Assembly (NCBI RefSeq): GCF_004014875.1
Contig: NZ_CP034929.1
Location: forward strand, 1,364,001 to 1,428,000
Reading direction: 5' to 3'
DNA length: 64,000 nt
Source of the DNA: Nocardioides yefusunii
GTDB lineage: Bacteria; Actinomycetota; Actinomycetes; Propionibacteriales; Nocardioidaceae
In this document: positions 1-64,000 of the stretch, one piece after another
Layout of the letters: each line of letters opens with the position of its first letter
Numbering within the stretch: the stretch's first letter is position 1
The notes under the pieces: model-generated
Told to the model about the DNA's origin: nothing
The model's input: only the letters and a program-made list of their open reading frames with translations
Database searches by the model: none
Translations under genes and position numbers: made by a program

Positions 1-233
1 ACGCCGATCAGCAGCATCGCGGCCAGCACCAGCAGCATCACGATGATGAAGCCCGCGATCAGGAGGGGCTTGCCCTTCGAACCGGTCGGGTCCGCGGACG
101 CCAAGCCGTCGTGGACGGACTCGTGGGCGTGCCGCAACCCGTCAGTCTTCTCGCCGGAGTAGTCGTGCAGACCTGAGGTGTCACCGTGGGCGGCCTGACT
201 CGTGTCGCGGTGGTCGGGGGAGTTGTCGCTCAT
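1..233 (-). CDS. Small membrane protein, cut by the window edge
   Basis: This gene reads leftward and its 3' end lies outside the window, so only the first 77 or so residues are visible. The ATG at 231-233 is preceded by an AGGAG ribosome site at the usual distance. The first 55 residues are hydrophilic, rich in His, Asp and Ser. They are followed by a strongly hydrophobic helix (LLIAGFIIVMLLVLAAMLLI) that begins near residue 57. This predicts a single-span membrane protein with a cytoplasmic or exposed acidic head. I recognise no family. Small proteins of this layout are common in actinobacteria. The next gene, also on this strand, ends about 97 bases upstream of this start, so the two could be cotranscribed. 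Confidence 0.6.
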   Translation of the reverse strand, partial: MSDNSPDHRDTSQAAHGDTSGLHDYSGEKTDGLRHAHESVHDGLASADPTGSKGKPLLIAGFIIVMLLVLAAMLLIG

Positions 234-329
234 CTGGGGCTCCTGGGGGAGGTCCGTGCCGGAATGGTTCCGGTTGTCTCTCCACCATGCCCCTCCCGGC
301 TCAGGTCCACAAGGAGTGCGGGTGAGCGG

Positions 330-959
330 TCATCGGCGGTTGGCGTCACGCTGCATCGGCGGGCAGTTCCCACCGGGCGTGGTCACCAGCTCGAAGTGCC
401 AGCCCTCGTTCGCGAAGGTGCGGCACAACCCGTAGTCGGCGCCGTGGTCGTGGAGCCACGCCGCAGCCGGTGGGGGACCGACGTCGACGGCGTCGCCAGT
501 GACGTGGCGTGAGGTCTTTGGTGTCGCGGCCCACCGCAGGGCCTCGGTGAGGGAGCCGTGGGTGGCGACGGCCTCGTCGAGGAGGCGTTGCTGGTGGGCG
601 GCGCTACGCCACCCCGAGTTGAGCCTCAGTCCGATCCCGGACGTGGCGGCGTCCCCGGCAGCCAGCCGGACAGCGCCCAGCAGATCAGGGTCGAGGCGGT
701 CCACGGCGTCCCGGCCCGACTCGAAGGAGGAGTGCAGCCCTTCGACCTGCATCCCCTCCAGAGTGATCGGGTTCCGAGTCGAGTCCTCGCCTGATGAGGG
801 CCACGACGCGGCCATCGCGACCCCGGCCGTGACAGCGGTGAGGACGAGGCCGACCAGGGACCGACGCCGGCGGCGGTTCGGGGTACCCGGGACCGGGGTC
901 GAGTTCGAGGTCGAGATCGGGGTCGGGGTGTCAACGGGGAAGAGCAGCGTGGCGGTCAT
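330..959 (-). CDS. Membrane-anchored M15-family D,D-carboxypeptidase-like peptidase
   Basis: The 209-residue protein has a Pro/Ser/Thr-rich N-terminus, a basic RRRRR stretch and then one hydrophobic segment (about residues 38-55) that should anchor or export it. The C-terminal half carries the VanY/M15 zinc signature: SRHVTGDAVDVG supplies the His and Asp ligands and EGWHFEL supplies the third His. Members of this family trim D-Ala-D-Ala or related peptides of peptidoglycan outside the membrane. I chose the ATG at 957-959 because the frame stays open further upstream but codon use there is poor. No clear ribosome site is seen. The domain is compact and could also be an L,D- or endolysin-like variant, so the exact bond cut is not known. 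Confidence 0.75.
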   Translation of the reverse strand: MTATLLFPVDTPTPISTSNSTPVPGTPNRRRRRSLVGLVLTAVTAGVAMAASWPSSGEDSTRNPITLEGMQVEGLHSSFESGRDAVDRLDPDLLGAVRLAAGDAATSGIGLRLNSGWRSAAHQQRLLDEAVATHGSLTEALRWAATPKTSRHVTGDAVDVGPPPAAAWLHDHGADYGLCRTFANEGWHFELVTTPGGNCPPMQRDANRR

Positions 960-1159
960 GGGACCAGCGTCGTCGTCGGGCCGGGGGCCGCACCTCCCCC
1001 TCAGGTGCCGTGCGGGTGGACGCAAGGTGGAACCTCGCAGCCCGTCGAGTGGTACCGGTGTGCCGCACGGCGGCCCGGCTCGTACTCTGGCCCGGAGGTC
1101 CACGGCACGACGAGGTGGCCCGGACCAGCAGCACACGCAGTGAGAGGGAACCCTTTTCG

Positions 1160-3580
1160 ATGACCGTCCCCGCCCACCAGTCGCTCCCCGTTCCCGTCCG
1201 CGGGCAGGAACCCGAACCGACCCCGGCCGCCGTCGTCGCTCGCCTGAGCACCGACCGCAAGATCCGGATGCTGTCGGGACGCGACTTCTGGAACACCGAG
1301 TCCGGTCCCGGATTCGCGTCGGTGCTGTTCAGCGACGGTCCGCACGGGCTGCGCAAGCAGGTCGCCAGCGGTGACCACCTCGGACTCGGCGGTTCGGTCC
1401 CGGCGACCTGTTTCCCCACTGCCTCGGCGCTCGGTGCCACGTGGGACCCGCACCTGGTCGAGGAGATCGGGGTCGCGATCGGTCGTGAGGCAGCCGCTCA
1501 GGGCGTCGGCGTCGTGCTCGGGCCGGGTCTGAACATCAAGCGTCACCCCGGCGGTGGCCGCAACTTCGAGTACTTCTCCGAGGACCCGCTTCTGTCGGGC
1601 CACCTGGCCGCCGCAATGGTGCGTGGTCTGCAGTCGCAGGGGGTGGGTGCGTGTCTGAAGCACTTCGCCGCCAACAACCAGGAGTTCCACCGGATGCGTG
1701 TCGACACCCTCGTCGACGAGCGCACCCTGCGGGAGATCTATCTGACCGGCTTCGAGATCGCCGTGCGCGGCGCCAAGCCGTGGAGCGTCATGAGCTCCTA
1801 CAACCAGCTCAACGGCGAGTACACCGGTGCTTCGAAGCACCTGCTCACCGACGTCCTGCGCACCGAGTGGGGCTTCGACGGCGTCGTCATGACCGACTGG
1901 CTCGGCGTCACCGACCGTCCGGCCGCGCTCAAGGCAGGGCTCGACCTCGAGATGCCGTCGAGCAACGGAGCCTGGGACGCACGAACCAAGGCCGCGCTCG
2001 ACGCCCGACGGATCTCCGAGGACGACCTCGACCGCGCCTGCGAACGCGTCGTCGCACTGGCCCAGAAGGTCACCGCAGCTGCTGGTCGCCGGGCCGACGC
2101 CGCGGAACTGTCCGACCTCGACGCCCACCACCAGTTGGCCCGACGCGCCGCCGCCCAGGCAGCGACCCTGCTGACCAACGACGGCATCCTGCCGCTGGCG
2201 CCCACGCACGAGAAGATCGCCCTGATCGGTGCGTTCGCCGAGACGCCACGCTTCCAGGGCGCCGGCTCCTCGCTGGTCAACGCCACCCGCGTCGACAGCC
2301 TCAAGGACACCTTCGCTGCCCGCCTCGGCGGCCGCCACGAGATCACCTTCGCGCCCGGTTACGACGCCCGCACCGGCTCCACCGACCACACGCTGCTTGC
2401 CCAGGCCCGCAAGGTCGCGAGCGAGGCCGACGTGGTCGTGCTCGTCGTGGGCCTTCCCGCCAGCTACGAGACCGAGGGTGTCGACCGCACCGACCTGCGT
2501 CTGCCGTCCTCGCACGACGCCCTCGTCGAGCAGGTCTGCGCCGCCAACCCGCGCACCGTCGTCGTCCTCGTCAACGGCGCGCCGGTCACGACGCCGTGGG
2601 CTGACCGCCCCGCCGCTCTGCTGGAGGCCTACCTCGGCGGTCAGGCCGCCGGCGCCGCGATCACCGACGTGCTCGTCGGTGACGTCGAGCCCGGCGGTCG
2701 TTTGGCCGAGTCGATCCCGTACTCGATCCACGACGTGCCGGCCGACGCCGACTTCGCCCGCGTGCCCGCTCAGGTCCAGTACCGCGAGACCCACCATGTC
2801 GGGTACCGCTTCCACGACACGGCGTTCGACGGAGCCGTGCTCCCGGCCCGGTTCCCGTTCGGCCACGGCCTGGGCTACACGACCGTCGAGCTCAGCGACC
2901 TCGTGGTCGCGTTCGACGGCGACAAGATCAAGGTGGGCGTCACGGCCACCAACTCCGGCCCGCGCACCGGCGCGTCGGTGGTGCAGGTCTACGTCCACGA
3001 CGTCGTCTCGTCGGTGGCACGTCCCGAGCAGGAGCTCAAGGCGTTCGAGCGGGTCTACCTGATCCAGGGCGAGTCGCGTCGGATCGAGTTCATGCTCGAC
3101 TCCCGTGCGTTCGCGGTCTGGGACGTCGCCAGCCACGCCTGGGCGGTCGAGGCGGGCGACTACGAGATCCGGGTGGGCCGTTGTTCCTCGGTCGACCTGC
3201 CGCTGCGCCAGGTGATCGAGATCGGTTCCCACGACGTCGTCACGCCGGTCGAGGGCACTGCTGGTGCGGTCGCGACCAGTGCGGAGTTCGTGGGACTGCT
3301 CGGACGTCCGGTGCCGCTCCCGACGCCGGTCACCCCGTTCACCGAGGACTCCACCGTCGGCGACCTCGACGACACCTGGTTGGGTCGTCAGGCTCGCAAG
3401 GTGCTGGAGAACGCCGCGGTGTCGCGCGTGGAGGGTGGCCAGGAGGAGAACTCCGCGATGCTGGCCGCCGCCCTGGAGCAGTTGCCGCTACGGGCCGTGG
3501 TCGCGCTCTCGGGCGGCAAGCTCACCTTCAAGATGCTCGACGTCTCGCTCAAGGCGCTCAACGCCGCTCGTCGTAAGTAA
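1160..3580 (+). CDS. Glycoside hydrolase family 3 beta-glucosidase-type enzyme
   Basis: This 806-residue protein has the full GH3 layout. An N-terminal TIM-barrel contains the KHFAANNQE motif and the nucleophile region VVMTDWLG, with Asp246 as the likely nucleophile. An alpha/beta sandwich follows, then a fibronectin-III-like domain (about residues 600-690). The last 90 residues after the FnIII-like domain (TPFTEDSTVGDL onward) are an extra helical tail also seen in some actinobacterial homologues. There is no signal peptide, so the enzyme is probably cytoplasmic and acts on imported oligosaccharides. The ATG at 1160 follows a GAGAGG site; the frame is open further upstream but lacks coding bias. 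Substrate (beta-glucoside, xyloside or other) cannot be read from sequence. It faces the ABC exporter gene, whose end is 25 bases away. Confidence 0.9.
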   Translation: MTVPAHQSLPVPVRGQEPEPTPAAVVARLSTDRKIRMLSGRDFWNTESGPGFASVLFSDGPHGLRKQVASGDHLGLGGSVPATCFPTASALGATWDPHLVEEIGVAIGREAAAQGVGVVLGPGLNIKRHPGGGRNFEYFSEDPLLSGHLAAAMVRGLQSQGVGACLKHFAANNQEFHRMRVDTLVDERTLREIYLTGFEIAVRGAKPWSVMSSYNQLNGEYTGASKHLLTDVLRTEWGFDGVVMTDWLGVTDRPAALKAGLDLEMPSSNGAWDARTKAALDARRISEDDLDRACERVVALAQKVTAAAGRRADAAELSDLDAHHQLARRAAAQAATLLTNDGILPLAPTHEKIALIGAFAETPRFQGAGSSLVNATRVDSLKDTFAARLGGRHEITFAPGYDARTGSTDHTLLAQARKVASEADVVVLVVGLPASYETEGVDRTDLRLPSSHDALVEQVCAANPRTVVVLVNGAPVTTPWADRPAALLEAYLGGQAAGAAITDVLVGDVEPGGRLAESIPYSIHDVPADADFARVPAQVQYRETHHVGYRFHDTAFDGAVLPARFPFGHGLGYTTVELSDLVVAFDGDKIKVGVTATNSGPRTGASVVQVYVHDVVSSVARPEQELKAFERVYLIQGESRRIEFMLDSRAFAVWDVASHAWAVEAGDYEIRVGRCSSVDLPLRQVIEIGSHDVVTPVEGTAGAVATSAEFVGLLGRPVPLPTPVTPFTEDSTVGDLDDTWLGRQARKVLENAAVSRVEGGQEENSAMLAAALEQLPLRAVVALSGGKLTFKMLDVSLKALNAARRK

Positions 3581-3605
3581 GCCCTACTCCGGCCGGGCCG
3601 ACTGC

Positions 3606-5573
3606 TCAGAACGAGACGTCGGCGCGCAGGTCCCCGTCGCGTCCCTCGCCGGTGGCCTGCGGCGTCCGGGTGGAGAACTGCTCGCGGTAGAGGCGGGCGT
3701 AGAGCCCGTTCTCGTCGGCGAGGAGTTCGGCGTGCGTCCCGTGCTCCACGAGACGCCCGTCGACGAGCCCGAAGATCACGTCGGCGTTGTGGATCGTGGA
3801 GAGCCGGTGCGCGATCGCCAGCGTCGTGCGCCCGTGCGTGGCCCGCTCCAACGCTTCCTGGACGAGGCGCTCGGTCTCGTTGTCGAGCGCGGAGGTGGCC
3901 TCGTCGAGGATCAGGATCCGGGGGTTCTTCAGCAGCACCCGCGCGATCGCGATCCGCTGCTTCTCGCCACCCGAGAGCCGGTAGCCGCGCTCGCCGGTGA
4001 CGGTGTCGTAGCCCTCGGGGAAACTCATGATCCGGTCGTGGATGTTGGCGTCGCGGGCAGCCTGCACGATCTCCTCGCTGCTCGCGCCGGGCTTGGCGTA
4101 GGCGATGTTCTCGCCGATGGTGCCGTGGAACAGGTACGGCTCCTGGGTCACCATCCCGACGCAGTCCGCGAGCGAGGCCAGGGTGATGTCGCGGACGTCG
4201 ATCCCGTCGATCAGGACCTGACCCTGTGAGACGTCGTAGAAGCGAGGCACCAGGTAGGTGGCCGTGGTCTTGCCCGAGCCGGACGGCCCGACGATCGCAG
4301 CCATCGTGCCGCCGGGGATCGTGAGGTCGAGGTCGGAGAGCGTCCAGGCGTCGGCCTGCGCGGTGGAGACAGCCTCCACCTTGCCCGAACCGTCCGCGAA
4401 CCGGTCGCTGCGCGGTGCACCGGTCAGGGCACGGGCCTCGGGGTAACGGAAGAAGACGCCGCGGAACTCCACGTCACCGCGGAGTTCGTCGGGGCTGATC
4501 GTGCGGGCACCGGGACGGTCGACGATCGCCGGCTCCAGGTCGAGGTACTCGAAGATCCGACGGAACAGCGCCAACGAGGTCTGGACGTCGAGCGCGACCC
4601 GCATCAACTGCATCAGCGGCATCTGCAGCCGGGCCTGGACGGTCGTGAACGCCACCAGCGTGCCTGCGGTGATGCCTTGGTCGGCACCGGGGAAACGGCC
4701 CTGGATCAGGAAGCCCGCCACGAGGTAGATGATCGCCGGGGTGATGGCGAAGAACGTCTGGACGGTGGCGAAGAAGAGCCGTCCGGTCATCGCCTGCTCC
4801 ACCTGCAGCTTGGTCTGCAGCTGGTTGGCGCGACGGTAGCGGTCGACCTCGGACTCGCCGCGGTTGAAGACCTTAGAGAGCAGGATCCCCGAGACGCTCA
4901 GCGACTCCTCGGTGATCGCCGTCATCTCCGACAGGTTCTCCTGGGTCTTGCGCGCCAGCACCTGACGCCGCTTGCCGACCTTGTTCTGCAACCAGATGAA
5001 CAGCGGCATCAGCACCACCGTCAGGATCGTCAGCTGCCAGCTCAGCACCAGCATCGAGATCAGCGCCGCGATCACGGTGACGGAGTTCTGCAGGATCGAC
5101 GTCATCGTGTCGGTCAGGACCGTGCGGACACCGGCGACGTCGTTGGCCAGACGCGACTGGATCGCACCGGTCTTGGTGGTGGTGAAGAACGCCAGTTCCA
5201 TCTTCTGCAGGTGCGCGAAGAGGTCGCTGCGCAGGTCCGCCATCGCCGAGTTGCCGATCGACGACGTCAACCAGTTCTGGACGATCCCGAGCATCGCCGA
5301 CAGGATCGGCAGGACACACATGCCGGCCACCAGCCAGCCCAGCAGGTCCATCCGGGGACCGCCCTCGACGAAGAGCGCGTCGTCGAACGTCGCCCTGGTC
5401 AGGAACGGCACCAGCGAGGACAGCACCGCGGAGAGCACCACGACGCCACCCACGGCGGCCATCTGGGAGCGGTAGGGCGCGAGGAGCCGGACGATCCGGC
5501 CCAACGCGGGTTTGTTGTCGGCCTTGATCTCCTCGTCGCTGAGGTGCGTGACCGCGGGTCCGCCTCGGGGCAT
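3606..5573 (-). CDS. ABC exporter, fused membrane and ATPase domains
   Basis: The 655-residue protein joins a six-helix type-1 exporter membrane domain (residues about 30-330) to a nucleotide-binding domain. The ATPase part has the Walker A GPSGSGKTT, signature LSGGEKQRIAIARVL and Walker B ILILDEATSALD, all intact. It would work as a homo- or heterodimer that exports lipids, peptides or drugs. An unusual insertion of about 30 residues lies between the first ATPase strand (FRYPEARAL) and the LSDLDLTIPGG strand and includes a SGKVEAVSTAQ segment. The ATG at 5571-5573 follows a strong AGGAGG site. The gene is divergent from jetA across a 230-base gap. Substrate is unknown. Confidence 0.9.
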   Translation of the reverse strand: MPRGGPAVTHLSDEEIKADNKPALGRIVRLLAPYRSQMAAVGGVVVLSAVLSSLVPFLTRATFDDALFVEGGPRMDLLGWLVAGMCVLPILSAMLGIVQNWLTSSIGNSAMADLRSDLFAHLQKMELAFFTTTKTGAIQSRLANDVAGVRTVLTDTMTSILQNSVTVIAALISMLVLSWQLTILTVVLMPLFIWLQNKVGKRRQVLARKTQENLSEMTAITEESLSVSGILLSKVFNRGESEVDRYRRANQLQTKLQVEQAMTGRLFFATVQTFFAITPAIIYLVAGFLIQGRFPGADQGITAGTLVAFTTVQARLQMPLMQLMRVALDVQTSLALFRRIFEYLDLEPAIVDRPGARTISPDELRGDVEFRGVFFRYPEARALTGAPRSDRFADGSGKVEAVSTAQADAWTLSDLDLTIPGGTMAAIVGPSGSGKTTATYLVPRFYDVSQGQVLIDGIDVRDITLASLADCVGMVTQEPYLFHGTIGENIAYAKPGASSEEIVQAARDANIHDRIMSFPEGYDTVTGERGYRLSGGEKQRIAIARVLLKNPRILILDEATSALDNETERLVQEALERATHGRTTLAIAHRLSTIHNADVIFGLVDGRLVEHGTHAELLADENGLYARLYREQFSTRTPQATGEGRDGDLRADVSF

Positions 5574-5713
5574 GGGGCCTCCTGTGGAAGGTGTGGCCCG
5601 TCAGGGGGAGGGCCTGCGGTCAGTCTGCCCCGGCCCGCCGACGAACGTCAGGCATCGTCATGGGATCGACACCGACCGGGTGTGGGCATGCCCACCTTCG
5701 GGGGTGCGGGAGC

Positions 5714-5732
5714 GGAGGTGATGATCACCTCC
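5714..5732. promoter_or_regulatory. Palindrome in the jetA upstream region, candidate operator
   Basis: A perfect 8-base inverted repeat (GGAGGTGA / TCACCTCC) with a 3-base spacer lies about 72 bases before the jetA start, in the divergent region shared with the ABC exporter. It is the most symmetric element of this gap. Its position fits a repressor or activator site, but no regulator gene is adjacent. The arm also resembles a Shine-Dalgarno sequence, so a chance or RNA-level role is possible. Confidence 0.35.
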
Positions 5733-5803
5733 AACCCTGTTCTCTGAGACGATGGGACGGTTGTGGACGAGGCGCCGGAGGCGGCGCGGGAGAGGCACTG
5801 AGC

Positions 5804-7360
5804 TTGAGCGAGATCGCTGCCGAGTTGGCGCGCGTGAAGAACGCGTTCGACCAACCCACCCTCACACTCCTGCACCAACGTCAGGCCCCGGTGGTGATCT
5901 CGGTCTTCCGCGCGGCGTTCGGCCGCAGCAACCGACCGATCCCCACCGCCCGCCTGCACACGCAGGTCGAGGAACACCTGGCCCAGGTGCGCGTCGCGGG
6001 GGAGAAGGACGTCCCGTCCGCCCCCGGGCGAGACCTGTGCCAGAAGTGGATGCGTGACCAGTGGCTGGTCCGTTCCCTCGACGAGCGCGGCCAGGAGGTC
6101 TACACGCTGACCTCGCACGCCCAGCAGGCGCTCGAACTGGTCAAGAACATGACCCGCGAACGCGCCACGCTGAGCGAACACCGGATCGCGACGATCCTGG
6201 GCACCGTGCGCCGCTTCAACTCCGAGGCCAACCCCGACCGGTCCGCGCGCGTCACGATCCTCGACGAGGAGATCGCGCGGATGACCGCCGAACGGGACCG
6301 TCTCCTCGGCGGCGCCGACCTGGTCACCGCCACCGACGACTACATGTCGGAGGGTTTCACCGAACTGCTGTCGTTGATCTCGGCGCTGCCCAGTGACTTC
6401 GCCCGCGTGGAGGAGCGTTTCGCCCAGATCCGCGGCGAGATCCTTACCGCGTTCCGCGCAGACGACCGCCCCGCCGGTGACGTCATCGACACCTACCTGG
6501 AACGAGCCGACGCGCTCATCACCGCCACCCACGAGGGTCGCGCCTTCGAGGGGGCGTTCGCGTTGCTGCGCGACGAGGGCCTGGTCTCCCAGCTCCGCGA
6601 GGACCTCAACGATCTGCTCGAACACCCCACTGCCGACCGGATCCTGCACGACGCCGACCGCGCCGAACTGCGCGGCACCGTCAAGCTGGTCCGTGAGGGT
6701 CTCGACCGGGTGCTCACCCAACGCTCCCGCGTCACCGCGACGCTCAAGGAGTACATCGTCTCCCACGACGCGGCCCGCGACCGCGAACTGGAGCAGACCC
6801 TGCGTGCGGTCGAGTCGGAGATGATGACGTGGATGGCCAGGACCGGTCCGCGTGCCTCCCACGACGTCGGCCTGCTGCCCTCACGCGTCGTCGTCGACCA
6901 CCTGCGTGAGCGTTTCCACGACCCCGCCGACGACGTCCTGCCAGAACGCATCGGGACCAACGAGGCCCCCGAGGCGAACCCGAGGCTCTCGCTCGAGGCG
7001 GTCCGCGCCCAAGGCGGTCCGCAACTCGGTGACCTGCGCGAACGTCTTGAAGCAGCACTCGCCGGCCTCGTCCCCACCGGCACCCTCGGCGGCGTCTTCG
7101 ACTCCTTGGAGGAGTCGATGCGTCGTCCGGTCGAGATCTTCGGCCTGCTGCACCTCGCCGCAGAGCGTGGCTGGAGCGGCGGCGACGACCTCGAGACCTA
7201 TGTGACCCGACGTCCCGACGGCACGACGCGGGTCTTCGAGGTGCCGCGCACTGAACTGGGCACCGAGCTCGGCACCGCCCCTGATGTCGCCCCCGACGTC
7301 AACCTTGACCTCGCCCCTGACGCGACCCCCGACCCGACCCGTGACGAGAGTGACTCATGA
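5804..7360 (+). CDS. jetA: JetA/MksF-like condensin kleisin subunit (DUF3375)
   Basis: The 518-residue protein matches the DUF3375 family: the N-terminus LSEIAAELARVKNAF, winged-helix-like region DQWLVRSLDERGQEVY and long helical middle part are typical. In Wadjet and MksBEF condensins this subunit (JetA/MksF) is the kleisin that bridges the SMC-like ATPase heads. I place the start at TTG 5804 because no in-frame ATG or GTG lies between it and poorly coding sequence, and a GGGAGAGG ribosome site precedes it by 8 bases. The C-terminal 35 residues are an acidic low-complexity tail with repeated APDV/AP.D units. Its stop overlaps the jetB start (ATGA), so the two are translationally coupled. Confidence 0.85.
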   Translation: MSEIAAELARVKNAFDQPTLTLLHQRQAPVVISVFRAAFGRSNRPIPTARLHTQVEEHLAQVRVAGEKDVPSAPGRDLCQKWMRDQWLVRSLDERGQEVYTLTSHAQQALELVKNMTRERATLSEHRIATILGTVRRFNSEANPDRSARVTILDEEIARMTAERDRLLGGADLVTATDDYMSEGFTELLSLISALPSDFARVEERFAQIRGEILTAFRADDRPAGDVIDTYLERADALITATHEGRAFEGAFALLRDEGLVSQLREDLNDLLEHPTADRILHDADRAELRGTVKLVREGLDRVLTQRSRVTATLKEYIVSHDAARDRELEQTLRAVESEMMTWMARTGPRASHDVGLLPSRVVVDHLRERFHDPADDVLPERIGTNEAPEANPRLSLEAVRAQGGPQLGDLRERLEAALAGLVPTGTLGGVFDSLEESMRRPVEIFGLLHLAAERGWSGGDDLETYVTRRPDGTTRVFEVPRTELGTELGTAPDVAPDVNLDLAPDATPDPTRDESDS

Positions 7361-8205
7361 GCGACGACGACCTCACCCCCGACGACGTGATGGAGCCCGT
7401 CGAGAGCGCCCTCGACGACGCCATCGACCCCGACGCCCAGTCCGGCCCTGACGAGGACGGCGTGGCCAGCCACGAGTTCGCCCACGACTCCGCCTCGGTC
7501 TCCCTGTTCGAGGGCGACGAGGGCACCCTGGAGGTCGCCCAGCGGCACGCACTGGTGACGCTGCTCAAGCAGCGCTTCATCTCCGCCCGCACCCACCCGC
7601 GGGACTGGCGCACCCTCGTCGAGCACGAGGGCCTGCTGCGCTCGCGCCTCAACGACCTCTTCCTCGAACTGCAGGTCGACCGCGAGCGCGAGGTCGCCTG
7701 GAAGCGTCAGGCCACCTCCGAGACCGCGGCGAAGTTCCCGACGCTGCTCCACGACACCGCGTGGTCGCGCGAGGAGACCCTGGTCCTGGTGCACCTGCGC
7801 GACCGCCTCCGCGCCGGTCTGGCCAGCGGTGAGAGCAAGGTCTTCGTCGACACCGACGACGTCCTCGACTACGTCGAGAGCTTCCGCCCGCTGCACGCCA
7901 CCGACCCGGCCGGCGACGAGAAGCGGGCCCGCAACGCGGTGGCCGCCGTCGCCAAGGCAGGTCTGCTGATCTCCACCGGCACCGACGACCGGTTCGAGAT
8001 CAGCGAGGCCGTCGAGCCGCTGCTGCCGCTGGAGCTGCTCAAGGAACTGCTCGCCGCACTTCAGCGGGCCAACGAGACGGTGCCGGTCGAGCCGGAGAAG
8101 ATCGACGACCTGTTCGGTGACGAGCACACCGTCGAAGGCACCCCGTCCGGCGCCGACGCCGCCACGGGCACCGACACTGACGACGCGAAGGACGAGACGC
8201 GATGA
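7357..8205 (+). CDS. jetB: JetB/MksE-like condensin subunit (DUF4194)
   Basis: This 282-residue protein fits the DUF4194 family, the MukE/MksE-type winged-helix partner (KITE protein) of the kleisin. The first 55 residues are acidic and disordered. The core runs from LVTLLKQRFISARTHPRDW through SREETLVLVHLRDRLR and ends at the wHTH-like RFEISEAVEPLL; an acidic tail follows. It overlaps jetA upstream and jetC downstream by 4 bases each (ATGA), the tight arrangement expected for subunits of one complex. In Wadjet this subunit with JetA loads the JetC motor onto DNA. The N- and C-terminal extensions are longer than in many homologues. Assignment is from motif and gene order. Confidence 0.85.
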   Translation: MSDDDLTPDDVMEPVESALDDAIDPDAQSGPDEDGVASHEFAHDSASVSLFEGDEGTLEVAQRHALVTLLKQRFISARTHPRDWRTLVEHEGLLRSRLNDLFLELQVDREREVAWKRQATSETAAKFPTLLHDTAWSREETLVLVHLRDRLRAGLASGESKVFVDTDDVLDYVESFRPLHATDPAGDEKRARNAVAAVAKAGLLISTGTDDRFEISEAVEPLLPLELLKELLAALQRANETVPVEPEKIDDLFGDEHTVEGTPSGADAATGTDTDDAKDETR

Positions 8206-11200
8206 GCGTGGGCGAGAACGAGACCACCTTCTCCGACGAGATCGCGGCCGAGCAGGGCGAGGGACTCTTCGACTCCGCCGTGGTCGCCACCCCCTCCGAC
8301 GACACCATGCAGTGGCGCGCCCATCTCATGCAGCTGGTCAACTGGGGCGGCTTCTCCGGCCTGACCCGAGTGCCGCTGGGCGGCGACGCGACCATGATCT
8401 CCGGTGGTTCGGGCGCCGGTAAGTCGACGATCCTCGACGCCTACACCGCGCTGATGATGACCTCGGACACCAAGTTCAACGGTGCTTCCAACGACGCCGT
8501 CGCCGGTCGTGCCCGTTCGGCCGGTCAGCGCAACCTGCTCTCCTACCTGCGTGGCGCGGTCGACGTCGTCGACGACCCCCGCACCGGACGTCCGGTGGAG
8601 AAGTTGCTGCGCGGCAAGGGCGCCGACACCTGGGGTGCGGTGGCGATGACGTTCGTCAACGACCAGGGCGGCCAGTTCACCGCGCTGCGCACCTACTACG
8701 TGCCGCGTCGTGCGACCCGCTCCGGCGAGGTCCAGATGCAGTTGACGACCTTCGAGGGCCCGCTGGCCCTGGAGAACGCCGAGCTCGCGGTGGCCGAGCG
8801 TTTCCACGCCAACACCCTCAAGAAGCTGTTCCCCGGCATCCGGGTGCACCGCACCTACGCCGAGTTCGCCGCCGTCCTGCACGCGCGCCTCGGCATCGGT
8901 GCCAACGGCGACGGCGCGAAGGCGCTGCGTCTGCTGGCCCGGATCCAGGCCGGCAACCAGGTCCGCAGTGTCGACGAGCTCTACAAGGAGATGGTGCTGG
9001 AGCGGCCCGCGACGTATGCGGCTGCTGACCGTGCTGTCGAGCACTTCGACGACCTCGATGCCGCCTACACCGCGATGCGGACCGAGGAGCGCAAGCTCGA
9101 ACTGCTCGGCCCGATCGTCGACCTCAACGAGCGCAAGCAGCAGGCGCGTCGTCGTCGTCACGCTCTCGACTCCTACGGTGTGACGTCCGAGGGCGACACC
9201 CCGCTGCGTCTGTGGCTCTACCGCACGCACCTGCGTCTGCTGGAGAAGTCGCTGGCCGGCAACAAGGCCGACCGCGAACACACCGCTGAGACGCTGGCCA
9301 GTTGCGTCGGGACCGAACGTGCCCTCGAGGTGGACGTCGAGAACGCCAAGGCCGCGCACCGCGCTGCTGGTGGCGCGACGCTGGAGTCGCTGGCTGCTTC
9401 CATCGCGCAGGAGGAGGCGGTCCTGGAGGAGCGTCGCCGTCGTCGCACCGAGGTGGAGCAGCGGGTCCTGCCGCTGTTGGAGTCCGGTACCGGCAGCGCC
9501 GACCGATTCGCCGCGGCGTTCGCCGACGCTGAAGCGTTCGCGAGCCTGCAGGCCGACGCCTCCGCGTGGCTCGACGCCCTCCCGGCCGAGCAGGCGCGCC
9601 TCAAGGGCGTCCGCGACGAGGTCCGTGACCGTCTCTACCCGGTCAAGCAGCGTCAGTCCGACGTCCGTCGCGAGCGTGCGGCGCTGGAGAACACCGGTGG
9701 TCGGGTGCCGGCGCGCATGCACGAGCTCCGTGAGGAGGTCGCGGCCGCGTCCGGTCTGGGCGTGGACGAGCTGCCGTTCGTCGCTGAACTGATCGACGTC
9801 GCCCCCGAGGACGTCCGGTGGCGCAACGCCGTCGAGACGGTCCTGGGCGGTGCCGCGCGTCTGATGCTGGTGCCCGAGGAGAAGCTCGACCAGTTCTCCG
9901 CCGCGATCGACGGTCTGCGTCTGCGGGGCCGCCTCACCTTCGAGGGCGTCCCGCTGAACATGTCCGAGCAGGGTCAGGGCGACCCGGCCCGGATCGCCGG
10001 CAAGCTGATCCACAAGGACTCCCCGTTCACCGGCTGGGTGCAGTGGTTCGTTCGTTCCCCCGAACGCAACGCGCTCTGCGTCGAGACCGCCGACGACCTG
10101 CGCGGCGACGGTTTCCGCGTGACGCTGGCCGGCCAGACCCGCAACGGTGCGCGCGGTGCCCACGGTCGCAACGACATCCGCAACATCATCGGTTTCTCCA
10201 ACGAGGAGGCCGTGGCCGAGGCCGATGCCGAACTCGAGGCGATCGAGAAGGAACTCCAGGAGATCGACGCCGCCGTGGCCGCGGTCGAGCGTTCCGAGCG
10301 TGTCCTGCAGCAGCGCCGCACCGCCTACGAAGCATTGGTGCTGGTCCGCTTCGACGACATCGACACCGACGGTTCGCAGCGTCGCGTCGACGAGTTGGAG
10401 CAGCGTCGAGCCGACATCCTTGACGCCGACGACGAACTGAAGGTCCTCGAGGCCCAGATCGCCGAGCTCTCCGCCCGTCTGGAGGAGGCCCGCAAGGAGC
10501 GCTACGGCCTGGAGCAGACCCAGCGCACCCTCGCGGCCCAGCACGCCGAACTCGTCGACGACGAGGACACCGTCAAGGACCTCCTCGAAGAGGTCGAGAA
10601 CCGTGGCAAGGTCACCCTCGACGAGGACCAGGCAGCGACGCTGGCCGAGGAGTTCACCGCCGCCGTGGCGCCCGGCGACCCCGACGCGCTCGACCGGTTC
10701 CAGGAGAACTCCCAGCGCCTGGCGCAGCGGCTGAGTGCGGCCGTGGAGGAGGTCGACTTCGAGGTCCGTCGGGTTGACGAGGAGCTCGCGCAGATCTTCA
10801 AGCTCTACAAGATGCAGTGGGACTCCCCGAACCTGGGTGCGAGCCCGGAGGCCTACAGCGACTTCGCCGCGATCCTCGACGAGATCCGCGGCACCGGTCT
10901 GGCAGCCCGCCGCGGTGAGTGGCGTCGTCGTCTGACCGAGTGGAGCGGTCAGGACCTGGTGCCGTTGGTGGGCGCGATGGCGTCCTCGGTGGAGGAGATC
11001 GAGGACCGTCTCGAACCGATCAACCAGATCCTGCGTCGGATCGAGTTCGGTGCGTCGGGCGACCGGCTCCGGATCCGTCTGCGTCGCCTCTCCCCGGTGC
11101 ACCTGACGACGTTCATGAAGGACCTGCGCCACCTCGCCGCCGAGGCCCCGACCGACCTGGCCGAGGCCGACCTGGAGAAGCGCTTCATGGACCTGCGCCG

Positions 11201-11699
11201 GTTCATGAACCAGCTCCGCAAGCCGTCCGCGACGCTGGAGGGCACCTCCGACCGCGACCGTCTGCTCGACGTGCGTCGTCACGTGGAGATCAGTGCCGAG
11301 CGCTACGACCACGGCACCGGTGAGGTCACCGCGACGTACCGCACGTTGGGGGAGAAGTCCGGTGGTGAGTCCCAGGAACTGGTGGCGTTCATCGTCGGTT
11401 CGGCGTTGCGCTTCCGTCTCGGTGACGAGGCCCGCTCGCGTCCGCGCTTCGCGCCGGTGTTCCTCGACGAAGGTTTCGTCAAGGCCGACTCTGAGTTCGC
11501 CGGCCGCGCCGTGCGTGCCTGGAAGGAGCTGGGCTTCCAGCTCGTCATCGGTGTCCCGCTCGACAAGGTGACCGGTCTGGAGCCGCACATGGACGAGCTG
11601 CTGGCGATCACGAAGAACGCCACCACGCACCAGTCGTGGATCACGCCGATTATGGACGCCGTGCGGCGTGCCGAGCGCGACAGGGTCGACTCGGCCTGA
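8202..11699 (+). CDS. jetC: JetC/MksB-like SMC-family condensin ATPase
   Basis: The 1165-residue protein is an SMC-like ATPase. The N-terminal head carries Walker A GGSGAGKST (residues 68-76); long charged helical regions typical of coiled coil fill the middle; the C-terminal head has the signature region EKSGGESQELV (about residue 1051) and Walker B RFAPVFLDEGF (about 1082-1092). Family knowledge: JetC/MksB dimers with JetA and JetB extrude DNA loops, and in Wadjet they hand stalled circular DNA to the JetD nuclease. ATPase motifs are intact, so the motor should be active. The operon ends 36 bases later at a strong hairpin and no JetD-like gene (DUF3322/DUF2220, Toprim) follows or precedes. 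That makes this either a housekeeping-type condensin or a split Wadjet. Confidence 0.88.
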   Translation: MSVGENETTFSDEIAAEQGEGLFDSAVVATPSDDTMQWRAHLMQLVNWGGFSGLTRVPLGGDATMISGGSGAGKSTILDAYTALMMTSDTKFNGASNDAVAGRARSAGQRNLLSYLRGAVDVVDDPRTGRPVEKLLRGKGADTWGAVAMTFVNDQGGQFTALRTYYVPRRATRSGEVQMQLTTFEGPLALENAELAVAERFHANTLKKLFPGIRVHRTYAEFAAVLHARLGIGANGDGAKALRLLARIQAGNQVRSVDELYKEMVLERPATYAAADRAVEHFDDLDAAYTAMRTEERKLELLGPIVDLNERKQQARRRRHALDSYGVTSEGDTPLRLWLYRTHLRLLEKSLAGNKADREHTAETLASCVGTERALEVDVENAKAAHRAAGGATLESLAASIAQEEAVLEERRRRRTEVEQRVLPLLESGTGSADRFAAAFADAEAFASLQADASAWLDALPAEQARLKGVRDEVRDRLYPVKQRQSDVRRERAALENTGGRVPARMHELREEVAAASGLGVDELPFVAELIDVAPEDVRWRNAVETVLGGAARLMLVPEEKLDQFSAAIDGLRLRGRLTFEGVPLNMSEQGQGDPARIAGKLIHKDSPFTGWVQWFVRSPERNALCVETADDLRGDGFRVTLAGQTRNGARGAHGRNDIRNIIGFSNEEAVAEADAELEAIEKELQEIDAAVAAVERSERVLQQRRTAYEALVLVRFDDIDTDGSQRRVDELEQRRADILDADDELKVLEAQIAELSARLEEARKERYGLEQTQRTLAAQHAELVDDEDTVKDLLEEVENRGKVTLDEDQAATLAEEFTAAVAPGDPDALDRFQENSQRLAQRLSAAVEEVDFEVRRVDEELAQIFKLYKMQWDSPNLGASPEAYSDFAAILDEIRGTGLAARRGEWRRRLTEWSGQDLVPLVGAMASSVEEIEDRLEPINQILRRIEFGASGDRLRIRLRRLSPVHLTTFMKDLRHLAAEAPTDLAEADLEKRFMDLRRFMNQLRKPSATLEGTSDRDRLLDVRRHVEISAERYDHGTGEVTATYRTLGEKSGGESQELVAFIVGSALRFRLGDEARSRPRFAPVFLDEGFVKADSEFAGRAVRAWKELGFQLVIGVPLDKVTGLEPHMDELLAITKNATTHQSWITPIMDAVRRAERDRVDSA

Positions 11700-11735
11700 C
11701 CTTCCGGGCCATTCGCCCCCACTGCTTACCCCCTT

Positions 11736-11783
11736 CTGGGGATGACTGTGACCTGCTCACAAGTGGGTCACAGTCATCCCCAG
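11736..11783 (+). terminator. Hairpin after jetC
   Basis: A perfect 18-base inverted repeat (11736-11753 and 11766-11783) with a 12-base loop lies 36 bases after the jetC stop. It lacks a U-tract, as is common for actinobacterial terminators. It closes the jetABC operon and separates it from the next gene set. Confidence 0.6.
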
Positions 11784-11870
11784 GTGTGACATCTTGCTTC
11801 CCAAGCGCTGTGTCGCCCGTTACGTTGCCAGTGGTCGCGCAACTGCGAGCGGCTGACGCGAGGGGGGAAG

Positions 11871-12968
11871 ATGACGGGGCAGGCGGGCGAGTTCCAGCGG
11901 TCTGGAATCCGTGTCCTTCGGACCCCGTCTCCCGAGGTCCACGACTCGCCCCACCTGGCTGCGGTACCGACGCCCCTCACCCGGCTCACCCGGATCTTCC
12001 CGGCTGCGCGTCCCCAGCTCTGGGCCAAGCTGGAGAACCTCCAGGTCTCCGGCAGCGCCAAGGAACGCCCTGCCGCCGCGATGGTCGAGGGGCTCGAGCG
12101 TGACGGGCTCCTGCGTCCCGGTGGCACGATCGTCGAGTCCACCTCGGGCAACCTCGGGGTGGCGCTGGCGCGTCGGTGTGCCGTCGCAGGTTACCGCTTC
12201 GTCGCCGTCGTCGACGACCGCGCCAACGAGGCGTCTGTCCGCACGATGCAGGCCTTCGGCGCCGAGATCGATCTGGTCGAGGTCGGCGTAGGTGGCAACC
12301 GGCTCGTGGCCCGGGTGGCCCGGGTCCGGGAACTCCTTGACCTGATCCCCGGCGCCGTCACCCCCGACCAGTACGCCCGCCCTGACAACCCGGCGGCGCA
12401 CGAGGAGGGGACCCTGCCCGAGCTGGTCGCGGCGCTCGGGCGCCCTCCGACCCACCTCTATGTCGCCACCAGCACCGCCGGAACCCTGCTGGGCTGCCAG
12501 CAGGCCATTCGCAGCCACCGCTGGGGGACCACCCTCGTCGCGGTCGACGCGACCGGGTCCGCGCTCTGGGGAGGCGAACCCGGCGAACGCAAGATGCCCG
12601 GACTGGGCGCCGGCTTCGTCACCGAGCACGCCCTGCATGCCACCCCCGCCGTCGTCCACCGCGTCGACGAGTCCGACATGGTCCGCGGTTGCCGACTGCT
12701 CGCGCGCCGCGAAGGACTGCTCACGGGCGCGTCCACCGGTGCCATCGTCGCCGCGGTCGGTCGCGACCTCCCACACCTGGGTGAGGACGCGCTGGTCGCG
12801 ATGCTCGTCCATGACGGCGGAGCCCCCTACCTGAACACCGTGTACGACGACGTGTGGGTCCGCGCCGAACTGGCCGACCCTGCCCGCGCTCTCGCCGAGG
12901 ACGCGGGTGACTGGCCCTTCGCGGCGCTGGTCGACACACCTACTGGAGGAGTGGATCGTGCGAGCTGA
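11871..12968 (+). CDS. SbnA-like PLP-dependent cysteine-synthase-family enzyme
   Basis: The 365-residue protein belongs to fold-type II PLP enzymes. The PLP lysine is in VSGSAKERPAA (Lys64), followed by the substrate loop ESTSGNLG and the phosphate-binding loop ATSTAGTLLG. It is closest in feel to SbnA, which joins O-phosphoserine and glutamate to make a diaminopropionate precursor for siderophores and antibiotics, rather than to CysK/CysM: the usual KxEx(N/F)PxGSxKDR motif is changed. Start ATG 11871 follows a GGGGGGAAG site. It overlaps the next gene by 11 bases, and the Y4yA decarboxylase follows, which supports a shared biosynthetic route. Substrate is not certain. Confidence 0.75.
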   Translation: MTGQAGEFQRSGIRVLRTPSPEVHDSPHLAAVPTPLTRLTRIFPAARPQLWAKLENLQVSGSAKERPAAAMVEGLERDGLLRPGGTIVESTSGNLGVALARRCAVAGYRFVAVVDDRANEASVRTMQAFGAEIDLVEVGVGGNRLVARVARVRELLDLIPGAVTPDQYARPDNPAAHEEGTLPELVAALGRPPTHLYVATSTAGTLLGCQQAIRSHRWGTTLVAVDATGSALWGGEPGERKMPGLGAGFVTEHALHATPAVVHRVDESDMVRGCRLLARREGLLTGASTGAIVAAVGRDLPHLGEDALVAMLVHDGGAPYLNTVYDDVWVRAELADPARALAEDAGDWPFAALVDTPTGGVDRAS

Positions 12969-14625
12969 CCTGGTGGTCGTGGGTGGCGGCCCACGTGCCC
13001 TGCAGGCTTTGCTGGCTCTCGACGACGCTCTGGCTGCGGCGGAGGAACGCGGTCAGGGACTCGGTCGGGAGCTCGTGGTGGACCTCTTCGAACCGGGCAG
13101 ACCCGGGGCCGGCGCCGTCTGGTGTCCCGACCAGCTGCCGCACCTGCTGATGAACCTCGACCCCAGCAGCGTCGACTTCAGATCCCGGTCCGGGACGGTC
13201 AGCCACGACTACCGCGCCTGGGAACGGTGCGTGCGGTACGTGCCGCTGAGGTACCCGCCGCGGGCGCGGATGGGGCTCTACCTGGTCTGGGTCTTCGGCT
13301 GCGTCGAGCGCTCCCCACGCCTGCGGATCAGGCACCGACGGGAGGCCGTCACCGGACTCGTGCGAGGCCGGGAGGGGTGGGACGTCCTCACCGAGGGGGG
13401 CGCCGCCCGCACGGTGGCCCCGCGGGTCGTGCTGGCCACCGGGCACGCCGGCGGCGGAGCAGTCGACCACACCGAGCTCGCCGCGGACGTGGCCCGTCGT
13501 GGTCCCGGAGCACACGTCGCGGTTCGCGGTGCCGCCCTCACCGGGATCGACACCGTCCTGACCCTGACGGCCGCCCGCGGCAGCCGCTGGTTCGCCGACG
13601 GTTCACCCGAGCCCGAGCAGGCCCCTGTGCCGATCGGTTCAGGGCTCACGTGGGTGCCCTCGGGGCAGGAGCCGGACCGGATCACCCTCGTCTCCCGCTC
13701 CGGTGAGCTCCTCATGCCCAAGCCCGACGTGCTGGACCCCGCCGTGGTGGAGGCCGTGCGATCGGTGACGTCCCGCTGGCGTCCAGGCGCGGTCCCCGAC
13801 GACGGCTGGTGGGACGTGCTGGTCGACGCCGCCGCTGCGGCAGCCCACGCCAGCGGCCGCCGTTTCGTCCGGGACTCCGCCCACGTCGTCCTGGCCCGCG
13901 GACGTGACGAGGAACCGTGGCAGGAACGCTGGCTGCGCGACCTCGACCGAGCCGAGGGGAACCACCCCTGCGCCTCGTCCACCACTTCCTTCGACGAGGC
14001 AGCGTGGTGGCTCGGCCGGGCCTGGGCCGCCGGGTACGCCCACGTCGTCGCCTCATTGGACCGTAGTGTCCGCCCCGAGCACGAGTGGCGTCGGTGGCGT
14101 GAGCGGGCAGCACGACTCGAGCGTTGGGCCTTCGGTCCGCCGGCGGAGACCGTCCGGAAACTCCTGGCGTTGGGGGAGGCCGGGATGCTCGACGTGGCCC
14201 GCTCCGTGCCCGCCGAGGCGACGGTCGAGGTCGACGCGATCACTCGTGGGCCGGGCGTCCTGGACGACCACCTCGGAGCGGACGGGGCCGAACCGCGAGC
14301 CCATGACTCGCTCTGGGCCACCCTGCTCGACCTCGGCCAGGTGCAGGTGCGTCCCGGCGAACGCGGCGTCCTCACCACCGCGTCGGGTCAGTGCATCTCG
14401 CCCGAAGGCCGAGGGACGCCGGGGCTCAGCGTGCTGGGGCGGCCGACGGAGGACCCTGTGATCGGGCACGACACCCTGCTGCGGCTGCACGCCGACGTGG
14501 AACGCTGGGCCGAGCGGATCGCAGCCGAGATGGTGGCCGGGCGGGCCGTGATGCCTCGTCAACGCGGCGCCAAGCTCCGCACGGCCGCTGCTGGTGCCGC
14601 GACGGCGGCGGTGGGGGAGGCGTGA
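12958..14625 (+). CDS. FAD/NAD(P)-binding protein (FAD_NAD_binding_9 type)
   Basis: The 555-residue protein begins with a Rossmann dinucleotide motif (DLVVVGGGPRALQALLALDD) and contains the LLMNLDPSSVDF and PRVVLATGHAGG segments expected in the FAD/NAD(P)-binding family found beside siderophore and amino-acid-derived natural product genes. GTG 12958 is the likely start: GGAGGA sits 7 bases before it, and the 11-base overlap with the upstream gene argues for coupling. It probably oxidises or hydroxylates an intermediate made by the neighbouring PLP enzymes, but this is inference; no catalytic residue set can be assigned. The length is normal for the family and no break is seen. Confidence 0.7.
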   Translation: MRADLVVVGGGPRALQALLALDDALAAAEERGQGLGRELVVDLFEPGRPGAGAVWCPDQLPHLLMNLDPSSVDFRSRSGTVSHDYRAWERCVRYVPLRYPPRARMGLYLVWVFGCVERSPRLRIRHRREAVTGLVRGREGWDVLTEGGAARTVAPRVVLATGHAGGGAVDHTELAADVARRGPGAHVAVRGAALTGIDTVLTLTAARGSRWFADGSPEPEQAPVPIGSGLTWVPSGQEPDRITLVSRSGELLMPKPDVLDPAVVEAVRSVTSRWRPGAVPDDGWWDVLVDAAAAAAHASGRRFVRDSAHVVLARGRDEEPWQERWLRDLDRAEGNHPCASSTTSFDEAAWWLGRAWAAGYAHVVASLDRSVRPEHEWRRWRERAARLERWAFGPPAETVRKLLALGEAGMLDVARSVPAEATVEVDAITRGPGVLDDHLGADGAEPRAHDSLWATLLDLGQVQVRPGERGVLTTASGQCISPEGRGTPGLSVLGRPTEDPVIGHDTLLRLHADVERWAERIAAEMVAGRAVMPRQRGAKLRTAAAGAATAAVGEA

Positions 14626-16097
14626 CTCCGAAGCACCGTACGGCAGACCTCCGGGCGCGGTGCCGCGGAGTGCTGCCGCTGGACGCGCGTCTGGAGGAGT
14701 GGGCTGTCGATCTGCTGTCGGACCCGACGCAGGTCGCGGACCTCGTGAGCCGTCACGGATCGCCGGTCAACGTCCTCGACTTCACTCCGTTGGCGCGCAA
14801 CGCCTCCGAGCTGCTCCAGGTGGGCCACGCGCACGGCGTCCAGACCCGACTCTTCGTGGCCCGCAAGGCGAACAAGGCGATCGGCCTGGTGCGCGCTGCC
14901 CGCGAGGCACACCTCGGGGTCGACGTCGCCTCGCTGGGGGAGCTGACCCAGTGCCTCGACCTCGGCGTCACCGGCGAGGACCTGGTGGTCACCGCGGCGG
15001 TCAAGGGCATGGCGCTCCTCGACACGTGCGTCGCCCATGACGTTCCCGTCAGTGTCGACAACCTCGACGAGTTCGACGACCTGGTCGACGCCGCGCGCAG
15101 GGGCCGCAGGGTCGCCCGGGTCGCGTTGCGGCTCTCCGTGGAGGACGTCGCGCCCACCCGTTTCGGTCTCTCGGGAGAGCGCTGGCTCGAGGCGCTCGCC
15201 GAACGCGACCGGTCGACCCAGCAGTGGGCACGGATCGAGGGCGTCCACTTCCACCTCAACGGGTACGACCCCGCCGAGCGGGCCACGGGACTGCGGGAAG
15301 CGGTCGGTCTCGTCGACACGCTGCGCGCTGCGGGGCACCCGGTGCGGTGGATCGACATCGGTGGCGGAGTCCCGATGAGCTACCTCGTCGACGAGCGGCA
15401 GTGGCGCACCTTCTGGCGTCGGGTGGCCCAGGCCGAGGGCGACGAAATCACGTGGAGGGGGGATCGGCTCGGTCTGCTCGACCCGTCCGCCCCACGTCCC
15501 TCGCCGACGCTGTACCCGTACTGGCAGCGCGAGGTCCGCGGGCAGTGGCTCCACCGGGTGCTGGAGGCCCCGGCCGTGCCCGGTGACGTCGGCGGCGACA
15601 CCATCGCCGACCTGCTGCGTGACCGCACCCTCGAACTACGTCTCGAGCCCGGTCGCGCCCTGCTCGACGGATGCGGGATGACGCTCGCCGCCGTCGCCGC
15701 GCGCAAGGAGACCAATGACGGCACGCCGCTGGTGGTGCTGCACATGAACCGGACCCAGGTGCGTTCTACGTCGGCGGACTTCCTCGTCGATCCTCTGCTG
15801 GTGCGTCCGCCCGACGCCCGCCCGGCGGCGCAGCCCGGGGACGGCTTCCTCGTGGGCGCCTACTGCGTCGAGGAAGAGCTCATCCTGAGACGACGCCTCA
15901 CCTTCCCCGACGGGGTCTCGCGCGACGACGTCCTGGCGTTCCCCAACACCGGTGGCTACCTGATGCACATCCTGGAGAGCGCCTCGCACCAGCTGCCGCT
16001 CGCGGCCACGCTGGTGCACACCGCGGGCGGGTGGGAACGCGACCCGATCGACGCGGTGTCGACCGCGCGCTCAGGGGTCGCGGAGGCAGCCCTCTAG
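14622..16097 (+). CDS. Y4yA-family PLP-dependent decarboxylase-like enzyme
   Basis: This 491-residue protein is a fold-type III PLP enzyme of the diaminopimelate/ornithine decarboxylase superfamily. Lys82 in FVARKANKAIG should bind PLP; the glycine loop IDIGGGVPMSY, the LEPGRALLDGCG strand and GAYCVEEELILRRR (with the conserved Cys) follow in order. It resembles the rhizobial Y4yA branch rather than LysA. The start is GTG 14622, which overlaps the previous stop (GTGA), with a GGGGGAGG site before it. In rhizobia, y4yA lies near a cysteine-synthase-like gene and siderophore synthetase genes; here the synthetase is absent. It would decarboxylate the amino acid product of the first gene, giving a diamine-like unit. 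The inferred reaction is untested. Confidence 0.75.
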   Translation: MTPKHRTADLRARCRGVLPLDARLEEWAVDLLSDPTQVADLVSRHGSPVNVLDFTPLARNASELLQVGHAHGVQTRLFVARKANKAIGLVRAAREAHLGVDVASLGELTQCLDLGVTGEDLVVTAAVKGMALLDTCVAHDVPVSVDNLDEFDDLVDAARRGRRVARVALRLSVEDVAPTRFGLSGERWLEALAERDRSTQQWARIEGVHFHLNGYDPAERATGLREAVGLVDTLRAAGHPVRWIDIGGGVPMSYLVDERQWRTFWRRVAQAEGDEITWRGDRLGLLDPSAPRPSPTLYPYWQREVRGQWLHRVLEAPAVPGDVGGDTIADLLRDRTLELRLEPGRALLDGCGMTLAAVAARKETNDGTPLVVLHMNRTQVRSTSADFLVDPLLVRPPDARPAAQPGDGFLVGAYCVEEELILRRRLTFPDGVSRDDVLAFPNTGGYLMHILESASHQLPLAATLVHTAGGWERDPIDAVSTARSGVAEAAL

Positions 16098-16100
16098 AAT
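16095..16100 (+). promoter_or_regulatory. -10 box for leaderless phnA
   Basis: TAGAAT lies 7 bases before the phnA ATG, inside the last codons of the Y4yA gene. Transcription would start at or next to the start codon, so phnA has a probable promoter of its own. Confidence 0.5.
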
Positions 16101-16107
16101 CGCCGCC

Positions 16108-16458
16108 ATGGCTGACACTCTTCCCCCGTGCCCCCGGTGCTCGTCGGAGTACACCTACGAGATGGGCGAGCTCCTGGTCTGCCCCGAGTGCGCCCACGAG
16201 TGGTCGCCGTCGGAGGAGGCCGAGGCCGAGCTGGCCGCGCAGGTGAAGGACTCCGTGGGCAACGTGCTGGAGGAAGGCGACACCGTCACCATCATCAAGG
16301 ACGTCAAGGTCAAGGGCGCCGGCGGCGGCACCGTCAAGGTCGGCACCCGCGCGAAGGGCATCCGCATCATCAACGGTGTCGGCGACCACGACCTCGAGGG
16401 CAAGGTCGACGGCTTCGGCGTCCTGCAGCTCAAGTCGAGCATCGTCAAGAAGGTCTGA
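16108..16458 (+). CDS. phnA: PhnA/YjdM zinc-ribbon protein
   Basis: The 116-residue protein has the N-terminal zinc ribbon CPRCSSEY...CPECAHEW and the conserved C-terminal domain with GDTVTIIKDVKVKG and VGTRAKGIRI. It is the full length of the family. Despite its name it is not a phosphonate hydrolase in most bacteria; its role is unclear. It starts 10 bases after the Y4yA stop but appears to have its own leaderless promoter. A bidirectional hairpin follows its stop. Confidence 0.9.
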   Translation: MADTLPPCPRCSSEYTYEMGELLVCPECAHEWSPSEEAEAELAAQVKDSVGNVLEEGDTVTIIKDVKVKGAGGGTVKVGTRAKGIRIINGVGDHDLEGKVDGFGVLQLKSSIVKKV

Positions 16459-16475
16459 CGCTCCTCAGAACCACC

Positions 16476-16529
16476 GAGTGGTCAGTTGTCGACGTCGTGA
16501 GGCTCTCCGGCGTCGACAACTGACCACTC
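16476..16529. terminator. Bidirectional hairpin between phnA and the Lrp gene
   Basis: A perfect 19-base inverted repeat (16476-16494 and 16511-16529) with a 16-base loop lies between two convergent genes. It can end transcription from both sides. No U-tract is present. Confidence 0.65.
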
Positions 16530-16562
16530 TGCATTTCAACGGGCATTTCAATGGCCAGCGGC

Positions 16563-17012
16563 TCAGTCGCGGCCGCGTTGCCAGGAGTCCAGCACCATCA
16601 GGGTCTTGGTCCCGATGACGTGCCCGCCGCGTCGGATCCGGTCGATCACCTGGTGCAGGTGGCTGAGGTCGTCGAGGCGGAAGTGCACGATGGCGTCGGG
16701 GTCACCGGCGACGGTGTAGACGGCCGTCACCTCGGGGATGCCCTTCACTGACGCGGTGATGTCGGAGACCTTGGTGTCGCCGGCGAAGCGGAGCTCGGCG
16801 AATGCCTCGAACGTGGGGGAGAGGCCACTCTCGTCGACGACGGCGGTGTAGCCGGTGATGATGCCGCGGTCCTCGAGGCGTTCGATCCGACGACGGACCG
16901 GGCTGGGGGAGAGCCCGACGATGTCAGCGACCTCCTTGACGGAACGTCGTCCGTCCTCGATCAGGAGGTCGAGAATACGACGGTCGACGGAGTCGATCTC
17001 AGTGAGTGCCAT
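16563..17012 (-). CDS. Lrp/AsnC-family transcriptional regulator
   Basis: The 149-residue protein has the Lrp layout: an N-terminal helix-turn-helix (SVDRRILDLLIEDGRRSVKE, then VGLSPSPVRRRIERLEDRGI) and a C-terminal RAM domain (SDITASVKGIPEVTAVYTVA, GDPDAIV). It binds small ligands, usually amino acids or oxo acids, through the RAM dimer. The ATG at 17010-17012 is 7 bases after TAGATT, a leaderless arrangement. It is divergent from the E1 enzyme gene, as in the mdeR-mdeB pair of methionine degradation, and probably controls it. The ligand is not known. Confidence 0.88.
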   Translation of the reverse strand: MALTEIDSVDRRILDLLIEDGRRSVKEVADIVGLSPSPVRRRIERLEDRGIITGYTAVVDESGLSPTFEAFAELRFAGDTKVSDITASVKGIPEVTAVYTVAGDPDAIVHFRLDDLSHLHQVIDRIRRGGHVIGTKTLMVLDSWQRGRD

Positions 17013-17019
17013 GCGCCCG

Positions 17020-17025
17020 AATCTA
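17020..17025 (-). promoter_or_regulatory. -10 box for the leaderless Lrp gene
   Basis: TAGATT on the minus strand lies 7 bases before the ATG. This supports ATG 17012 as the start and a transcript with no leader. Confidence 0.5.
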
Positions 17026-17136
17026 CTTCCCTGGCGCACAGATGTGGCGCACAGGGATGGATTCAAGGGTGGAAGCGAGCAAATGGGGGGCGGTTTGCGC
17101 CTCGTGCTTGCGCGCGTGCGTGAGCCGTTCAATTCT

Positions 17137-17149
17137 GTACATGTTGTAC
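17137..17149. promoter_or_regulatory. Candidate Lrp operator
   Basis: Two GTAC half sites separated by ATGTT lie in the divergent region, about 20 bases before the E1 gene start. The place is right for control by the neighbouring Lrp protein, but Lrp sites are weakly conserved, so this is a guess. Confidence 0.25.
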
Positions 17150-17169
17150 TGAGTGAACGGAGCCCCGTC

Positions 17170-19524
17170 GTGACGATCGACCCCACCCCCCAGGTTCTCT
17201 CCAGCAGCCTCACCGCTGCGGAACAGGCCACGCTGCGAGAGATCTCCCAGCGGGTGCTGTGGCTCTCGTCGGCGATGATCAACGAGGCCAACCGCGGCCG
17301 CGTCAACACCTCCGGCGTCAAGGTCGGCGGCCACCAGGCGTCGTCCGCCTCGATGATCGACATCATGGTCTCGCTCTGGTTCCACGAGCTCACGCAGTAC
17401 GACCGCGTCTCGGTGAAGCCGCACGCCTCCCCGGCGCTGCACGCGATCAACCACCTCCTGGGTGACCTCGACGTCAAGTACCTCACCACCCTGCGCGAGA
17501 AGGGCGGACTGCAGTCCTACCCGAGCCGCCTCAAGGACCCCGACACCGTCGACTTCTCCACCGGTTCGGTCGGCATCGGCGCCACTGCCGCGCTCTGGGC
17601 CGCGATGGGGCACCGCTACGTCGCGTCGCGCTTCCCCGAGACCCCGAAGGCCGGCCGCTTCATCTCGCTGCTCGGTGACGCCGAGCTCGACGAGGGCGCG
17701 ATCTGGGAAGCCGTCGCCGACCCGGCCGTCGCCTGCCTGGGTGAACTGCTCTGGATCGTCGACCTCAACCGTCAGTCCCTCGACCGCGTCGTTCCCGACA
17801 TCCAGACCCAGCGTCTGCAGGGCATGTTCGAGGCCGCCGGCTGGCAGGTCATCACGCTCAAGTGGGGCTCCACGATCTCCGCGCTCTTCAACCGCCCCGG
17901 CGGTGACGAGCTGCGCCAGCGTCTCGAGGACATGCCGAACGAGGAGTACCAGCGGATGCTGCGTGCCCCCCAGGACGAGGTCGCCGCCCGCATCCTCGGC
18001 TCCGACGCCCCCGCGGCGCTCTCCGAGTTGCTCGCCGGCGTCACCGCTGACGAACTCGCCATCGCGATCCGTGACCTGGGCGGCCACGACATCGGTCTGC
18101 TCACCGACGCCTACCGGGCCGTCGACGACACCCGCCCGACCGTCATCTTCGCCTACACCGTGAAGGGTCGCGGCCTGCCCACCGAGGGCCACCCCAACAA
18201 CCACTCCGCCCTCATCACCGAGGCGCAGATGCTCGAGCTCGCCGCCGCCTCCGGGGTGGACCCGGCCCAGCCGTGGGAGCCGCTTCCGGCCGGCCCGGCC
18301 GCCGACCTGTGCCGCGCCCGTGGCGAGGTGCTCAGGCGTGACGCGATCACGCCCACCCCGAAGATCAAGGTCCCCGCAGCGCTGGGACGTGCCCACCGTG
18401 CCCCGATCTCCACGCAGGCCGCACTGGGACGTCTGCTCACCGACCTCACGCGTGAGGCCCCCGAGGTCGCGGCCCGTGTCGTCACCTGCGCCCCCGACGT
18501 CGCCTCGTCCACCAACCTCGGCGGCTGGATCAACAAGACCGGCGTCTGGTCGGTCAACGACCGTCGTGACTGGTTCGCCGACGACGCCGAGCGGGTCCTG
18601 AAGTGGTCGGAGGGAACCGACGGCCAGCACATCGAGCTCGGCATCGCCGAGGTCAACCTGGTCTGCCTGCTCGGTGAGCTCGGCGCCACCTGGTCGCGCT
18701 GGGGCGAGCGCCTCATCCCGATCGCCACCGTCTACGACCCCTTCATCCCGCGTGCCCTGGAGCCGTGGTCCTACGGCATCTACTCCGGCGGTCAGTCGAT
18801 CATCATCGGCACCCCGTCCGGCGTCACGCTGGCCCCCGAGGGAGGCGCGCACCAGTCGATCTACACCCCGTCCATCGGGCTGGAGCAGCCCCAGTGCATC
18901 GCCTGGGAGCCGGCGTTCGCCCAGGACCTCGAGTGGACGATGCTGGCCGCGATGGAGCAGGTCGGCGTCGAGGGCGGCACGTCGTCCTACTTCCGCCTCA
19001 CCACTCGTCCGTTGCCGCAGGACCTCGCCAACCTGCCCACCGACGCCACGCTGTTGGAGCGTCGTCGCAAGCACGCAGTCGCTGGTGGCTACCGCCTCAC
19101 CGACCACGACCCGGCCACCGAGCAGGTCACCCTCGTCGGTGTCGGCGCGATCATGCCTGAGGTCATCGCTGCCGCCGAGGCGCTGAAGGCCCAGGGCATC
19201 GTCGCTGGTGTGGTCTGCCTGACCAGCCCCGACCTGGTGTTCCGTTCGTTCAACCGACGTGGTTCGGTCGGCAGCGCTGCCGCGAAGGCAGGCGACGACA
19301 TCGTCGACGTGCTGTTCCCCGAGCAGCACCGCGCACCGATCGTGACCGTCATGGACGGCCACCCGCACACGCTCTCCTACCTGGCGGGTGTGCGCGGCGA
19401 CCGGATCAAGTGCCTCGGCGTCAGCGACTTCGGTCAGTCGTCCAACCTGGCTGACGCGTACGCACTGCACGGCATCGACACCGACGCGATCGTCGACGCC
19501 TCCCTGGGGCTGCTGGGTCGCTGA
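17170..19524 (+). CDS. AceE/MdeB-like 2-oxoacid dehydrogenase E1 (transketolase-like)
   Basis: The 784-residue protein has the homodimeric E1 order: a thiamine diphosphate domain (SVGIGATAALWAAMG, then GDAELDEGAIWEA and IVDLNRQSLD), a pyrimidine domain (GQHIELGIAEVN, SYGIYSGGQS) and a transketolase C-terminal domain. It decarboxylates pyruvate or a related 2-oxoacid such as 2-oxobutyrate. It is about 100 residues shorter than typical AceE. An Lrp gene is divergent and no E2 or E3 gene is adjacent, as for MdeB of methionine catabolism. GTG 17170 was chosen: GGAG lies a few bases upstream, and the open frame before it overlaps the Lrp gene. Substrate is not fixed; AceE itself is the main alternative. 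Confidence 0.8.
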   Translation: MTIDPTPQVLSSSLTAAEQATLREISQRVLWLSSAMINEANRGRVNTSGVKVGGHQASSASMIDIMVSLWFHELTQYDRVSVKPHASPALHAINHLLGDLDVKYLTTLREKGGLQSYPSRLKDPDTVDFSTGSVGIGATAALWAAMGHRYVASRFPETPKAGRFISLLGDAELDEGAIWEAVADPAVACLGELLWIVDLNRQSLDRVVPDIQTQRLQGMFEAAGWQVITLKWGSTISALFNRPGGDELRQRLEDMPNEEYQRMLRAPQDEVAARILGSDAPAALSELLAGVTADELAIAIRDLGGHDIGLLTDAYRAVDDTRPTVIFAYTVKGRGLPTEGHPNNHSALITEAQMLELAAASGVDPAQPWEPLPAGPAADLCRARGEVLRRDAITPTPKIKVPAALGRAHRAPISTQAALGRLLTDLTREAPEVAARVVTCAPDVASSTNLGGWINKTGVWSVNDRRDWFADDAERVLKWSEGTDGQHIELGIAEVNLVCLLGELGATWSRWGERLIPIATVYDPFIPRALEPWSYGIYSGGQSIIIGTPSGVTLAPEGGAHQSIYTPSIGLEQPQCIAWEPAFAQDLEWTMLAAMEQVGVEGGTSSYFRLTTRPLPQDLANLPTDATLLERRRKHAVAGGYRLTDHDPATEQVTLVGVGAIMPEVIAAAEALKAQGIVAGVVCLTSPDLVFRSFNRRGSVGSAAAKAGDDIVDVLFPEQHRAPIVTVMDGHPHTLSYLAGVRGDRIKCLGVSDFGQSSNLADAYALHGIDTDAIVDASLGLLGR

Positions 19525-19540
19525 CCTGCCTCAGCTTCGT

Positions 19541-19592
19541 CGGGACGTCATAGGGATCGGGGCCTCTGGCCCTCGATTCCTATGACGTCCCG
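19541..19592. terminator. Hairpin between the E1 gene and the SIR2-like gene
   Basis: A perfect 14-base outer stem (19541-19554 and 19579-19592) continues inward for about 8 more pairs including G-T pairs. It lies between convergent genes and should terminate both. Confidence 0.6.
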
Positions 19593-19599
19593 CGGCGTT

Positions 19600-21075
19600 T
19601 CAGGGGCGAGGCGGCATCCAGCCGAGGCGTTCGGCCTGATGCAGCAACGGTGCCCAGAGTGTGGAGTCGCCGGGCAGCAGGTCGAGGACGGCCCGGACCT
19701 GGGTGGCCACCACCTGGTCGCGGGGCGGCAGCAGGCCTGCGAACCTCTCGTCGAGCAACCAGTGCTGAGGTCCGGATGCATGCACGCCCACCCGGTCGAG
19801 GAAGCGCAACAACGTGCGGTGCGGTCCGCCGGAGCCGTCGTCGCTGACGCGTATCCGGGCCAGCCGGTCGCCCCAGAGGGCGCTGACGTGCTCGCGCCCG
19901 GTCGGTGCGAGGTCGAGCAGTGTTCCGCACCGCTGGCCCGGGACGGGGTCTCCGGGGCGACGCAGCGCGTCGGTCAGTTCGGTCTCGTCGAGGTGGGACC
20001 CGAGCACCACCAGATGGTGAGTGGTCGCGAGGCCGCGCAGGACGGACGCGGCGGGGGCGTGCACGTTGGGTGGGGTGAGGCTGAGGTCCCCGGGGTGCTC
20101 GACGTCCCCGCGTGACTTCACCACCGTCGCCGTCGCGGTGACGTCCGCGCGCCACGGCAGGACCGCCGGCGGGTGGTCGTGGACCTCCTCGAGTGCCTGT
20201 TCGAGCATCGTGTCGGGGCAGGCGGTCACGACCTGGGTGATGCCGGTGCCGGCGACGAGGGCGTGCAGGAGGCCGGGACGCCCGGCGTCACGGACCGTCT
20301 CGACCCAGCGTCGTGTACTGCCGTCGGGGTCGTGGAGACGCACCAGCGAGGCCTGCTCGGCGGGCGAGACGGCACCGGAGTCGACGCCGGACAGGGACGG
20401 GATCGCGGCGAGGAGGGCGCGCAGTGTGCTCGTGTGGTCGGGGAGGCCTGCCGAGATCCCTGCGGCGGTGCCGAGGAAGAGCGCGGCCTGCCCGAGTGCT
20501 GCACGCCCGCCGAGGACCTGGGCGTGCTGGTCCAGTTCGGGGCCGAGGTCGCACGGCCAGGTGCGGCGGATCCACTGCGCCGCGGCGTACTCGCCCGCGT
20601 CCTGGGCGAGCAGGACGATGTCGACGCCGTGCTCGGCCGCCTGGTCACGCAGGGCCTCCAACTGGAGGCTGAGCCACGTGTGCGCTGCGAGGGGGAGCGC
20701 AGGTCGGCGCGTCGCGTCCGGGCGCGGCCGCGGGACAGGCAGCACGGGGACGGCGAGCAGTGGAAGAGTGCGCCCGGCTGACGACGGGAGGCGGGCCACA
20801 GCCACGGCGGAGACCACCCGTTTGAGGCGCAGCAGCACCTCGTCAGGGGTGCCGTCGTGGCTCTGCACCAGCCACACGGGGTGCTCGGGGACGCGGCCCC
20901 AGCCCTCGGGCCAACTGCGAGGACGCTCGGCCTTGCCGTCGGGCAGGAGGAACCGGTCGCGGGGATCGACCCAGCAGTCCTCGTCGAGCCCCAACAAGGC
21001 TGCGTCGTGCTGCACCGAGTCGAGGTGTCCGCGCACCACGTAGAGCTGTCCGGTGTTCGGCCTGCGTGATCCCAT
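19600..21075 (-). CDS. SIR2-fold protein with altered catalytic residues
   Basis: The 491-residue protein fits the bacterial SIR2-like family seen in defence-associated NAD hydrolases. An N-terminal domain (LYVVRGHLDS, VDIVLLAQDAGEYAAAQ) precedes the SIR2 core, which starts at ALFLGTAAGISAGLPD (residues 199-213). In this family the core should read GAGxS, then TNxD with catalytic Asn, then KxHGD with catalytic His. Here I see GTAAG, VVTACPD (Cys286 where Asn is expected) and KSRGD (Arg322 where His is expected). The late HLVVLGSHLDETELTDALRR motif is kept. It may bind NAD or ADP-ribose without cleaving it. ATG 21075 was chosen as start by the MGSRRPNTGQLYVVRG N-terminus. No partner gene is obvious. 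Confidence 0.65.
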   Translation of the reverse strand: MGSRRPNTGQLYVVRGHLDSVQHDAALLGLDEDCWVDPRDRFLLPDGKAERPRSWPEGWGRVPEHPVWLVQSHDGTPDEVLLRLKRVVSAVAVARLPSSAGRTLPLLAVPVLPVPRPRPDATRRPALPLAAHTWLSLQLEALRDQAAEHGVDIVLLAQDAGEYAAAQWIRRTWPCDLGPELDQHAQVLGGRAALGQAALFLGTAAGISAGLPDHTSTLRALLAAIPSLSGVDSGAVSPAEQASLVRLHDPDGSTRRWVETVRDAGRPGLLHALVAGTGITQVVTACPDTMLEQALEEVHDHPPAVLPWRADVTATATVVKSRGDVEHPGDLSLTPPNVHAPAASVLRGLATTHHLVVLGSHLDETELTDALRRPGDPVPGQRCGTLLDLAPTGREHVSALWGDRLARIRVSDDGSGGPHRTLLRFLDRVGVHASGPQHWLLDERFAGLLPPRDQVVATQVRAVLDLLPGDSTLWAPLLHQAERLGWMPPRP

Positions 21076-21220
21076 GCGCCACAGTGTGGCGGTTCGCGGC
21101 CGGGAGGAATGGACGTTCTCGCGCACTGAAGGATCAGGACGCAGACCCCCAGGTGCGACGGGCGCCTCGATCGGGGACGTCGGGAGGTGGGCGCCTGCCA
21201 AAGGTGTCGGTGGTCCTTCC

Positions 21221-21226
21221 TAGGCT
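21221..21226 (+). promoter_or_regulatory. -10 box for leaderless sbcD
   Basis: TAGGCT lies 7 bases before the sbcD ATG at 21234. It fixes the start and predicts a leaderless sbcDC transcript. Confidence 0.45.
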
Positions 21227-21233
21227 TCGCTCC

Positions 21234-22403
21234 ATGCGAATCCTGCACACGTCCGACTGGCACATCGGCCGCACCTTCCACCAGCACTCGACGCTCGAGG
21301 CGCTGAAGGAGGTGTTCGACGACGTCGTGCGGATCGTGCGCGAGCGCGAGATCGACGTGGTGCTGGCCTCGGGAGACATCTACGACTCCTCGACGCCGTC
21401 GGCCGACGCGGTCACGTTGTTCAACCAGATCCTGGTCGACCTGAGCGCGACCGGCGCGACGCTGGTGCTCACCTCGGGCAACCACGACTCCCCGACGCGG
21501 TTGGGCAGCCTCAAGGAGTTCGCAGCGGCCAGTGGCGTGCACCTGATCACCGCGGTCGAGCAGATCGAGACGCCGGTGACGCTCTCCGACGCCCACGGCG
21601 AGGTGCACTTCTACGGCCTTCCGTTCCTGGAGCCGTCGCGCCTGCGCAGCGTCTGGAACGTCGAGCCGATGCGCTCCCAGCACGACGCCGTGACCCATGC
21701 GATGAACCTGGTCCGCGCCGATCTCGCCGTGCGTGGCGGACGTTCGGTGGTGCTGGCCCACACCTTCGTCAACGGTGCCGAGGGTGAGACGTGCGAGTCC
21801 GAGCGCGACATCGTCTCCACCTTCGAGGTGGGCGGCGTCGACAAGGTGCCGGTCGACGCGTTCGACGGCATCACCTACGCGGCGCTCGGGCACATCCACG
21901 GACGGTCGCGGCTCGCCGAGCACGTGCGCTACTCCGGTGCGCCCCTGCACTACTCCTTCTCCGAGGCCGACAAGCCGCGCGGCGGGTGGCTGGTCGAGCT
22001 CGACGCCGACGGCCTCGGTGACGTCGAGTGGGTCGACGTGGTGGTGCCGCGGCGGCTGCGCCGGATCACCGGAACCATCGACGAACTCCTCACCGACACC
22101 GCCCACGAGGCTCTCGTCGACCACTGGGTCGCCGCAGTCCTGACCGACCAGGTGCGACCGATGGACGCCATGCGTCGTCTGCAGGAACGCTTCCCGCACT
22201 GCGCCCACATCGAGTTCAAGCCAGCCGTCGTCCACACCGACACCGACGACGGCTACGCCCAGCTGGTGCGTGGACGCAGCGACGACGAGGTCGTCGATGC
22301 CTTCCTCACCAAGGTCCGCAACGGCGTGGGAGCCACCGAGGCCGAACGCGAGCTGGTTCGCGGCGCGGTCGAGTCCCACCAGAGCAAGCAGGTGCACGCA
22401 TGA
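21234..22403 (+). CDS. sbcD: Exonuclease SbcD (Mre11-like nuclease subunit)
   Basis: The 389-residue protein has all the metallophosphoesterase motifs in order: HTSDWHIGR, ASGDIYDSS, SGNHDSPTRL, LAHTFVNG and LGHIHGRS. They bind two metal ions. With SbcC it forms the Mre11-Rad50-type complex that opens hairpins and trims blocked DNA ends. The length is normal. The start ATG 21234 follows a -10 box at leaderless spacing. It overlaps sbcC by 4 bases (ATGA). The SIR2-like gene is divergent, 158 bases away. Confidence 0.95.
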   Translation: MRILHTSDWHIGRTFHQHSTLEALKEVFDDVVRIVREREIDVVLASGDIYDSSTPSADAVTLFNQILVDLSATGATLVLTSGNHDSPTRLGSLKEFAAASGVHLITAVEQIETPVTLSDAHGEVHFYGLPFLEPSRLRSVWNVEPMRSQHDAVTHAMNLVRADLAVRGGRSVVLAHTFVNGAEGETCESERDIVSTFEVGGVDKVPVDAFDGITYAALGHIHGRSRLAEHVRYSGAPLHYSFSEADKPRGGWLVELDADGLGDVEWVDVVVPRRLRRITGTIDELLTDTAHEALVDHWVAAVLTDQVRPMDAMRRLQERFPHCAHIEFKPAVVHTDTDDGYAQLVRGRSDDEVVDAFLTKVRNGVGATEAERELVRGAVESHQSKQVHA

Positions 22404-25381
22404 AGATCCACCACGTCTCCCTCACCGGCTTCGGCCCGTTCCGGGGCAGCGAGTCGGTCGACTTCGACGCCTTCGCCGACGACGGCATCTTCCTGATCAC
22501 CGGTCGCACGGGCGCAGGCAAGACATCCATCCTCGACGCGATCACCTACGCCCTCTTCGGCCGGATCCCGCGCTACGAGACCGCCGCCGGCGACAAAGTG
22601 CGCTCCGACCACCTCGGGCCCACCGACCCCTGCGAGGTGACAGTGGAGTTCTCCGTCACCGAGGGGCGCCACCGCGTGACCCGCCGTCCGGCGTTCATGC
22701 GTCCCAAGCAACGCGGTGAGGGTCTGACGCCGGTCAAGGCGTTCTTCGAGATGTCCGCCCTGCGCGACGGCGAGTGGGTGGTCATCGAGACCAAGGAGGG
22801 CAACGCCGACAAGCACGTCTCCGACGTCCTGCCGCTCAGCGCCGAGCAGTTCCAGCAGGTCATCCTGCTCGCCCAGGGCCAGTTCCAGGAGTTCCTGGTC
22901 GCTGGTTCGGAGAAGCGTCGCGAGGTCCTGAGCAAGCTCTTCGACACCAGCCGGTTCTCGGCCTACTCCGCCGACCTCGACGAGCAGGCGCGCGTGCTGC
23001 GCCGCGACGTGGAGAAGCTCTCCGCCCAGCTCGGAACCCACGCCCAGACCCTGGCCAAGCAGGTGGGAAAGGACGTCCCCGAAACCGTCGAACCCGCCAC
23101 CGGTGCCGGTCTGCAGGAGTGGGCAGCGGTCTGCCTCGCCGCACAGCAGGACGAGGTGGCCCAGGTACGTGTCGCGGCCCAGGAGGCGGTGGCTGCCTTC
23201 ACGACGGCTCGTACCCTCCACGATGCCGCGCAGGAGACCGCACGTCGCCAACGTGAGCGTACGGTCCAGATCGAGCGCCAGCGCGCGCTCGCCGAGCAGG
23301 CCGAGGCCATCGAGGCGCAGCGTGAGCAGGTCGTGCTCGCCCGGCGTGCTGCGTTGGCCCAACAGGCCTGCGCCGCTGCCGCGCGCGCGGAGTCGTTGCT
23401 GCACGAAGCCGAGGCTGCTCGGTCGCTCGCTGTAGCGGGGTGGCGTTCCGCGCTGGATCCGGATGCTCCGCACGACGGACCGTCTGAGCAGGAGGCCCGC
23501 ACCGCGGCGGAGTCTCTCGCCGCGGACCTCGCTGCTCTGGAAGTCGCAGCGCGGACCGAGACGTCGGTTCCCGGTCTGGAGGCCGCCGTGGTGGCGGCGG
23601 ACCAGGCACTGGCCGCGTTCGAGGAGAAGCTCACCGCTGCGGCCGATCGCCGGGCCGAGCACACCGATCGTCTCGACGCCGTCACTGAGCGTGAGGCTGC
23701 CCTGGTCGATCTGCTTGAAGCGCTCTCCGATGCTCCGGCTGATTTGCAGGCAGCACGCGAGGGCCTGCAGGCGGCACAGGACCACGACGCACTCACGACG
23801 CGAATGGGCACGGCCGTCGTCGAACAGCAGGCGGCAGCCGAGGCGTCGACGCAGGCCCAACAGGCCCGCGACGCCCTCGTTGCCCGTCAGTACGCCGAGT
23901 ACGCCGGGGTGCTCGCCGCCGAGCTAGTCGACGGTGCCCCCTGCCTGGTCTGTGGCGGCACCGAACACCCCGCTCCGGCGACGCTGGCCGAGGACCACGT
24001 CGACGCCGCCACGCTGGAGACGTCGAACGAGGCCGTCGCCCGTGCTCAGGCGGTCGCGCAGGCCGCGTCGGGGCAAGTGGCACGCCTCGCCGCCCAGATC
24101 GAGGCGATGGAGGAGCGGACCGCGGGCTTTGACGTCGAGGCCTGGACGCTGCGCGTCAAGGAGGCCACGGTGCGAGCCGAGGAGCTCACCGCACTCCAGC
24201 GCGAGGCGAAGGAGCTGCAGGGCGTCCGCGCTGACCTCACCACCCAGATCGCTGCACTGACGTCCCAGGTGGACGGTGCCCAGGACGAACGTCTCCGGCT
24301 CGCGGGTGTTCTCACTTCCGCCCAGCAGTCCGTCGTCGACGCGCTCGCTGCTGTGGAGTCGGCGCGGGGGGAGTTCACCTCCGTCGCTGAACGACGCGCC
24401 GACCTGCAGGAACGTCACCGGGTCGCGCAGCGCACCGAGAGCGCCGTGCGTGCCGGGGTCGAGGCCGCGGGACGCCGCGACGAAGCGGTCCTCGCGATGG
24501 CCGAGGCGCTGAGTGAGCAGGGCTTTGCGGATGCTGCCGCCGTGGCAGAGGCCTCGCTCGCTCCTGAGGAGCTCCAGCGGCTGGCTGCTGCGGTCACCAC
24601 CCACGACCAGCAGACGGCTGCCGTGGCGGATCGTCTCGCAGCCGAGGAACTGCAGAATCTGCCCGCCGATCCTGTCCAGCTCGACGACCTTGTGACGGCG
24701 CTGGAGCGGGCTGCGGCTGTGCACAGCGACGCCGTGCTGGCCCTCGGTGCTGCGGAGAACAAGGCTGCGACGGTGGCGGACGTGGTGGCCGGCATCAGTG
24801 CGGCGCTGACCGGTTCGGCTGCTGCCCGTGCGGAGTACGAGGTGGTCAATGCTCTCGCCGCGACGCTGCGCGGTCAGGGACAGAACGAGAAGAAGATGGC
24901 GATCGAGGCGTTCGCCCTGGCTGCCGAGCTCGAGGAGATCGTCGCGGCTGCCAACCTGCGCCTGGCCAAGATGACGGCGGGCCGCTTCGAGTTCAGGCAC
25001 AGCGACACCGAGGACTCCAAGCGCGTCGCCTCCGGCCTGGGGCTCGACGTCCTCGATGCCCACACCGGTGAGGCCCGCTCGCCGAAGTCGCTCTCGGGCG
25101 GTGAGAAGTTCCAGGCCTCTTTGGCGCTGGCGCTCGGGCTCGCCGAGGTCGTCACGGCGCGTGCCGGTGGTCTGCGCCTCGACACCCTCTTCATCGACGA
25201 GGGCTTCGGCACCCTCGACCCGGAGACGCTGGAGTCGACGATGGCCACCCTCGACGGTCTGCGCGAGGGCGGACGCACGGTCGGCCTGATCAGCCACGTC
25301 GCCGCGATGAAGGAGTCCATCGCCTGTCAGTTGTACGTCGACGTCACGCCGGGCGGGTGGAGCACCGTCCGCCAGCAGTGA
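22400..25381 (+). CDS. sbcC: Exonuclease SbcC (Rad50-like ATPase)
   Basis: The 993-residue protein has an N-terminal Walker A (TGRTGAGKTS, residues 34-43), long coiled coils rich in Ala, Glu and Gln, a zinc-hook CxxC (PCLVCGGTEHP, about residue 515) and a C-terminal head with SLSGGEKFQASLALALGLAE and FIDEGFGTLD. It forms the ATP-driven clamp of the SbcCD nuclease. Start ATG 22400 overlaps the sbcD stop, so expression is coupled. Nothing is missing. The stop is 22 bases from the end of trhO, which is convergent. Confidence 0.95.
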   Translation: MKIHHVSLTGFGPFRGSESVDFDAFADDGIFLITGRTGAGKTSILDAITYALFGRIPRYETAAGDKVRSDHLGPTDPCEVTVEFSVTEGRHRVTRRPAFMRPKQRGEGLTPVKAFFEMSALRDGEWVVIETKEGNADKHVSDVLPLSAEQFQQVILLAQGQFQEFLVAGSEKRREVLSKLFDTSRFSAYSADLDEQARVLRRDVEKLSAQLGTHAQTLAKQVGKDVPETVEPATGAGLQEWAAVCLAAQQDEVAQVRVAAQEAVAAFTTARTLHDAAQETARRQRERTVQIERQRALAEQAEAIEAQREQVVLARRAALAQQACAAAARAESLLHEAEAARSLAVAGWRSALDPDAPHDGPSEQEARTAAESLAADLAALEVAARTETSVPGLEAAVVAADQALAAFEEKLTAAADRRAEHTDRLDAVTEREAALVDLLEALSDAPADLQAAREGLQAAQDHDALTTRMGTAVVEQQAAAEASTQAQQARDALVARQYAEYAGVLAAELVDGAPCLVCGGTEHPAPATLAEDHVDAATLETSNEAVARAQAVAQAASGQVARLAAQIEAMEERTAGFDVEAWTLRVKEATVRAEELTALQREAKELQGVRADLTTQIAALTSQVDGAQDERLRLAGVLTSAQQSVVDALAAVESARGEFTSVAERRADLQERHRVAQRTESAVRAGVEAAGRRDEAVLAMAEALSEQGFADAAAVAEASLAPEELQRLAAAVTTHDQQTAAVADRLAAEELQNLPADPVQLDDLVTALERAAAVHSDAVLALGAAENKAATVADVVAGISAALTGSAAARAEYEVVNALAATLRGQGQNEKKMAIEAFALAAELEEIVAAANLRLAKMTAGRFEFRHSDTEDSKRVASGLGLDVLDAHTGEARSPKSLSGGEKFQASLALALGLAEVVTARAGGLRLDTLFIDEGFGTLDPETLESTMATLDGLREGGRTVGLISHVAAMKESIACQLYVDVTPGGWSTVRQQ

Positions 25382-25402
25382 CGCCGGGTGGCTGCGGTGC
25401 CC

Positions 25403-26203
25403 TCAGGCGCTGCAGCCGCCTTCGACGCGTTGTCCGCCGCGCGGCTCGCGCCGCGTCGGCTCGTCCCAGACGGTGAGGTCGGGAAGCAGCGCCTCGCGCT
25501 CGTCGAAGACGAAGCAGGAGCCGTCCCAGTGGTCGCCGCCGACCTCCTCGAAGTACTTCAGGATGCCGCCCTCGAGCTGGAGGACGTTCTCGAAGCCCTG
25601 TTCGGCCATGTAGATCGAGGTCTTCTCGCAGCGGATGCCCCCGGTGCAGAAGCTGACGACCGTGCGGCCCTCGAGGTCTTCGCGGTGGTCGAGCACCGCC
25701 TGGGGGAACTCCGTGAACTTTTCGATCCGGAAGTCGACGGTGTTGCGGAACGTTCCGTAGTCGACCTCGAACGCGTTGCGGGTGTCGAGCATGAGGACCT
25801 CGCGGCCCTCGTCGTCGTGGCCCTGGTCGAGCCAGCGCTTCAGCGTCGTGGGAGCCACCGAGCGGCCACGCCCGTCCATGGGGCGGATCGTGGGGTGGTC
25901 CATGCGGATGATCTCGTTCTTGACCTTGACGAGCATCTTGCGGAACGGCTGCGTGTCGCTCCATGACTCCTTGGCCTCCAGCGTCGCGAACCGGTCGTCG
26001 GTGCGGAGGAGGTCGAGGAAACCGCGCAGCGGCTCGGTGTCGCCGGCGAGGAACATGTTGATGCCCTCGCGGGCCAGCAGGATCGTGCCCCGCAGACCGG
26101 CGTCGTTGCAGCGCTGCAGCAGGGCGGCGCGCAGAGCGTCGAGGTCGTCGATCTCGACGAACAGGTAGGCGGAGATGTTGAGCACCTGGGCGTCTGAAGT
26201 CAC
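25403..26203 (-). CDS. trhO: tRNA uridine-34 hydroxylase TrhO (rhodanese family)
   Basis: The 266-residue protein is the YceA/TrhO family. An N-terminal ferredoxin-like part ([30 protein letters not shown]) is followed by a rhodanese domain with the active-site loop [10 protein letters not shown] and [14 protein letters not shown]. The enzyme hydroxylates U34 of some tRNAs to ho5U using O2 or prephenate-derived chemistry. GTG 26203 is the start: TAGAAT lies 6 bases upstream, a leaderless arrangement. It lies downstream of ppnP on the same strand but a hairpin separates them. Confidence 0.92.
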
Positions 26204-26209
26204 CGGAAG

Positions 26210-26215
26210 ATTCTA
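26210..26215 (-). promoter_or_regulatory. -10 box for leaderless trhO
   Basis: TAGAAT on the minus strand lies 6 bases before the GTG start of trhO. Confidence 0.5.
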
Positions 26216-26267
26216 GGTTCCGTGGTGCTCAGGAGTCGTTTCGGTGCGGGCGTGCCTCCGGGAACGC

Positions 26268-26328
26268 CGCACCCCACCGGTATGGGTCGTGAATTCAGTG
26301 AAATCGCGACCCGAACCGGTGGGGTGCG
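26268..26328 (-). terminator. Hairpin after ppnP
   Basis: A perfect 14-base outer stem (26268-26281 and 26315-26328) is followed, after a 2-by-2 mismatch, by a 6-base inner stem (26284-26289 and 26307-26312) with a 17-base loop. It lies just downstream of ppnP and should stop its transcript before trhO. Confidence 0.6.
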
Positions 26329-26343
26329 GGTGAAGAGAGTGGC

Positions 26344-26655
26344 TCAGCCGTAGTGGCAGACGTACGACAGGGTCTCGGTGACCTCGATGTCGAAGGAGGA
26401 GTCGCCCGGGACGGAGAAGGACTCACCGGCGGAGTAGGTGTTCCAGTCCTCGGAGCCGGCGAGGCGCACGCGGCACGATCCGCCGTTGAGCTCCATGACC
26501 TCGGGGGCCGCGGTGCCGAAGTTGAAGGTGTTGGGGAAGATGACGCCGGCGCTCTTGCGGACGCCCTCGGCGGTGTAGAAGGTGTGCGAGACGCAGCCGC
26601 CGTCGAAGTAGACGTTGGCGGTCGGGTCGAGGGTGACGTTCTCGTAGTTGCTCAT
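26344..26655 (-). CDS. ppnP: Pyrimidine/purine nucleoside phosphorylase (PpnP, DUF1255)
   Basis: The 103-residue cupin protein matches PpnP/Yai[58 protein letters not shown] and the C-terminal YVCHYG are family hallmarks. It splits purine and pyrimidine nucleosides with phosphate. Length and end are typical. It is preceded by the NlpC/P60 gene on the same strand with a hairpin between, and followed by a strong terminator, so it is probably a single-gene unit. No clear ribosome site is seen before the ATG. Confidence 0.95.
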
Positions 26656-26784
26656 GGGAGAACGCTGTCACAGGACGGTCACGGAGCTGTCAGGTGCCCA
26701 CCCCGACGACGCCGGAAAACGTCCCCTGTCCCGCCCCCCGCGTCCGGGTTCGCCGGGTGCGGTGCGGGGGAGCGGGACGCAACC

Positions 26785-26820
26785 CGCCCGCGTTCCGGAG
26801 GATCCGGTGGAACGCGGGCG
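26785..26820 (-). terminator. Hairpin after the NlpC/P60 gene
   Basis: A perfect 12-base inverted repeat (26785-26796 and 26809-26820) with a 12-base loop lies between the NlpC/P60 stop and ppnP. It probably ends the NlpC/P60 transcript. Confidence 0.5.
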
Positions 26821-26918
26821 AGGGGTCCTGGCACAGGCGGATCGAGTGCACCGTGCCGGGACGGTGGCGCCGCGGAGGGCGGGGATGCGACGCCGGGTGG
26901 GGAAGTGCGGGTGGTGCG

Positions 26919-27518
26919 TCAGGCAGCGCGGCCGTAGAAGACCTTGTTGGTCCAGATCTTCTCGGTCTTGACCGGCTTGCCGGGGCGGGAGGCGTGGAAC
27001 ACGTATCCCTTACCGGCGTAGAGGCCCACGTGGTAGACGCGGCTGCCGCTGTAGAAGAAGACCAGGTCGCCCAGGCGCGGGTTCTTGGTGCGCTTGGCAG
27101 CCTTGGCCTGGGCGGCCGCGGTGCGGGGCAGGTTCTTGCCGACCTTCTTGTACGACCAGGAGGTCAGGCCGGAGCAGTCGAACGCGCTCGGGCCGGTCGC
27201 GCCGTAGACGTAGCGGGCGCCCTTCTTGGTGCGGGCGACCTTGAGTGCGCGGACGGCGCGGGTCTTGATCGCGCGGGCCTTGCGGATCTTGGCGATCTTC
27301 TTCTTCTTGGCGATCGCAGCGGCCTTCTTCTTCTTGGCCTTGAGTGCGGCTGCCTTCTTGGCGGCCTTCTTCTCTGCTGCGGTCTTGGCCTTGGTCGCGG
27401 AGACCTTGGTCGTGGTGGGGGTCTCGGCGACCGGTGCTGCCTGGCTGGGTGCTGCAAGCAGGGAGGTCGCGAGGGTGGCCCCGATAAAGGTGCTGACGAG
27501 AGTCAGGGGAGTCTTCAT
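26919..27518 (-). CDS. Secreted NlpC/P60 cell-wall hydrolase
   Basis: The 199-residue protein has a signal peptide (about residues 1-28, cut after SQA), a long Lys/Ala-rich linker (about 40-95) and a C-terminal NlpC/P60 domain. The catalytic Cys is in AFDCSGLTSW, His in VYHVGLYAG, and a polar residue follows in VFHAS. It cleaves peptides of peptidoglycan outside the cell. The basic linker probably binds wall polymers. A c-di-AMP-type riboswitch lies in its leader, which is the classic place for this element in actinobacteria. The start ATG 27518 is a few bases after the riboswitch end. Confidence 0.92.
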   Translation of the reverse strand: MKTPLTLVSTFIGATLATSLLAAPSQAAPVAETPTTTKVSATKAKTAAEKKAAKKAAALKAKKKKAAAIAKKKKIAKIRKARAIKTRAVRALKVARTKKGARYVYGATGPSAFDCSGLTSWSYKKVGKNLPRTAAAQAKAAKRTKNPRLGDLVFFYSGSRVYHVGLYAGKGYVFHASRPGKPVKTEKIWTNKVFYGRAA

Positions 27519-27529
27519 GTGTAGTTCTC

Positions 27530-27695
27530 CGGCGGACGCCTACGACTGATGACCTGTCGGATTCGGGCTGCCGTGCCCGGGCGGTTTCCCGCCTTCACCC
27601 CAAGCCGCCCCCGAAGGGCGGCAGTTTTGCTGGGTCAGCCGTGCTCCACACCACTCGATCCTTGCGTTTCGAGTCATCCCGGCGACGTGTGGAGC
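27530..27695 (-). promoter_or_regulatory. ydaO/yuaA-type (c-di-AMP) riboswitch upstream of NlpC/P60
   Basis: On the minus strand the leader reads GGGGTGAAGGCGGG, a GGGAAACC hairpin loop, then GGCAGCCCGAATCCGACAGG and TCGTAGGCG (27537-27543). These blocks in this order match my memory of the ydaO motif core. The 5' part contains nested stems (27642-27650 with 27687-27695). The location before a cell-wall hydrolase gene is typical. In this class c-di-AMP binding turns expression off. The exact 5' limit is estimated and no covariance model was run. Confidence 0.7.
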
Positions 27696-27809
27696 CTCGG
27701 CGCGGTCCGGGATGGCCTCACCGGTGGGCGAGGGCTTGTTGTTGATGCAGTTGTTCCTGTGCTGCGACGTGTTGCACGTGTGACAGGAGGGGCAGGCGTT
27801 GCTGCCGTG

Positions 27810-27837
27810 GTGTTATCCAGAGTGAAGGACTGTTCAA
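27810..27837 (-). promoter_or_regulatory. Candidate sigma-A promoter for the riboswitch transcript
   Basis: On the minus strand TTGAAC (27832-27837) and TAACAC (27810-27815) are separated by 16 bases. The spacing and the position about 110 bases before the riboswitch are suitable. The -10 match is moderate. Confidence 0.35.
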
Positions 27838-27950
27838 CGAATTGCACATGCGCGACGCTGTGGGCCTACCCACAACCATGCGAATGCGTGCGTTCGCTGA
27901 GGACGCGACGGTTGGAAGCGTGGTCCCGTGCTCGACTCGGTGGTCCCGTT

Positions 27951-27974
27951 CACACACGCGCGCGCACGCGCGCG
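27951..27974. repeat. Alternating CA/CG tract, possible Z-DNA
   Basis: Twenty-four bases strictly alternate pyrimidine and purine, ending in two CGCGCGCG blocks around CA. Such runs can flip to Z-DNA under negative supercoiling. It lies in the non-coding gap upstream of the NlpC/P60 promoter. Confidence 0.6.
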
Positions 27975-28072
27975 GAGAGAGATGGGGGCGTCAGGACGGT
28001 CCTGGACGTGGAACCACTCGCGGCTGGCAGTTCCGCTCGATGAGTCGGCGGGAGGGCCGCTCTGGGCTGGGT

Positions 28073-28531
28073 CTAGAACTTCCGCAGCTGGTACTGGCCC
28101 ACGGCGCGGGCCACCTCGACGCCATGGGCGTCGGTGAGGGAGATGTGCAGGACGTAGCGGGCCTTGCCGTCGCGGAGTGCGTCCTCGCGCAGGGTGGCCT
28201 GGTGATCAGGGGAGAAGGTGGTGGACGCCGTGACGTCCGTCGTCGCCGGGCGGAGGTAGTCGATCTCGACGCGGGTGACGAGGGGGACGAAGCCGTCGAG
28301 TCCTTGGCCGAAGCCGATCGATCCGCCGAGACATTCGGCGGCGCTCATCAAGGAGCCGGCGTAGATGGTGCCGAGGTGGTTGCTGTTGGGGGTGAGGGGG
28401 AGCAGGACGCTGGCACGTGATGCATCCCCGTGGAGGACTGTGATGCCCATCGCCCCGAGGATCGGGACCGATGTGTGCATGGAGGAAGTTGCCGGCCCGA
28501 GACCGACTGCTGTCTGTTCCATGCATGGCAC
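28073..28531 (-). CDS. Hotdog-fold thioesterase (YiiD C-terminal/PaaI-like)
   Basis: The 152-residue protein has the hotdog pattern: NSNHLGTIYAGSLMSAAE, in which the AGSLMS segment opens the long helix, then FVPLVTRVEIDYLRPATTD and YVLHISLTDAHGVEVARAVG strands. It would hydrolyse acyl-CoA or acyl-carrier thioesters as a dimer or tetramer. Substrate is unknown. The start is at 28531 or three codons later at 28522; both ATGs are possible and the ribosome site does not decide. It is followed on this strand by the riboswitch region of the NlpC/P60 gene, which looks independent. Confidence 0.75.
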   Translation of the reverse strand: MPCMEQTAVGLGPATSSMHTSVPILGAMGITVLHGDASRASVLLPLTPNSNHLGTIYAGSLMSAAECLGGSIGFGQGLDGFVPLVTRVEIDYLRPATTDVTASTTFSPDHQATLREDALRDGKARYVLHISLTDAHGVEVARAVGQYQLRKF

Positions 28532-28608
28532 CCTGCCACGTACCCGCGGAATGACGGAAGGGTCTGGACCACCTCATTTGTGTGTCCCTCCTCAGACCGC
28601 TTCTGGTG

Positions 28609-28818
28609 TCAGGCCACGGCCCACACGAGCAGGACGGCGGCACCGCAGAGACTGACCCCCGCCAGTGTCCCCGACACGACGGCGACGCGGCGCTGGGCCA
28701 GTGCTTCGGGCCTGCTGATCCGGTGGGAGGCCGTCACACGGATCGCGGCGTGGGCCGCGAACCAGATCGAGGTGACGAGCAGCAGGCTTGCCAGTCCCTG
28801 CGCCGTGGTGCTGTCCAT
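28609..28818 (-). CDS. Small two-helix membrane protein
   Basis: The 69-residue protein has two hydrophobic helices (about residues 6-24 and 45-68) joined by a basic loop with SHRISRPEALAQRR. I prefer ATG 28818, which has a GAGG site upstream and avoids overlap with the preceding gene; an ATG ten codons earlier is possible. I know no family. It follows the helical unknown gene by 11 bases and is probably in the same operon. Confidence 0.5.
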   Translation of the reverse strand: MDSTTAQGLASLLLVTSIWFAAHAAIRVTASHRISRPEALAQRRVAVVSGTLAGVSLCGAAVLLVWAVA

Positions 28819-28829
28819 CTGTGCTGACC

Positions 28830-29549
28830 TCACCAGTTGGGCGGCCAAGGACGAGGCGAGGTGGCGTCGTCGTCAGCAGACTCGGCCGGCGCCTGGTCCT
28901 GGCGCGGCGAACTCGTGCGCAGGACGCGGTCGGCAACGACTCCGTGGACCTCTTCCAACGCGCTGCGGTGCTGCATCCCTTGCCCCAGGAGCTGCTTCAG
29001 CTCGGCAGGGTCGAGGGCGTCGAACGCGTCGGCGACGGTGAGCAGGGAGTCCCAGCCGGCGATCTTGCCGGTGACGGCCGCCAGCAGGGCCTCGATGCGC
29101 ATCAGATCGGCGACCGGCGTGTGGCTCGACCACAGACCACGCGGACTGACCCGGGCTGCGAGGGTGCCGAGGCGGGCTGCGGACGACAGGATGTGCGGGT
29201 CGGAGGCGCCGAGCCGGTGCGCCATCCCCAGCAGCTGACGGCGCTCGCCGATCAGGTCGGCTCTGATCGCGTCGATCACCTCCGACGCGGCCGCGTCGTC
29301 GACGTGGGCCGCCGCGTGCGCGAACAGGTCGATGCCTGCCGCGGCGCCCGCCAGATGGATCTGGACGTAGGTGGAGACGGGGTCGCCTGTCCCTGCGCCG
29401 GGCAGGCGCCGTGGGCGAGCGGCCACCTCGTCGTCCTCGGCGCGTTCCTCCGCCTCGGCGTTCTCGTGGGCGAGCTGGATCTCGTCGACGTCCAGGGGCT
29501 GGGCGGGCTCAGCTGCCTCCGGCGTGGGGTCCTCGGCAGAGTGCGGCAT
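28830..29549 (-). CDS. Unknown helical protein, ferritin-like or DUF-type bundle
   Basis: The 239-residue protein starts with a 55-residue acidic, disordered head and ends with a disordered tail. The middle (TYVQIHLAGAAAGIDLFAHA, then LIGERRQLLGMAHRLG and MRIEALLAAVTGKIAGWDSL) is all helical and resembles actinobacterial proteins of a rubrerythrin-like bundle. I see no metal-binding ExxH pair, so I do not assign iron binding. A GAGGGG site precedes the ATG. It is followed by the small membrane protein gene. Function is not known. Confidence 0.6.
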   Translation of the reverse strand: MPHSAEDPTPEAAEPAQPLDVDEIQLAHENAEAEERAEDDEVAARPRRLPGAGTGDPVSTYVQIHLAGAAAGIDLFAHAAAHVDDAAASEVIDAIRADLIGERRQLLGMAHRLGASDPHILSSAARLGTLAARVSPRGLWSSHTPVADLMRIEALLAAVTGKIAGWDSLLTVADAFDALDPAELKQLLGQGMQHRSALEEVHGVVADRVLRTSSPRQDQAPAESADDDATSPRPWPPNW

Positions 29550-29649
29550 GGTGTTCCCCTCGTCGTCGGCCGTGGTGGTGTCCGGTGCCGTGCCGGCACC
29601 GGACCCTTCTCAGGTACCCGTCGTGGTGGTTTTCATGCACGCACGACGA

Positions 29650-29682
29650 ACGCCGTCGACGAGCAGTGCTCGTCGACGGCGT
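29650..29682 (-). terminator. Hairpin after the aldehyde dehydrogenase gene
   Basis: A perfect 15-base stem (29650-29664 and 29668-29682) with a 3-base loop lies 50 bases past the stop of the aldehyde dehydrogenase. It separates that gene from the downstream unknown gene. Confidence 0.65.
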
Positions 29683-29732
29683 CCGGGTCACGTCAGGCGT
29701 CAGCCCGATCGGATCGTTCTGCTCGGCAGGGA

Positions 29733-31187
29733 TCAGATCGGGTAGTGGCGCTCCTCGGTGGAGTAGGTCAGCCACCGCAGGTCGGTGAACTCGTTGATGG
29801 CGTAGTTGCCACCGAAGCGGCCCCAGCCGGAGTCCTTGACGCCGCCGAACGGCATGGCCGGCTCGTCGTGGACGGTCGCACCGTTGATGTGGATGATGCC
29901 GGACTCGATGCGGTCGGCGATCGCGCGGGCGCGGTCCAGGTCGGTGCCGTAGACGGCCGACGACAGACCGAAGTCGGTGTCGTTGGCGAGCTCGACGGCC
30001 TCGTCCTCGGTCTCGAAGGAGGTGATCGTGACGACGGGTCCGAAGGACTCCTCGCGGTAGATCTCCATCTCCGGGGTGACGCCGGCGATGACGGTCGGCT
30101 CGATGAGGACACCCTCGCCGCCACCACCGGTGAGCAGGGTGGCGCCCTTGTCGACGGCGTCGGCGATCAGGCCACGGATGCGGGTGGCGGCCTTCATGGA
30201 GACCACGGGGCCGATGTGGGTGGTGGGCAGCGACGGGTCGCCGACGGTCATGGCGGCGGCCTTGGCGGCCAGCTTCGCCGAGAACTCCTCGACCACCGAG
30301 GTGTGCGCGATGACGCGCTCGGTGGACATGCAGATCTGGCCGGAGTTCATGAAGGCACCGAAGTTGGCGCCGGCGACAGCGGCGTCGACGTCAGCGTCGT
30401 CGAGGACGACGAACGGGGCCTTGCCGCCGAGCTCGAGCACGGTGCGCTTGAAGTACTGGGCGGCACGGATCGCGATGGAGCGGCCGACACCGGAGGAACC
30501 GGTGAAGTTGATGTGGCGGATCTTCGGGTTGTCGATGAGACGCTCGACGATCAGCTTGCCGTCCTCGGGACGGTTGGTGATCAGCTCGACGGCACCGGCG
30601 GGGACGCCGGCGTCGCGCAGGACCTGCACGATCGCGGCCTGGGTGCGCGGGCACTCCTCCGAGGCCTTGAAGACGACGGTGTTGCCCAGGGCCAGCGGCA
30701 TCGCGACGGCACGGGTGCCGAGGATCAGCGGGGCGTTCCACGGGGCGATCGCGACGACGGCACCGAGCGGCTTGCGCACGCCGTAGGCCTTCAGGCCGGG
30801 GACACCGGACGGAATCTCGTCCTCGACGACCTGGCCCGGGAGCTCGGCGGCAGCGCGCAGGACACCGGTGGTGACGTGCACGTTGAAGGCGGCCCACCCG
30901 TGGGTGGAGCCGACCTCCTCGGCCATGGTGATGGTGATCTCCTCGGCGCGCTCCTCCAGGAGGTCAGCGGCCTTGTTGAGGAGTGCGGAGCGCTCGGCGG
31001 CCGGGGTGGCGGCCCAGGCGGGGAACGCTGCGTGGGCGGCAGCGGCGGCGTTGTCGGCGTCTTCGACGGTCGCGGCAGCGGCGACCGAGACGACCTTGCC
31101 CGTGTACGGGTTGGTCTTCTCGAACGTTGCTCCGGACACGGAGACGTGCGGGACACCAGCGACGACGATGTCGGGTGTGCTGCTCAT
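29733..31187 (-). CDS. NAD(P)-dependent aldehyde dehydrogenase, aromatic-aldehyde type
   Basis: The 484-residue protein is a complete ALDH. The signature LELGGKAPFVVLDDAD carries the general-base Glu and FMNSGQICMSTERV the catalytic Cys; the NAD loop INFTGSSGVGRSIA is intact. It looks closest to the vanillin/salicylaldehyde/benzaldehyde group, which lacks an N-terminal extension. Its place beside pcaJIF suggests that it oxidises hydroxy- or methoxybenzaldehydes to acids that feed PobA and PcaGH; this is inference. AAAGGACG precedes the ATG. A hairpin lies between it and pcaJ, so it probably has its own promoter. Confidence 0.88.
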   Translation of the reverse strand: MSSTPDIVVAGVPHVSVSGATFEKTNPYTGKVVSVAAAATVEDADNAAAAAHAAFPAWAATPAAERSALLNKAADLLEERAEEITITMAEEVGSTHGWAAFNVHVTTGVLRAAAELPGQVVEDEIPSGVPGLKAYGVRKPLGAVVAIAPWNAPLILGTRAVAMPLALGNTVVFKASEECPRTQAAIVQVLRDAGVPAGAVELITNRPEDGKLIVERLIDNPKIRHINFTGSSGVGRSIAIRAAQYFKRTVLELGGKAPFVVLDDADVDAAVAGANFGAFMNSGQICMSTERVIAHTSVVEEFSAKLAAKAAAMTVGDPSLPTTHIGPVVSMKAATRIRGLIADAVDKGATLLTGGGGEGVLIEPTVIAGVTPEMEIYREESFGPVVTITSFETEDEAVELANDTDFGLSSAVYGTDLDRARAIADRIESGIIHINGATVHDEPAMPFGGVKDSGWGRFGGNYAINEFTDLRWLTYSTEERHYPI

Positions 31188-31258
31188 GAGTACGTCCTTT
31201 CCAGACGTTCGGCCGAGAGGGCACTCGGCTCAGGGATCTGTTCCTGCAAGGGTGTCAG

Positions 31259-31329
31259 GACACCACCCCAAGTGTGACGCGAGACCGGTTGAAAGTGGTC
31301 ACTGGCGTCACATCTGGGGTGGTGGTGTC
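31259..31329 (-). terminator. Imperfect hairpin after pcaJ
   Basis: Arms 31259-31280 and 31305-31329 pair with one two-base mismatch and a three-base bulge. It lies 38 bases past the pcaJ stop and probably ends the pcaFIJ transcript. Confidence 0.5.
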
Positions 31330-31366
31330 ATGTGTGGTTCATGCCCGTGGGAGCAGGGGGAGTGCC

Positions 31367-32041
31367 TCAGGCGCTCTTGAGCTCCAGGCCGAGGCGCTCG
31401 GAGAGCTCCTCGACGGTGGTGCCGAAGGTCTCACGGACGACGACACCATCGGGGGTGATGTCGAACGTCGCGAGTTCGGTGTAGACGCGGTTGACGCAGT
31501 TGACACCGGTCAGCGGGTAGGTGCAGGCCTCGACGAGCTTGGCCTCGCCCTTCTTGGTGAAGAGCGTCATCATCACGAAGACCTGCTTGGCGCCGATGGC
31601 GAGGTCCATCGCGCCGCCGACGGCGGGGATCGCGTCGGGGGCACCGGTGTGCCAGTTGGCGAGGTCTCCGTTGACGGCGACCTGGAAGGCACCCAGGACG
31701 CAGACGTCGAGGTGGCCGCCGCGCATCATCGCGAACGAGTCGGCGTGGTGGAAGTAGGCCGCACCGGGCAGCTCGGTGACGGGGACCTTGCCGGCGTTGG
31801 TGAGGTCACCGTCGATCTCGTCGCCGATGGCGGCGCGACCCATGTTGAGCATGCCGTTCTCGGTGTGGAGCACGACGCCGGAGTCGGCCGGGAGGTGGTC
31901 GGCGATCAGCGTGGGCTGACCGATGCCGAGGTTCACGAAGGATCCGGGCGCGATGTCGCGGGCGACGACGACGGCCATCTCGTCCTTGGTGAGGGGACGG
32001 TCGGCGGGGATGTCCGCCAGGGTGATCTGGTTCTCGCTCAT
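31367..32041 (-). CDS. pcaJ: 3-oxoacid (beta-ketoadipate) CoA-transferase subunit B
   Basis: The 224-residue protein is the beta subunit of a family I CoA-transferase. It has the active-site glutamate motif HTENGMLNMG and the SFVNLGIGQPTLIADHLP segment. With PcaI it moves CoA from succinyl-CoA to beta-ketoadipate. It could also act as a general succinyl-CoA:3-oxoacid transferase (ScoB); the thiolase upstream and the pca genes in the window support the pca role. Its ATG overlaps the pcaI stop by 4 bases. It is the last gene of the pcaFIJ operon. Confidence 0.88.
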   Translation of the reverse strand: MSENQITLADIPADRPLTKDEMAVVVARDIAPGSFVNLGIGQPTLIADHLPADSGVVLHTENGMLNMGRAAIGDEIDGDLTNAGKVPVTELPGAAYFHHADSFAMMRGGHLDVCVLGAFQVAVNGDLANWHTGAPDAIPAVGGAMDLAIGAKQVFVMMTLFTKKGEAKLVEACTYPLTGVNCVNRVYTELATFDITPDGVVVRETFGTTVEELSERLGLELKSA

Positions 32042-32699
32042 GCCTTCACCACTCGGTCGACGAAGATGGACGGGGTCACGACGGTCTCGGGGTCGAGGGC
32101 GCCGGTGGGGACGATCTCGTTGACCTGCACGATGGTGGTCGCGGCGGCGGTGGCCATGACGGGACCGAAGTTGCGGGCCGTCTTGCGGTAGACGAGGTTG
32201 CCCATCTCGTCGGCCTTGTGGGCGCCGATGAGGGCGAAGTCGCCCTTGATCGGCATCTCGAGGACGTAGGTGCGTCCGTCGATCTCGCGGGTCTCCTTGC
32301 CCTCGGCCAGCGGCGTGCCGACGGCGGTGGGGCAGAAGAAGGCACCGATGCCGGCGCCGGCGGCGCGCATGCGCTCAGCGAGGTTGCCCTGGGGGACGAC
32401 CTCGAGCTCGATCTTGCCGGCGCGGTACAGCTCGTCGAAGACGTAGGAGTCGCTCTGGCGGGGGAAGGAGCAGATGACCTTCTTCACGCGGCCGGCCTTG
32501 AGCAGCGCGGCGAGTCCGGTGTCACCGTTGCCGGCGTTGTTGGACACGATCGTGAGGTCGGTGGCGCCCTGACGGATCAGGGCGTCGATGAGCTGGACGG
32601 GCATGCCAGCCATGCCGAAACCGCCGACGAGGACGGTCGCGCCGTCGTGGATGCCGGCGACGGCCTCGTCGTGGGTGTCAAGGATCTGGGTGAGAGCCA

Positions 32700-32700
<1 letters not shown>
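32038..32700 (-). CDS. pcaI: 3-oxoacid (beta-ketoadipate) CoA-transferase subunit A
   Basis: The 220-residue alpha subunit has the CoA-binding glycine motif VLVGGFGMAGMP, followed by LTIVSNNAGNGDTGL and the FFCPTAVGTPLAEGKE segment. It pairs with PcaJ. ATG 32700 directly touches the pcaF stop (TGATG), so the genes are coupled. The open frame before this ATG lies inside pcaF and has no coding bias. Length is typical. Confidence 0.88.
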
Positions 32701-33893
<1,193 letters not shown>

Positions 33894-33900
33894 GACTTCC

Positions 33901-33934
33901 GTTCGTATAGCGAACAATCGTTCAGTAGACGAAC
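33901..33934. promoter_or_regulatory. Two tandem GTTC-n7-GAAC palindromes before pcaF
   Basis: GTTC-n7-GAAC occurs at 33901-33915 and again at 33920-33934, spaced 19 bases, so both face the same side of the helix. The first can be read as GTTCG-n5-CGAAC. PcaR/PcaU-type IclR proteins bind GTTCG-like repeats, so this is a good candidate operator for the IclR regulator encoded at 39957-40736. Confidence 0.55.
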
Positions 33935-34135
33935 GCAAGCGTACGCGTGGTCGTCGTCACGTTCAAGAGTCGTCCGTGTCACACGTTCCTGAGGTGGGAA
34001 CGCGGATGTACTGGACTGGACCCGTATCCCGGTTGGACAGGCAGTTCGAACGGTTGGCCGGTGCGCGCAGCGTCTCGCGGGACCGCTGGCTGCGAACTGC
34101 CTGCTGAATGGGGGTCAAGTGTCCGGGGCGCTGCC

Positions 34136-34141
34136 TATGCT
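34136..34141 (+). promoter_or_regulatory. -10 box for the leaderless LysR gene
   Basis: TATGCT lies 6 bases before the ATG at 34148, and GTCAAG lies 16 bases upstream of it as a possible -35. Confidence 0.5.
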
Positions 34142-34147
34142 CTCCGG

Positions 34148-35017
34148 ATGGAGCCACGGCTGATGGAGTACTTCGTCGCCGTCGTCGAGCACGGAAGCGT
34201 GACCAGGGCGGCGGAGTCGCTGTTCATCGCCCAACCGTCCTTGTCCCAAGCCATCCGGTCGCTGGAGACCCAGCTCGGAGCGGATCTGTTCGAACGCCGC
34301 GGTCGCGGGCTGCACCTCACCGACGCCGGGCGTCGGTTCGAGGGGCACGCCCGACGGGTGCTCGCCGACGTCGCTGAAGCGCGACGCCGGGTCGAGGCAG
34401 TCCGTGCGGTGGAAGGGGGACGCCTCCGCCTCGCAGCCACCCACGACCTCCACCTCAGCCCACTGCCACGGCTTGCCGCCGAGTTCCGGGCCCTGCACCC
34501 CGGCGTCGAGCTGCACGTGGACGACTTCGGTGGCCCGGGTGGCGTCGTCGGGGCTGTGCGCGGCGGGTCCGTCGACCTCGGATTCACCACCCTGCCTGCA
34601 CGCACCGACGGGCTCGCGGTCGTGAATCTGAGGCGGCAGAACCTGGTGCTCGTCCTCGACGAGGCCACGGCCTCGGGGCTGCCGGATCCTGTCCCGCAGG
34701 CGCTGCTCAGCGAGATCGCGCTGCTGCGCGAACAGGACGACCACCTCGCGGACCTCGTCGACGACCCCGCAGTTCTCGCGCCACGCCCCGGCAGCCTCGT
34801 CACCGCTCACCGGCGGATGCTGTGGGAACTCGTCATGGCCGGGGCCGGCGCCGCGTTCATGCCCGAAGGGTTCGCGGCGCGGCACCTGCGCGGCATCGTC
34901 GAACGGCACACCACACCACCGATCAGCAGAGAGGTGGCTGTCGTGCACCGGCCGGGCCCCCTCGGTCCTGCCGCCGCGGTCTTCATCGACCTCGCGACTC
35001 AGGCCACGTCGGCCTGA
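34148..35017 (+). CDS. LysR-family transcriptional regulator
   Basis: The 289-residue protein has a LysR helix-turn-helix (MEYFVAVVEHGSVTRAAESL, AQPSLSQAIRSLE, FERRGRGLHLTDAGRRF) and a periplasmic-binding-type effector domain. It resembles the BenM/CatM/CynR-like group with its short, Ala-rich C-terminus. Target and ligand are unknown. It is divergent from pcaF, so pca control is possible, though the pcaF palindromes fit IclR better. Its last 19 bases overlap the 3' end of the next LysR gene, which reads the other way. Confidence 0.88.
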   Translation: MEPRLMEYFVAVVEHGSVTRAAESLFIAQPSLSQAIRSLETQLGADLFERRGRGLHLTDAGRRFEGHARRVLADVAEARRRVEAVRAVEGGRLRLAATHDLHLSPLPRLAAEFRALHPGVELHVDDFGGPGGVVGAVRGGSVDLGFTTLPARTDGLAVVNLRRQNLVLVLDEATASGLPDPVPQALLSEIALLREQDDHLADLVDDPAVLAPRPGSLVTAHRRMLWELVMAGAGAAFMPEGFAARHLRGIVERHTTPPISREVAVVHRPGPLGPAAAVFIDLATQATSA

Positions 35018-35904
35018 GCGACCTCGGTCGCGACCTGCACGAACGCAGCTGCCGCAGGCGACTGGGTGGCGGGGGAGTGCGCCACCCCGAACGTTGCACC
35101 CAGTGGCGGGCGAAGTTCGCGCACCACCAGCCCCGAGCGCCGTGCTGCCTCTGCCTGCGCGCGTTCCAACCACGTCGCGCCCACACCGGCAGCAGTGAAC
35201 GCCAGACGTGACTCCCTGTTGGTCAGGACCATCGCCGGTGGTCGAGCCTGCTGCCGCACCGAGAGCGCCGCCAACATCTCAGAGGTCTGGCGTCCGCCCG
35301 GGGGCACCGCGATCACGTCCGTGTCGATCTCGTCCCATCGCAACCACTCCCGTCCGGCCGACGGCCCGGACAACTCCGTGCCGGGTGGGAACGCGATCCA
35401 GTACTCCTGCCGACCCAACTCCAGCACCGACAGGTCACCGCCGGCCACAGCCAGCGGGAGTTGCGTGATCACCAGGTCGCAGACCGCGCGCCCCAGAAGG
35501 TCAGCGGCGTCCGCGGCGTCGTCCAACCCTGAGACCGTCAGGCTCACCCGCGGGTGACGCCAGCGGAACGCGGCCACGATCTGCGTCACCACGCCCGTCG
35601 CCAACGCCGCCTGGCAGGCCACCTGTACCTGGCCGCGCAGACACCCCTCGCCGTCGCGAACGGTCCCGCTCGCACTGGCCAGCCCGTGCAGCACCCGACG
35701 GGCCGGCGTGACCAGTGCCTGCCCGGCCGAGGTGAGCACCATGCCACGCCCCACCCGCCGGAACAGCGGCGTCCGCACGTCGCGCTCCAAGGCCCTCAGG
35801 CCCTGCGACACCGACGGTGGTGTCACCCCGAGCGTCCCCGCGGCACCATGCACGCTGCCGGAGTCGACGACCGCCAAGAAGTAGCGCAGCTGCTGCGGAT
35901 CCAT
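34999..35904 (-). CDS. LysR-family transcriptional regulator
   Basis: The 301-residue protein begins with MDPQQLRYFLAVVDSGSVHG and has the turn PPSVSQGLRALERDV, then a normal effector domain (GQVQVACQAALATGVVTQIV). ATG 35904 lies 7 bases after TAGCGT (leaderless). It is divergent from the SDR/acyl-CoA dehydrogenase pair and is the likely regulator of those genes. Its 3' end overlaps the convergent LysR gene by 19 bases. Ligand is unknown. Confidence 0.88.
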   Translation of the reverse strand: MDPQQLRYFLAVVDSGSVHGAAGTLGVTPPSVSQGLRALERDVRTPLFRRVGRGMVLTSAGQALVTPARRVLHGLASASGTVRDGEGCLRGQVQVACQAALATGVVTQIVAAFRWRHPRVSLTVSGLDDAADAADLLGRAVCDLVITQLPLAVAGGDLSVLELGRQEYWIAFPPGTELSGPSAGREWLRWDEIDTDVIAVPPGGRQTSEMLAALSVRQQARPPAMVLTNRESRLAFTAAGVGATWLERAQAEAARRSGLVVRELRPPLGATFGVAHSPATQSPAAAAFVQVATEVAQADVA

Positions 35905-35911
35905 GCGCCGG

Positions 35912-35917
35912 ACGCTA
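35912..35917 (-). promoter_or_regulatory. -10 box for the second leaderless LysR gene
   Basis: TAGCGT on the minus strand lies 7 bases before the ATG at 35904. Confidence 0.45.
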
Positions 35918-36066
35918 GGGGAATGCGCCCCCACAATCCATAGGCAGCGCCTTACGGCTAGATCACCTGCAGGTCTTGGTGCTCGTCGCACGTCAGGTGG
36001 TTCGCTGCCCACGCCGGGCAGAACGATCACGGGCTGCCCGGCCACCACTCAACGCTGGAGGCACCG

Positions 36067-36846
36067 ATGGATCTCGCCCGCATCACCACCGCCGTCACCG
36101 GAGGAGCCTCCGGGCTCGGACTCGCCACCGCCCGGCGACTGGTCGGGGCCGGGGGACACGTCACGATCATCGATCTGCCCGGCAGCGACGGGAAGGCCGT
36201 CGCCGAAGAGCTCGGGGACCGCGTCCTCTTCGCCCCTGCCGACATCACCGACGCAGGCGCATTCGGCGAGGCTCTCGACGAGGCCGACGCCCAGGCCGAC
36301 GGGCTCCGCGGCGTCGTCCACTGCGCGGGGTCGGGGCGCAAGATGCGGGTCCTGGAGAAGGACGGCTCGCCGGGGTCACTGGAGGACTTCGAGTTCGTGA
36401 TCCGCCTCAACCTCGTCGGCACCTTCAACGCCCTTCGGCTCGGGGCCGAACGCATCGCCCGCCACGACCGCATCGACGACGCGGAGAACGGCGAACGGGG
36501 AGCCGTCGTCCTGACCGCCTCGGTCGCAGCGTTCGAGGGCCAGATCGGCCAGATCAACTACTCCGCCTCCAAGGCCGGGATCGTCGGCATGACCATTGTC
36601 GCCGCCCGCGACCTCGCCTCCCGCGGTATTCGGGTCAACACCATCGCCCCCGGAATCATGGACACCCCGCTCCTGGGACGACTCCGCGACGACGTCCGCA
36701 CCTCCCTCGCAGCCACTGTTCCTCACCCTCACCGTCTGGGCCACGTCGACGAGTTCGCGTCCCTGGCCAGTCACATGCTCGAGAACGGCTACCTCAACGG
36801 GGAGACCGTCCGCCTCGACGGCGCCATCCGCATGGCTCCCCGCTGA
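36067..36846 (+). CDS. Short-chain dehydrogenase, 3-hydroxyacyl-CoA dehydrogenase type 2-like
   Basis: The 259-residue SDR has the NAD motif TGGASGLGLATA, Asp in IIDLPGSD that selects NAD, a Ser in VVLTASVAAFEG and the YSASKAG catalytic pair. The sequence resembles the 17-beta-HSD10/HADH2 group that oxidises 3-hydroxyacyl-CoA, including branched short-chain ones. A GGAGG site precedes the ATG. It lies 45 bases before an acyl-CoA dehydrogenase gene, so the two probably act in the same beta-oxidation-type route, perhaps branched-chain acid breakdown. The divergent LysR gene may control both. Confidence 0.85.
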   Translation: MDLARITTAVTGGASGLGLATARRLVGAGGHVTIIDLPGSDGKAVAEELGDRVLFAPADITDAGAFGEALDEADAQADGLRGVVHCAGSGRKMRVLEKDGSPGSLEDFEFVIRLNLVGTFNALRLGAERIARHDRIDDAENGERGAVVLTASVAAFEGQIGQINYSASKAGIVGMTIVAARDLASRGIRVNTIAPGIMDTPLLGRLRDDVRTSLAATVPHPHRLGHVDEFASLASHMLENGYLNGETVRLDGAIRMAPR

Positions 36847-36891
36847 CCCTGACCCGCACTGACCTGCACCGAATCGACCTGAGGAGCGCCG

Positions 36892-38046
36892 ATGCGCCGC
36901 ACGATCTTCGACGAGACCCACGAGTCCTACCGCCAGATGCTGCGTGACTTCATCGCCAAGGAAGTCGTCCCCGTCTACCCCGAGTGGGAAGAGGTCGGGC
37001 ACCCGCCGCGCGATTTCTACCGCCGCCTCGGTGAGATCGGCGTCCTCGGCGTCCAGGTCCCCGAGGAGTACGGCGGCGGTGGCTCGGACTCGTTCAAGTG
37101 GGCGGCCGTCACCATGGAGGAGACGAACCGGGCCGGGGTCACCTTCGGCAACTACTCCGCCCACACCAACCTGATCCTGCCCTACCTGATGCGCGGCAAC
37201 GACGTGCAGAAGAAGCGCTGGCTGCCCGGGTTCGCGTCCGGCGAGATCATGACCGCCATCGCCATGACCGAACCCGGCACCGGTTCCGACCTCGCCAACA
37301 TCTCCACCCGCGCGGTGCTGTCGGGGGACGGCAGCCACTACGTCCTCAACGGTGCCAAGACGTTCATCACCGGAGGTGTCCTGGCTGACCTCGTGCTCGT
37401 CGTCGCGCGGACCTCGCCCTACGACCCCGCCGACCGTCGCGGTGGTCTGTCGATCCTGGCCGTGGAGAGCAACTCCGACGGCTTCAGTGTCGGGAAGATG
37501 CTCAAGAAGGTCGGCCTCAAGACCTCCGACACCGCCGAACTCTCCTTCCAAGACGTGAAGGTGCCGGTCGAGAACCTGCTCGGCAATGAGGGCGACGGGT
37601 TCAGCATGCTCATGCAGAACCTCGCCCAAGAACGCCTCACGATCGCGCTCGGCACCATCTCCACCGCGGAGGCGGCGATCCGGTTCACCCAGCAGTACGT
37701 CGAGGAACGTCAGGTCTTCGGCAAGCCCGTCGCCGCGTTCCAGAACACCAAGTTCGTGCTCGCGGAGTGCTCGACCGAGGTGGTCGCCGCCCGGGTCTTC
37801 GCCGACCGTTGTCTCCAGGCTCACGACGACGGCGAGCTCTCCGTCGCCGACGCAGCCCGCGCGAAGCTGCTCTGCACCGAGGTCGCCGGACGCGTCATCG
37901 ACAAGTGCGTCCAACTCCACGGCGGCTACGGCTACGTGTGGGAGTACCCGATCGCCCGGCAGTACGCCGACATCCGCGTCTCCAGGATCTACGGCGGCAC
38001 GTCCGAGGTGATGAAGTCGATCATCGCCAAGGACATGGGTCTCTGA
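36892..38046 (+). CDS. Acyl-CoA dehydrogenase
   Basis: The 384-residue flavoprotein has the ACAD signatures IAMTEPGTGSDLANI, QVFGKPVAAFQNTKF and QLHGGYGYVWEYPIARQYAD, with the catalytic Glu in IYGGTSEVMK. It introduces a double bond into acyl-CoA and passes electrons to ETF. The substrate cannot be fixed. A GAGG site precedes the ATG at 36892. It is the second gene of a pair with the SDR. No ETF or enoyl-CoA hydratase gene is adjacent, so other steps are elsewhere. Confidence 0.92.
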   Translation: MRRTIFDETHESYRQMLRDFIAKEVVPVYPEWEEVGHPPRDFYRRLGEIGVLGVQVPEEYGGGGSDSFKWAAVTMEETNRAGVTFGNYSAHTNLILPYLMRGNDVQKKRWLPGFASGEIMTAIAMTEPGTGSDLANISTRAVLSGDGSHYVLNGAKTFITGGVLADLVLVVARTSPYDPADRRGGLSILAVESNSDGFSVGKMLKKVGLKTSDTAELSFQDVKVPVENLLGNEGDGFSMLMQNLAQERLTIALGTISTAEAAIRFTQQYVEERQVFGKPVAAFQNTKFVLAECSTEVVAARVFADRCLQAHDDGELSVADAARAKLLCTEVAGRVIDKCVQLHGGYGYVWEYPIARQYADIRVSRIYGGTSEVMKSIIAKDMGL

Positions 38047-38144
38047 CTCGCCCGGCCTCTCGTCCTGCCGCCTGCCGTGACCCGGTGACGGGTCATCGCC
38101 CAGAAACTCGTGCGTGTCAGGTGTCGGACCGCCTGCCCCGCACG

Positions 38145-38150
38145 TAGATT
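38145..38150 (+). promoter_or_regulatory. -10 box for the leaderless DUF3533-like gene
   Basis: TAGATT lies 6 bases before the ATG at 38157. Confidence 0.5.
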
Positions 38151-38156
38151 CCTTCC

Positions 38157-39182
38157 ATGTCGAACAACGACCCTGGGTTCATCGACGAGATCAAGGACGC
38201 CATCTCGTTGCGGACGGTTGCGCTCATCGCAGGCGTGCTGCTCGTGCAGGTCGCCTTCATCGCGTCCTACGTCGGCGCGTTCCACCATCAGGAACCACGC
38301 GGGATCGAGATCGGGGTGGTGGCCCCCGGCGGCCAGGCCGAGGCGCTCGCACAGCGCCTCAACGGCCTCGACGGGGAACCGCTGGACGCCACGGCCATGG
38401 CGTCGGACGTCGAGGCGCGAGACCAGATCGAGCGGGGCGAGCTCGTGGCCGCGCTCGTCGTCGACCCCGCCGGTACCCAGGACACCCTGCTGGTGGCCAG
38501 TGCTCGTGGCGAGTCGCTCAAGGGCGCGGTGCAGCAGGTGCTGACGGCCGTGGAGACCGAGCAGCAACGCACCCTGGCGAGCGAGGACGTCGTGCCACTG
38601 CAGGACGGCGACGCTCGTGGGATGAGCGGCTTCTACCTCGTCATCGGCTGGCTGGTGGGCGGGTACCTGGTCGCTGCGCTGCTGGGCGTCGCCAAGGGAG
38701 CACGCCCTGCGAACAGGCACCGAGCGGTGATCCGGCTGGGAGCGATGGTCCCGTACGCGGTGGCGTCCGGCCTGTTGGGTGCGGTCGTCGTGGGCCCGCT
38801 CATCGGGGCGCTCGAAGGTCACTTCTGGGCCGTCGCCGGGGTCGGCATGCTGCTCGTGCTCTCCTCGGCCACGGTGACGATGGCGCTGGAGGTCCTGGCC
38901 GGAACCATCGGCATCGGCATCACTGTCCTGCTCTTCGTGGTGCTGGGCAATCCGAGTGCCGGTGGCGCCTACCAGACCGAGCTCCTGCCGGGTCTGTGGC
39001 GCGGTGTGGGGCAGTGGTTGCCCAACGGTGCAGGCACCACCGCGCTGCGCGACATCGTCTACTTCGACGGGAACGGGGCGTCCGGCCCGATCCTCGTCAT
39101 CGTCGTGTGGGCGCTCGTCGGCGCAGTGGTGACCCTTGCTGTCACGGGTCTGCGTGACCGTCAGGCGGCGCGAAGCACCTGA
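38157..39182 (+). CDS. DUF3533/YhgE-like multi-span membrane protein
   Basis: The 341-residue protein has one N-terminal helix (about residues 20-42), a soluble extracytoplasmic part to about residue 155, and then five or six helices (GFYLVIGWLVGGYLVAALLG onward). This is the layout of DUF3533/Pip-type ABC-2-like permeases. The soluble part (ERGELVAALVVDPAG) is typical of the family. No ATPase gene is adjacent. Homologues are tied to membrane stress and drug resistance, but the role here is unknown. The start is set by the leaderless -10 box. Confidence 0.7.
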   Translation: MSNNDPGFIDEIKDAISLRTVALIAGVLLVQVAFIASYVGAFHHQEPRGIEIGVVAPGGQAEALAQRLNGLDGEPLDATAMASDVEARDQIERGELVAALVVDPAGTQDTLLVASARGESLKGAVQQVLTAVETEQQRTLASEDVVPLQDGDARGMSGFYLVIGWLVGGYLVAALLGVAKGARPANRHRAVIRLGAMVPYAVASGLLGAVVVGPLIGALEGHFWAVAGVGMLLVLSSATVTMALEVLAGTIGIGITVLLFVVLGNPSAGGAYQTELLPGLWRGVGQWLPNGAGTTALRDIVYFDGNGASGPILVIVVWALVGAVVTLAVTGLRDRQAARST

Positions 39183-39263
39183 CGCCGAATTCTGGGCCCA
39201 CGGGGGTGCTGTTCGGTGCTCACCGTTCATGGAGTGACGGGCTCGTCCCGTGTGGAGGTGGAG

Positions 39264-39878
39264 ATGGTCCGCAGTCAGTTCCGTGGCGCGATCGTGGGCG
39301 TCGGCACGTCGCGTGGGGTGCGAATCGTCGTAGGGCGATGGCACTCGTCACCGCTGGGCAGTTTCGCCGACGTCATGGTGGAGACCGCCGACGGTCACCG
39401 CATCCTTCTGGCGCCGAACGACGAGGTCGCCGAGTTCGTCTCGGCCACGTACTCCTTCGACTCGATCCGCACCGAGGACGTGCACGTGGACGAGTACGCC
39501 GTGGGGCAGGGCGCGGAGCGGTGGTCGGTGTGGTCCGACTCCCTCGACCTCCACCTGACGTTCGGCGGTCGCACCGCGCTCGGCAAGGTCCTGCGACTCG
39601 TCCCGGCACGCATCGCCGAGAGCCCGGCCTGGTGCACGGTCACCGACCCCGTGGCCCGCGTCGTCATGCGGGGTGTACGCACTCGCGGCAGCGCGAACGA
39701 GGGACGGCGGGAGTGGTACGGAGCCACCGACCACCACGCCGTCACCGCCGTGTCGGGCACCTTCGACGGGGCGGCACTCGGGACGCTGCGCCCCGTCCTG
39801 CCGTCACCACAGTTCGGGTTCTCCTCCACGCCGACCACACCCTCGATCACCCGGGTCGTCACCACCGTCGAGTGGTGA
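39264..39878 (+). CDS. Actinobacterial protein of unknown function
   Basis: The 204-residue protein is beta-rich with few helices: FRGAIVGVGTSRGVRIVVGR, MVETADGHRILLAPNDEVAE and WYGATDHHAVTAVSGTFDG are its clearest blocks. I know this pattern from actinobacterial hypothetical proteins but can name no function. There is no signal peptide or membrane helix. ATG 39264 is chosen because GGAGGTGGAG lies right before it; a GTG 16 codons earlier is also open. A triple 23-base repeat follows its stop. Confidence 0.6.
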   Translation: MVRSQFRGAIVGVGTSRGVRIVVGRWHSSPLGSFADVMVETADGHRILLAPNDEVAEFVSATYSFDSIRTEDVHVDEYAVGQGAERWSVWSDSLDLHLTFGGRTALGKVLRLVPARIAESPAWCTVTDPVARVVMRGVRTRGSANEGRREWYGATDHHAVTAVSGTFDGAALGTLRPVLPSPQFGFSSTPTTPSITRVVTTVEW

Positions 39879-39886
39879 CGGGCCGA

Positions 39887-39955
39887 GGCGCACGCCGAGC
39901 CGCGCCGGGGGCGCACGCCGAGCCGCGCCGGGGGCGCACGCCGAGCCGCGCCGGG
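39887..39955. repeat. Three perfect 23-base tandem repeats
   Basis: The unit is 23 bases and GC-rich, and occurs at 39887-39909, 39910-39932 and 39933-39955 without a mismatch. It fills nearly the whole gap between two convergent genes. The copy number may vary between strains by slippage. It could help end transcription, since each unit can fold, but no function is shown. Confidence 0.85.
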
Positions 39956-39956
39956 G

Positions 39957-40736
39957 TCAGTGCAGGTGGTCGAGATCCTCGGCGATCGCCCGCGCGGTGG
40001 CCTGCACCTGGTCGAGACGGTCGAGCGGGTCGAGGGGCGAATTCATCGGCAGGGACACGTTGATCGCGGCCGGGATCTTCCCGTCGCTGGTCCGCACCGG
40101 CACGGCGATCGAGCGCAGGCCGAGTTCCAGTTCCTGGGTCACCACTGCGTAGCCCTGCTCGCGCACCTGCACCAGTTCGGCCCGCAGCACGTCAGGGTCG
40201 GTGACGGTGTGGGCGGTGAGTGCAGGCAACGTCTCCGGGAGCGCGAGGTCGCGTTCGGCAGCCAGCAGCACGCGGCCCATCGACGTCGCGTGGGCCGGGA
40301 ATCGAGTCCCGACGGTGATGCCCACCGTCATCAGCCGGCGCGTCGAGCAGCGGGCGACGTAGACGATGTCGGTGCCGTCCAGCACCGCGCAGGAGGTCGA
40401 TTCGCCCAGCGCGGCCGACAGCTTCTCCAGGTGCGGGTGCGCCACCTGCGGCAGACCCAGACCGGCCAGGTAGGCGGTGCCGAGCTTGAGCACCTGCGGA
40501 GTCAGCGTGAACGCCTTGCCGTCGGTGCGGACGTAGCCGAGCTCGACCAGGGTGAGCAGCAGCCGCCGACAGGTCGCCCGGGACAGGCCGGTTCGCTTCG
40601 AGACGTCGCTGAGCGTCATCGTGGCGTGCTCGGCGTCGAAGCTGGTGATCACCTCGAGCCCGCGGGCAAGCGCCTGGACGAACTCGTCCCCGGGCGTGCG
40701 CCGCTGCGGTGCGTCGGGGATGGGGTGCTCACTCAC
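39957..40736 (-). CDS. pcaR: IclR-family regulator of the PcaR/PobR type
   Basis: The 259-residue protein has the beta-ketoadipate regulator pattern: FVQALARGLEVITSFD, LSDVSKRTGLSRATCRRLLL, LVELGYVRTDGKAFTLTP, then an effector domain with CAVLDGTDIVYVARCSTRR and SMGRVLLA. PcaR-type proteins bind beta-ketoadipate and control pca operons. GTG 40736 lies 7 bases after TAGGGT (leaderless). It sits between the pcaFIJ and pob/pca blocks. The tandem palindromes before pcaF are a likely target. The second IclR gene at 50996 is a different branch. Confidence 0.8.
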   Translation of the reverse strand: MSEHPIPDAPQRRTPGDEFVQALARGLEVITSFDAEHATMTLSDVSKRTGLSRATCRRLLLTLVELGYVRTDGKAFTLTPQVLKLGTAYLAGLGLPQVAHPHLEKLSAALGESTSCAVLDGTDIVYVARCSTRRLMTVGITVGTRFPAHATSMGRVLLAAERDLALPETLPALTAHTVTDPDVLRAELVQVREQGYAVVTQELELGLRSIAVPVRTSDGKIPAAINVSLPMNSPLDPLDRLDQVQATARAIAEDLDHLH

Positions 40737-40743
40737 GGGGCAG

Positions 40744-40749
40744 ACCCTA
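40744..40749 (-). promoter_or_regulatory. -10 box for leaderless pcaR
   Basis: TAGGGT on the minus strand lies 7 bases before the GTG start. Confidence 0.45.
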
Positions 40750-40964
40750 TCGGCGGTCCCCGCCGGGCGGACGTCAGGGATGACGGGGCGACCGCCCAAG
40801 GGCTCCCGGGCGTCAGGTCACCGTCGCAGCCCCTGGACTCCACGGCTGCTGGACTCAACGGCTGCGCTGCACGGCCCGGCGGCAGATGCCACCTCCGTCG
40901 TGCAGCAGTTGCCTCCGCCGGGTGCATCAGCGGCTGCGCATCACTCCAGTGCCCACTCCAGTGC

Positions 40965-42896
40965 TCAGTCCAGCGCTCCCAGCGCCCGGATCGCGGGGAG
41001 TCTCAGGGCCGACCGGGTGGCGAGGAGGGCGGTCACGGTCGTCAACGCCGCCGTCAGCACCGTCATGGCGGCCAGCAGCCCCCAGGGAATCGCGACCACG
41101 GCGGTTCCGTAGACACGCTCGGTCGCTGCCCAGATCCCGACGAGGGCGAGCACCGCCGTGATCGCGCCGAGAACCAGACCGATGGTGGTGGCCGCCAGGG
41201 CTTCGAGGACGGTCGCCCCGTGGATCTGCTGCCGGGTCAGGCCGCTCAGCCTGAGCGTGGCGAGCTCGCTGCGGCGCTGACCGATGGAGATGGCCACGGT
41301 GCTCAGCACGCTGATCAGGGCGTACAGACTGCCCAGACCCACGATGGCCGCCATCACCGCCCTGTTCTCCGCCTCGCTCGCGCTGGTCTGCTCCACCGCG
41401 GACTCCGACGGCGTCAGCACGCTGGTGGCGCCCGCAGCCGCCAGCGACTGCTCCACCACGTCCCGGTCGGCGTCGCCGGCGAGCTGGATCAGGACCGACG
41501 TGGGGCCCTCGAGCATCTCTGCGGGCAGCACGGAACGGTCGACGTAGAAGCCGTCGACACCGGCGAGGGTCTCCGACATGCGGGCCGCCTCGTCCAGCCT
41601 GACGGTGTCGTTGCCGACGTCGAGCGTGATCTCGTCGTAGTGGCTGCTGACCGAGGTGGAGTCCAGGCCGGGGCCGAACACGACGGAGCGCTGCCCGAAG
41701 TCCGACAGGTCTCCGGTGTCGGGCCGCTGCAGGTGGGTGGCGCGGAAGGCATCGGGGTCGACGGCCACCACGGTGCCCAGCCCCGGGGTGGTGGTGCGTC
41801 CGGTGGTGAGCTGGATCTCCGGGGAAATGACTGTCTCGGGTGCAGCCAGCGCGACGCCCTCGATGGCGTTGACGGCGGCCAGGTCGATGCTGTCGCCGGT
41901 GGCGACCAGGTCAGCCGCCAGCAGCGTCTCGGCCTCGACGACAGTCGCCTTGCTCTGGGTGTCGAGGATGCCCTGCAGCCCCATGACCAGACCGACGAGC
42001 ACGATCATCGGCGCGGCACACGAGGCAGTGCGGCGCACGGAGTCACGCAGGTTCGCCACCCCCACCTCGACGACCACCGAGCGTCGCGCCCACGCGGTGA
42101 GGACTCCTGCGGCGGCCGGCACGAGCAGCGGAGCGAGTCGGCTCGTCGCGACGGAACCGGTGATGATGATTCCCAGCCCCAGCAGGATCGTCAGGAGCAG
42201 GCCGCCCCCCGCGGCCGCGACATAGGTCTGCAGGGCGGTGAGCACCAGGGCAGTCACTGCGACGATCCACCGCCGCACCGTCATCACCCGCTGTTCGTCA
42301 GCGGTACGGCGGAGCGCATCCAGTGGCTTCAGCCGGGTGGCGCGCTTGGCCGTGCCCCGGGCTCCGAGGAAGCACACCGTGAAGGCAACCACCAGGTCGA
42401 TGACCAGGACGGCTGTCCGGACGGGGGTGGCAGCTCCGTCGGGGAAGACACCGAGCCCGGACAGGAGTGCCCGTTGCACCGTCGTGAGGCCGGTGCCGAG
42501 CACGGCGCCCGCGAGCGTACCCAGCACGGCAGCCACACAGCCTTCGGCGAGGAGGAGCCCACGGATCTGCTTGGCGGTGACCCCGCCGAGCCTGAGCACG
42601 GCCAGGTCACGCCGGCGTTGGTCGACGGCGAATCCGAAGGTCGAACCGACGACGAAGATCGTCAGGAAGGCACCGAGCGTCACCGTCATCCCGGTCAGGG
42701 TGCCCGTCGCGCTGACCGCTTCCTGGCAGGCTTCAGCCTGCTCGACGCTCGCCCCAGCTGGCGCTTCGGAGTTCTCGACGCCGAGGATGATCGTCATCCC
42801 GGCGTGGACGATGGCGACGCCGGCGGTGACGGCCAGGACCGTTCCGACGAAGAGCTGCCAGCGGTCGACGAACGTGCGGAGGGCGAGGCGGATCAT
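40965..42896 (-). CDS. FtsX/MacB-type ABC transporter permease
   Basis: The 643-residue protein has two FtsX-type membrane modules, each with a helix pair at QRRRDLAVLRLGGVTAKQIR and QRRSELATLRLSGLTRQQIH. A central extracytoplasmic domain lies between about residues 330 and 480. The count of about eight to ten helices fits a single fused permease that works with the upstream ATPase. Such transporters export lipids or peptides or sense cell-envelope stress. It overlaps the ATPase gene by 4 bases. A two-component system lies divergent, as for bacitracin-type resistance modules. Confidence 0.85.
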   Translation of the reverse strand: MIRLALRTFVDRWQLFVGTVLAVTAGVAIVHAGMTIILGVENSEAPAGASVEQAEACQEAVSATGTLTGMTVTLGAFLTIFVVGSTFGFAVDQRRRDLAVLRLGGVTAKQIRGLLLAEGCVAAVLGTLAGAVLGTGLTTVQRALLSGLGVFPDGAATPVRTAVLVIDLVVAFTVCFLGARGTAKRATRLKPLDALRRTADEQRVMTVRRWIVAVTALVLTALQTYVAAAGGGLLLTILLGLGIIITGSVATSRLAPLLVPAAAGVLTAWARRSVVVEVGVANLRDSVRRTASCAAPMIVLVGLVMGLQGILDTQSKATVVEAETLLAADLVATGDSIDLAAVNAIEGVALAAPETVISPEIQLTTGRTTTPGLGTVVAVDPDAFRATHLQRPDTGDLSDFGQRSVVFGPGLDSTSVSSHYDEITLDVGNDTVRLDEAARMSETLAGVDGFYVDRSVLPAEMLEGPTSVLIQLAGDADRDVVEQSLAAAGATSVLTPSESAVEQTSASEAENRAVMAAIVGLGSLYALISVLSTVAISIGQRRSELATLRLSGLTRQQIHGATVLEALAATTIGLVLGAITAVLALVGIWAATERVYGTAVVAIPWGLLAAMTVLTAALTTVTALLATRSALRLPAIRALGALD

Positions 42897-43660
42897 CCGT
42901 GCGCTCCCGACAGCGCCGGGGTCTCGAGATCGGCCAGGGTGGCCGCGATCTGAGTCGCGTCGGCGCCGCTCAGCGTCGTGACCAGACGGCCGTCACGGAG
43001 GAACACCACGTGGTCCGCTCGAGCGGCCGCCACCGGGTCGTGCGTGACCATCAGGATGGTCTGTGCCTGCTGGTCCACGAGCGTACGGAGCAGGTCGAGC
43101 ACCGTTGCGGCGGATGCGCTGTCCAGCGCTCCGGTCGGTTCGTCAGCGAACAGGATGCTCGGCCGGGTGGCCAGAGCGCGCGCAATCGCCACCCGCTGCT
43201 GCTGGCCCCCGGAGAGTTCCCTCGGCTTGTGACGGGCGTGCTTGCCCAGACCGAGTGATCCCAGGGCATCGAGCGCGGCTCGGTCGGCTCCCTTGCGGCC
43301 CGCCAGCCGCAGGGGGAGGGAGACGTTCTGCACCGCGTTCAAGGCAGCGACGAGGTTGAACTGCTGGAACACGAACCCGATCTCGGTGCGCCGCATCCGG
43401 GTCAGCAGGTCGTCGCTCAGGCTCGCGATGTCACGGCCGTCGAGGAAGACCTGTCCGGAATCGGGAGTGTCCAGCCCGGCCGCGCAGTTCAGCAGCGTCG
43501 ACTTGCCGGACCCGGAGGGACCCATGACGGCCGTCCACGAACCGCGTCGGCAGCCGAGCGTGATGCGGTCGAGGGCCGTGAGGGTCGAGCTTCCTGACTG
43601 GTAGGTGCGGGTCACGTCCTGGAGGTGCAACACCGTGGCGTGCGCAGCAGATTCGGTCAT
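42893..43660 (-). CDS. ABC transporter ATPase of the MacB/LolD type
   Basis: The 255-residue ATPase has Walker A GPSGSGKSTLLNC, Q-loop FVFQQFNLVAAL, signature LSGGQQQRVAIARAL and Walker B ILFADEPTGALDS, followed by the His switch MVTHDPVA. All are intact. It drives the following permease, with which it overlaps by 4 bases (ATGA). The divergent gap of 110 bases contains a palindrome and the histidine kinase promoter, so the two transcripts are probably regulated together. Confidence 0.92.
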   Translation of the reverse strand: MTESAAHATVLHLQDVTRTYQSGSSTLTALDRITLGCRRGSWTAVMGPSGSGKSTLLNCAAGLDTPDSGQVFLDGRDIASLSDDLLTRMRRTEIGFVFQQFNLVAALNAVQNVSLPLRLAGRKGADRAALDALGSLGLGKHARHKPRELSGGQQQRVAIARALATRPSILFADEPTGALDSASAATVLDLLRTLVDQQAQTILMVTHDPVAAARADHVVFLRDGRLVTTLSGADATQIAATLADLETPALSGAHG

Positions 43661-43717
43661 GGGGCCCAGTCCATCGCGGGAGGCACCCTCCGGGCAGTGG
43701 GGCCGGACGGTCAGTTC

Positions 43718-43739
43718 GAGGTAGGGGTAGCCCTACCTC
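43718..43739. promoter_or_regulatory. Palindrome between the ABC operon and the histidine kinase gene
   Basis: A perfect 9-base inverted repeat (GAGGTAGGG / CCCTACCTC) with a 4-base spacer is centred about 42 bases before the predicted kinase transcript start and 68 bases before the ATPase ATG. It suits binding by the NarL-type response regulator encoded here. Confidence 0.45.
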
Positions 43740-43758
43740 TTTGGCGGATCTGGGTTCG

Positions 43759-43764
43759 TACAAT
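43759..43764 (+). promoter_or_regulatory. -10 box for the leaderless histidine kinase gene
   Basis: TACAAT lies 6 bases before the GTG at 43771. A start further upstream (TTG 43741) would overlap the promoter. Confidence 0.55.
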
Positions 43765-43770
43765 GACGCG

Positions 43771-45048
43771 GTGAGTGGACGAGAACCCGCGCCCCGGGCA
43801 GTGCCGGAGATCGGACGATGGCGCGGCTCGGTCTACTGCGCAGCGGTGGGGACGCAGGCCCTGGTGGCCCTGGCCGTCGTGGTGGCGCTCGGCACCCCGG
43901 TGGGCCTCGGGCTGGCAGGTCCGGCACGGGGGAGCGCGGCGGCCGGAGCCTGGGTCGTCGCGGGCCTCGCGCTGCTCGGTCTGGGACTCCCGTGCGTGGC
44001 GATCGTCCTCGCGCGCCTCGGCTGGAACGGTGCGGCCGCTCTCCTCGAACGTTCCCCGGGCCAACCTTTCGAGGTGCGGTTGCGTGAGCTGCGGACCCTC
44101 ACCCGACCGCTGGCCTACGCCGTCGTCATGGTCACGATCGGCGGCGTCGTCGCACTCGTCGTCCTCCTGCTGGTGATCGCGGCGGTGGTGGCACTGCTCA
44201 GCCCGTGGCTGACTGCCGGAGGCGACGAAGTGGTGATCGGGCCGGTCACCCTCAGCACGACGCCGCAGTCGGTCCTGGCCGCGGTGTGCGCGGTCGGGCT
44301 GCTGACCGGACTCGTCAGCGCCTCCTCGAGGTTGGCTCGGGTGCACTGCGCGGTGGTGCTCCAGCTGCTGACCAGCCCCGAGCAGCGGCTCCAGAGCGAC
44401 CTGACTGCGACCGTGCGCTCGCGCGCCCGCTTGGTGCGAGCATTCGACGTCGAACGGCGAAGGATCGAGCGCGACCTGCACGACGGTGTGCAGCCCCAGC
44501 TGATGTCCATCAGCATGACGCTCGGGCTCGCCCTCGCGATGATGCCACCCGATGCTCCCGGGCGCTCGGACGTCATGCGTGCCCAGCACCAGGCGAAGGA
44601 CACGTTGGAGGCACTGCGCCGCTTCGTGCGCAACATCCATCCCCAGGTGCTCATCGACCACGGTCTGGGCGCGGCAGTGGGGGAGCTCGCCGACACCCTC
44701 CCGATCTCGATCAGGATCGAGGACAGACTCGGCGACCGGCTGCCCGCAGAGGTCGAGACCAACCTGTACTTCTGCGTCGCGGAGCTCCTCACGAACGTGG
44801 TCAAGCACTCCGGGGCCACCCACGCCGTGGTCCGCCTGGGCCGGCCCGGGCCGCGAGCCGTCGAGGTCGTCGTCGAGGACGACGGGCACGGAGGAGCGGG
44901 CATCGGACGCAACGACAACAGCGGGCTCGACGGCATCGCGGACCGTGTCGCCGCACTCGACGGCACCCTGAGCATCGACTCACCCCTGGGCGGGCCGACG
45001 GTCGTCGCCATCACCGTCACCGCGCCGGAAGGGACCGTCCATGACTGA
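43771..45048 (+). CDS. Sensor histidine kinase, NarL/DesK type
   Basis: The 425-residue protein has four hydrophobic segments in the first 190 residues, then a HisKA_3 dimerisation helix (RRRIERDLHDGVQPQLMSIS, His phospho-acceptor) and a HATPase_c domain (VAELLTNVVKHSGATHAVV, VEDDGHGGAG, LDGIADRVAALDG). It has no large sensor domain, so it probably senses within the membrane or through the divergent transporter. It overlaps the response regulator by 8 bases. The GTG start is set by the leaderless -10 box. Confidence 0.9.
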   Translation: MSGREPAPRAVPEIGRWRGSVYCAAVGTQALVALAVVVALGTPVGLGLAGPARGSAAAGAWVVAGLALLGLGLPCVAIVLARLGWNGAAALLERSPGQPFEVRLRELRTLTRPLAYAVVMVTIGGVVALVVLLLVIAAVVALLSPWLTAGGDEVVIGPVTLSTTPQSVLAAVCAVGLLTGLVSASSRLARVHCAVVLQLLTSPEQRLQSDLTATVRSRARLVRAFDVERRRIERDLHDGVQPQLMSISMTLGLALAMMPPDAPGRSDVMRAQHQAKDTLEALRRFVRNIHPQVLIDHGLGAAVGELADTLPISIRIEDRLGDRLPAEVETNLYFCVAELLTNVVKHSGATHAVVRLGRPGPRAVEVVVEDDGHGGAGIGRNDNSGLDGIADRVAALDGTLSIDSPLGGPTVVAITVTAPEGTVHD

Positions 45049-45739
45049 GGACGCATCGACGCCAACTCGGGCCGGAGCACCGCTGCGCGTGGTCCTGGCC
45101 GAGGACAACACGTTGCTGCGGGAAGGACTTCAGCTGCTGCTCGAGCGGAGCGGGTTCTCGGTCGTCGCGGCGGTCGACACCGCCGAGCGACTCCTCGAGG
45201 TCGGACGCGTGATGGAGCCGGACCTCGTCGTCACCGACGTGCGGATGCCACCGACGTTCCGCTCCGAAGGCCTCGCAGCCGCGGTCACGCTCCGGGAGGA
45301 GAACCCCGGGCTCCCCGTGGTCGTCCTGAGCCAGTACGTGGAGCAGAGCTACGTCGCGGAGCTGCTCGACAGCGCCGACGGGGCCGCCGTCGGCTACCTC
45401 CTCAAGGACCGGGTCAGCGACGTCGCCGACTTCGCCGACACCCTCCGCCGCGTCCACGCCGGGGGGACAGCGGTCGATCCGGCCGTCATCACCCAGATGA
45501 TCAAGCGTCGCCGGGATCCGCTCGAGCGACTCACCCCGCGGGAACGAGAGGTCCTGGCCGTGATGGCCGAGGGGCACTCCAACGCCGCGATCGCCCGACG
45601 TCTGGTCATCTCCGAGGCGGCAGTGGTCAAGCACATCGGCAACGTGATGATGAAGCTCGACCTGCCGCCCAACGACGACCAGAACCGCCGGGTCGCTGCG
45701 GTGCTGACCTTCCTGCGCGGTCGCAGCCCTGAGCAGTAG
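45041..45739 (+). CDS. NarL/FixJ-family response regulator
   Basis: The 232-residue protein has a receiver domain (VLAEDNTLLREGL, phospho-acceptor Asp in DLVVTDVRMPP, Lys in GYLLKDRV) and a LuxR-type DNA-binding domain (LTPREREVLAVMAEGHSNAA, VVKHIGNVMMKLDLP). It is the partner of the overlapping kinase and probably controls the divergent ABC transporter, perhaps through the palindrome at 43718. Its last codons are part of a short tandem repeat that goes on past the stop. Confidence 0.92.
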   Translation: MTEDASTPTRAGAPLRVVLAEDNTLLREGLQLLLERSGFSVVAAVDTAERLLEVGRVMEPDLVVTDVRMPPTFRSEGLAAAVTLREENPGLPVVVLSQYVEQSYVAELLDSADGAAVGYLLKDRVSDVADFADTLRRVHAGGTAVDPAVITQMIKRRRDPLERLTPREREVLAVMAEGHSNAAIARRLVISEAAVVKHIGNVMMKLDLPPNDDQNRRVAAVLTFLRGRSPEQ

Positions 45740-45763
45740 CCCTGGGCAGTAGCCCCGAGCAGT
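45725..45763. repeat. Three 13-base near-perfect tandem repeats
   Basis: Units at 45725-45737, 45738-45750 and 45751-45763 differ by one base each. They cover the end of the response regulator gene and its stop. A fourth partial unit follows. The repeat may have moved the stop codon in the past. Confidence 0.7.
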
Positions 45764-45838
45764 AGCCCAGCGGCAGCGGCCCGGTGTCGTTGCAGGCCCC
45801 AGCGGTGACGGATCACCGCCGGGGCATGGAGGTGTGCG

Positions 45839-47023
45839 TCAGGGACGACGGACGTCGTTGATCTCCTCACCCAGGGTCTCCTGGGCGATCCGGAAGGCGG
45901 TGTTGGCGTCGGGCACGCCGCAGTAGATCGCGCTCTGCAGGATGACCTCCTTGATCTCCTCGACCGTCACCCCGTTGCGCAGCGCCGCCTTGAGGTGCAT
46001 CGCGAACTCCTCGTGGTGCCCGCGCGCGATCATCGCCATCAGCGTGATCAGTGACCGCGAACGACGGTCCAGGCCCGGACGGGTCCAGATCGTGCCCCAC
46101 GCGTACTCGGTGATCATCGACTGGAACTCACGCGTGAAGTCGGTGGTGCGCGCGATCGAACGGTCGACGTGCTCGTCGGAGAGCACCTCACGACGCACCA
46201 CGAAACCGGCGTCGCGGACCTCGTCACGCGTCATCGCGTTGCGCACGCTCGTGAACGCCAGGTCGCGGATCGTGCGGACCACCAGCGCGGTCTCCTCGAC
46301 CGGAGCCAGGTGACCCATGTCGGTGACCGTGGTCAGGCGGCCCTTCTGGACGCCCTCGGCGATCACCTGCAGGTCGGCCGGGGGAGTGGCGACGTCGAAC
46401 GTGCCCGCGACAGCGACCACGGGAGCGGTGATCTCCCCCAGACGCTCACGGACGTCGAACGTCGCGAGGGCGTCGGTGACGGCGGCGTAGCCAGCGGCGT
46501 CGGTGTGGGAGAGGTCGTGCAGGATCTGGCCGCCGGTCTCACCGTCACGCTCCAGGTAGCCCGGACCGAACCAGCGCTGGGCCGAACCAGCCACCAACGA
46601 CGCGGTGCCCTGCTGGATCACCTGACGACGGCGCTCGGCCCAGCCCTCGGCCGAGCCGATCTTCGCGCCGGTGCACAGCAGCGCGGCGGAACGGACGCGG
46701 TCGGGGGCGTCGAGCAGCAGCTGCAGACCGATCGCACCACCGACGGAGTCACCCGAGTAGTGGAACGTGGCACCCGGGGCGACGTGCGCGTCGACGGCCT
46801 CGATCACAGCGGCGGCCAGGTCGGCCATCGTCAGGGTCTCCGGGGCGGGCGCACGGTTGGTGCCGTGACCGGGCAGGTCGATGCCGACCACGTGGAACTC
46901 GTTGCCCAGCGCCTGCGCCGCACGCGACCACAGGGTCGTGACGGAGGTGCCGAGCGAAGGGACGACCACCAGCAGCGGGAGGTCAGGGGTTCCGGCGAGT
47001 TGGACGGCGGTGACGATGCTCAT
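45839..47023 (-). CDS. pcaL: PcaL: fused 3-oxoadipate enol-lactonase and carboxymuconolactone decarboxylase
   Basis: The 394-residue protein is a fusion. The first 250 residues are an alpha/beta hydrolase (PcaD) with the nucleophile motif, here GDSVGG, and MGHLAPVEE carrying the catalytic His. The last 130 are PcaC, a carboxymuconolactone decarboxylase (FQSMITEYAWGTIWTRPGL, MIARGHHEEFAMHLKAALRN). The fusion is known from Rhodococcus and Streptomyces. It performs the two steps after PcaB. ATG 47023 follows an AGGAACC-like site. A hairpin lies between it and pcaB. Confidence 0.93.
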   Translation of the reverse strand: MSIVTAVQLAGTPDLPLLVVVPSLGTSVTTLWSRAAQALGNEFHVVGIDLPGHGTNRAPAPETLTMADLAAAVIEAVDAHVAPGATFHYSGDSVGGAIGLQLLLDAPDRVRSAALLCTGAKIGSAEGWAERRRQVIQQGTASLVAGSAQRWFGPGYLERDGETGGQILHDLSHTDAAGYAAVTDALATFDVRERLGEITAPVVAVAGTFDVATPPADLQVIAEGVQKGRLTTVTDMGHLAPVEETALVVRTIRDLAFTSVRNAMTRDEVRDAGFVVRREVLSDEHVDRSIARTTDFTREFQSMITEYAWGTIWTRPGLDRRSRSLITLMAMIARGHHEEFAMHLKAALRNGVTVEEIKEVILQSAIYCGVPDANTAFRIAQETLGEEINDVRRP

Positions 47024-47074
47024 GGTTCCTCGAAGAGTCCGTGTGAGTGGGAGTAGCGGGGGAGAGGCGGCCAA

Positions 47075-47104
47075 GCCCTCCTGCGAAGCACATCGCAGGA
47101 GGGC
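47075..47104 (-). terminator. Hairpin between pcaB and pcaL
   Basis: A perfect 12-base stem (47075-47086 and 47093-47104) with a 6-base loop starts 8 bases after the pcaB stop. It may be a partial terminator or an RNA processing and stability element inside the operon. Confidence 0.5.
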
Positions 47105-47112
47105 CTGATCCG

Positions 47113-48273
47113 TCAGTCGAGCCTGGGGAGGAGGGCTTCGGCCCGAGCCACGACGTCGTCGCAGATCGAGCGGGCGGCACCCAGATAGTCACCGGTCGGC
47201 TCGTGCCCGGCGATCGTGGCCATGGTGCGCTGCTCGGCCAGCAGGTCCTCACGCGACGCGGCGGCGGTCTCCGCCATCCGCTCGGTGTGGACCTTGAGTC
47301 CGGTCAGCAGGTCGACGGCCTGGGAGGTCGCGACCAAGGTGCGCCGGACCAGCTCCGACAGCGTCGACCACTCGACGTGCCAGCCGCCCACCGAACGCTC
47401 GTCGACCTGGTCGGCCGACGCGGCGTGCAGGGCAGCAGCGAGCTGGGGCGTGGTGAGCGCGGCGCGACGGATCAGCGTCGACAGCACCGGGTTCTGCTTG
47501 TGCGGCATCGTCGAGGAGCCACCACCGGTGCCCTCGGAGAGCTCACGGACCTCCGGGCGACCCAGCGCCAGGACGTCGTTGGAGATGCGGGCCAGGGCGT
47601 CGGTGGTCGCGGTGTACGCGTCACCGATGCGGGTGATCGAACGACGCGTCGTGTGCCACGGCAGCGCCGGCTCGAGTCCGAGCAGGCCGGCGAACTTGCT
47701 GCGCGACAGCGTCGGGTCCAGACCCAGCTCGACCGCTGCGGCCAGGGTGCCCGCGGCACCACCGAACTGCACCGGGAACGTGAGGGCGAGGACGTCGTCG
47801 GTGGCGTCGAGCAGACCCGTCAGCCAGGTCGCTGCACGCAGACCGAACGTGGTGGGGACGGCGTGCTGCGTGAGGGTGCGCGCAGCCATCGGGGTGTCGG
47901 CGTGGGTGACCACGAGAGAGATCAGAGCCTCGATCGCGGCGGCCAGGTCCTGACGCAGCGTCTCGGTGGACTCCTTGGCCAGCAGCATCAACGCGGAGTC
48001 GACGACGTCCTGGCTGGTGAGGCCACGGTGCGCGATCGACTCGCCGCTGCGCTCACGCACCAGCTTGGCGATGTCGAGCACCGGGTTGCCGCCGGCCTCC
48101 GCGCCGAGAGCGAGGTCGCGCAGGTCCTCGGTGGTGAGGGTGCCCGTCAGGTCGGCCTGACGGCCCAGGACACGCAGCCATGCCTCCTCGGTACGCACCA
48201 TGGCGTTGAGGAACGAAGGAGCGTCGAAGTGGGTGCCGGCGCGCTCAGCGCCGGGCCAGAACAGATCTGCCAT
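47113..48273 (-). CDS. pcaB: 3-carboxy-cis,cis-muconate cycloisomerase
   Basis: The 386-residue protein belongs to the fumarase/argininosuccinate lyase superfamily. The signature GGGSSTMPHKQNPV and the TSQDVVDSALMLL and LTQHAVPTTFGLR segments are present. It closes 3-carboxymuconate to the lactone. The start is ATG 48273 (MADLFWPGAERAG). It is flanked by two GC-rich hairpins. It is shorter than some homologues, which carry an extra C-terminal part, but the domains are complete. Confidence 0.93.
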   Translation of the reverse strand: MADLFWPGAERAGTHFDAPSFLNAMVRTEEAWLRVLGRQADLTGTLTTEDLRDLALGAEAGGNPVLDIAKLVRERSGESIAHRGLTSQDVVDSALMLLAKESTETLRQDLAAAIEALISLVVTHADTPMAARTLTQHAVPTTFGLRAATWLTGLLDATDDVLALTFPVQFGGAAGTLAAAVELGLDPTLSRSKFAGLLGLEPALPWHTTRRSITRIGDAYTATTDALARISNDVLALGRPEVRELSEGTGGGSSTMPHKQNPVLSTLIRRAALTTPQLAAALHAASADQVDERSVGGWHVEWSTLSELVRRTLVATSQAVDLLTGLKVHTERMAETAAASREDLLAEQRTMATIAGHEPTGDYLGAARSICDDVVARAEALLPRLD

Positions 48274-48326
48274 GAGGTGAGTCTGTCTTCTCTCTGTGCG
48301 AGGTGCGAAGGCCTGGGCGTGCCGAA

Positions 48327-48361
48327 GCCCCCGCGCGACGCCCGAGAGGCCGCGCGGGGGC
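48327..48361 (-). terminator. Hairpin between pcaG and pcaB
   Basis: A perfect 11-base GC-only stem (48327-48337 and 48351-48361) with a 13-base loop lies 6 bases past the pcaG stop. It probably tunes the read-through from pobA-pcaHG into pcaBL. Confidence 0.5.
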
Positions 48362-48367
48362 AAGCGA

Positions 48368-48910
48368 TCACTGACCGAAGAAGACGGTCTCGTCCTCGCC
48401 CTGGAGGCGGATGTCGAAGACGATGCGGTTGCCCTCTTCGGTCGCCATCAGGGTGTGACGGCGCTCAGCCGGCACGGAGGTGAGGAACGCGTCGTTCTCG
48501 GCCAGCTCGCCGGGAAGGTACGCGCGGGTCAGGCAGCGGTTGAGCAGACCGCGGGCGAAGACGGCCACCGCGAAGTACGGGGCACGACCCTCGGCCATCG
48601 AACCGGGACGCAGCGTCGAGAAGACGAACTTGCCGGTGCGGTCGGTCGAGGCGCGGCCGAAGCCGGTGAACGTGTAGCCGTCACGACGCAGCGAGCCGTG
48701 CTCCTGCACGACGTTGCCCTCGGTGTCGGGCTGCCAGATCTCCACCAGGGCGTCCGGGACCGGAGCACCCGTGCCGTCGTAGACGACGCCGGAGAACTGC
48801 ACCGCACCCGGAGTGCCCGGGGCGATCAGGTCGCGGTCACCGTCGTAGGGCAGCGCGTAGTGGAAGAACGGACCGACGGTCTGGGCGGGGGTGGGGGCGA
48901 GCTTGCTCAT
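48368..48910 (-). CDS. pcaG: Protocatechuate 3,4-dioxygenase alpha subunit
   Basis: The 180-residue protein has the alpha-chain pattern (QTVGPFFHYALPYDGD, VYDGTGAPVPDALVEIWQPD, FGRASTDRTGKFVFSTLRPG, AVFARGLLNRCLTRAYLPGE). It lacks the iron ligands, as alpha chains do, and pairs with PcaH to open protocatechuate between the hydroxyl groups. It overlaps pcaH by 4 bases. The length is normal. Confidence 0.93.
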   Translation of the reverse strand: MSKLAPTPAQTVGPFFHYALPYDGDRDLIAPGTPGAVQFSGVVYDGTGAPVPDALVEIWQPDTEGNVVQEHGSLRRDGYTFTGFGRASTDRTGKFVFSTLRPGSMAEGRAPYFAVAVFARGLLNRCLTRAYLPGELAENDAFLTSVPAERRHTLMATEEGNRIVFDIRLQGEDETVFFGQ

Positions 48911-49707
48911 GCGTGCTCCTCGTCCTTCTCGATGTCGGCCTCGAGCGGCGTGCTGCGGTCACCGGTCAGGACGATGTCCCAGCGGTAACCGGTCGAGACC
49001 TCGGGGATGGTGACGTCGTGGTCGTAGGTGGCCACGAGACGCTCGCGGGCAGCCGGGTCCACGATCGACTGGAAGATCGGGTCCAGCGCGAACAGCGGGT
49101 CACCGGGGAAGTACATCTGGGTGACCAGACGCTGGGTGAAGTCGGTGCCGAAGAGCGAGAAGTGGATGTGGGCCGGACGCCACGCGTTGGCGTGGTTGCG
49201 CCACGGGTACGGACCCGGCTTGATCGTGGTGAAGCGGTAGTTGCCCTCGTCGTCGGTGATGCAGCGACCCACACCGGTGAAGTTGGGGTCGAGCGGCGCG
49301 GGGTGCTGGTCGCGCTTGTGGACGTAACGACCGGCCGAGTTGGCCTGCCAGATCTCCACGAGCTGGTTGCGGACCGGGCGGCCTTCGCCGTCGGTGACGC
49401 GGCCGGTGACGACCATCTTCTCGCCCAACGGGTCGCCGTTGCCGACGATCGTCAGGTTCGACTCCAGCGGGTCGACGTCACGGTGACCGAAGACGGGCGA
49501 GTAGACCTCGATGCCCTCCGGGTCGGGGTGCAGCATCGACTTCGTGGGGGAGCGCAGGATCGAGGAGCGGTACGGCGGGTAGTTGAGACGGGTCTGCGTC
49601 TCGACCACGCCGGCTGCCTCGTAGGCGCGGGAGACCTCGGCCATCTCGGCGTTGATCTCGGCCTGGGTGTTGGCCGCGGCGTCGGGGTTGGTGTTGATCT
49701 TGCTCAT
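48907..49707 (-). CDS. pcaH: Protocatechuate 3,4-dioxygenase beta subunit
   Basis: The 266-residue catalytic subunit has the intradiol motifs LVEIWQANSAGRYVHKRDQH, GPYPWRNHANAWRPAHIHFS and QRLVTQMYFPGDP. The Tyr and His residues of the second motif bind Fe(III). A long N-terminal part includes NYPPYRSSILRSPTK, which is typical for beta chains. It touches the pobA stop (TGATG) and overlaps pcaG, so the three genes are coupled. Confidence 0.95.
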   Translation of the reverse strand: MSKINTNPDAAANTQAEINAEMAEVSRAYEAAGVVETQTRLNYPPYRSSILRSPTKSMLHPDPEGIEVYSPVFGHRDVDPLESNLTIVGNGDPLGEKMVVTGRVTDGEGRPVRNQLVEIWQANSAGRYVHKRDQHPAPLDPNFTGVGRCITDDEGNYRFTTIKPGPYPWRNHANAWRPAHIHFSLFGTDFTQRLVTQMYFPGDPLFALDPIFQSIVDPAARERLVATYDHDVTIPEVSTGYRWDIVLTGDRSTPLEADIEKDEEHA

Positions 49708-50906
49708 CAGGCGTCCTTACGTGCGATCGGCCAACCGGTGTAGGCCTCGGCCAGGTAGCGGCGTCCGTGCTCGGAACCGGTCACCATGGCGAGCTCGCCG
49801 AGCTGGCGACGGTTGTCGAAGACGGTGGCGTTCTCGTGCGTGTGCAGCATCGAGGTCATCCAGTAGGAGAAGTGCTGGGCCTTCCAGACGCGGTCGAGAG
49901 CGCGCTCGGTGTAGCGGTCGAGGGCGGAGAGGTCCTTGCCCTTGATCGCGATCTCGAGCTCCTCGGCCAGCACCTTGACGTCGGCGAGAGCCAGGTTGAG
50001 GCCCTTGGCGCCGGTCGGCGGGACGGTGTGCGCGGCGTCGCCGGCGAGCAGCATGTTGCCGTAGCGCATCGGGGTCTGGACGAAGGAACGGAACGGCAGG
50101 ACGGTCTTCTGGACCACCGGGCCGGTCTTCAGCGTGAAGCCGTTGGGCTCGACGCGCTTGGACAGCTCGTCCCAGATGCGGTCGTCGGAGTAGTCGTCGA
50201 CGTTCGCCTTCGGGTCGCACTGGAAGTACATGCGCTGGATGGTCTCGGTGCGCTGGGAGATCAGGGCGAAGCCGTCGTCGGAACGGGAGTAGATCAGCTC
50301 GGGCGACGACGGCGGGGCCTCGGCCAGGATGCCGAACCAGGCGAAGGGGTACTCGTGGAAGTACTGGGTGCGCTCGGCCTCGGGGACGGCCTGGCGGCAG
50401 ATGGAGCGGGAGCCGTCGGCACCGACGAGGTAGTCGGCGCGGACCTCGTGGGCGACACCGTCGGCGTCGGTGAATCGCATGACGGGGGAGCCGAGGAGGT
50501 CGTCGACCGAGACGTCGGTGACGGAGAAGCGGACGTCGCCGCCGTCGCGCTCGCGTGCGTCGGCGAGGTCGATGAAGACGTCGGTCTGCGGGTACAGGTA
50601 CGCCGAGGCGCCGACCAGTTCGCGGAAGTTGATGCGGTGGCCCTCGCCACCGAAGCCCAGCTCGATGCCGTCGTGGCGGTGACCGTCACGCAGCACGCGG
50701 TCCGAGACGCCGTCGAGCAGCATGTCGACCGAACCCTGCTCGAGGATGCCCGCGCGATGGGTCTCCTCGATCTCCTTGCGGGATCGGATGTCGATGTTGA
50801 TCGACTCGATGCCCACACGGGCGAGCAGGTGGGACAGCATGAGTCCGGCGGGGCCGGCGCCGACGATTGCGACGGGGACTCGCGAAGTCTGGAGGGGGGT
50901 CGTCAT
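49707..50906 (-). CDS. pobA: 4-hydroxybenzoate 3-monooxygenase
   Basis: The 399-residue flavoprotein has the FAD motif VAIVGAGPAGLMLSHLLARV, the DYLVGADGSRSICRQAVPE region, and MLLAGDAAHTVPPTGAKGLN that binds the FAD ribityl chain. It hydroxylates 4-hydroxybenzoate to protocatechuate with NAD(P)H and O2. The gene leads the pobA-pcaHGBL operon and is divergent from an IclR gene with a palindrome between. The length is typical of PobA. Confidence 0.95.
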   Translation of the reverse strand: MTTPLQTSRVPVAIVGAGPAGLMLSHLLARVGIESINIDIRSRKEIEETHRAGILEQGSVDMLLDGVSDRVLRDGHRHDGIELGFGGEGHRINFRELVGASAYLYPQTDVFIDLADARERDGGDVRFSVTDVSVDDLLGSPVMRFTDADGVAHEVRADYLVGADGSRSICRQAVPEAERTQYFHEYPFAWFGILAEAPPSSPELIYSRSDDGFALISQRTETIQRMYFQCDPKANVDDYSDDRIWDELSKRVEPNGFTLKTGPVVQKTVLPFRSFVQTPMRYGNMLLAGDAAHTVPPTGAKGLNLALADVKVLAEELEIAIKGKDLSALDRYTERALDRVWKAQHFSYWMTSMLHTHENATVFDNRRQLGELAMVTGSEHGRRYLAEAYTGWPIARKDA

Positions 50907-50948
50907 GGGACGAGTGTGGGCCGGGACACCCCGGTCACGAAAGGGTGT

Positions 50949-50967
50949 ACTTTCATTGAGTGAAAGT
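50949..50967. promoter_or_regulatory. Palindrome between pobA and the IclR gene
   Basis: ACTTTCA and TGAAAGT form a perfect 7-base inverted repeat with a 5-base spacer, 43 bases before the pobA ATG and 29 bases before the IclR ATG. Its size fits an IclR-type operator controlling both genes. Confidence 0.55.
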
Positions 50968-50995
50968 TACTCGCGAGAAAGGTGGCGACGAGCAC

Positions 50996-51751
50996 ATGAC
51001 CAGCGTCACTCCTGACGGATCCGCCAAGCGCCCCAGTGTCACCTCGCGTGCCCTCTCGCTGCTGGGAGCCTTCTCGGAGGCTCGCCGCACGCTGACATTG
51101 ACCGAGATGTGCGAGATCACCGAGCTCCCCATGCCGACGGCGCTGCGTCTCGCGCGCGAACTGGTCGAGTGGGGCGCGTTGGCGCGCACTCCCAGCGGCT
51201 CGTACGTGATCGGGCGCCGCCTCTGGGACATCGGACTTTTGGCGCCGGTGCAACGCAACCTCGTCGACGTCGCCTCTCCCTATCTGCACGACGTCTTCTC
51301 CGCCACGGGTGCCACGACCCAACTCGCAGTGCGTGACGGCGTGCGGACTCTCTACCTGGAACGACTGCGGGGCAGTGCGTCGGTTCCCGTGGTCTCCACC
51401 ATCGGCTCTCGGCTGCCGCTGCATGCGACCGGCGTCGGGAAGGTGCTGCTCGCGTACGCGCCTGCCGACGTCCGCGAAGAGGTCATGAGGACGCTCTCGC
51501 GCATCACGCCCTACACGGTGGCGACGCCGGCCGCCTTGTCGCGGCAGCTGGCCAAGGTGCGCGAGGAGGGTGTCGCGACCACCGACGAGGAGATGACGCT
51601 GGGGGCGTGCTCGATGGCCGTGCCGGTGTGGCGTGGTGACGAGGTGGTGGCGGCCCTCGGAGTGGTGGTGCCGTCCCCCGGAAGGGACCGCGTTCGCTTG
51701 GTGGCGGGCCTCAAGGTGGCGTCGCGTGGCATTTCGCGTGCCCTCAGGTGA
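50996..51751 (+). CDS. IclR-family regulator, probable control of pobA-pca
   Basis: The 251-residue protein has an IclR winged helix (VTSRALSLLGAFSEARRTLT, ITELPMPTALRLARELVEWG) and an effector domain (TTQLAVRDGVRTLYLERLRG, LPLHATGVGKVLLAY). It is not of the PcaR subgroup by its C-terminus. ATG 50996 has AAAGGTGG upstream; a GTG 12 codons earlier lies inside the palindrome and is less likely. Divergent placement from pobA implies control of that operon, with 4-hydroxybenzoate or protocatechuate as possible ligand. This is inference. Confidence 0.85.
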   Translation: MTSVTPDGSAKRPSVTSRALSLLGAFSEARRTLTLTEMCEITELPMPTALRLARELVEWGALARTPSGSYVIGRRLWDIGLLAPVQRNLVDVASPYLHDVFSATGATTQLAVRDGVRTLYLERLRGSASVPVVSTIGSRLPLHATGVGKVLLAYAPADVREEVMRTLSRITPYTVATPAALSRQLAKVREEGVATTDEEMTLGACSMAVPVWRGDEVVAALGVVVPSPGRDRVRLVAGLKVASRGISRALR

Positions 51752-51972
51752 GGTCTTGCGCCGACAGGGGGTTGCGACAAAGAGTGATCCAAGCCACTTG
51801 GCGAGCGTGAAAAACGCGCGCGATCCCACAGGTTGAGATTGCCGTCCGAAGTGTGGACGCAAAGGTTGGCGAGCAATCTCCTGCGACTTACTCTTCTTTC
51901 ATCGTGGCGCGCAGACGCCAGTGCTGCACACGGCGGTCATGCCGACGCCACACTCACCGAGAGGAAATACCC

Positions 51973-52923
51973 ATGAGCGAGGCACAGCCCCCTCTGATCG
52001 AGGCCCCCAAGAAGAAGGGCCCGATCATCGCCGCTGTCGTCGTGGTCCTGGCGGTCATCGTCGGACTCGCCATCTTCTTCACCCAGAAGGATGACGACGA
52101 GACGACCAACTCCTCCGGTGAGAAGGTCAAGGTCGAGAAGGTCAAGCTCGGCATCGTTTCCGCCGGTGAGGACTACTGGGACACCCTCGCGGACGCCGCC
52201 AAGGCGGAGGGCATCGACCTCGAGATCGTCAACTTCGCCGACTACCCGCAGCCCAACCCGGCGCTGTCCGAGGGCGAGATCGACATCAACCAGTTCCAGC
52301 ACATCGTCTACCTGGCTGACCACAACGTGAAGGCTGGCGACGACCTCACCGTCCTGGGATCCACCGCGATCTACCCGCTGGCCCTGTACTCCGACAAGTA
52401 CGACGACGTCGCTGCCATCAAGGACGGCGAGACCGTCATCGTCCCCGACGACGAGTCCAACCAGGCCCGTGCCCTGCTCGTCCTGCAGTCGGCCGGTCTG
52501 ATCAAGCTCAACGACGGCGGCTCGATCTACTCCACCCTCGCCGACATCGACAAGGGCGCCTCCAAGGTCGAGGTCAAGGCCCTCCAGGCCGACCTCATCC
52601 CCGCCTCTCTCGCCGACGTCGCCGCTGGCTTCGTCAACAACGACTGGGTCTCCAAGGCCGGCCTGAAGTTCGAGGACGCCATCCTCAAGGACGACCCGAC
52701 CGACCCGTCCGCGCTGCCCTACGTCAACGTCTTCGCTGTTCGCGGCGAGGACAAGGACAACGCCACGCTGAAGAAGCTCGTCGAGATCTACCAGACCAAC
52801 AAGGACGTCCAGGCCGGTGTCCTGAAGGCCTCGTCCGACACCGCCACCCTGGTGCAGACTCCCGTCGAGGACCTGCGCACGTCGCTGGCCACCGTCGAGG
52901 CCGACTCGAAGAAGCAGAACTGA
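51973..52923 (+). CDS. metQ: MetQ/NlpA-family substrate-binding protein with membrane anchor
   Basis: The 316-residue protein has the NlpA/MetQ core: VKLGIVSAGEDYWDTLADAA, IVNFADYPQPNPALSEGEID, QFQHIVYLADHN and DESNQARALLVLQSAGL. It binds methionine or a related amino acid outside the membrane. The usual signal peptide with lipobox Cys is missing. Residues 18-37 form a hydrophobic helix after a PKKK stretch, so the protein is probably held by an uncleaved anchor; the protein contains no Cys. A GAGGAAA site precedes the ATG. metN and metI follow. I found no SAM riboswitch upstream. Confidence 0.85.
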   Translation: MSEAQPPLIEAPKKKGPIIAAVVVVLAVIVGLAIFFTQKDDDETTNSSGEKVKVEKVKLGIVSAGEDYWDTLADAAKAEGIDLEIVNFADYPQPNPALSEGEIDINQFQHIVYLADHNVKAGDDLTVLGSTAIYPLALYSDKYDDVAAIKDGETVIVPDDESNQARALLVLQSAGLIKLNDGGSIYSTLADIDKGASKVEVKALQADLIPASLADVAAGFVNNDWVSKAGLKFEDAILKDDPTDPSALPYVNVFAVRGEDKDNATLKKLVEIYQTNKDVQAGVLKASSDTATLVQTPVEDLRTSLATVEADSKKQN

Positions 52924-53023
52924 CCTCACGCTTGAACAGCGGGTGCGCCGGGTCCTCCCAGGGCCCGGCGCACCTTGCGTCTGTCGGCGTGTGTTCAGCA
53001 GCGTGTGTGGAGAGAAGGAATCA

Positions 53024-54043
53024 ATGGCAGTCGTCGAGTTGAGCGACGTCCACAAGCAGTACCCCGCGCCCACCCGCAAAGGTGAGCCGGTCAGGGCTGT
53101 CAACGGTGTCGACCTGACGGTCGAGGCCGGGGAGATCCACGCCATCGTCGGCTACTCCGGTGCCGGCAAGTCGACCCTCGTCCGTCTCGTCAACGGCCTC
53201 GAGCCAGCGACGTCGGGATCGGTCAAGGTCAACGGCACCGAGATCACCGGGCTGGGGGAGAAGGGCCTGCGCGCCGTGCAGAGCGACATCGGCATGGTCT
53301 TCCAGCAGTTCAACCTCTTCAACTCCCGCACCGTGTGGGGCAACCTCGAGTTCCCGCTCAAGGTGGCCGGTGTCGCCCCCGAGGAGCGCCAGCGTCGGAT
53401 CTCCGACCTGTTGCACTTCGTCGGCCTCGCCGACAAGGCGCACAGCTACCCCGACCAGCTCTCCGGTGGACAGAAGCAGCGCGTCGGCATCGCCCGCGCC
53501 CTCACCACCCAACCCTCACTGCTGCTCGCCGACGAGTGCACCAGTGCTCTCGACCCCGACACCACTCGCGAGGTCCTCGCGCTGCTGCGTCGGGTCAACG
53601 TGGAGATGGGTCTGACGGTCATCGTCATCACCCACGAGATGGACGTGGTCAAGGCGCTCGCGCACCGCATCTCCGTGATGGAGAAGGGCCGAGTCGTCGA
53701 GCAGGGCGACGTGGCCGAGGTGTTCGCACGCCCGCAGGCCGACGTCACCCGCCGCTTCGTCGCCACCCTCGTCGACGGTGTCCCTGCCGGCGACGAGATC
53801 GCAGAGCTGCAGGCCCGTGTCGGTGGTCGACTCATCAGCGTCGACCTCGCCGAGGGCGGTGCCCAGAGCAAGGTCTTCGCGCTCGTCGGAGCCCACGGCG
53901 TCGACGTCAAGGTCGTGCAGGGAGGCGTCAACCAGGTGGGCGCCTCGTCGTTCGGACACGTCGTGCTCAGCCTCGACGGAGAGCAGGCCGACGCGGCCGT
54001 GGCCGCCGTGGCCGCGCTCGCCGGTGTGGAGGTGCTGGCATGA
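53024..54043 (+). CDS. metN: MetN-type methionine ABC transporter ATPase
   Basis: The 339-residue ATPase has Walker A GYSGAGKSTLVRLVN, the FQQFNLFNSRTVWGN Q-loop, signature LSGGQKQRVGIARAL and Walker B LLLADECTSALDP. A C-terminal NIL domain (about 260-339) is present, which in MetN senses methionine and shuts the transporter. This supports an amino-acid (methionine) substrate. AGAAGGAA precedes the ATG. It overlaps metI by 4 bases. Confidence 0.92.
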   Translation: MAVVELSDVHKQYPAPTRKGEPVRAVNGVDLTVEAGEIHAIVGYSGAGKSTLVRLVNGLEPATSGSVKVNGTEITGLGEKGLRAVQSDIGMVFQQFNLFNSRTVWGNLEFPLKVAGVAPEERQRRISDLLHFVGLADKAHSYPDQLSGGQKQRVGIARALTTQPSLLLADECTSALDPDTTREVLALLRRVNVEMGLTVIVITHEMDVVKALAHRISVMEKGRVVEQGDVAEVFARPQADVTRRFVATLVDGVPAGDEIAELQARVGGRLISVDLAEGGAQSKVFALVGAHGVDVKVVQGGVNQVGASSFGHVVLSLDGEQADAAVAAVAALAGVEVLA

Positions 54044-54771
54044 ACGCCCTGAACACGTTGCTCGTCCAGGCCTCCGTGGCCGGCGACCAGGTGCTGCGCG
54101 CCGAGGGCCGTCCCACGCGCCTTCCCGATCTCACCGACCAGTTGCAGGACGCCTTCGTCGAGACGCTCTGGATGGTGGCGCTCACGCTCACCATCGGTGG
54201 TGCCCTCGGGCTGCTGCTCGGCCTGGCGCTGTACGCCACCCGCCCCGGCGGGATCTACGGCAACCGGGTGGTCAGCGCGGTCCTCAACTTCTTCGTCAAC
54301 TTCTTCCGACCGATCCCGTTCGTCATCTTCATCGCCGCGGTGCAGCCGCTGGCGCGAGCGGTGGTGGGCATCGGGATCGGCAACAAGGCCGTCGTGTTCG
54401 CGCTGATCCTGGCCGCGATGTTCGGCATCGGCCGGATCGTCGAGCAGAACCTCGTCACCGTGCAGCCCGGCGTGATCGAGGCGGCCCGGTCGATGGGCGC
54501 CTCCCGGATGCGAATCCTGTTCCAGGTGGTCGTCCCGGAGGCCTACGGCCCGCTGATCCTGGGCTACACATTCGCCTTCGTCGCGATCGTCGACATGTCC
54601 GCGATCGCAGGAGTGATCGGCGGCGGTGGCCTCGGCGCCTTCGCCCAGGTCTACGGATACCGCCAGTCCGACACTGTCGTGACGTGGACGACCGTGGTCC
54701 TGATCGTCCTCATCGTCCAGGTCGGTCAGGGGCTGGGCAACTGGGCAGCCCGGCGCGCACTGCGCCGCTGA
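54040..54771 (+). CDS. metI: MetI-type ABC transporter permease
   Basis: The 243-residue permease has about five membrane helices and the EAA loop (EAARSMGASRMRILFQVVVP), which contacts the ATPase. The N-terminal 35 residues are hydrophilic. The first helix starts at ETLWMVALTLTIGG. It overlaps metN by 4 bases (ATGA). A strong hairpin closes the operon 61 bases after the stop. Confidence 0.93.
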   Translation: MNALNTLLVQASVAGDQVLRAEGRPTRLPDLTDQLQDAFVETLWMVALTLTIGGALGLLLGLALYATRPGGIYGNRVVSAVLNFFVNFFRPIPFVIFIAAVQPLARAVVGIGIGNKAVVFALILAAMFGIGRIVEQNLVTVQPGVIEAARSMGASRMRILFQVVVPEAYGPLILGYTFAFVAIVDMSAIAGVIGGGGLGAFAQVYGYRQSDTVVTWTTVVLIVLIVQVGQGLGNWAARRALRR

Positions 54772-54832
54772 GACAGAGCGCCCCACGTCGAGGAGACAGA
54801 GGGCGCCCCACGGCGTCAGGAGCACGTCGTCG

Positions 54833-54864
54833 GTGAGCCCCGGTCCGCCTGGACCGGGGCTCAC
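54833..54864 (+). terminator. Terminator after metI
   Basis: A perfect 14-base GC-rich stem (54833-54846 and 54851-54864) with a 4-base loop. No U-tract follows. Confidence 0.7.
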
Positions 54865-54884
54865 TGCACTCCGCGGCAGATGCG

Positions 54885-54890
54885 TAGGGT
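54885..54890 (+). promoter_or_regulatory. -10 box for the leaderless sulfotransferase gene
   Basis: TAGGGT lies 6 bases before the GTG at 54897. Confidence 0.5.
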
Positions 54891-54896
54891 TGCCCC

Positions 54897-55700
54897 GTGC
54901 CCGAACGTTCTGCTGCTCGTACCGCTCTCGTCCGCTTCCTCCCCGTGCCCGTCCGTGTGACGCTGCGTCGCAGCCTGGACGGCGCCCGCCGACGCGTCTC
55001 CGCCTCCGCGTTGGGTGAGGCCAGGCGGCGCGCTCGTCACGACGACCTGCAGTACGTCTTCGTCCTGACCTACGGCCGTTCGGGTTCGACCCTGATGATG
55101 GGCATCCTCAACTCGATCCCCGGGTGGTGCCTGCACGGGGAGAACCGGCACGCGTTGCGTGGCCTCTACGACTACCACCGCACGCTCGTGATCGAGCAGG
55201 ACCGGGTGCCGCTCCACGAGGCCCAGCAGGTCACCCATCCGTGGTTCGGGATCGACCGGTACGACCGCGCCGCCTCCTTCGCCGCGGCTCGCCGTCTGGT
55301 GCTCGACTCGATGCTGCGTCCCGCCAAGGACGTCCGGGTCACCGGTTTCAAGGAGATCCGGTGGTACGACGCCGACGTGGCCGACTACGTCGCGTGGGTG
55401 CGTGAGGTGTTCCCCGGCGCCCGCTTCGTGGTGAACACGCGCAACCTCGGCGACGTCGCCCGGTCCGGGTGGTGGCGCGACGACCCGGACGCTGCGGCGA
55501 CCCTGGCGGACATCGAGACCCGGATGCTGGCGCTCGCCGACAGCCTCGGTGACGCCGCATACCGGGTCCACTACGACGACTACAAGGGCAACCCTGAAGC
55601 GTTGCGAGGGCTCTTCGAGTGGCTGGGCGAGGAGTTCGACGCCGAGCGTCTGGAGCAGGTCATGTCGACTGATCACTCGGTGATGAACCGGACCCGCTGA
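54897..55700 (+). CDS. Sulfotransferase-family protein
   Basis: The 267-residue protein has the PAPS 5'-phosphosulfate loop YGRSGSTLMMGILNSI (about residues 61-76) and the 3'-phosphate region FVVNTRNLGDVARSGW. These place it in the bacterial sulfotransferase family, which sulfates glycolipids, sugars or peptides. A basic N-terminus without a signal peptide points to a cytoplasmic enzyme. The acceptor is unknown and no PAPS genes are near. GTG 54897 is the start by leaderless spacing. Confidence 0.8.
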   Translation: MPERSAARTALVRFLPVPVRVTLRRSLDGARRRVSASALGEARRRARHDDLQYVFVLTYGRSGSTLMMGILNSIPGWCLHGENRHALRGLYDYHRTLVIEQDRVPLHEAQQVTHPWFGIDRYDRAASFAAARRLVLDSMLRPAKDVRVTGFKEIRWYDADVADYVAWVREVFPGARFVVNTRNLGDVARSGWWRDDPDAAATLADIETRMLALADSLGDAAYRVHYDDYKGNPEALRGLFEWLGEEFDAERLEQVMSTDHSVMNRTR

Positions 55701-55709
55701 ATCGCGTGC

Positions 55710-56117
55710 TCAGAGGTCTGACGCCTCCTGAACGGGCACGACCTCGGGGCACAGGTGGGTGAGGGCCGCCTTGACGAGCGCGTCGCCGGTGGGTCGGGCC
55801 ACGGCGTAGGCGGTGGCGACCTCCTCGCCGACCTTCGAGGCCGGCTTGCCGGGGACGGTGGCCGAGCCGCCGAGTTCGTCGCAGAGGTCGCGGCCCACCG
55901 CGCGTACCTCCCGCGGGGTGAGCTCCTGCAGGGCCGGGATCCTCAACTCCTGCTGCGCCACGGAGCTGAATGACCCGGGGTCACGGTAGGCGACGGCGCG
56001 ACCCGCCCCGGCCAGAGCGACCAGGCTGACCACGGCGGCCGTGCCGATCATCAGCCACGCCTTGCGGTCGTTGCGGTGGTCCGCGGCGGGGTGTGTGGGC
56101 GGTTCGAGTGGGTCCAC
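55710..56117 (-). CDS. Membrane-anchored DUF732-like exported protein
   Basis: The 135-residue protein has one hydrophobic helix (LMIGTAAVVSLVALAGAG, about residues 22-39) and a small outer domain with QELTPREVRAVGRDLCDELG and ALTHLCPEV. The pair of Cys and the helical repeat fit the mycobacterial DUF732 family of secreted small proteins. GTG 56117 has a strong GAGGAG site 5 bases before it; the open frame further upstream is less coding. Function is unknown. It is divergent from the SOS-linked gene. Confidence 0.65.
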   Translation of the reverse strand: MDPLEPPTHPAADHRNDRKAWLMIGTAAVVSLVALAGAGRAVAYRDPGSFSSVAQQELRIPALQELTPREVRAVGRDLCDELGGSATVPGKPASKVGEEVATAYAVARPTGDALVKAALTHLCPEVVPVQEASDL

Positions 56118-56256
56118 GGGTACTCCTCGGAGGCGGCCGCGCGCGCGGGTGCGCGCCGGGATGGGGAGCCGGTTCTCCGAGTCGACGTGCTCCGCGTCCT
56201 CATGATGGGACGCCTCGGCCGGTTTCGCACCTGCAGCCTCACTCCGGTCTAGAGTG

Positions 56257-56272
56257 TCGAACACCTGTTCGA
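56257..56272 (+). promoter_or_regulatory. LexA (SOS) box
   Basis: TCGAAC-ACCT-GTTCGA is a perfect match to the mycobacterial/actinobacterial LexA consensus TCGAAC-n4-GTTCGA. It lies 28 bases before the ATG at 56300, right after a TAGAGT -10-like hexamer (56250-56255). It should put the gene under DNA-damage control. Confidence 0.75.
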
Positions 56273-56299
56273 AGGCATGTGAGGGTGGTGGTGGGGCGG

Positions 56300-56698
56300 A
56301 TGTCTGAGGAGACGGCTGAGGAGCAGGCGGTGTTGTGGGGTGAGCCGGTTGCGCGCCGCCCGTCGCGACGATCCGCTGCGCCGCGGTCAGTCGCGCGAGC
56401 GAGTGCGACGTCCGATCGGCCGGCCTGGGTGGTTGGCGACTCCACGTACGTGCTGCGTGATGACGACTTCGCAGGGCGCGGGTGGCCTGCCGGAACCGTG
56501 CTGCACGTCGAGCCCGCCAGCCGCGCCGGTCGCGGGGATCTCGTGCTCGTCTCCGAAGGAGGGGTGATCCGGGTGGGCTGTTTCGGGGTCGATCGAGGGC
56601 GTCCGGCCCTGCTCACCGACCACGGTGCGACCTGGCTCTCCGAGCGCGCCCGGGTGGTGGCCGTTGCCACGGTGGTTCAGGCTCCGCTCGCAGTCTGA
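56300..56698 (+). CDS. S24/LexA-fold protein without the Ser-Lys dyad, SOS-controlled
   Basis: The 132-residue protein has a disordered N-terminal 40 residues followed by a beta-rich domain (TYVLRDDDFAGRGWPAGTVL, GRGDLVLVSEGGVIRVG, ALLTDHGATWL). The order of strands resembles the C-terminal domain of LexA or UmuD. Where UmuD has GDSM, I read DDFA, and where it has the Lys strand TVKKL, I read IRVGC, so both catalytic residues seem to be missing. There is no helix-turn-helix. A perfect SOS box precedes it. It may be a dead UmuD-like partner or an adaptor. The fold assignment is by eye only. Confidence 0.55.
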   Translation: MSEETAEEQAVLWGEPVARRPSRRSAAPRSVARASATSDRPAWVVGDSTYVLRDDDFAGRGWPAGTVLHVEPASRAGRGDLVLVSEGGVIRVGCFGVDRGRPALLTDHGATWLSERARVVAVATVVQAPLAV

Positions 56699-56808
56699 CC
56701 TCGTCGGCGTGACGCGCGTTGTTCGTGGTACGGACAACCGTTGACGTCGCACGTCGTCGCGGATGAGGGTGGGGAGCGTCATGTCCGCCCCGACGGAGGT
56801 TGCATGCA

Positions 56809-58275
56809 GTGACGAACCAGAAGCCCGAACCGACCACCACCAACTCCGGAATACCGGTCTCCAGCAACGAGCACTCCCTGACGGTGGGTCCTGACGGGCC
56901 CATCGTCCTCCACGACCACTACCTGCTCGAGCAGATGGCGACGTTCAACCGTGAGCGGATCCCTGAGCGTCAGCCCCACGCCAAGGGCGGCGGTGCGCAC
57001 GGCCACTTCGAGGTGACGCACGACGTCTCCGGATTCACCAAGGCTGCATTCCTGCAGCCGGGCACGAAGACCGACGTCCTCGCCCGCTTCTCGACCGTGG
57101 CGGGTGAGCGCGGATCACCGGACACCTGGCGTGACCCGCGCGGTTTCTCGCTGAAGTTCTACACGACCGAGGGCAACTTCGACCTCGTCGGCAACAACAC
57201 CCCGGTCTTCTTCCTCCGGGACCCGATGAAGTTCCAGAACTTCATCCGCTCCCAGAAGCGTCGCGCCGCCAACAACCTGCGCGACCACGACATGCAGTGG
57301 GACTTCTGGACGCTCTCGCCCGAGTCGGCCCACCAGGTGACGTGGCTGATGGGAGACCGCGGCATCCCCAAGACGTGGCGCCACATGAACGGCTACGGCT
57401 CCCACACCTACATGTGGGTCAATGCTCAAGGTGAACGATTCTGGGTGAAGTACCACTTCAAGACCGACCAGGGCATCGACTTCCTGCCCCAGGACGAGGC
57501 AGACCGTCTCGCAGGTGCTGACGGTGACTACCACCAACGCGACCTCTTCGACTCCCTCGAGAAGGGCGACCACCCCTCCTGGACCCTCAAGGTGCAGGTC
57601 ATGCCGTACGCCGACGCCAAGGACTACCGCTTCAACCCGTTCGACCTCACCAAGGTCTGGCCACACGGCGACTACCCGCTCCAGGAGGTCGGCAGGCTGA
57701 CCCTGGACCGCAACGTCACCGACTACCACTCCGAGATCGAACAGGCCGCGTTCCAGCCCAACAACATGGTGCCCGGCACCGGCCTGAGTCCGGACAAGAT
57801 GCTGCTCGCGCGTGGCTTCTCCTACGCCGACGCCCATCGGGCCAGGCTCGGGGTCAACTACGAGCAGATCCCGGTCAACCGTCCCAAGTCGCCGGTGAAC
57901 TCCTACTCCAAGGACGGCGCGATGCGGATCGACCTCGCCGCTGATCCCGTCTACTCGCCCAACTCCTACGGCGGTCCTGCGCCCGACGTCGAGAAGTACC
58001 CCGAGGACGCCGTGTGGCACTCCGACGGCGAGTTGGTCCGTTCGGCCTACACGCTGCACGCCGAGGACGACGACTGGGGCCAGGCCGGCACGCTGGTGCG
58101 CGAGGTCATGGACGACGCTGCACGACAGCGTCTCGTCGACAACGCCGCCGGGCACCTTGCTGACGGGGTCTCGGAGCCGATCCTCGAACGCGCCTTCGAG
58201 TACTGGCGCAACGTCGACACCGAGATCGGTGACCGGATCGCCGCTGCGGTGGCAGAACTCAAGGATGGGGAGTGA
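56809..58275 (+). CDS. Monofunctional heme catalase
   Basis: The 488-residue protein is a clade-3-type small-subunit catalase. The distal His is in [11 protein letters not shown] (about residue 64), the Asn in [10 protein letters not shown], and the heme-binding Tyr in [34 protein letters not shown] is the family signature. It destroys hydrogen peroxide in the cytoplasm. GTG 56809 was chosen because ACGGAGG lies 9 bases upstream. A lipocalin gene follows 4 bases after the stop and is probably cotranscribed. Confidence 0.95.
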
Positions 58276-58279
58276 TCGC

Positions 58280-58795
58280 GTGAGCGAGGTCGGAACCGTC
58301 ACCTCGGTCGATGCCTTCGACCTGGAGCGTTACCTGGGGCTCTGGTACGAGATCGGCCGGCTGCCGCTGAAGTACCAGGACGAGGAGTCGCGTGATGTCA
58401 CCGCTCAGTACTCGCTGAACGACGACGGATCGGTGCGTGTCGACAACCGGTGCATCGACGGCGAGGGCAAGCCCACCCAGACCCTTGCCAAGGGCTCGGT
58501 CGTGGAGGGGGAGGTGGGCCAGCTGACGGTCAACTTCCTGCCGAAGTACCTGCGCTGGCTGCCGTTCACCGACGGCGACTACTGGGTGTTGCGGCTGACC
58601 GAGGACTACTCGGTCTCGTTGGTGGGAACTCCTGACCACGCCCACCTGTGGCTGTTGGCTCGCCGTCACGAACTCCCTGAAGCGGTCGTCGAGGAGTTCC
58701 TGGCCACGGCTCGGGAGCAGGGGTTCGACCTGACGGACTTCACCCGCACCCAGCAGAGCGGGAATCGGGTGGAGGACGGAGACGTCGAGGACTGA
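58280..58795 (+). CDS. Bacterial lipocalin (Blc-like)
   Basis: The 171-residue protein has the lipocalin start GLWYEIGRLP (GxWYE, residues 20-24), then SVRVDNRCIDG and NFLPKYLRWLPFTDGDYWVL and LWLLARRHELPEAVVEEFL. Blc-type lipocalins bind fatty acids or lysophospholipids. Unlike enterobacterial Blc there is no signal peptide or lipobox, so it is cytoplasmic. GTG 58280 has GGGGAG 7 bases upstream; an ATG at 58265 overlaps catalase. It follows the catalase gene, so a role in oxidative lipid damage is plausible. Confidence 0.88.
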   Translation: MSEVGTVTSVDAFDLERYLGLWYEIGRLPLKYQDEESRDVTAQYSLNDDGSVRVDNRCIDGEGKPTQTLAKGSVVEGEVGQLTVNFLPKYLRWLPFTDGDYWVLRLTEDYSVSLVGTPDHAHLWLLARRHELPEAVVEEFLATAREQGFDLTDFTRTQQSGNRVEDGDVED

Positions 58796-58834
58796 TTCAT
58801 AGGCCTCCCTGTTGATTCAGGCTGTCCTATCATT

Positions 58835-58865
58835 GCGACGCCCGGCGCTCCGTGCCGGGCGTCGC
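58835..58865 (+). terminator. Hairpin after the lipocalin gene
   Basis: A perfect 12-base stem (58835-58846 and 58854-58865) with a 7-base loop. It ends the catalase-lipocalin unit, 40 bases past the stop. Confidence 0.6.
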
Positions 58866-58882
58866 GCACTCCTGGGGGTCAG

Positions 58883-59533
58883 GTGAGAACACGACGGCGT
58901 CAGCCCGACGTGGAGGTCGGGTGTCTGCAGATCCTGCTGAGTCGCGACCGAAGGGCCTACGTCCGCTGGATCACTGCTGCGGGTGGTGAGGTGCAGGACG
59001 TCGACCTCGGTCGCCTCGCGACGGTGGCCGCCGTTGACTGGGCACTCCGTGCGACGCTTGCGAGCACGGGTTTCGCCGATGACGAGGTGGAGCGTCTGCT
59101 CGCCGGCGCGTGTGCGGCGAAGTCCGCCTCGGGGTTCGCACGTGACCTCGGCGTCGTCGAGGTGGTGCAGGCAGCCCCCCCTCCCGCAACGCTGGGCGGA
59201 GCCGTCCACGTGGACGTGACCCAACCAGCCGAAGGGCCCTTCCGCCTGTCGTGGCGAGTTCCGTCCACTCCCGTCGACGCCCCTGTGGACGCCCGCACGT
59301 TGGTCTCGGCAGCGCGGGTGTTGGCCGTCGCCTGGGCACTGGCTGAAACACACGGTCACGGAGGAGCCGTCCGCCATGCCCTGTATGCGGTACGAGGCGG
59401 GTATGCGACCAACGGCCGATTCACCCCGTCGTCCTCCTCGGAACTGATGGCGCTGCTCCTCCAGTTCGGCTCGGCGCGGGCCGAGAGCGACGAGCAGGCT
59501 GCGCTGCGCCGCGCCTCGTTCCGCATCGTCTGA
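58883..59533 (+). CDS. Protein of unknown function
   Basis: The 216-residue protein starts at GTG 58883 with a GGGGG-type site. It is mostly helical with a central Pro/Ala-rich stretch. Recognisable blocks are LQILLSRDRRAYVRWITAAG near the start and SAARVLAVAWALAETHGHGG near the end. I know no family. No signal peptide or membrane helix is seen. The gene stands alone between a terminator and the gap before the methyltransferase. Confidence 0.55.
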   Translation: MRTRRRQPDVEVGCLQILLSRDRRAYVRWITAAGGEVQDVDLGRLATVAAVDWALRATLASTGFADDEVERLLAGACAAKSASGFARDLGVVEVVQAAPPPATLGGAVHVDVTQPAEGPFRLSWRVPSTPVDAPVDARTLVSAARVLAVAWALAETHGHGGAVRHALYAVRGGYATNGRFTPSSSSELMALLLQFGSARAESDEQAALRRASFRIV

Positions 59534-59545
59534 CGCTGCGATCAC

Positions 59546-59581
59546 GCCTGCCGTCAAGCCTGCCGTCAAGCCTGCCGTCAA
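59546..59581. repeat. Three perfect 12-base tandem repeats
   Basis: GCCTGCCGTCAA occurs three times in a row just after the stop of the unknown gene. The units add four codons per turn in frame with nothing known. It may be a slippage product. Confidence 0.8.
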
Positions 59582-59595
59582 GGTTGCGTGCTGGA

Positions 59596-59724
59596 TCACC
59601 GCGCCATCGGTCCGGTGGACGAGAGGCCGCTGACCAGCCCGACGCTGGACACGCTGGGCGCCTCGCGTTCGAAGTCACGTGGGCGGATCAGCTGGGTGCC
59701 CAGGGCGAGGTCGCCGAGGTTCAC
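59596..59724 (-). CDS. Short coding-like frame, possible gene remnant
   Basis: From GTG 59724 a 42-residue frame (starting VNLGDLALGTQLIRPRDFER) shows strong G/C at third positions, as real genes here do. The coding bias begins a few codons before the GTG, so the true start could be upstream or in another frame. A one-base shift near 59745 would join it to the zinc-ribbon-like frame at 59741-59890. I cannot name a function. It may be a small protein or the tail of a broken one. Confidence 0.3.
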   Translation of the reverse strand: MNLGDLALGTQLIRPRDFEREAPSVSSVGLVSGLSSTGPMAR

Positions 59725-59740
59725 GCCCAGCGTCTGGACC

Positions 59741-59890
59741 TCAGAGCGATCGCGAGCACACCGAACTGTTCGGGGGGTGGACGCGGACCATCACGATGCC
59801 CGCCAGGACCCGCTGCCCCAGCGTCGATCCGCATTTCCTGCAGCGGTGGCGCCCGATGAGGTGTTCGGGTGGTCCGGCTCCACGCGACAA
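59741..59890 (-). CDS. Possible small zinc-ribbon-like frame
   Basis: A 49-residue frame from TTG 59890 contains HRCRKCGSTLGQRVLAGIVM and a third Cys near the end, with good codon bias after the first third. One CxxC pair could be half a zinc ribbon. It lies on the strand opposite to, and just before, the methyltransferase start. Without a convincing ribosome site it stays doubtful; with the downstream frame at 59596-59724 it may be a frameshifted gene. Confidence 0.25.
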   Translation of the reverse strand: MSRGAGPPEHLIGRHRCRKCGSTLGQRVLAGIVMVRVHPPNSSVCSRSL

Positions 59891-59894
59891 CGCC

Positions 59895-59900
59895 TACGCT
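59895..59900 (+). promoter_or_regulatory. -10 box for the leaderless methyltransferase gene
   Basis: TACGCT lies 6 bases before the GTG at 59907, the same spacing as at other leaderless genes here. Confidence 0.45.
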
Positions 59901-59906
59901 GGGTCC

Positions 59907-62531
59907 GTGTCCGATCCCCGCGAACCTCGTCGCCTGGCGGTCGCGGCACGCAAGGAACTCACCCGGGGCGTCGAAGCACGCCTACGTGACCTGCTGGCCA
60001 CGAAGGCGCCTCTCGCGGCGTGCACCGCGCACGCTGCGCTCGCCGAACGGGTCCGCCGCGCGGGCCGGCACGCCCGTGGCCGCGCCGTCGTCGCCGAGGA
60101 CCTGGCCTACGCCCTCTTCGTCCGCGCCGTCGTCCTGCACCTCCTGACGGTGCGCGGGTGGCAGGAACCGGTGACGGACGCAGAAACCTCCGCCCGGGCC
60201 TGGGCGACGTGGAGCTCCCGCCTGCCAGCCCTCCGCGTGATCGGCGAGGACACTGCCCTGCTGGCGCTCGCTACCCCGCCCGAGCACTGGGGACCCACCG
60301 GAGTGCCCGGACGCCTGCGGGCACTGATCACGCCCGGGGAGCACGACGCGCCCGCGACCCTGGGGTGGCTGCACCAGCACTACTTCACCGAACACCGACG
60401 ACACACCTACGCCCGGCTGGCCTCGGCGCCCGTCGACGGCCCCAACCTCGCGGCCGTCACCCAGGTGTTCACCCCGGAGTGGGTGGCACGCACCCTCCTG
60501 GACAACTCCGTGGGGCTGCACACGCCTGAGGTGCCCGGCAGCCATCTGCTCCGCGCTGACCCGGACGCCGGACGCCCGGCTGAGCCCGACCGCTCCGTCC
60601 CCGACGGTGGCGTGCCAAGCGTCCTCGACCCCGCCTGCGGAGCCGGACACCTGCTGCTGCCCGCGTTCGACCAGCTCTGCGACCTCCACGAAGCACGAGG
60701 CCTCGACGCCCGCGCTGCGGTCGAGGCCACGCTCACCGATCGGCTGTGGGGCCTCGACGTGGACCCCCGCGTCGTGGCGCTGGCCTCGACCAGCCTCACC
60801 CTACGGGCCTGGGACCGCCTCGGTGGCCCGGTCGACGGTCTCCCCGCACCGCAGGTCCACACGCTGCTCCCGATCCGGTTCACCCGCCCCGAACTGCGCC
60901 GCCTCCCACACCTCGACCCCGAGGCAGACCGGACGCTCAGCGACACCTTCTGGCACCAGTTCGCCGACGCCGACGTGCTCGGACCACTGGTGCGTTCCGA
61001 CGTCACCCACACCGAGACCGCCTCGACCCTGCTCACCGAGACCGACCTCTCCACCCTCGCACCGGAACTCCGCGACCGCGTCCGGAGGGTGCTCCACCAG
61101 GCCCGCCTGCTGACCCGCCGCCACGACGTCGTCGTCGCGAACCCGCCCTACCTCGGCACCCGCCACATGGGTCCGCGGCTGCGCGCACTCGCCACGGCTC
61201 TCTACCCGGAGACCAAGGGCGACCTCTGCACGATGTTCCTGGAACGCACCCTGGAACTCCTCGTCCCCGGGGGACTTGCCGCCGTCGTGGCGAGTGAGTC
61301 CTGGTTCGTCACCACCCGCACCCGCCGGGTCCGTGATCTCCTGCTCTCGCGTGCCCACCTGCGCACCGCGGTGTGCATCGACGCAGCAGCGTTCGGGGTC
61401 CGGCTCAACACCGTCGCGACCGTCCTGCAGGTTCCTGTCCGTGCCGGCGACCCGGCTCCCGACACCCTGTTCACCCGGGTGGGCCGCGACGACCTTGCCG
61501 CCGCGACCCCTCAGCGACTCCCGGTGCCCGGTCGCACCGTCCAGCGACGTCACGTCTCTGCGTTCGACGCTGTCCCCGACCGGGTCCTCGTCTTCGACCT
61601 CCCGCCCTCGCTGCTCGCCCTCTACGCCAAGGGAGTCGTGCTGGGTGACGTCGTCGGACTGCGCCAGGGCATGGCCACCACCGACAACGCCCGCTTCGTC
61701 CGGCGTTGGTGGGAAGTCCCGGCCGACGAGGTGCAGCGGGGCCTGGGGCCGGGGGAGCGGCACCACTCGGCGCGGTGGGTGCCCTACAACAAGGGCGGTT
61801 CGGCGGTGCGCTGGTGGGGCAACCAGGAGTACGTCGTGCTCTGGGAGGACGACGCCCGCGCGCTGCGTGAGGTGCGCCCGGCCGCGACGATCGAGGACCA
61901 GGACTTCTTCCGCTCGTCAGTGTCGTGGTCCAACATCGGTCGCAACGGCGTCCAGTTCCGGATCTACCCCGACGGGTTCGTCTTCGACGTGGCCGGGATG
62001 AGTGCCTTCGTCGACGACGAGCGAACCCGGCTCAACCTGCTCGGCTACCTCAACTCACCGCTGGTGCGGGCCGCGATGGACGTCCTCGCCCCGACGCTGA
62101 ACTACCAGGTGGGCGACGTCGCCCGGCTCCCCGCACCCGAGCTCAGCACGGGGGAGGACCACCACCGCGTCGCTGAACTGGTCGCGTTGACCCGAGCCCT
62201 GTGGGCCCAGGAACACACCTCGTGGGAGCACGAGGCACACCCCCTGCTGCTGCGCAACGAGGCGACGTTGGAAGCACGGGCGCGTGCCCACGTGCGCGAA
62301 CGCGAAGCGACGTTGGCCCGGATCCGGGACCTGGAGACCGCCTCCGCTCACTACTGGGCCGATCGGGTGCAGGCCCTGACCGGAGTCGTCGTCACCGAAC
62401 GCGACCCCGGTCCCACGACGCTGCCGCCGACCCGCGACGTGGCCGCACTCGTGGCAGAGGCCGAACTGCTCACCGCCACGGGGGCACGCGCTCTGGACCC
62501 CCGCACGGCGTCCTCGACGCCCGCCGCCTGA
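59907..62531 (+). CDS. Solitary PglX-like adenine-specific DNA methyltransferase
   Basis: The 874-residue protein has the amino-methyltransferase motifs in gamma order: SAM motif I SVLDPACGAGHLLL (about residue 240) and catalytic NPPY in VVVANPPYLGTRH (about 411). A helical N-terminal part, a target-recognition region (GLRQGMATTDNARFVRRWW, YNKGGSAVRWWGNQEYV) and a coiled C-terminus follow. This is the BREX PglX / type IIG-like layout. No other BREX genes and no nuclease domain are seen, so it is either an orphan methyltransferase or a lone defence gene. The target site is unknown. GTG 59907 is chosen by leaderless spacing. Confidence 0.8.
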   Translation: MSDPREPRRLAVAARKELTRGVEARLRDLLATKAPLAACTAHAALAERVRRAGRHARGRAVVAEDLAYALFVRAVVLHLLTVRGWQEPVTDAETSARAWATWSSRLPALRVIGEDTALLALATPPEHWGPTGVPGRLRALITPGEHDAPATLGWLHQHYFTEHRRHTYARLASAPVDGPNLAAVTQVFTPEWVARTLLDNSVGLHTPEVPGSHLLRADPDAGRPAEPDRSVPDGGVPSVLDPACGAGHLLLPAFDQLCDLHEARGLDARAAVEATLTDRLWGLDVDPRVVALASTSLTLRAWDRLGGPVDGLPAPQVHTLLPIRFTRPELRRLPHLDPEADRTLSDTFWHQFADADVLGPLVRSDVTHTETASTLLTETDLSTLAPELRDRVRRVLHQARLLTRRHDVVVANPPYLGTRHMGPRLRALATALYPETKGDLCTMFLERTLELLVPGGLAAVVASESWFVTTRTRRVRDLLLSRAHLRTAVCIDAAAFGVRLNTVATVLQVPVRAGDPAPDTLFTRVGRDDLAAATPQRLPVPGRTVQRRHVSAFDAVPDRVLVFDLPPSLLALYAKGVVLGDVVGLRQGMATTDNARFVRRWWEVPADEVQRGLGPGERHHSARWVPYNKGGSAVRWWGNQEYVVLWEDDARALREVRPAATIEDQDFFRSSVSWSNIGRNGVQFRIYPDGFVFDVAGMSAFVDDERTRLNLLGYLNSPLVRAAMDVLAPTLNYQVGDVARLPAPELSTGEDHHRVAELVALTRALWAQEHTSWEHEAHPLLLRNEATLEARARAHVREREATLARIRDLETASAHYWADRVQALTGVVVTERDPGPTTLPPTRDVAALVAEAELLTATGARALDPRTASSTPAA

Positions 62532-62535
62532 GCAC

Positions 62536-63321
62536 TCAGCGTCCCAGACGGACCTGCCACCGCTGCCAGGCTGGTGCGTCCGCGAATCCGATCCTGACGG
62601 TCTCCGCACCCCGCGCCCACCGCCGCCGCCACTGAGCAGTGCCGGTGACCGAGCGCGACGACACGTCGGCACGCAACCACGGGTTGAACACGGTCCGGGC
62701 CCAGACGACGTCGTTCTCGCCCCGTCCGTCCGGTGCGGACGGCCGTGGCCCCACGGCGAAGGCCAGGTCCATGTCGTCGTGGACGTCGTCGTCGAGGTGA
62801 ACGCGGTCCCGGGCCTGCTCCCACACCTCACGCCGCATCGCCATCGAGGAACCCCAGAACGGTGCCTGTCCGAGCGCGGCCCATGTAGGGAGGTAGTAGG
62901 CGCCGAGGTAGAGCGCGGAGACCGGAACACGCAGCGGCCACGGCAGGTCGTGGAAGAGGCCGATCCCGGTGACGGCGTCCACCGTGTCGTCGGCCAGTGT
63001 CTCGCCGATCCGGCGGGTCCAGTCGGGGTGGGGACGGGAGTCGGCGTCGAGACGCGCCAGCACGTCACCGGCGCAGGCGTCGTAGCCGGTCGCCGACGCC
63101 CGCGGGATCCCGCGGCGAGGTTCGGGCACGACGCGTGCCCCACCGGCGACGGCGACGGTCGCAGAGTCGTCGGTCGAGCCGTTGTCGACCACCACCACCT
63201 CGTAGGGCGCGACCTCCTGAGCGGCGAGGAGACGCAGGCACTCGCGGAGTTCGTCGGCGTCGTCGAGGACGGGGATGACCACCGAGATCCGGAGCCCCGA
63301 GCTCACGCACGAACCCGTCAC
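62536..63321 (-). CDS. Family 2 glycosyltransferase
   Basis: The 261-residue GT-A enzyme has RISVVIPVLDDADELRECLR, VVVDNGSTDDSATVA and the DxD-type LARLDADSRPHPDW motif that binds the nucleotide sugar and metal. It ends with a short region, no membrane helices. It resembles enzymes that add sugars to lipids or wall polymers. The GTG start overlaps the stop of the preceding gene (GTGA). Its 3' end is 4 bases from the methyltransferase stop. Donor and acceptor are not known. Confidence 0.85.
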   Translation of the reverse strand: MTGSCVSSGLRISVVIPVLDDADELRECLRLLAAQEVAPYEVVVVDNGSTDDSATVAVAGGARVVPEPRRGIPRASATGYDACAGDVLARLDADSRPHPDWTRRIGETLADDTVDAVTGIGLFHDLPWPLRVPVSALYLGAYYLPTWAALGQAPFWGSSMAMRREVWEQARDRVHLDDDVHDDMDLAFAVGPRPSAPDGRGENDVVWARTVFNPWLRADVSSRSVTGTAQWRRRWARGAETVRIGFADAPAWQRWQVRLGR

Positions 63322-63917
63322 AGATCAGATCCGTTCGGGTGGGTGAGGGGGCTCCGGAGCCTGGCAGCGACGACGACACCCGCCACTGCCGCACCGAGAG
63401 CCCCGAGAGCGAGGTCGGACATCGTGTCGCGGTAGCCGACCTGGATCCGTGCGTCGACGACCTCGTGACCCCACCACTCGCCGAGCTCCCACACGGTGGC
63501 CAGCGCCAGCCCGGCCAGGAAGGTCAGCAGTCCGAGGGCGGTGCGCCGCAGCGGGGCGGGGAGGTCCGGCGCCAGGAGGCCGTAGTGGACGACCGTCAGC
63601 CCGACGGTGGCGGCCAGGAGTCCGGTGAGCACCCCGTGCACGGCGAGGTCCAGCCACGGGACGGTCACGTAGGCATCCAGGAGCGCTGCCCACGCGGCCG
63701 ACAGCATCACGCTGCACAACGCCACGTCGAACTCCGCCGGAGCCCCGAGAAGGACCGGCGCCATGCACCCTCCGAGGACGAGGAGGAGCAGCGCCGCTCC
63801 CACGAACCCGTCGGTCGAGGCAGCGACAGGAACGCTCCCGGCGGCGACGCCGCGCACGGCGTCGGGCCAGCGCAGACTCCCGGAGAAGGCGGTGGTCCCG
63901 TGGCTCAGCAGCGTCAT
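63318..63917 (-). CDS. Multi-span membrane protein, DUF2238/YjdF-like
   Basis: The 199-residue protein has five hydrophobic helices. The motif VWELGEWWGHEV followed by RDTMSDLALGALGAAVAG matches the end of the YjdF/DUF2238 type, in which a Trp-Glu pair and a DTxxD pair lie at the membrane. Function is unknown. The ATG at 63917 follows TAACGT by 6 bases. It is coupled to the glycosyltransferase gene by a GTGA overlap, so it may belong to the same envelope pathway. Confidence 0.65.
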   Translation of the reverse strand: MTLLSHGTTAFSGSLRWPDAVRGVAAGSVPVAASTDGFVGAALLLLVLGGCMAPVLLGAPAEFDVALCSVMLSAAWAALLDAYVTVPWLDLAVHGVLTGLLAATVGLTVVHYGLLAPDLPAPLRRTALGLLTFLAGLALATVWELGEWWGHEVVDARIQVGYRDTMSDLALGALGAAVAGVVVAARLRSPLTHPNGSDL

Positions 63918-63923
63918 GGTGTG

Positions 63924-63929
63924 ACGTTA
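63924..63929 (-). promoter_or_regulatory. -10 box for the leaderless membrane protein gene
   Basis: TAACGT on the minus strand lies 6 bases before the ATG at 63917. Beyond it, to the window end, I see no gene. Confidence 0.5.
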
Positions 63930-64000
63930 GAGGACGACGACGGTCTCCGCACCTGATACCGGCGCTGTCCTGGGGGGACGCGGCGCTGGAATCCTGTCAC

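Follow-up and report, generated by a model that had tools for sequence, protein, structure and literature searches.

A Macro-SIR2 protein of Nocardioides yefusunii and four relatives share lost pocket residues and may be retained pseudoenzymes

Dead SIR2 defence proteins are usually laboratory-made. The ThsA proteins of Thoeris systems (BcThsA, SeThsA and EcThsA) carry the SIR2 domain first and a C-terminal SLOG domain behind it, with a catalytic Asn, a catalytic His and a GAGxS motif. In the parts of PMC7272460 used here, the ThsA mutants N112A and H152A neither bind nor cleave NAD, and H152A is described by the authors as also disturbing assembly. Human FAM118A and FAM118B have a SIR2_2 fold too, and the available text of PMC12700824 reports that both have an active-site Asn and His, that mutating either stopped activity, that activity depends on assembly of the two paralogues, and that FAM118B forms filaments. 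BcThsA filaments are named in the title of structure 8bto. The tree legend of PMC12700824 names Macro as an additional domain of SIR2_2 proteins, so the Macro-SIR2 fusion itself is not new. ARG-centred conflict systems are listed in section 3.8 of PMC9503650 with ARG, a Nudix/NrtR regulator, ARPP-1, TY-Chap and HD; as described there, the neighbourhoods were sought without coupled ARTs or sirtuins, and Macro appears as an occasional extra. No naturally occurring clade of dead SIR2_2 proteins is described in the open-access literature that we searched.

Here, we analyze a window of 64,000 nucleotides of the genome of Nocardioides yefusunii, a soil-type bacterium, in which the product of one gene has the build of an NAD-destroying defence enzyme preceded by an ADP-ribose-reading domain. 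The gene is an intact open frame, and its parts are as follows:

19600..21075 (-): whole gene, 491 aa, macro-like domain, SIR2-like domain and short helical tail
20554..21075 (-): macro domain, residues 1-174
20701..20745 (-): site of the macro ligand loop, VLPVPRPRPDATRRP, residues 111-125; intact relatives mostly have GIxxGG or GTGxGG
19771..20553 (-): SIR2-like fold, predicted inactive, residues 175-435
20458..20472 (-): GTAAG replacing GAGxS, residues 202-206
20218..20220 (-): Cys286 replacing the catalytic Asn (ThsA N112)
20110..20112 (-): Arg322 replacing the catalytic His (ThsA H152)
19975..20010 (-): late motif VVLGSHLDETEL, residues 356-367; intact relatives have VGxSxxDDN
19603..19770 (-): C-terminal helical tail with a conserved WLLDERF motif, residues 436-491

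By itself the window protein has no match among the models of Pfam, PADLOC or NCBIfam, and the whole case consequently rests on its relatives and its fold. Fold prediction gives a macro fold for residues 1-174 and, for the second half, a SIR2 fold akin to those of ThsA and DSR2. The ThsA SIR2 domain is the best fold and profile match, with 8bto (BcThsA) among the fold matches; FAM118B is a fold match too. A first-pass annotation of this DNA had described a defence-type SIR2 domain order but had overlooked the macro domain. The layout differs from that of ThsA in having the macro domain first and only 56 residues after the SIR2 part, where ThsA has SLOG. The start at 21075 aligns with the starts of four related proteins, P0002-P0005.

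The family profile aligns the Asn of the TTN motif with ThsA Asn112 and the His of KxHG with His152 of 6lhx. At these positions the window protein has Cys286 and Arg322 – both catalytic residues of ThsA and FAM118A/FAM118B are thus missing – and GTAAG replaces GAGxS; the frame and the profile alignment bear out all three substitutions, which the first-pass annotation had placed at these residues. P0002-P0005, encoded on contigs of 1.8-6.5 kb, are 85, 60, 55 and 47% identical to the window protein and have all of the losses in common with it. Their GAGxS positions read GTSAG, GTEAG, GTSAG and GSSWA, three of the five proteins have Ala at the Cys286 position, and in the late motif all five have His361, Glu364 and Glu366 in place of Ser, Asp and Asn. 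GAG, TTN and KxHG are kept in all 31 other members of a 36-sequence alignment and lost in all five of this group. The alignment and tree hold matches of at least 400 residues at E 1e-30 with near-copies removed; fragments or weak matches in G069, G121, G016, G145, G209 and G235:C3 and the split copy in G155 are outside it, and row L010 lacks the N-terminus.

The five dead proteins form one group in every bootstrap replicate (100/100; 100%), on a stem of 1.31 changes per column, whereas support is weak (52/88 at the deep fork, with the root at midpoint) for the place where this clade joins the intact lineages. The tree and alignment show the pocket losses to have arisen once, in one ancestor. 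Because the losses are common to four further proteins at 85-47% identity within one clade, they are no one-strain accident. Comparison with the nearest homologues, which the first-pass annotation had proposed, thus found substitutions common to five proteins of one clade rather than a single altered strain among intact homologues, and its description of a protein that is catalytically dead and not simply decayed is well supported.

Among the matches that were motif-read, no sixth dead member emerged from a profile search (nine proteins), an N-terminal search (four) or searches of genomes, where 26 of 341 family genomes, 66 of 391 order genomes and, at 1e-20, 12 of 394 class genomes had matches. 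At order level the best 20 loci of the 66 matched genomes were taken for motif reading, and long matches in G420, G458, G478, G498, G521, G543 and others lie outside it. Seven of the 12 class-level genomes were new and five of these were motif-read: TTN is present in all five, HG in four and NG in one, with GAG unread in L129 and L132, where the script's match fell on the macro loop. The NG case is a distant relative (L131) that keeps GAG and TTN and has INGD where others have KxHGD, like the NG variants of Avs5. A pattern scan of genome contigs gave 183 matches with none confirmed, and rerunning it with alignment gave eight loci. Among the genomes with motifs read, the dead form is found in its own genome only, one of the 341 family genomes. 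In one genome (G155, locus L073) the Macro-SIR2 gene is split over two frames, by natural disruption or sequencing error.

The argument for inactivity is carried by the Asn and GAG losses, and the His loss weighs less. According to the parts of PMC12931631 cited here, PaAvs5-1 has an NG motif, with Asn where the His would be, and is nevertheless active, so that a His change alone would prove little. Together with L131, this might suggest that the window protein is an NADase or ADP-ribosyl transferase that works through other residues. By the same account, however, Avs5 retains both GAGxS and TTNxD and loses its activity in the N110A mutant, while Asn, GAG and His are all gone from the five clade members. 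No Asn is invariant in their alignment, and a relocated conserved Asn/His pair is therefore not seen in the sequences. A cryptic activity of this kind is very improbable, and we predict that in all likelihood the window protein is not an NADase.

The glycine-rich ligand loop of the macro domain is lost as well, with VLPVPRPRPD standing where most intact relatives have GIxxGG or GTGxGG. P0005 has an intermediate loop (GIPSAG) and complete SIR2 losses, an indication, though no proof, that the SIR2 pocket was lost before the macro loop. The proposal that the protein senses NAD or ADP-ribose is argued against by this evidence: sensing is unlikely, given that the GAG loop is gone, that N112A of ThsA is reported without NAD binding in the part of PMC7272460 used here, and that the macro loop is replaced.

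At its locus the window gene is an orphan between an aceE-like gene, which converges on it from one side, and sbcDC on the other, an arrangement that the first-pass annotation had described correctly as lying beside sbcDC and convergent to an E1 enzyme. A conserved aceE/gene/sbcDC locus was not found among relatives. SbcD matched at 1e-60 in 27 of 57 relatives besides the own genome, and within a flank of about 1.5 kb (0.46 kb in L083) none of the 27 SbcD loci has a window-gene homologue or aceE-like gene at 1e-10; absence of the gene from these flanks leaves a functional tie to sbcDC unsupported. Positions 19537-19595 of the window, between the converging aceE-like and SIR2-like genes, form a long, nearly perfect hairpin (about -50 kcal/mol as RNA) that is perhaps a shared terminator of the two genes. 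The divergent spacer to sbcD is short (21076-21233) and has the palindrome GCCACACTGTGGC directly upstream of the SIR2-like start; this palindrome is not over-represented in the window. A scan for sigma-70-type promoters and T-run terminators found none.

Within 20 kb around the window gene (L055) there are no matches at 1e-6 to ADP-ribosylglycohydrolase (ARH), NrtR, ARPP-1, TY-Chap or HD. The gene thus lies outside any cluster of the ARG-centred type, although its genome has ARG and ARPP-1 elsewhere: an ADP-ribosylglycohydrolase gene adjoins ARPP-1 and an HD-like stretch (~54-58 kb; L127:8248-12207), 1.33 Mb from the window gene. PF13289 has no match in the genome, the dead gene itself included, and neither has NrtR_WHD. 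Searching with family members found no copy besides the window gene, and so no active same-family partner is seen there. TIR_2 (PF13676, the ThsB-type partner and the one TIR model used) has no match in the 3.32 Mb single-contig genome; as a control it matched in 4 of 14 genomes.

Among Nocardioides and other Actinomycetota, intact Macro-SIR2_2 proteins – for example those of Nocardioides sp. Soil805 (L047), N. terrae (L049) and Kitasatospora arboriphila (L050) – have the same length, domain order and tail motif as the window protein, to which they are 28-34% identical, but keep GAG, TTN, KxHG and the glycine-rich macro loop, all of which it lacks. Their genomic settings are varied. We counted neighbours in 19 of the 21 genus and family genomes with long intact matches (G092 and G210 left out), taking 20 kb for each and 16 kb for L071. 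An NrtR-type regulator and ADP-ribosylglycohydrolase are both present at 1e-6 in 8 of the 19 (L056, L057, L059, L061, L062, L068, L069 and L070), some of which add ARPP-1, TY-Chap or HD; the pairing is absent in the other 11, and among eight named loci it is present only in L047, which is the L056 locus. Across the 19 loci ARPP-1 occurs in four, TY-Chap in six (four of them 28-30% identical to the TY-Chap query) and an HD protein in three, while five control loci centred on sbcD have none of these genes. The neighbours of part of the intact relatives therefore match the parts listed for ARG-centred systems in the cited section of PMC9503650. Within the genus (215 genomes), ARPP-1 is found in 20 genomes and full-length Macro-SIR2 also in 20 (for the latter, matches at 1e-50 or better with the own genome counted), and five genomes have both (hypergeometric p 0.026; 0.073 when the own genome is left out), a co-occurrence that is suggestive only; in the four shared genomes besides the own one, both genes are at most 15 kb apart. 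Very probably the intact relatives are effectors that cleave NAD+, in many cases within ADP-ribose conflict systems, and we infer that the window gene descends from an island gene.

An orphan locus without the usual partners nearby, a long stem branch and a dead form in one of 341 family genomes are what would be expected of a defence gene that has ceased to function and is constrained weakly or not at all, carried as a passenger and open because G+C-rich frames hold few stops. Neutral simulation from the window gene (two lineages, equilibrium G+C 0.70, 200 runs) gave means of 5.1 stops per pair at 60% identity and 6.9 at 48%, with 0.5% and 0% of runs stop-free, but there are no stop codons in the five clade frames, a comparison over five members in all that is biased, because the search finds long predicted proteins only. 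For the window/P0002 pair (85% identity) 11% of neutral runs were stop-free, and this pair alone is thus not decisive. Moreover, the intact set has 80 columns with conservation of 90% or more, of which 39 show no change in any of the five members (23 others are partly kept, 8 have gone to one fixed residue, and 10 are changed and variable), and G+C at codon positions 1/2/3 (0.80/0.53/0.88) follows a pattern like that of neighbouring genes. We consider the passenger explanation unlikely, and the dead protein has quite likely been kept for a function.

That function could lie in a repurposed pocket, with newly acquired charged residues letting the SIR2 cleft bind a different ligand or substrate. 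The fixed replacements include Arg322, Arg347, His361, Glu364 and Glu366, identical in all five clade members across 47-85% identity to the query. However, 80 of 261 SIR2 columns are invariant within the clade, which makes an invariant Arg322 unremarkable, and the Cys286 position, as noted above, is Ala in three of the five. Of the 14 changed conserved sites in the SIR2 domain 6 are fixed, compared with 20 of the 98 other changed sites, which is not significantly above background (Fisher p 0.088), and for this reason we do not claim a new pocket, which seems doubtful.

With both pockets having lost key residues alike in five relatives, the protein is probably a former defence enzyme that has been retained for a task other than catalysis, and we favor, with moderate confidence, a retained pseudoenzyme, once an effector, that acts through protein contacts. 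Its starting point would have been a two-domain Macro-SIR2_2 protein like the intact relatives; in one ancestor the SIR2 pocket (GAGxS, TTN and KxHG) would have lost its NAD-binding and catalytic residues with the fold kept, and the macro ligand loop would have degraded as well. The resulting protein would neither bind nor cut NAD, nor bind ADP-ribose, and may work through contacts such as self-assembly or occupying the partner of an active version, although for a contact or scaffold role as such we put the chances about even. The decoy or scaffold role raised in the first-pass annotation is the best remaining class of reading, except that a decoy borne by phages is unsupported, with no relative confirmed among 57 pattern matches on viral contigs. 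In a further version, a domesticated dead effector that retains the surfaces by which the toxic NADase assembles would serve as an immunity or decoy protein, its subunits poisoning incoming SIR2 effector assemblies or trapping phage inhibitors aimed at them; we regard this as quite unlikely.

With NrtR and ADP-ribosylglycohydrolase beside some of its genes, the intact Macro-SIR2 family brings a sirtuin module into ARG-centred systems. In the cited text those systems were looked for in settings free of coupled ARTs or sirtuins, so this link deserves to be followed up as an addition to them. A naturally occurring clade that has lost both the NAD pocket and the ADP-ribose loop but kept its fold would show that effectors of this family have separable non-enzymatic roles, and the dead clade provides a ready test protein.
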